Positions 1 through 7,586 of a stretch of DNA of 7,586 nucleotides are shown here, in pieces. A program made the position numbers and the translations under genes. Numbering within the stretch: the first letter of the stretch is position 1; each line of letters begins with the position of its first letter. Source of the DNA: a bacterium (lineage in GTDB: Bacteria; CAIJMQ01; JAADFP01). Location of the stretch: the NCBI GenBank assembly GCA_027021085.1, contig JALUVB010000156.1:1-7586 (forward strand), read 5' to 3'. A model generated the notes under the pieces. That model searched no databases, was not told the DNA's origin, and saw nothing but the letters and a program-made list of their open reading frames with translations.

Positions 1-46
1 TTGCCATTCATGCAAATCCTAACATCCCTTAGAACCTCTCCCAAGA

Positions 47-71
47 TACCAGGATTACCAGGATACCAGGG
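47..71. repeat. Short direct repeat, TACCAGGAT unit
   Basis: TACCAGGAT occurs at 47-55 and 56-64, with a third truncated copy TACCAGGG at 64-71 sharing one base. No coding potential is seen here. It is the first of three small arrays packed into the 174-base non-coding end. Confidence 0.6.
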
Positions 72-87
72 TACCGCCCATCTATTC

Positions 88-115
88 ACTGCTTACTGTT
101 TACTGCTCACTATCT
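88..115. repeat. Degenerate 7-bp tandem array, ACTGYTY type
   Basis: Four consecutive heptamers: ACTGCTT, ACTGTTT, ACTGCTC, ACTATCT. The period is exactly 7 with one or more substitutions per unit. Degenerate heptamer arrays of this kind are known from intergenic DNA of some bacteria, such as the cyanobacterial STRR sequences, but no relation to those is claimed. Confidence 0.6.
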
Positions 116-120
116 CCGGT

Positions 121-148
121 CTACAGTCTATAGTCTATAGTCTAAAAG
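121..148. repeat. Second 7-bp tandem array, CTATAGT type
   Basis: Four consecutive heptamers: CTACAGT, CTATAGT, CTATAGT, CTAAAAG. It has the same period as the array at 88-115 but a different unit, and lies six bases after it. It runs into the downstream side of the likely terminator. Confidence 0.65.
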
Positions 149-150
149 GT

Positions 151-177
151 CTAAAACCTAACCCCGCGAGGGGGTCA
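151..177 (-). terminator. Probable weak intrinsic terminator of the triple radical SAM gene
   Basis: On the minus strand ACCCC-CTCGC-GGGGT (175-161) begins at the last base of the stop codon and is followed by TAGGTTTTAG. A second small hairpin (AGGT-TTTAG-ACCT, 159-147) is followed by TTTT. The stems are short and the U-runs broken, so efficiency may be modest, but the position directly behind the stop codon fits. Confidence 0.45.
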
Positions 178-3100
178 TTCGGGAAAAACAGTGATATTTT
201 TTAATCGTTTCTTTAATATTAGATAACTTTCCACGCAGAAGGTAAGCAGGAGAAGCAGGGACAGCCTGGGCAGGAGGAGGATTCTTCGTAGGGAAAGGCG
301 TAGCCCCCTTTTAAATCTTACTATACGTTTTAAAAGTCTCCATCCCCTGCTCTGCAGGATGCTGTCCAGCTCCTCTCTCAGCCTGTTTTTCTCTTCTTCC
401 AATGCGTTTATTATCTTCTTGTCTTCTACCTCTACCACTTTTACCACTTCTTTTACCGGCGGGGTAAGTTTCTGCAGGGAATTTACCGCTTTCCTGAGTT
501 CTGAAAGGTTGCTTACCCTGTGTTCTTTCCCCTCTCTGAAGTTTGTTTCCTGCACCGGTATCCCCAGGTCCCAGGCCAGGCGGAGGAGTGTCTCTCCCCT
601 TCTTTTTCTGGTCTGGTAGTCGTTCCCATCTTCTGTCCACCACATATAATGCCAGTTGTCTTCCGGCAGATTTATCCCGTAGTCCCGGTGGTGGGTGTAA
701 ACATCGGTATCTTCTATCAGGTGAAGCGTATTTATTGACTTTATTTTGTCTATATAATCCGCGTTCCTTTCTATGAAGTCATAGGTCTGGTAGAACTCCT
801 TTTCTCCTTCTCCCGGAAAACCTACTATGATAAAGGTTTCCACTCTCATGCCTGCTTCTTTTGCCCAGCGGATTACTTGTTCTGCGTCTTCTGCCGTGTA
901 GAACTTCTTCATTCTTTTGAGCACTTTGCTTGACCCGCTCTCCACCCCAATCTGGAGTTTGTAGCAGCCTGCTTTTTTCATCTTTACGAGTAATTCCCGG
1001 CTCATATCCCGGCGCGGGGCAATCTGTCCGCTCCACTCTACCCGGAATCCCTTCTTGAGAATAAGGTCGCATATCCCCTCTACCTGGGGCAGGTATCCGT
1101 TGAGGAGAGGGTCTACCACGGTAAATTTTTTCACCCCGAGCCTTTTACAGTAATCTTCAATTCCTTCCACTACCCAGGGAGAATCATGGTAGCGGTACTG
1201 TTTTACCAGGCGGGGATTCTTGCAGAAAGCACATTTCCCGATGCATCCCCTGCTCCATTCCAGGAATAATTCGTCTCCCGGATATTGCTCTATCCTGAAG
1301 CCGTGGTAGTCAGGGTAGGGGATGGAATCAAGAGGCATTATGGGAGGGCGTGGCAGGTAGAAGCATTTCCCGGCATGGTAAACAGCCGCTCCCCTTACTC
1401 CGTCAATTTCCCTGCCTTCCTTAATCCTGCCGGCAATTTCTACCAGGGTTTCCTCTCCTTCTCCCACCACGTAGCATAGGATTTCCTCTCCTATCCTGTC
1501 TACGAATATCTGCCTTGCCTGGGAAGTGGAGGCAGAGGGGCCTCCCAGGATTATGGGAAAGCGGGCGCCCTTTTCCCGCAATCTTTTAATCAGGGAGATG
1601 GTTATCCTCTCTTTCCCGTCCACTACGGAAATTCCTAAAAGAGACGGGTTTTTGCGCAGTATGTCTTCCGCGCTTTTATCCAGTAATTCTTCTACGATGC
1701 TTTCTACCAGCGGGTAGGTTTCATCCCTTGCCCAGAAGTTTTTGTTTTCTACGTGCCAGAGGAGTTTCCACTCCTGGCTTACTTTTTTGTAGAATTTAAG
1801 GTTGAGGTCCATGCTTTCCACAGAAAAGCCTTTCTCGCGGGCATAACGGGAAAGAAAGGCCAGGGAAAGCGGGGGGTTTTCCACTCCCCAGGGAGGAGGA
1901 TTGATCAGGAGAATATCCAGCTTGCCTGCTTCTCCCCGGCAGGAAGTTTTCTTACCGACTTCACATTTTAGAGCAGCCTTTCTCTCAAATCCTGCCTTGC
2001 CCTCATCGTATATTCCGGCGAAGCGAACGTTTATCCCCAGGTCCTGAGCCAGCTCCAGTAATTCCCTGGTTCTTCTCTTCCGGATTTCGTAGGTATTGTC
2101 TCCTTCCAGACTTTCCCAGTAGTAGCACCAGTTACCTTTGGGCAGTTTTATAGAGAACTTCTCCGGCGATTTCTCCAGCTCTATATCTGCGTTTACATAG
2201 CAGGGGTTCAGGCTGGATATCTCGTCCACGTATTCCTTTATTGAGGCGAGTCTTTTCCTGGTAAGGGAAAAATCTTCCTCCCTTTCTCCCGGGAATCCCA
2301 CAATGAGGTTAATGGAAGTGCCGATACCTGCTTTCTTGGTATTTCGCAGAACCTCCTTGATTTCGGCAAAAGAATATTTCTTTTTCATCTTTTTCAACAC
2401 GTTCTCGGAGAGGCTTTCCACTCCGTAGGTAATCCAGTTAAGCCCGCTTTCCCTCAGTTTTTGCAGAAGAGAGGGGCTCATTTCCCTGCGGATAGTGCCC
2501 TGGGCATTCCACTGAATATTTAGGTTAGCATTGATGAGGTATTCTGACAACTCTTCCAGCCTCTTGAGGCTTCCGTTGAACATCAAATCGTTGCACTGGA
2601 ATATCTCTGTATTGAATTTCTCATGCATGGTTTTCATCTCCCGGAAGATATTATAAGCAGGTCGATACCGGTATTTGCCCTGCCATATTTTCCAGTCGTT
2701 GCAAAATGTGCATTTGTTCACACATCCCCGGCTGAACAGGATAGGCAGGGTATTCCGGGAGGGATAAAGATGCAGGGGAAATTTCTCCCAGGCAGGGAAG
2801 GGAATCTCATCCAGGTTCTTTATTAAGGAAGGGTGAGAAGGAGCAGTGTATTTACCGTTAAGGTAAATTATTGCTCCCGGCAGGGGATGCATATTGCCTG
2901 AGAGCAAGGAATTTATTAGCTGGCAGGTCGTTTCTTCCCCTTCACCTATCACAAAGGCATCTACCACGCCGGGCTCGGCAAAATAATCAGACGACTTAAA
3001 AGAAATCATGAATCTTAAAGGCATGACAGCATCGTTATAGAGGAATGAACAGGAGGGGCCGCCAAAGATGATGAATAAATCGGGTTTCTTCTGCTTCAGC

Positions 3101-4848
3101 CTCTTCGCCAGCTCTGCGGAAAACAGGATATTTGCCCCGTAGAGGGAAAAACCTATTACCCTGTATCCTTTCTCTATAATTTTATCTGCATAATGCTCTA
3201 TATCTTCTGCAAAATATTTTCTTGTTTCTTTGAAAAGGTCCTCCCAGGCCCAGAGGTTATAGTTTTCCATTTTCCAGAGATTCTTCCTTTTAGAATCACT
3301 ATGCACATAAGTTTCCACGTTTATATCCAGCACATCCACGGGTATGCCTTTGCTGTTCAGGTAGGCGGAAAGGTAGCCTACCCCTAAGGGAGGGATAGAA
3401 ACATCCCACATGGGACACATTAACAGGAGAACCCTCTCTTTTCCCTGGCTACGGGAGAAGGTGTCAGCCTGCAGGGTGCGGGGCAGGTTTGTGGTGAAAA
3501 TGTGCAGCTTATGGCTTTTTGCCTTTTTAATCAGCTTCTTAATGCGTTCCAGCCTTATGCGGGGAGTATTATCCCTGTTTTCCGTAAACCAGTGAGTATC
3601 TATTTTGCCCGTATCCTCTGGCAGTAAAATGCTGTATCTCTCCCGGTTTACCAGCAAATCCGAGCCCAATGTGGCATTGCACATATTAAGATTGGTAATT
3701 CCGCTTATGTTTTCTAAGTTTCTCTCTATGAATTCTGCGGTTTTTGTGAAATCTTCTTCGCTTTCACCCGGAAATCCCACTATGAAGTTTACCTGGGTAT
3801 TGATTCCTGCCTTCCGGGTATCCTCCAGCACTTTTCCCGCCTCTTCCGCGGTAAATTTTTTCTGCATCAGCTGTAGCACCCGGTTGGAACCTGACTCTAT
3901 GCCGTAATTCAAGGTGATACAACCCGCCTGCCTCATCTTGCAGAGCAAATCGTAGGTTAAAAATTTCCAGGGAATAGCTAAGGCAATCCATTCCACTTTG
4001 AAAGGAGCCTCTATCAGTAAATCGCATAAGCGGTTAAGTTCTGCGGGGTTTGCATTTATTGCCTGGTCATTGAAATAGAATTTTTTAATATTGTTTTTTC
4101 GCTGATGATACTCAATCTCCTCGTATATCTTCTTTGCCTGGCGGGTTCTCAATTTCCCTATGTATCGCCAGTCGTTGCAAAATGCACATTTGAATATACA
4201 ACCCCGGTTCATTAACAGGCATACAGCATTATCCCGGTATTTTGCCAGGTCAAACTCCTGGTAGGTGAGAAGAGGTAAATCCTGCAGGTCTTTTAAGAAT
4301 ACTGGTTTTACCACCTCTTCCGGGTCGCTTATAATCCCTTCTACTTCCTCCTCACCTTTTAAAAATTTGTAGAGTGCTTCTTCTCCCTCGCCTACCACGA
4401 AATAATCTATCAGGCCGGGCGGGAAGTTTCTTCGCTCCAGCACGTCGTATACTCCTCTTCCTCCGGCAATTAGTATTTTCTTGCTCCTCTCCTTTATTAT
4501 TCTGGCCACTTCCCGGCTGAAGAGGCGGTTCGGTGCATAAAGCGAAAACCCCACCTTGTCTATATCCTCTCTCATAATCCTCTCCGCTGCCCATTCTATT
4601 TCGTGCTCCAGCAGGGGTTTTATCTGGCGGTAGAATGAATCCGTCTCCCACCATAAATGCGCGTAATCCATCTCCCACAGCTTTCTTTTTTCCGGCGTAA
4701 CCCTGTGGTATAACTCTACGTTTAAATCCAGTACTTTTACTGCAACTTCCCTGCTCTGCAGGAAACTGCTGATAGAGGCCAATGAGAGGGGAGGAGTCTC
4801 CACTCCCCAGGAAGGAAGAATAACCAGGAGAATTTCCGGATTTTTCAA
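175..4848 (-). CDS. Three-module B12-binding-type radical SAM fusion protein with coiled-coil/hydrophobic tail
   Basis: A 1557-residue protein with three consecutive modules, each a cobalamin-binding-like Rossmann part followed by a radical SAM domain. 4Fe-4S motifs are CIFKCAFC (residues 217-224), CVNKCTFC (709-716) and CIGKCAFC (1202-1209), about 492 residues apart. Every module starts with a hydrophobic strand and a PPL(S/G) segment (residues 19, 486 and 992), has a GG turn followed by GEGEE (153, 635, 1129), and has GIES/GVES (316, 809, 1301) and GFPGE (358, 851, 1343) after the cluster. No DxHxxG cobalt-ligand motif is visible, so any cobalamin would bind without the usual histidine. Residues about 1463-1500 look like a coiled coil, followed by SRGWRLLKR, a basic stretch and a leucine-rich segment (about 1523-1545). 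Family knowledge suggests radical methyl transfer or related chemistry; the substrate is unknown. The start is TTG with AAGGAG 9 bases upstream. No start codon preceded by a ribosome site is apparent at the module junctions, so this is one gene. Confidence 0.93.
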   Translation of the reverse strand: MKNPEILLVILPSWGVETPPLSLASISSFLQSREVAVKVLDLNVELYHRVTPEKRKLWEMDYAHLWWETDSFYRQIKPLLEHEIEWAAERIMREDIDKVGFSLYAPNRLFSREVARIIKERSKKILIAGGRGVYDVLERRNFPPGLIDYFVVGEGEEALYKFLKGEEEVEGIISDPEEVVKPVFLKDLQDLPLLTYQEFDLAKYRDNAVCLLMNRGCIFKCAFCNDWRYIGKLRTRQAKKIYEEIEYHQRKNNIKKFYFNDQAINANPAELNRLCDLLIEAPFKVEWIALAIPWKFLTYDLLCKMRQAGCITLNYGIESGSNRVLQLMQKKFTAEEAGKVLEDTRKAGINTQVNFIVGFPGESEEDFTKTAEFIERNLENISGITNLNMCNATLGSDLLVNRERYSILLPEDTGKIDTHWFTENRDNTPRIRLERIKKLIKKAKSHKLHIFTTNLPRTLQADTFSRSQGKERVLLLMCPMWDVSIPPLGVGYLSAYLNSKGIPVDVLDINVETYVHSDSKRKNLWKMENYNLWAWEDLFKETRKYFAEDIEHYADKIIEKGYRVIGFSLYGANILFSAELAKRLKQKKPDLFIIFGGPSCSFLYNDAVMPLRFMISFKSSDYFAEPGVVDAFVIGEGEETTCQLINSLLSGNMHPLPGAIIYLNGKYTAPSHPSLIKNLDEIPFPAWEKFPLHLYPSRNTLPILFSRGCVNKCTFCNDWKIWQGKYRYRPAYNIFREMKTMHEKFNTEIFQCNDLMFNGSLKRLEELSEYLINANLNIQWNAQGTIRREMSPSLLQKLRESGLNWITYGVESLSENVLKKMKKKYSFAEIKEVLRNTKKAGIGTSINLIVGFPGEREEDFSLTRKRLASIKEYVDEISSLNPCYVNADIELEKSPEKFSIKLPKGNWCYYWESLEGDNTYEIRKRRTRELLELAQDLGINVRFAGIYDEGKAGFERKAALKCEVGKKTSCRGEAGKLDILLINPPPWGVENPPLSLAFLSRYAREKGFSVESMDLNLKFYKKVSQEWKLLWHVENKNFWARDETYPLVESIVEELLDKSAEDILRKNPSLLGISVVDGKERITISLIKRLREKGARFPIILGGPSASTSQARQIFVDRIGEEILCYVVGEGEETLVEIAGRIKEGREIDGVRGAAVYHAGKCFYLPRPPIMPLDSIPYPDYHGFRIEQYPGDELFLEWSRGCIGKCAFCKNPRLVKQYRYHDSPWVVEGIEDYCKRLGVKKFTVVDPLLNGYLPQVEGICDLILKKGFRVEWSGQIAPRRDMSRELLVKMKKAGCYKLQIGVESGSSKVLKRMKKFYTAEDAEQVIRWAKEAGMRVETFIIVGFPGEGEKEFYQTYDFIERNADYIDKIKSINTLHLIEDTDVYTHHRDYGINLPEDNWHYMWWTEDGNDYQTRKRRGETLLRLAWDLGIPVQETNFREGKEHRVSNLSELRKAVNSLQKLTPPVKEVVKVVEVEDKKIINALEEEKNRLREELDSILQSRGWRLLKRIVRFKRGLRLSLRRILLLPRLSLLLLLTFCVESYLILKKRLKNITVFPE
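4168..4192. repeat. Nucleotide-level echo of the Fe-S cluster region shared by modules 1 and 2
   Basis: These 25 bases encode part of the first 4Fe-4S motif of the triple radical SAM gene and match 2692-2716, in the second module, at 23 of 25 positions, with the first 17 bases (CCAGTCGTTGCAAAATG on the plus strand) identical. The third module does not share this stretch (it has CKNP where the others have CNDW). A shorter identity, TCCACTCCCCAGG, links the N-terminal ends of modules 1 and 3 near 4800 and 1880. Together they suggest that the modules arose by duplication inside the gene, although some identity would follow from protein constraint alone. Confidence 0.6.
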
Positions 4849-4857
4849 TGTTATTCT

Positions 4858-4863
4858 CTCCTT
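4858..4863 (-). promoter_or_regulatory. Shine-Dalgarno site deciding a TTG start
   Basis: AAGGAG on the minus strand lies 9 bases before the TTG at 4848, and no ATG or GTG in the frame lies closer to it. This supports TTG as the true start of the triple-module gene. An 11-base palindrome (TTCTC-T-GAGAA on the plus strand, 4862-4872) touches the site, but its stem is short and a role in hiding the site is only a guess. The gap to the upstream toxin gene is 61 bases, with no convincing promoter or terminator, so readthrough from the toxin genes is possible. Confidence 0.7.
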
Positions 4864-4909
4864 CTCTGAGAACTTAAAAGGAATGGGCCTGTTTTCCCCT
4901 CTCTTCTCT

Positions 4910-5338
4910 CTACCCGCCTGTTCTTTCTAACCATGTTATCCTGTCGAAATCCCTGTCAAAACTCATTATTCTCTTTATGTTTTTCTCCCTGGCCACCAGA
5001 GCAATCAAGCAGTCGTGAAAATTAAGTTTACCTTCATGCTCTTTCATAAGCAGGAGGATGTTCTTATAGTAATTGATTATATTGGGATATGTCCATATAA
5101 TTATCTCCGGGGGTATTGCCTTGCAGATAGCATCTATTACCTGGTTAATCTGCTCGCCTTTTCCTCTTTCTACGGCTCTCCTGCATAATACTGAAAATAC
5201 TTCGTTGAGGACACAATCCAGAATTATGCCTTCAATGCCCTTTCTTTCCATCAATTGCACTGCCTTGGAATGCCAGAGGTCATCTTTATCAAAATAACCT
5301 ACTAAAATATTAGCATCCAGTATGGTTTTCTCATTCAT
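4910..5338 (-). CDS. vapC: PIN-domain ribonuclease toxin, VapC-like
   Basis: A 142-residue protein of the usual VapC length. PIN toxins are Mg2+-dependent ribonucleases that cut RNA (tRNA or rRNA in studied members) when not held by their antitoxin. The acidic residues are where the family puts them: D8 in LDANILVGYF, E46 in LNEVF, D109 in NFHDCLIAL, and D128/D130/D132 in SFDRDFD. The active site therefore looks intact. The ATG at 5338 is chosen because it lies inside the end of the antitoxin gene (8-base overlap, ATGAATGA), as is typical for translational coupling. The longer frame reaching 5365 would intrude further into the antitoxin and adds nothing PIN-like. Regulation is probably by the antitoxin-toxin complex at the palindrome upstream of the antitoxin gene. 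The target RNA cannot be inferred. Confidence 0.9.
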   Translation of the reverse strand: MNEKTILDANILVGYFDKDDLWHSKAVQLMERKGIEGIILDCVLNEVFSVLCRRAVERGKGEQINQVIDAICKAIPPEIIIWTYPNIINYYKNILLLMKEHEGKLNFHDCLIALVAREKNIKRIMSFDRDFDRITWLERTGG

Positions 5339-5549
5339 AGTACTCCTCGCTGTCTTTAACGGCATCTCCTCCCCATCCCACGATTCCCTTTAGCCTGGAG
5401 AGAGTATCTACCGGAAGGGAAGGTACTGGCTCAGAAATCACTTTCTCCAGTGTCTTCTCTATAAATTTGGATAGACTCATCCCTTTTCTGCGGGCTTTCT
5501 CTCGCACTTTATTCAGAAGAGGTTCTTTTATATAGATTGATATATTCAT
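5331..5549 (-). CDS. vapB: Ribbon-helix-helix antitoxin, VapB-like
   Basis: A 72-residue protein with the layout of a ribbon-helix-helix antitoxin. Residues 2-7 (NISIYI) form the DNA-contacting strand, about 9-23 the first helix, a glycine-methionine-serine turn follows, and about 26-40 the second helix (LSKFIEKTLEKVI). The C-terminal 30 residues (RLKGIVGWGGDAV, then DSEEYYE) are the type of acidic tail that wraps the PIN toxin. The start is ATG 5549, seven bases after a strong GGAGGT; a GTG at 5558 is in frame but overlaps that ribosome site. The gene ends 8 bases inside vapC. A perfect 18-bp palindrome 20 bases upstream is a good candidate for its own operator. Family calls such as VapB and other ribbon-helix-helix antitoxins are hard to separate at this length. 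Confidence 0.85.
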   Translation of the reverse strand: MNISIYIKEPLLNKVREKARRKGMSLSKFIEKTLEKVISEPVPSLPVDTLSRLKGIVGWGGDAVKDSEEYYE

Positions 5550-5556
5550 TTCTCTC

Positions 5557-5562
5557 ACCTCC
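5557..5562 (-). promoter_or_regulatory. Shine-Dalgarno site of the antitoxin gene
   Basis: GGAGGT on the minus strand, seven bases before ATG 5549. It is the strongest ribosome site in the window and decides the antitoxin start in favour of 5549 over the in-frame GTG at 5558. Confidence 0.8.
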
Positions 5563-5568
5563 GCCTAT

Positions 5569-5597
5569 AATATAATATATTATATTGGTTTTGTAAA
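5569..5597 (-). promoter_or_regulatory. Candidate vapBC promoter with an 18-bp A/T palindrome as operator
   Basis: Bases 5569-5586 form the perfect palindrome AATATAATATATTATATT. On the minus strand TTTACA (5597-5592) is followed after 17 bases by TATATT (5574-5569), and a consensus TATAAT also lies within the palindrome (5584-5579). The palindrome therefore covers the likely -10 and spacer, where a ribbon-helix-helix antitoxin complex would block RNA polymerase. The leader would be very short, with the ribosome site almost at its 5' end. A/T-only palindromes can arise by chance, so the placement carries most of the weight. Confidence 0.6.
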
Positions 5598-5665
5598 GTC
5601 TTCCAGGGCTCGTCTTCCTGGATGGCCCCTCTGGCAGTAGTAAGACAGTTTCCATCCCGTCATTT

Positions 5666-5690
5666 CCCTGGGTGATATTATCTCCCGGGG
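5666..5690. repeat. 25-bp imperfect dyad in the intergenic region
   Basis: The core is GGGTGATATTATCTCCC, a GATA/TATC pair around a central T flanked by GGG and CCC. The dyad extends outward to CCC and GGG, with 10 of 12 base pairs complementary plus one G-T. It lies about 80 bases before the vapBC palindrome. It could be a protein-binding site or an RNA hairpin. No T-run follows on either strand, so it is not a classical terminator. Confidence 0.55.
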
Positions 5691-5691
5691 C

Positions 5692-5723
5692 AAATGCGGA
5701 TATATCTTCGGAGCTTCGCATTT
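5692..5723. repeat. Inverted repeat immediately after the radical SAM stop codon
   Basis: AAATGCG (5692-5698) pairs with CGCATTT (5717-5723) across an 18-base loop, directly after the TGA of the upstream radical SAM gene. It could stabilise the 3' end of that mRNA or weakly terminate it. No U-run follows in the direction of transcription. Together with the dyad beside it and a small TCCAGG/CCTGGA repeat at 5602-5622, it makes this 174-base gap unusually rich in inverted repeats. Confidence 0.4.
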
Positions 5724-7586
5724 TCAGGAAATTCTGCCTCTCATCTTTCTCTCCACGAAATCAAACAGGTTATACCTCTTGAGCAGTTCTATCATCATCA
5801 TGTTCTGGTCATGGTTATCGCAGGAATCACAGTATGCCTCATAGAGGGGATTCCCGTATAGGGTCAGGGGATTTTCCCTGTGCATGATAAGTCCGTCGTT
5901 TCTGTACCTTCTGTAAGTATCAGAAAACCACAGGTCCTTCAATCCCTTGCCGTCTTTATCCAGGATTCCCACGGTTTTTGCCCCGCAGCACATGAATACC
6001 TCCCTCCTTAAATGAACAAAGGCAAAATGCCAGCCTACAAAGCATCCCTGGTGGAGCAATCCCTCCCTGGACCAGTCGCCCTTTTCCTCGTTGTAATGTT
6101 CCAGTTCAAATTCAATAAAAGAGTGAAACCCCAGGCCTATGCTTTTGCATAATACTTTTGCCTTCTTCAGCAAACGCTTCACTTCACTCATTTCTTCCTT
6201 GGTCAGGTAAAGTTTATCCCGGCTGAAATCTTCCAGGTGCACCAATTGATACCATACCGAATCTGCTCCTAACATCCTGGCATGCAGTGCCATGTTGATA
6301 ATTTCCCGGTAATTGTACTTGCATATTGCATACAGAGCTACTATCTGGGGAAGAGATAGGTTATGGGCTCTCTTAAGCTCTCTTAGTGCCTGCACGTTCT
6401 TCTCTATCCTTCTCAAAAGCGAGGGATTTATAGCGGGGCGAATCATCCGGAAAGACTCCTCCGAGGCAAAAGACAGGCTCACGGTAACACTGGTACAGGC
6501 GCCTTCTATGAGGTGCTTGTTATACAAGTCTAACAACACCCCGTTGGTAGAAAAATTAAATTTAAGCCCCATCTCTTTTATCAGGCTGATTATCTTGAGA
6601 AACTCGGGATGCAGCGTGGGCTCTCCTCCACCCACCAGGAGCACTGCTTCCAGGTCCATCTCCTTTGCCTCGGAGAGCACATTTTTCACGCTGGCGAAGT
6701 CCAGGAAGCCAAAGAGTTCCGGATGCTTTCCCTCCCAGTACTTCTTATTCCAGGGGGAAAATCTCCTGCAGTATACACAATCCAGATTACATCGGCCGGC
6801 TAAATCAAAGAGTATATACCTGGGGCCGGTAAAAACGTCTTTGCATACTGGTCCAAGCGCCAGCAGAAAATCTTTCTCCCGGAAATCTTCCCGCGCCTGG
6901 CACTCTTCCATCACGGTCAACAGCTCCTCCAAGCGGCTGTCCACTATTCTGAACTCTATCCCCTCCTTCTTGACCTTTTCGTTTATTTCCCCCAGATATT
7001 TGTAGAATCTTTCCTTTATCCCTCCTATAGGCTTAATGGCAAACGCGGGTAAGACAGATTTTTTACTGCCCCTTGCTTTTTCTATAAGCTCGTATATCTT
7101 GTGCAGGCGGTGGAAATTGGTTCTCCTCACTCCCACCAAGGTATGATAAGTGGCTTTCCGGGAGGCAAGTTGTTTCAACTTATCCACCTGCTTGAAAAAA
7201 TCGTTCTCATCCAGCTCTACCCCCCAGCGGTGCACTTCAGAGGTATCTCCGCAGAGATAGATACAGGGCACATCCAGGGAAAGAGAAGAAGGTAATCTCC
7301 GCTCTTCCGGGTCTTCGTATTTTCCGATTACATCCAGGTGTTTATACTCCTCGTACTTTATCAGGTCCGGATAATCCTTGATACCAGTGGAACTCACCTC
7401 TCTTATTTCCGGCGGTAGAATAACTCTGCCCGGCTTATAATCAACCTCTTCCTCTTCCTTGACCATGTCTTTCACCACCTCGTTCCACCTCTTCCAGTGC
7501 AGTGGGAAATAGCAGTTAATCAGGAAATGGCAGTTTTCCCGGCAGAAAGATGCCTTCTTCCTTACCGCAGGAAATTTCTCCTGGTA
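5724..7586 (-). CDS. Radical SAM/SPASM-type protein with a degenerate N-terminal radical SAM-like domain (probably 5' partial)
   Basis: Residues are numbered from the first codon in the window (620 codons visible). The C-terminal half is a clear radical SAM domain: CNLDCVYC (266-273) for the 4Fe-4S cluster and LVGGGEPTLHPEF (317-329) for SAM binding. A cysteine-containing tail follows (C515, C533-C534, C586-x2-C589), arranged like a SPASM or twitch auxiliary cluster domain. Residues about 95-200 resemble this domain: CIYLCGDT (108-115) sits where CxxxCxxC would be, and LVGVRRTNFHRLHKIYELI (150-168) aligns with the GGGEPT region. The third cysteine and the GGE motif are lost, so this part is probably non-catalytic. 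The frame is open to the window edge, with a C-x3-C-x5-C group at codons 15-25, so the true start lies outside. A GTG at 7478 with a GAGGTGG upstream is the alternative start. Such proteins often modify peptides or act on glycans and lipids; the substrate is unknown. Confidence 0.85.
   Translation of the reverse strand, partial: YQEKFPAVRKKASFCRENCHFLINCYFPLHWKRWNEVVKDMVKEEEEVDYKPGRVILPPEIREVSSTGIKDYPDLIKYEEYKHLDVIGKYEDPEERRLPSSLSLDVPCIYLCGDTSEVHRWGVELDENDFFKQVDKLKQLASRKATYHTLVGVRRTNFHRLHKIYELIEKARGSKKSVLPAFAIKPIGGIKERFYKYLGEINEKVKKEGIEFRIVDSRLEELLTVMEECQAREDFREKDFLLALGPVCKDVFTGPRYILFDLAGRCNLDCVYCRRFSPWNKKYWEGKHPELFGFLDFASVKNVLSEAKEMDLEAVLLVGGGEPTLHPEFLKIISLIKEMGLKFNFSTNGVLLDLYNKHLIEGACTSVTVSLSFASEESFRMIRPAINPSLLRRIEKNVQALRELKRAHNLSLPQIVALYAICKYNYREIINMALHARMLGADSVWYQLVHLEDFSRDKLYLTKEEMSEVKRLLKKAKVLCKSIGLGFHSFIEFELEHYNEEKGDWSREGLLHQGCFVGWHFAFVHLRREVFMCCGAKTVGILDKDGKGLKDLWFSDTYRRYRNDGLIMHRENPLTLYGNPLYEAYCDSCDNHDQNMMMIELLKRYNLFDFVERKMRGRIS

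Follow-up and report, generated by a model that had tools for sequence, protein, structure and literature searches.

Radical SAM enzymes have, to our knowledge, nearly always been described with one radical site per chain. The window analyzed here (the whole stretch of DNA, 7,586 nucleotides long) was annotated in a first pass as encoding three complete B12-type radical SAM modules in a single polypeptide. This locus raises the question of whether such a protein is genuine, whether its modules are three enzymes or three copies of one, and what it acts upon.

The trimodular B12-binding/radical SAM protein has 1557 aa and is encoded at positions 175 to 4848 of the reverse strand, with a TTG start codon preceded by AAGGAG. 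Pfam profiles detected in it three stretches of PF04055 (Radical_SAM; E = 5.1e-68) and three of PF02310 (B12-binding; E = 3.6e-32), supporting that each module has its own B12-type N-terminal part. Detection of only one radical SAM domain, which would have refuted the first-pass annotation, was not observed. In a scan of the whole genome, the three radical SAM domains, lying in a single stop-free frame, scored 91.5, 80.1 and 77.7 bits, each above the cut-off; an Rfam scan of the window gave no match. Module 1 (aa 1-462) spans positions 3463 to 4848, module 2 (aa 468-952) positions 1993 to 3447 and module 3 (aa 974-1447) positions 508 to 1929, all on the reverse strand. A motif search located the CxxxCxxC clusters, on the same strand, as CIFKCAFC in module 1 (aa 217-224; 4177 to 4200), CVNKCTFC in module 2 (aa 709-716; 2701 to 2724) and CIGKCAFC in module 3 (aa 1202-1209; 1222 to 1245). 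Their starts at residues 217, 709 and 1202 give the annotated spacing of 492 and 493 residues, and each is accompanied, as had been claimed, by GEGEE (residues 153, 635 and 1129), G[IV]ES (316, 809 and 1301) and GFPGE (358, 851 and 1343). This threefold motif set is far above chance: in 2000 shuffles of the protein, CxxxCxxC occurred 0.0065 times on average and at most once.

The open frame could have been an assembly join of separate genes. A copy from the same genus (genome G001) is 84 to 89% identical to the window ORF. A single-base deletion inside its module 2 breaks the frame, and we counted this against the explanation favored below. The deletion site lies near position 5558 of locus L046, in the GFPGE region, and splits the ORF; whether it is an error or a real break is undecided. 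An intact three-module ORF of 1509 aa was found in a sister genus (G002) and another of 1545 aa in another phylum, in the Omnitrophota genome G297 (48% identity over window residues 3-1459). Genome M55B113 has a module 2-module 3 pair that is interrupted by the contig end. Since the fusion is intact in the sister genus and in Omnitrophota, we rejected an assembly artifact, the second outcome that would have refuted the annotation. Comparison with the G001 copy yielded dN/dS values of 0.143, 0.141 and 0.082 for modules 1, 2 and 3; every module is under purifying selection. With an open frame and dN/dS values of 0.08 to 0.14, pseudogene status of the window copy was rejected as well. Three probable active sites are supported by the profiles, the motifs, this selection and the OxsB-like fold of module 3 (see below), activity itself being inferred. 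The modules are followed by a C-terminal tail of about 110 residues (positions 178 to 513, reverse strand), a coiled coil and then a basic/hydrophobic segment with SRGWRLLKRI, which is kept in G001 (90%; dN/dS of 0.135 against this same-genus copy) and in G002 (54% over 78 aa). Conservation of the tail is confined to the family.

Related proteins occur in a third phylum, which is neither that of the window nor Omnitrophota, with matches in 7/7 genomes. Six ORFs of 2.36 to 2.61 kaa, from six genomes, consist of a radical SAM and SPASM part followed by four B12 modules, and five ORFs of 1.95 to 2.11 kaa (5/7 genomes) have a SPASM-type radical SAM domain after three B12 modules. The maximum in one open frame, five radical SAM domains, was reached in this phylum. 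Omnitrophota have single, paired or triple modules in various orders, combined with between one and three SPASM-type domains. Only 7 of 386 genomes, sampled around the window and mostly spread over other bacteria, gave matches at 1e-60, and the multi-module kind is therefore rare outside these groups. One scan of genome contigs with the whole protein as the query returned close relatives only.

The origin of the modules was investigated in trees of 61 and 71 modules. Module 1 of the window protein clusters with module 2 of the four-module proteins from another phylum and with module 1 of the Omnitrophota genome G228. Module 2 clusters with stand-alone, single-module Omnitrophota genes and with module 2 of G297, and module 3 with modules in last position, both in the three-module-plus-SPASM proteins and in G297. 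In the trees made here, every member of the module 3 lineage is either the final or the sole B12 module of its protein; some Omnitrophota encode it without another B12 module, e.g., in a 564-aa gene of G228 beside a 1523-aa two-module gene. The search for separate-gene forms of the modules was thus successful in part: the module 2 lineage, at least, occurs stand-alone, and the module 3 lineage is found in genes with a single B12 module, some of them fused to another radical SAM domain. Module 1 of G297 belongs to a lineage other than that of window module 1; the origin of the first module therefore differs despite the colinear protein. The modules share about 45 to 55% identity with members of their respective lineages from other phyla, but only 33 to 34% with one another. 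Forcing the window-family modules into one clade was rejected (p-AU = 7.5e-6), and with it a recent triplication inside the lineage. Each window module thus comes from a different ancient lineage, and the protein is of mosaic origin. Together with the AU rejection, this phylogeny makes the modules look like three different enzymes. One alignment column differs in all three lineages, another 30 separate two or more lineages and 44 are common to all; with a single fully discriminating column, a specificity code was not identified.

The window gene is only one part of a larger radical SAM array. Upstream lies another radical SAM gene whose 5' end is off the contig (5724 to 7586, reverse strand). 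Its SPASM-type radical SAM domain (5769 to 6875, reverse strand) shares homology with the domain that, in another phylum, forms the C-terminal part of a protein with three B12 modules, and by this Rosetta-stone argument the two genes are tied functionally. The last 127 bases of the window (7460 to 7586, forward strand) overlap exactly with one end of contig C86 (L054), as is expected for a k-mer assembler, and C86 holds the rest of the upstream gene and a further two-radical-SAM ORF. After joining the contigs for annotation, the upstream gene extends to an ORF of 932 aa that includes two radical SAM domains and corresponds to one continuous 903-aa ORF in G001. Before it on C86 is an ORF of 978 aa that is truncated by the end of the contig and has two SPASM-type domains; the homologue of this ORF in G001 is a 1540-aa B12-SPASM-SPASM protein. 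Seven radical SAM domains are seen in the array and, judging from this homologue, there are probably eight. The array could not be extended beyond C86, the last 127 bases of which were found in no other contig. Between the two array genes of the window lies a toxin-antitoxin-like ribbon-helix-helix and PIN-domain pair (4910 to 5558, reverse strand), with no homologue seen in G001, where the gap between these genes is only about 218 bases. Window positions 1 to 127 are a dispersed intergenic repeat (44 matches in the genome, 74 to 91% identity), which is probably why the contig ends there.

We then considered the neighboring genes. In nine relatives' loci, the gene immediately next to the array encodes a long Wzt-like ABC ATPase. 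Seven loci have an ABC-2 permease, six have a flavin amine-oxidase-like protein, and glycosyltransferases come next. Three further genomes have the ATPase at most about 2.5 kb away from the array. The closest NCBIfam names for the exporter of the window's family are galactan Wzt/Wzm and TagH, all below the cut-off. The window's genome has a full-length exporter operon with a WecA-like transferase, located on contig C33 and not on the window contig. This exporter is most similar to that of G002, which lies directly upstream of the array, and the presumed exporter-array link in the window's genus rests on this homology. Within the class, the full-length ATPase and the array are both present in 3/3 genomes of the window's family and in 0/4 of the other family. 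Glycosyltransferases were found at the relatives' loci and, in the same-genus genome, next to the gene for the B12-SPASM-SPASM protein; the window contig has none. The arrays of the third phylum have other neighbors, a carbamoyltransferase (six loci), a GDSL hydrolase and an NDP-sugar epimerase, which we counted against the favored explanation; these genes are also sugar-related. The relatives' arrays resemble Wzm/Wzt ABC-transporter glycan loci in having a Wzm/Wzt-like exporter and glycosyltransferases alongside, and differ from these loci by the ATPase, whose extra C-terminal part matched no Pfam family. We found no description of a radical SAM array at Wzm/Wzt loci in the literature searched. 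The C-terminal part (ATPases at L048 6175-8928 and L049 16136-18709 and in relatives) has about 650 aa and seemingly contains repeats, e.g., GRGRIFWxxKELTxGLGLYTSL; it is possibly a new glycan-reading domain.

We regard it as rather probable, while far from certain, that the protein is a modular multi-enzyme performing three different cobalamin-radical reactions in surface-glycan biosynthesis. Its architecture and mosaic origin are established by the data above; its chemistry, cobalamin binding and substrate are inferred. The chain would carry three non-equivalent cobalamin-dependent radical SAM active sites, each module by inference holding its own [4Fe-4S] cluster, SAM and cobalamin, and each would catalyze its own reaction, presumably a methylation or else a dehydration or rearrangement. 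One substrate or intermediate may pass through several of these steps on the chain without release. Judging from the relatives' loci, the substrate would be a sugar residue of a surface glycan, or this glycan's lipid-linked precursor, and a Wzm/Wzt-type ABC transporter would export the glycan. The neighboring SPASM-type radical SAM proteins would belong to the same pathway, because in another phylum the same protein carries a fused domain of this type. The basic/hydrophobic tail, which we take to resemble the tails of some glycosyltransferases, may anchor the enzyme at the membrane. The giant arrays are mostly beside surface-sugar export genes, suggesting enzymes that act in series on one molecule. 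A bolder version, which we put forward only as a conjecture, is that these loci are radical-SAM assembly lines in which specialized modules are recombined between proteins, as in polyketide synthases; each module would work a single time, at its own fixed position on a glycan intermediate bound to a carrier, and module order and identity would encode the product.

The main rival to a glycan is a peptide substrate. The array could be a RiPP-like maturation system working on one precursor, with the three B12 modules as C-methyltransferases for different residues and the SPASM proteins as cross-linking enzymes, a possibility that we consider unlikely and yet cannot dismiss. Indeed, the best curated profile for the whole window protein is TIGR03975 (rSAM_ocin_1, RiPP C-methyltransferases; 357 bits), and rSAM_ocin_1 is the best NCBIfam subfamily for modules 2 and 3 (137 and 144 bits), ApyD being best for module 1. 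However, the single modules score 144.1, 137.0 and 91.2 bits, far below the cut-off of 281.85 bits, which is exceeded only by the sum of the three. The array partners are of the SPASM type, which is most frequent among peptide-modifying enzymes, but no RiPP recognition domain was detected in Pfam scans of the array proteins. Moreover, adjacent genes of the G002 and G297 arrays overlap or lie almost end to end, apparently leaving no space for a precursor gene; in seeming contrast to TIGR03975 systems, none was seen in these tightly packed loci. The same genome does have a separate RiPP cassette, but its precursor is on other contigs, and in G001 a transposase-like ORF lies between the cassette and the exporter operon. 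The recurrent neighbors of the array are glycan export genes instead. The cassette itself is SynChlorMet-like (L173 12645-13951; G000:C148:4647-5818), with a putative precursor (core approximately CTSGSSASGTGGCYAGSAA) that is 90% conserved between two species, a ScmC-like protein and radical SAM genes.

Structure models were compared with known enzymes. The AlphaFold2 model of module 3 (pLDDT 84.3, pTM 0.82) superimposed on OxsB with a Z score of 28.2 (rmsd 3.2 over 413 residues) and also matched MgmA, AprD4 (Z of 26.0), TsrM, CysS and TokK; the match to OxsB and TsrM extends across both domains. OxsB, TsrM, MgmA, CysS and TokK share the layout of a B12-binding Rossmann part and a radical SAM part with each window module. 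Identity is only 14 to 20%, and their structures have one module per chain; the window protein has three different ones, and its relatives reach four plus a SPASM-type domain. AprD4, a radical SAM 1,2-diol dehydratase of an aminoglycoside sugar, resembles module 3 in fold and has a sugar substrate; it differs in being a single module, and the whole window protein reached only 79 bits with its family profile NF033070 (cut-off of 500). AprD4 is not known to use cobalamin. As its fit is nearly equal to that of OxsB, B12 binding is not proven. FbiC, the fused CofG/CofH FO synthase, provides a precedent for two radical SAM domains of one pathway on one polypeptide; it differs in lacking B12 domains, in having two domains only and in belonging to an unrelated subfamily. 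CofG/CofH domains were not among the best 25 NCBIfam matches. It remains conceivable, if doubtful, that only some modules are catalytic and the rest bind the substrate or pass it along. The sequence does not exclude this, and with a pTM of 0.45 the AlphaFold2 model of modules 2 and 3 gives no reliable view of module packing. However, the cluster and SAM motifs are intact in all three modules, and purifying selection is similar across them.

Tailoring of a hopanoid-like or ladderane-like lipid in place of a glycan also appears improbable. The G297 array has a stand-alone B12 radical SAM protein next to it that matched HpnJ best (240 bits; cut-off of 577.6), and rSAM_ladder_B12 was among the matches of the window modules, but all of these scores are below the cut-offs, and the neighbors are glycosyltransferases, a WecA-like transferase and a glycan-type exporter. 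Beyond equal module lengths and near-constant spacing, very little supports a structural pseudo-trimer, an option raised in the first-pass annotation, in the sense of three fused copies of one activity kept for stability or dosage: the modules are not copies of each other, being closer to their own lineages in other phyla, and were exchanged independently, and a lineage-internal single origin was rejected.

The component parts of the system are known. We found no description of a tandem or multi-module B12 radical SAM protein in the literature searched, from which subscription papers were mostly missing, nor of fusions joining three or four B12 modules, of SPASM fusions, of cross-phylum module exchange or of the exporter link. 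A search within a 2025 review of the cobalamin-binding domain (PMC13331322) likewise gave no such tandem or multi-module protein. Chains with three to five radical SAM domains, in loci with about seven or eight, thus occur in at least three bacterial phyla, with modules exchanged between them. The coexistence of colinear and split forms permits direct tests of each module's role. If the sites act in series, these proteins would be a modular system of radical biosynthesis. If the probable link to glycan export is true, uncultivated anaerobes would carry surface sugars with radical-installed changes, e.g., carbon methylation or deoxygenation.
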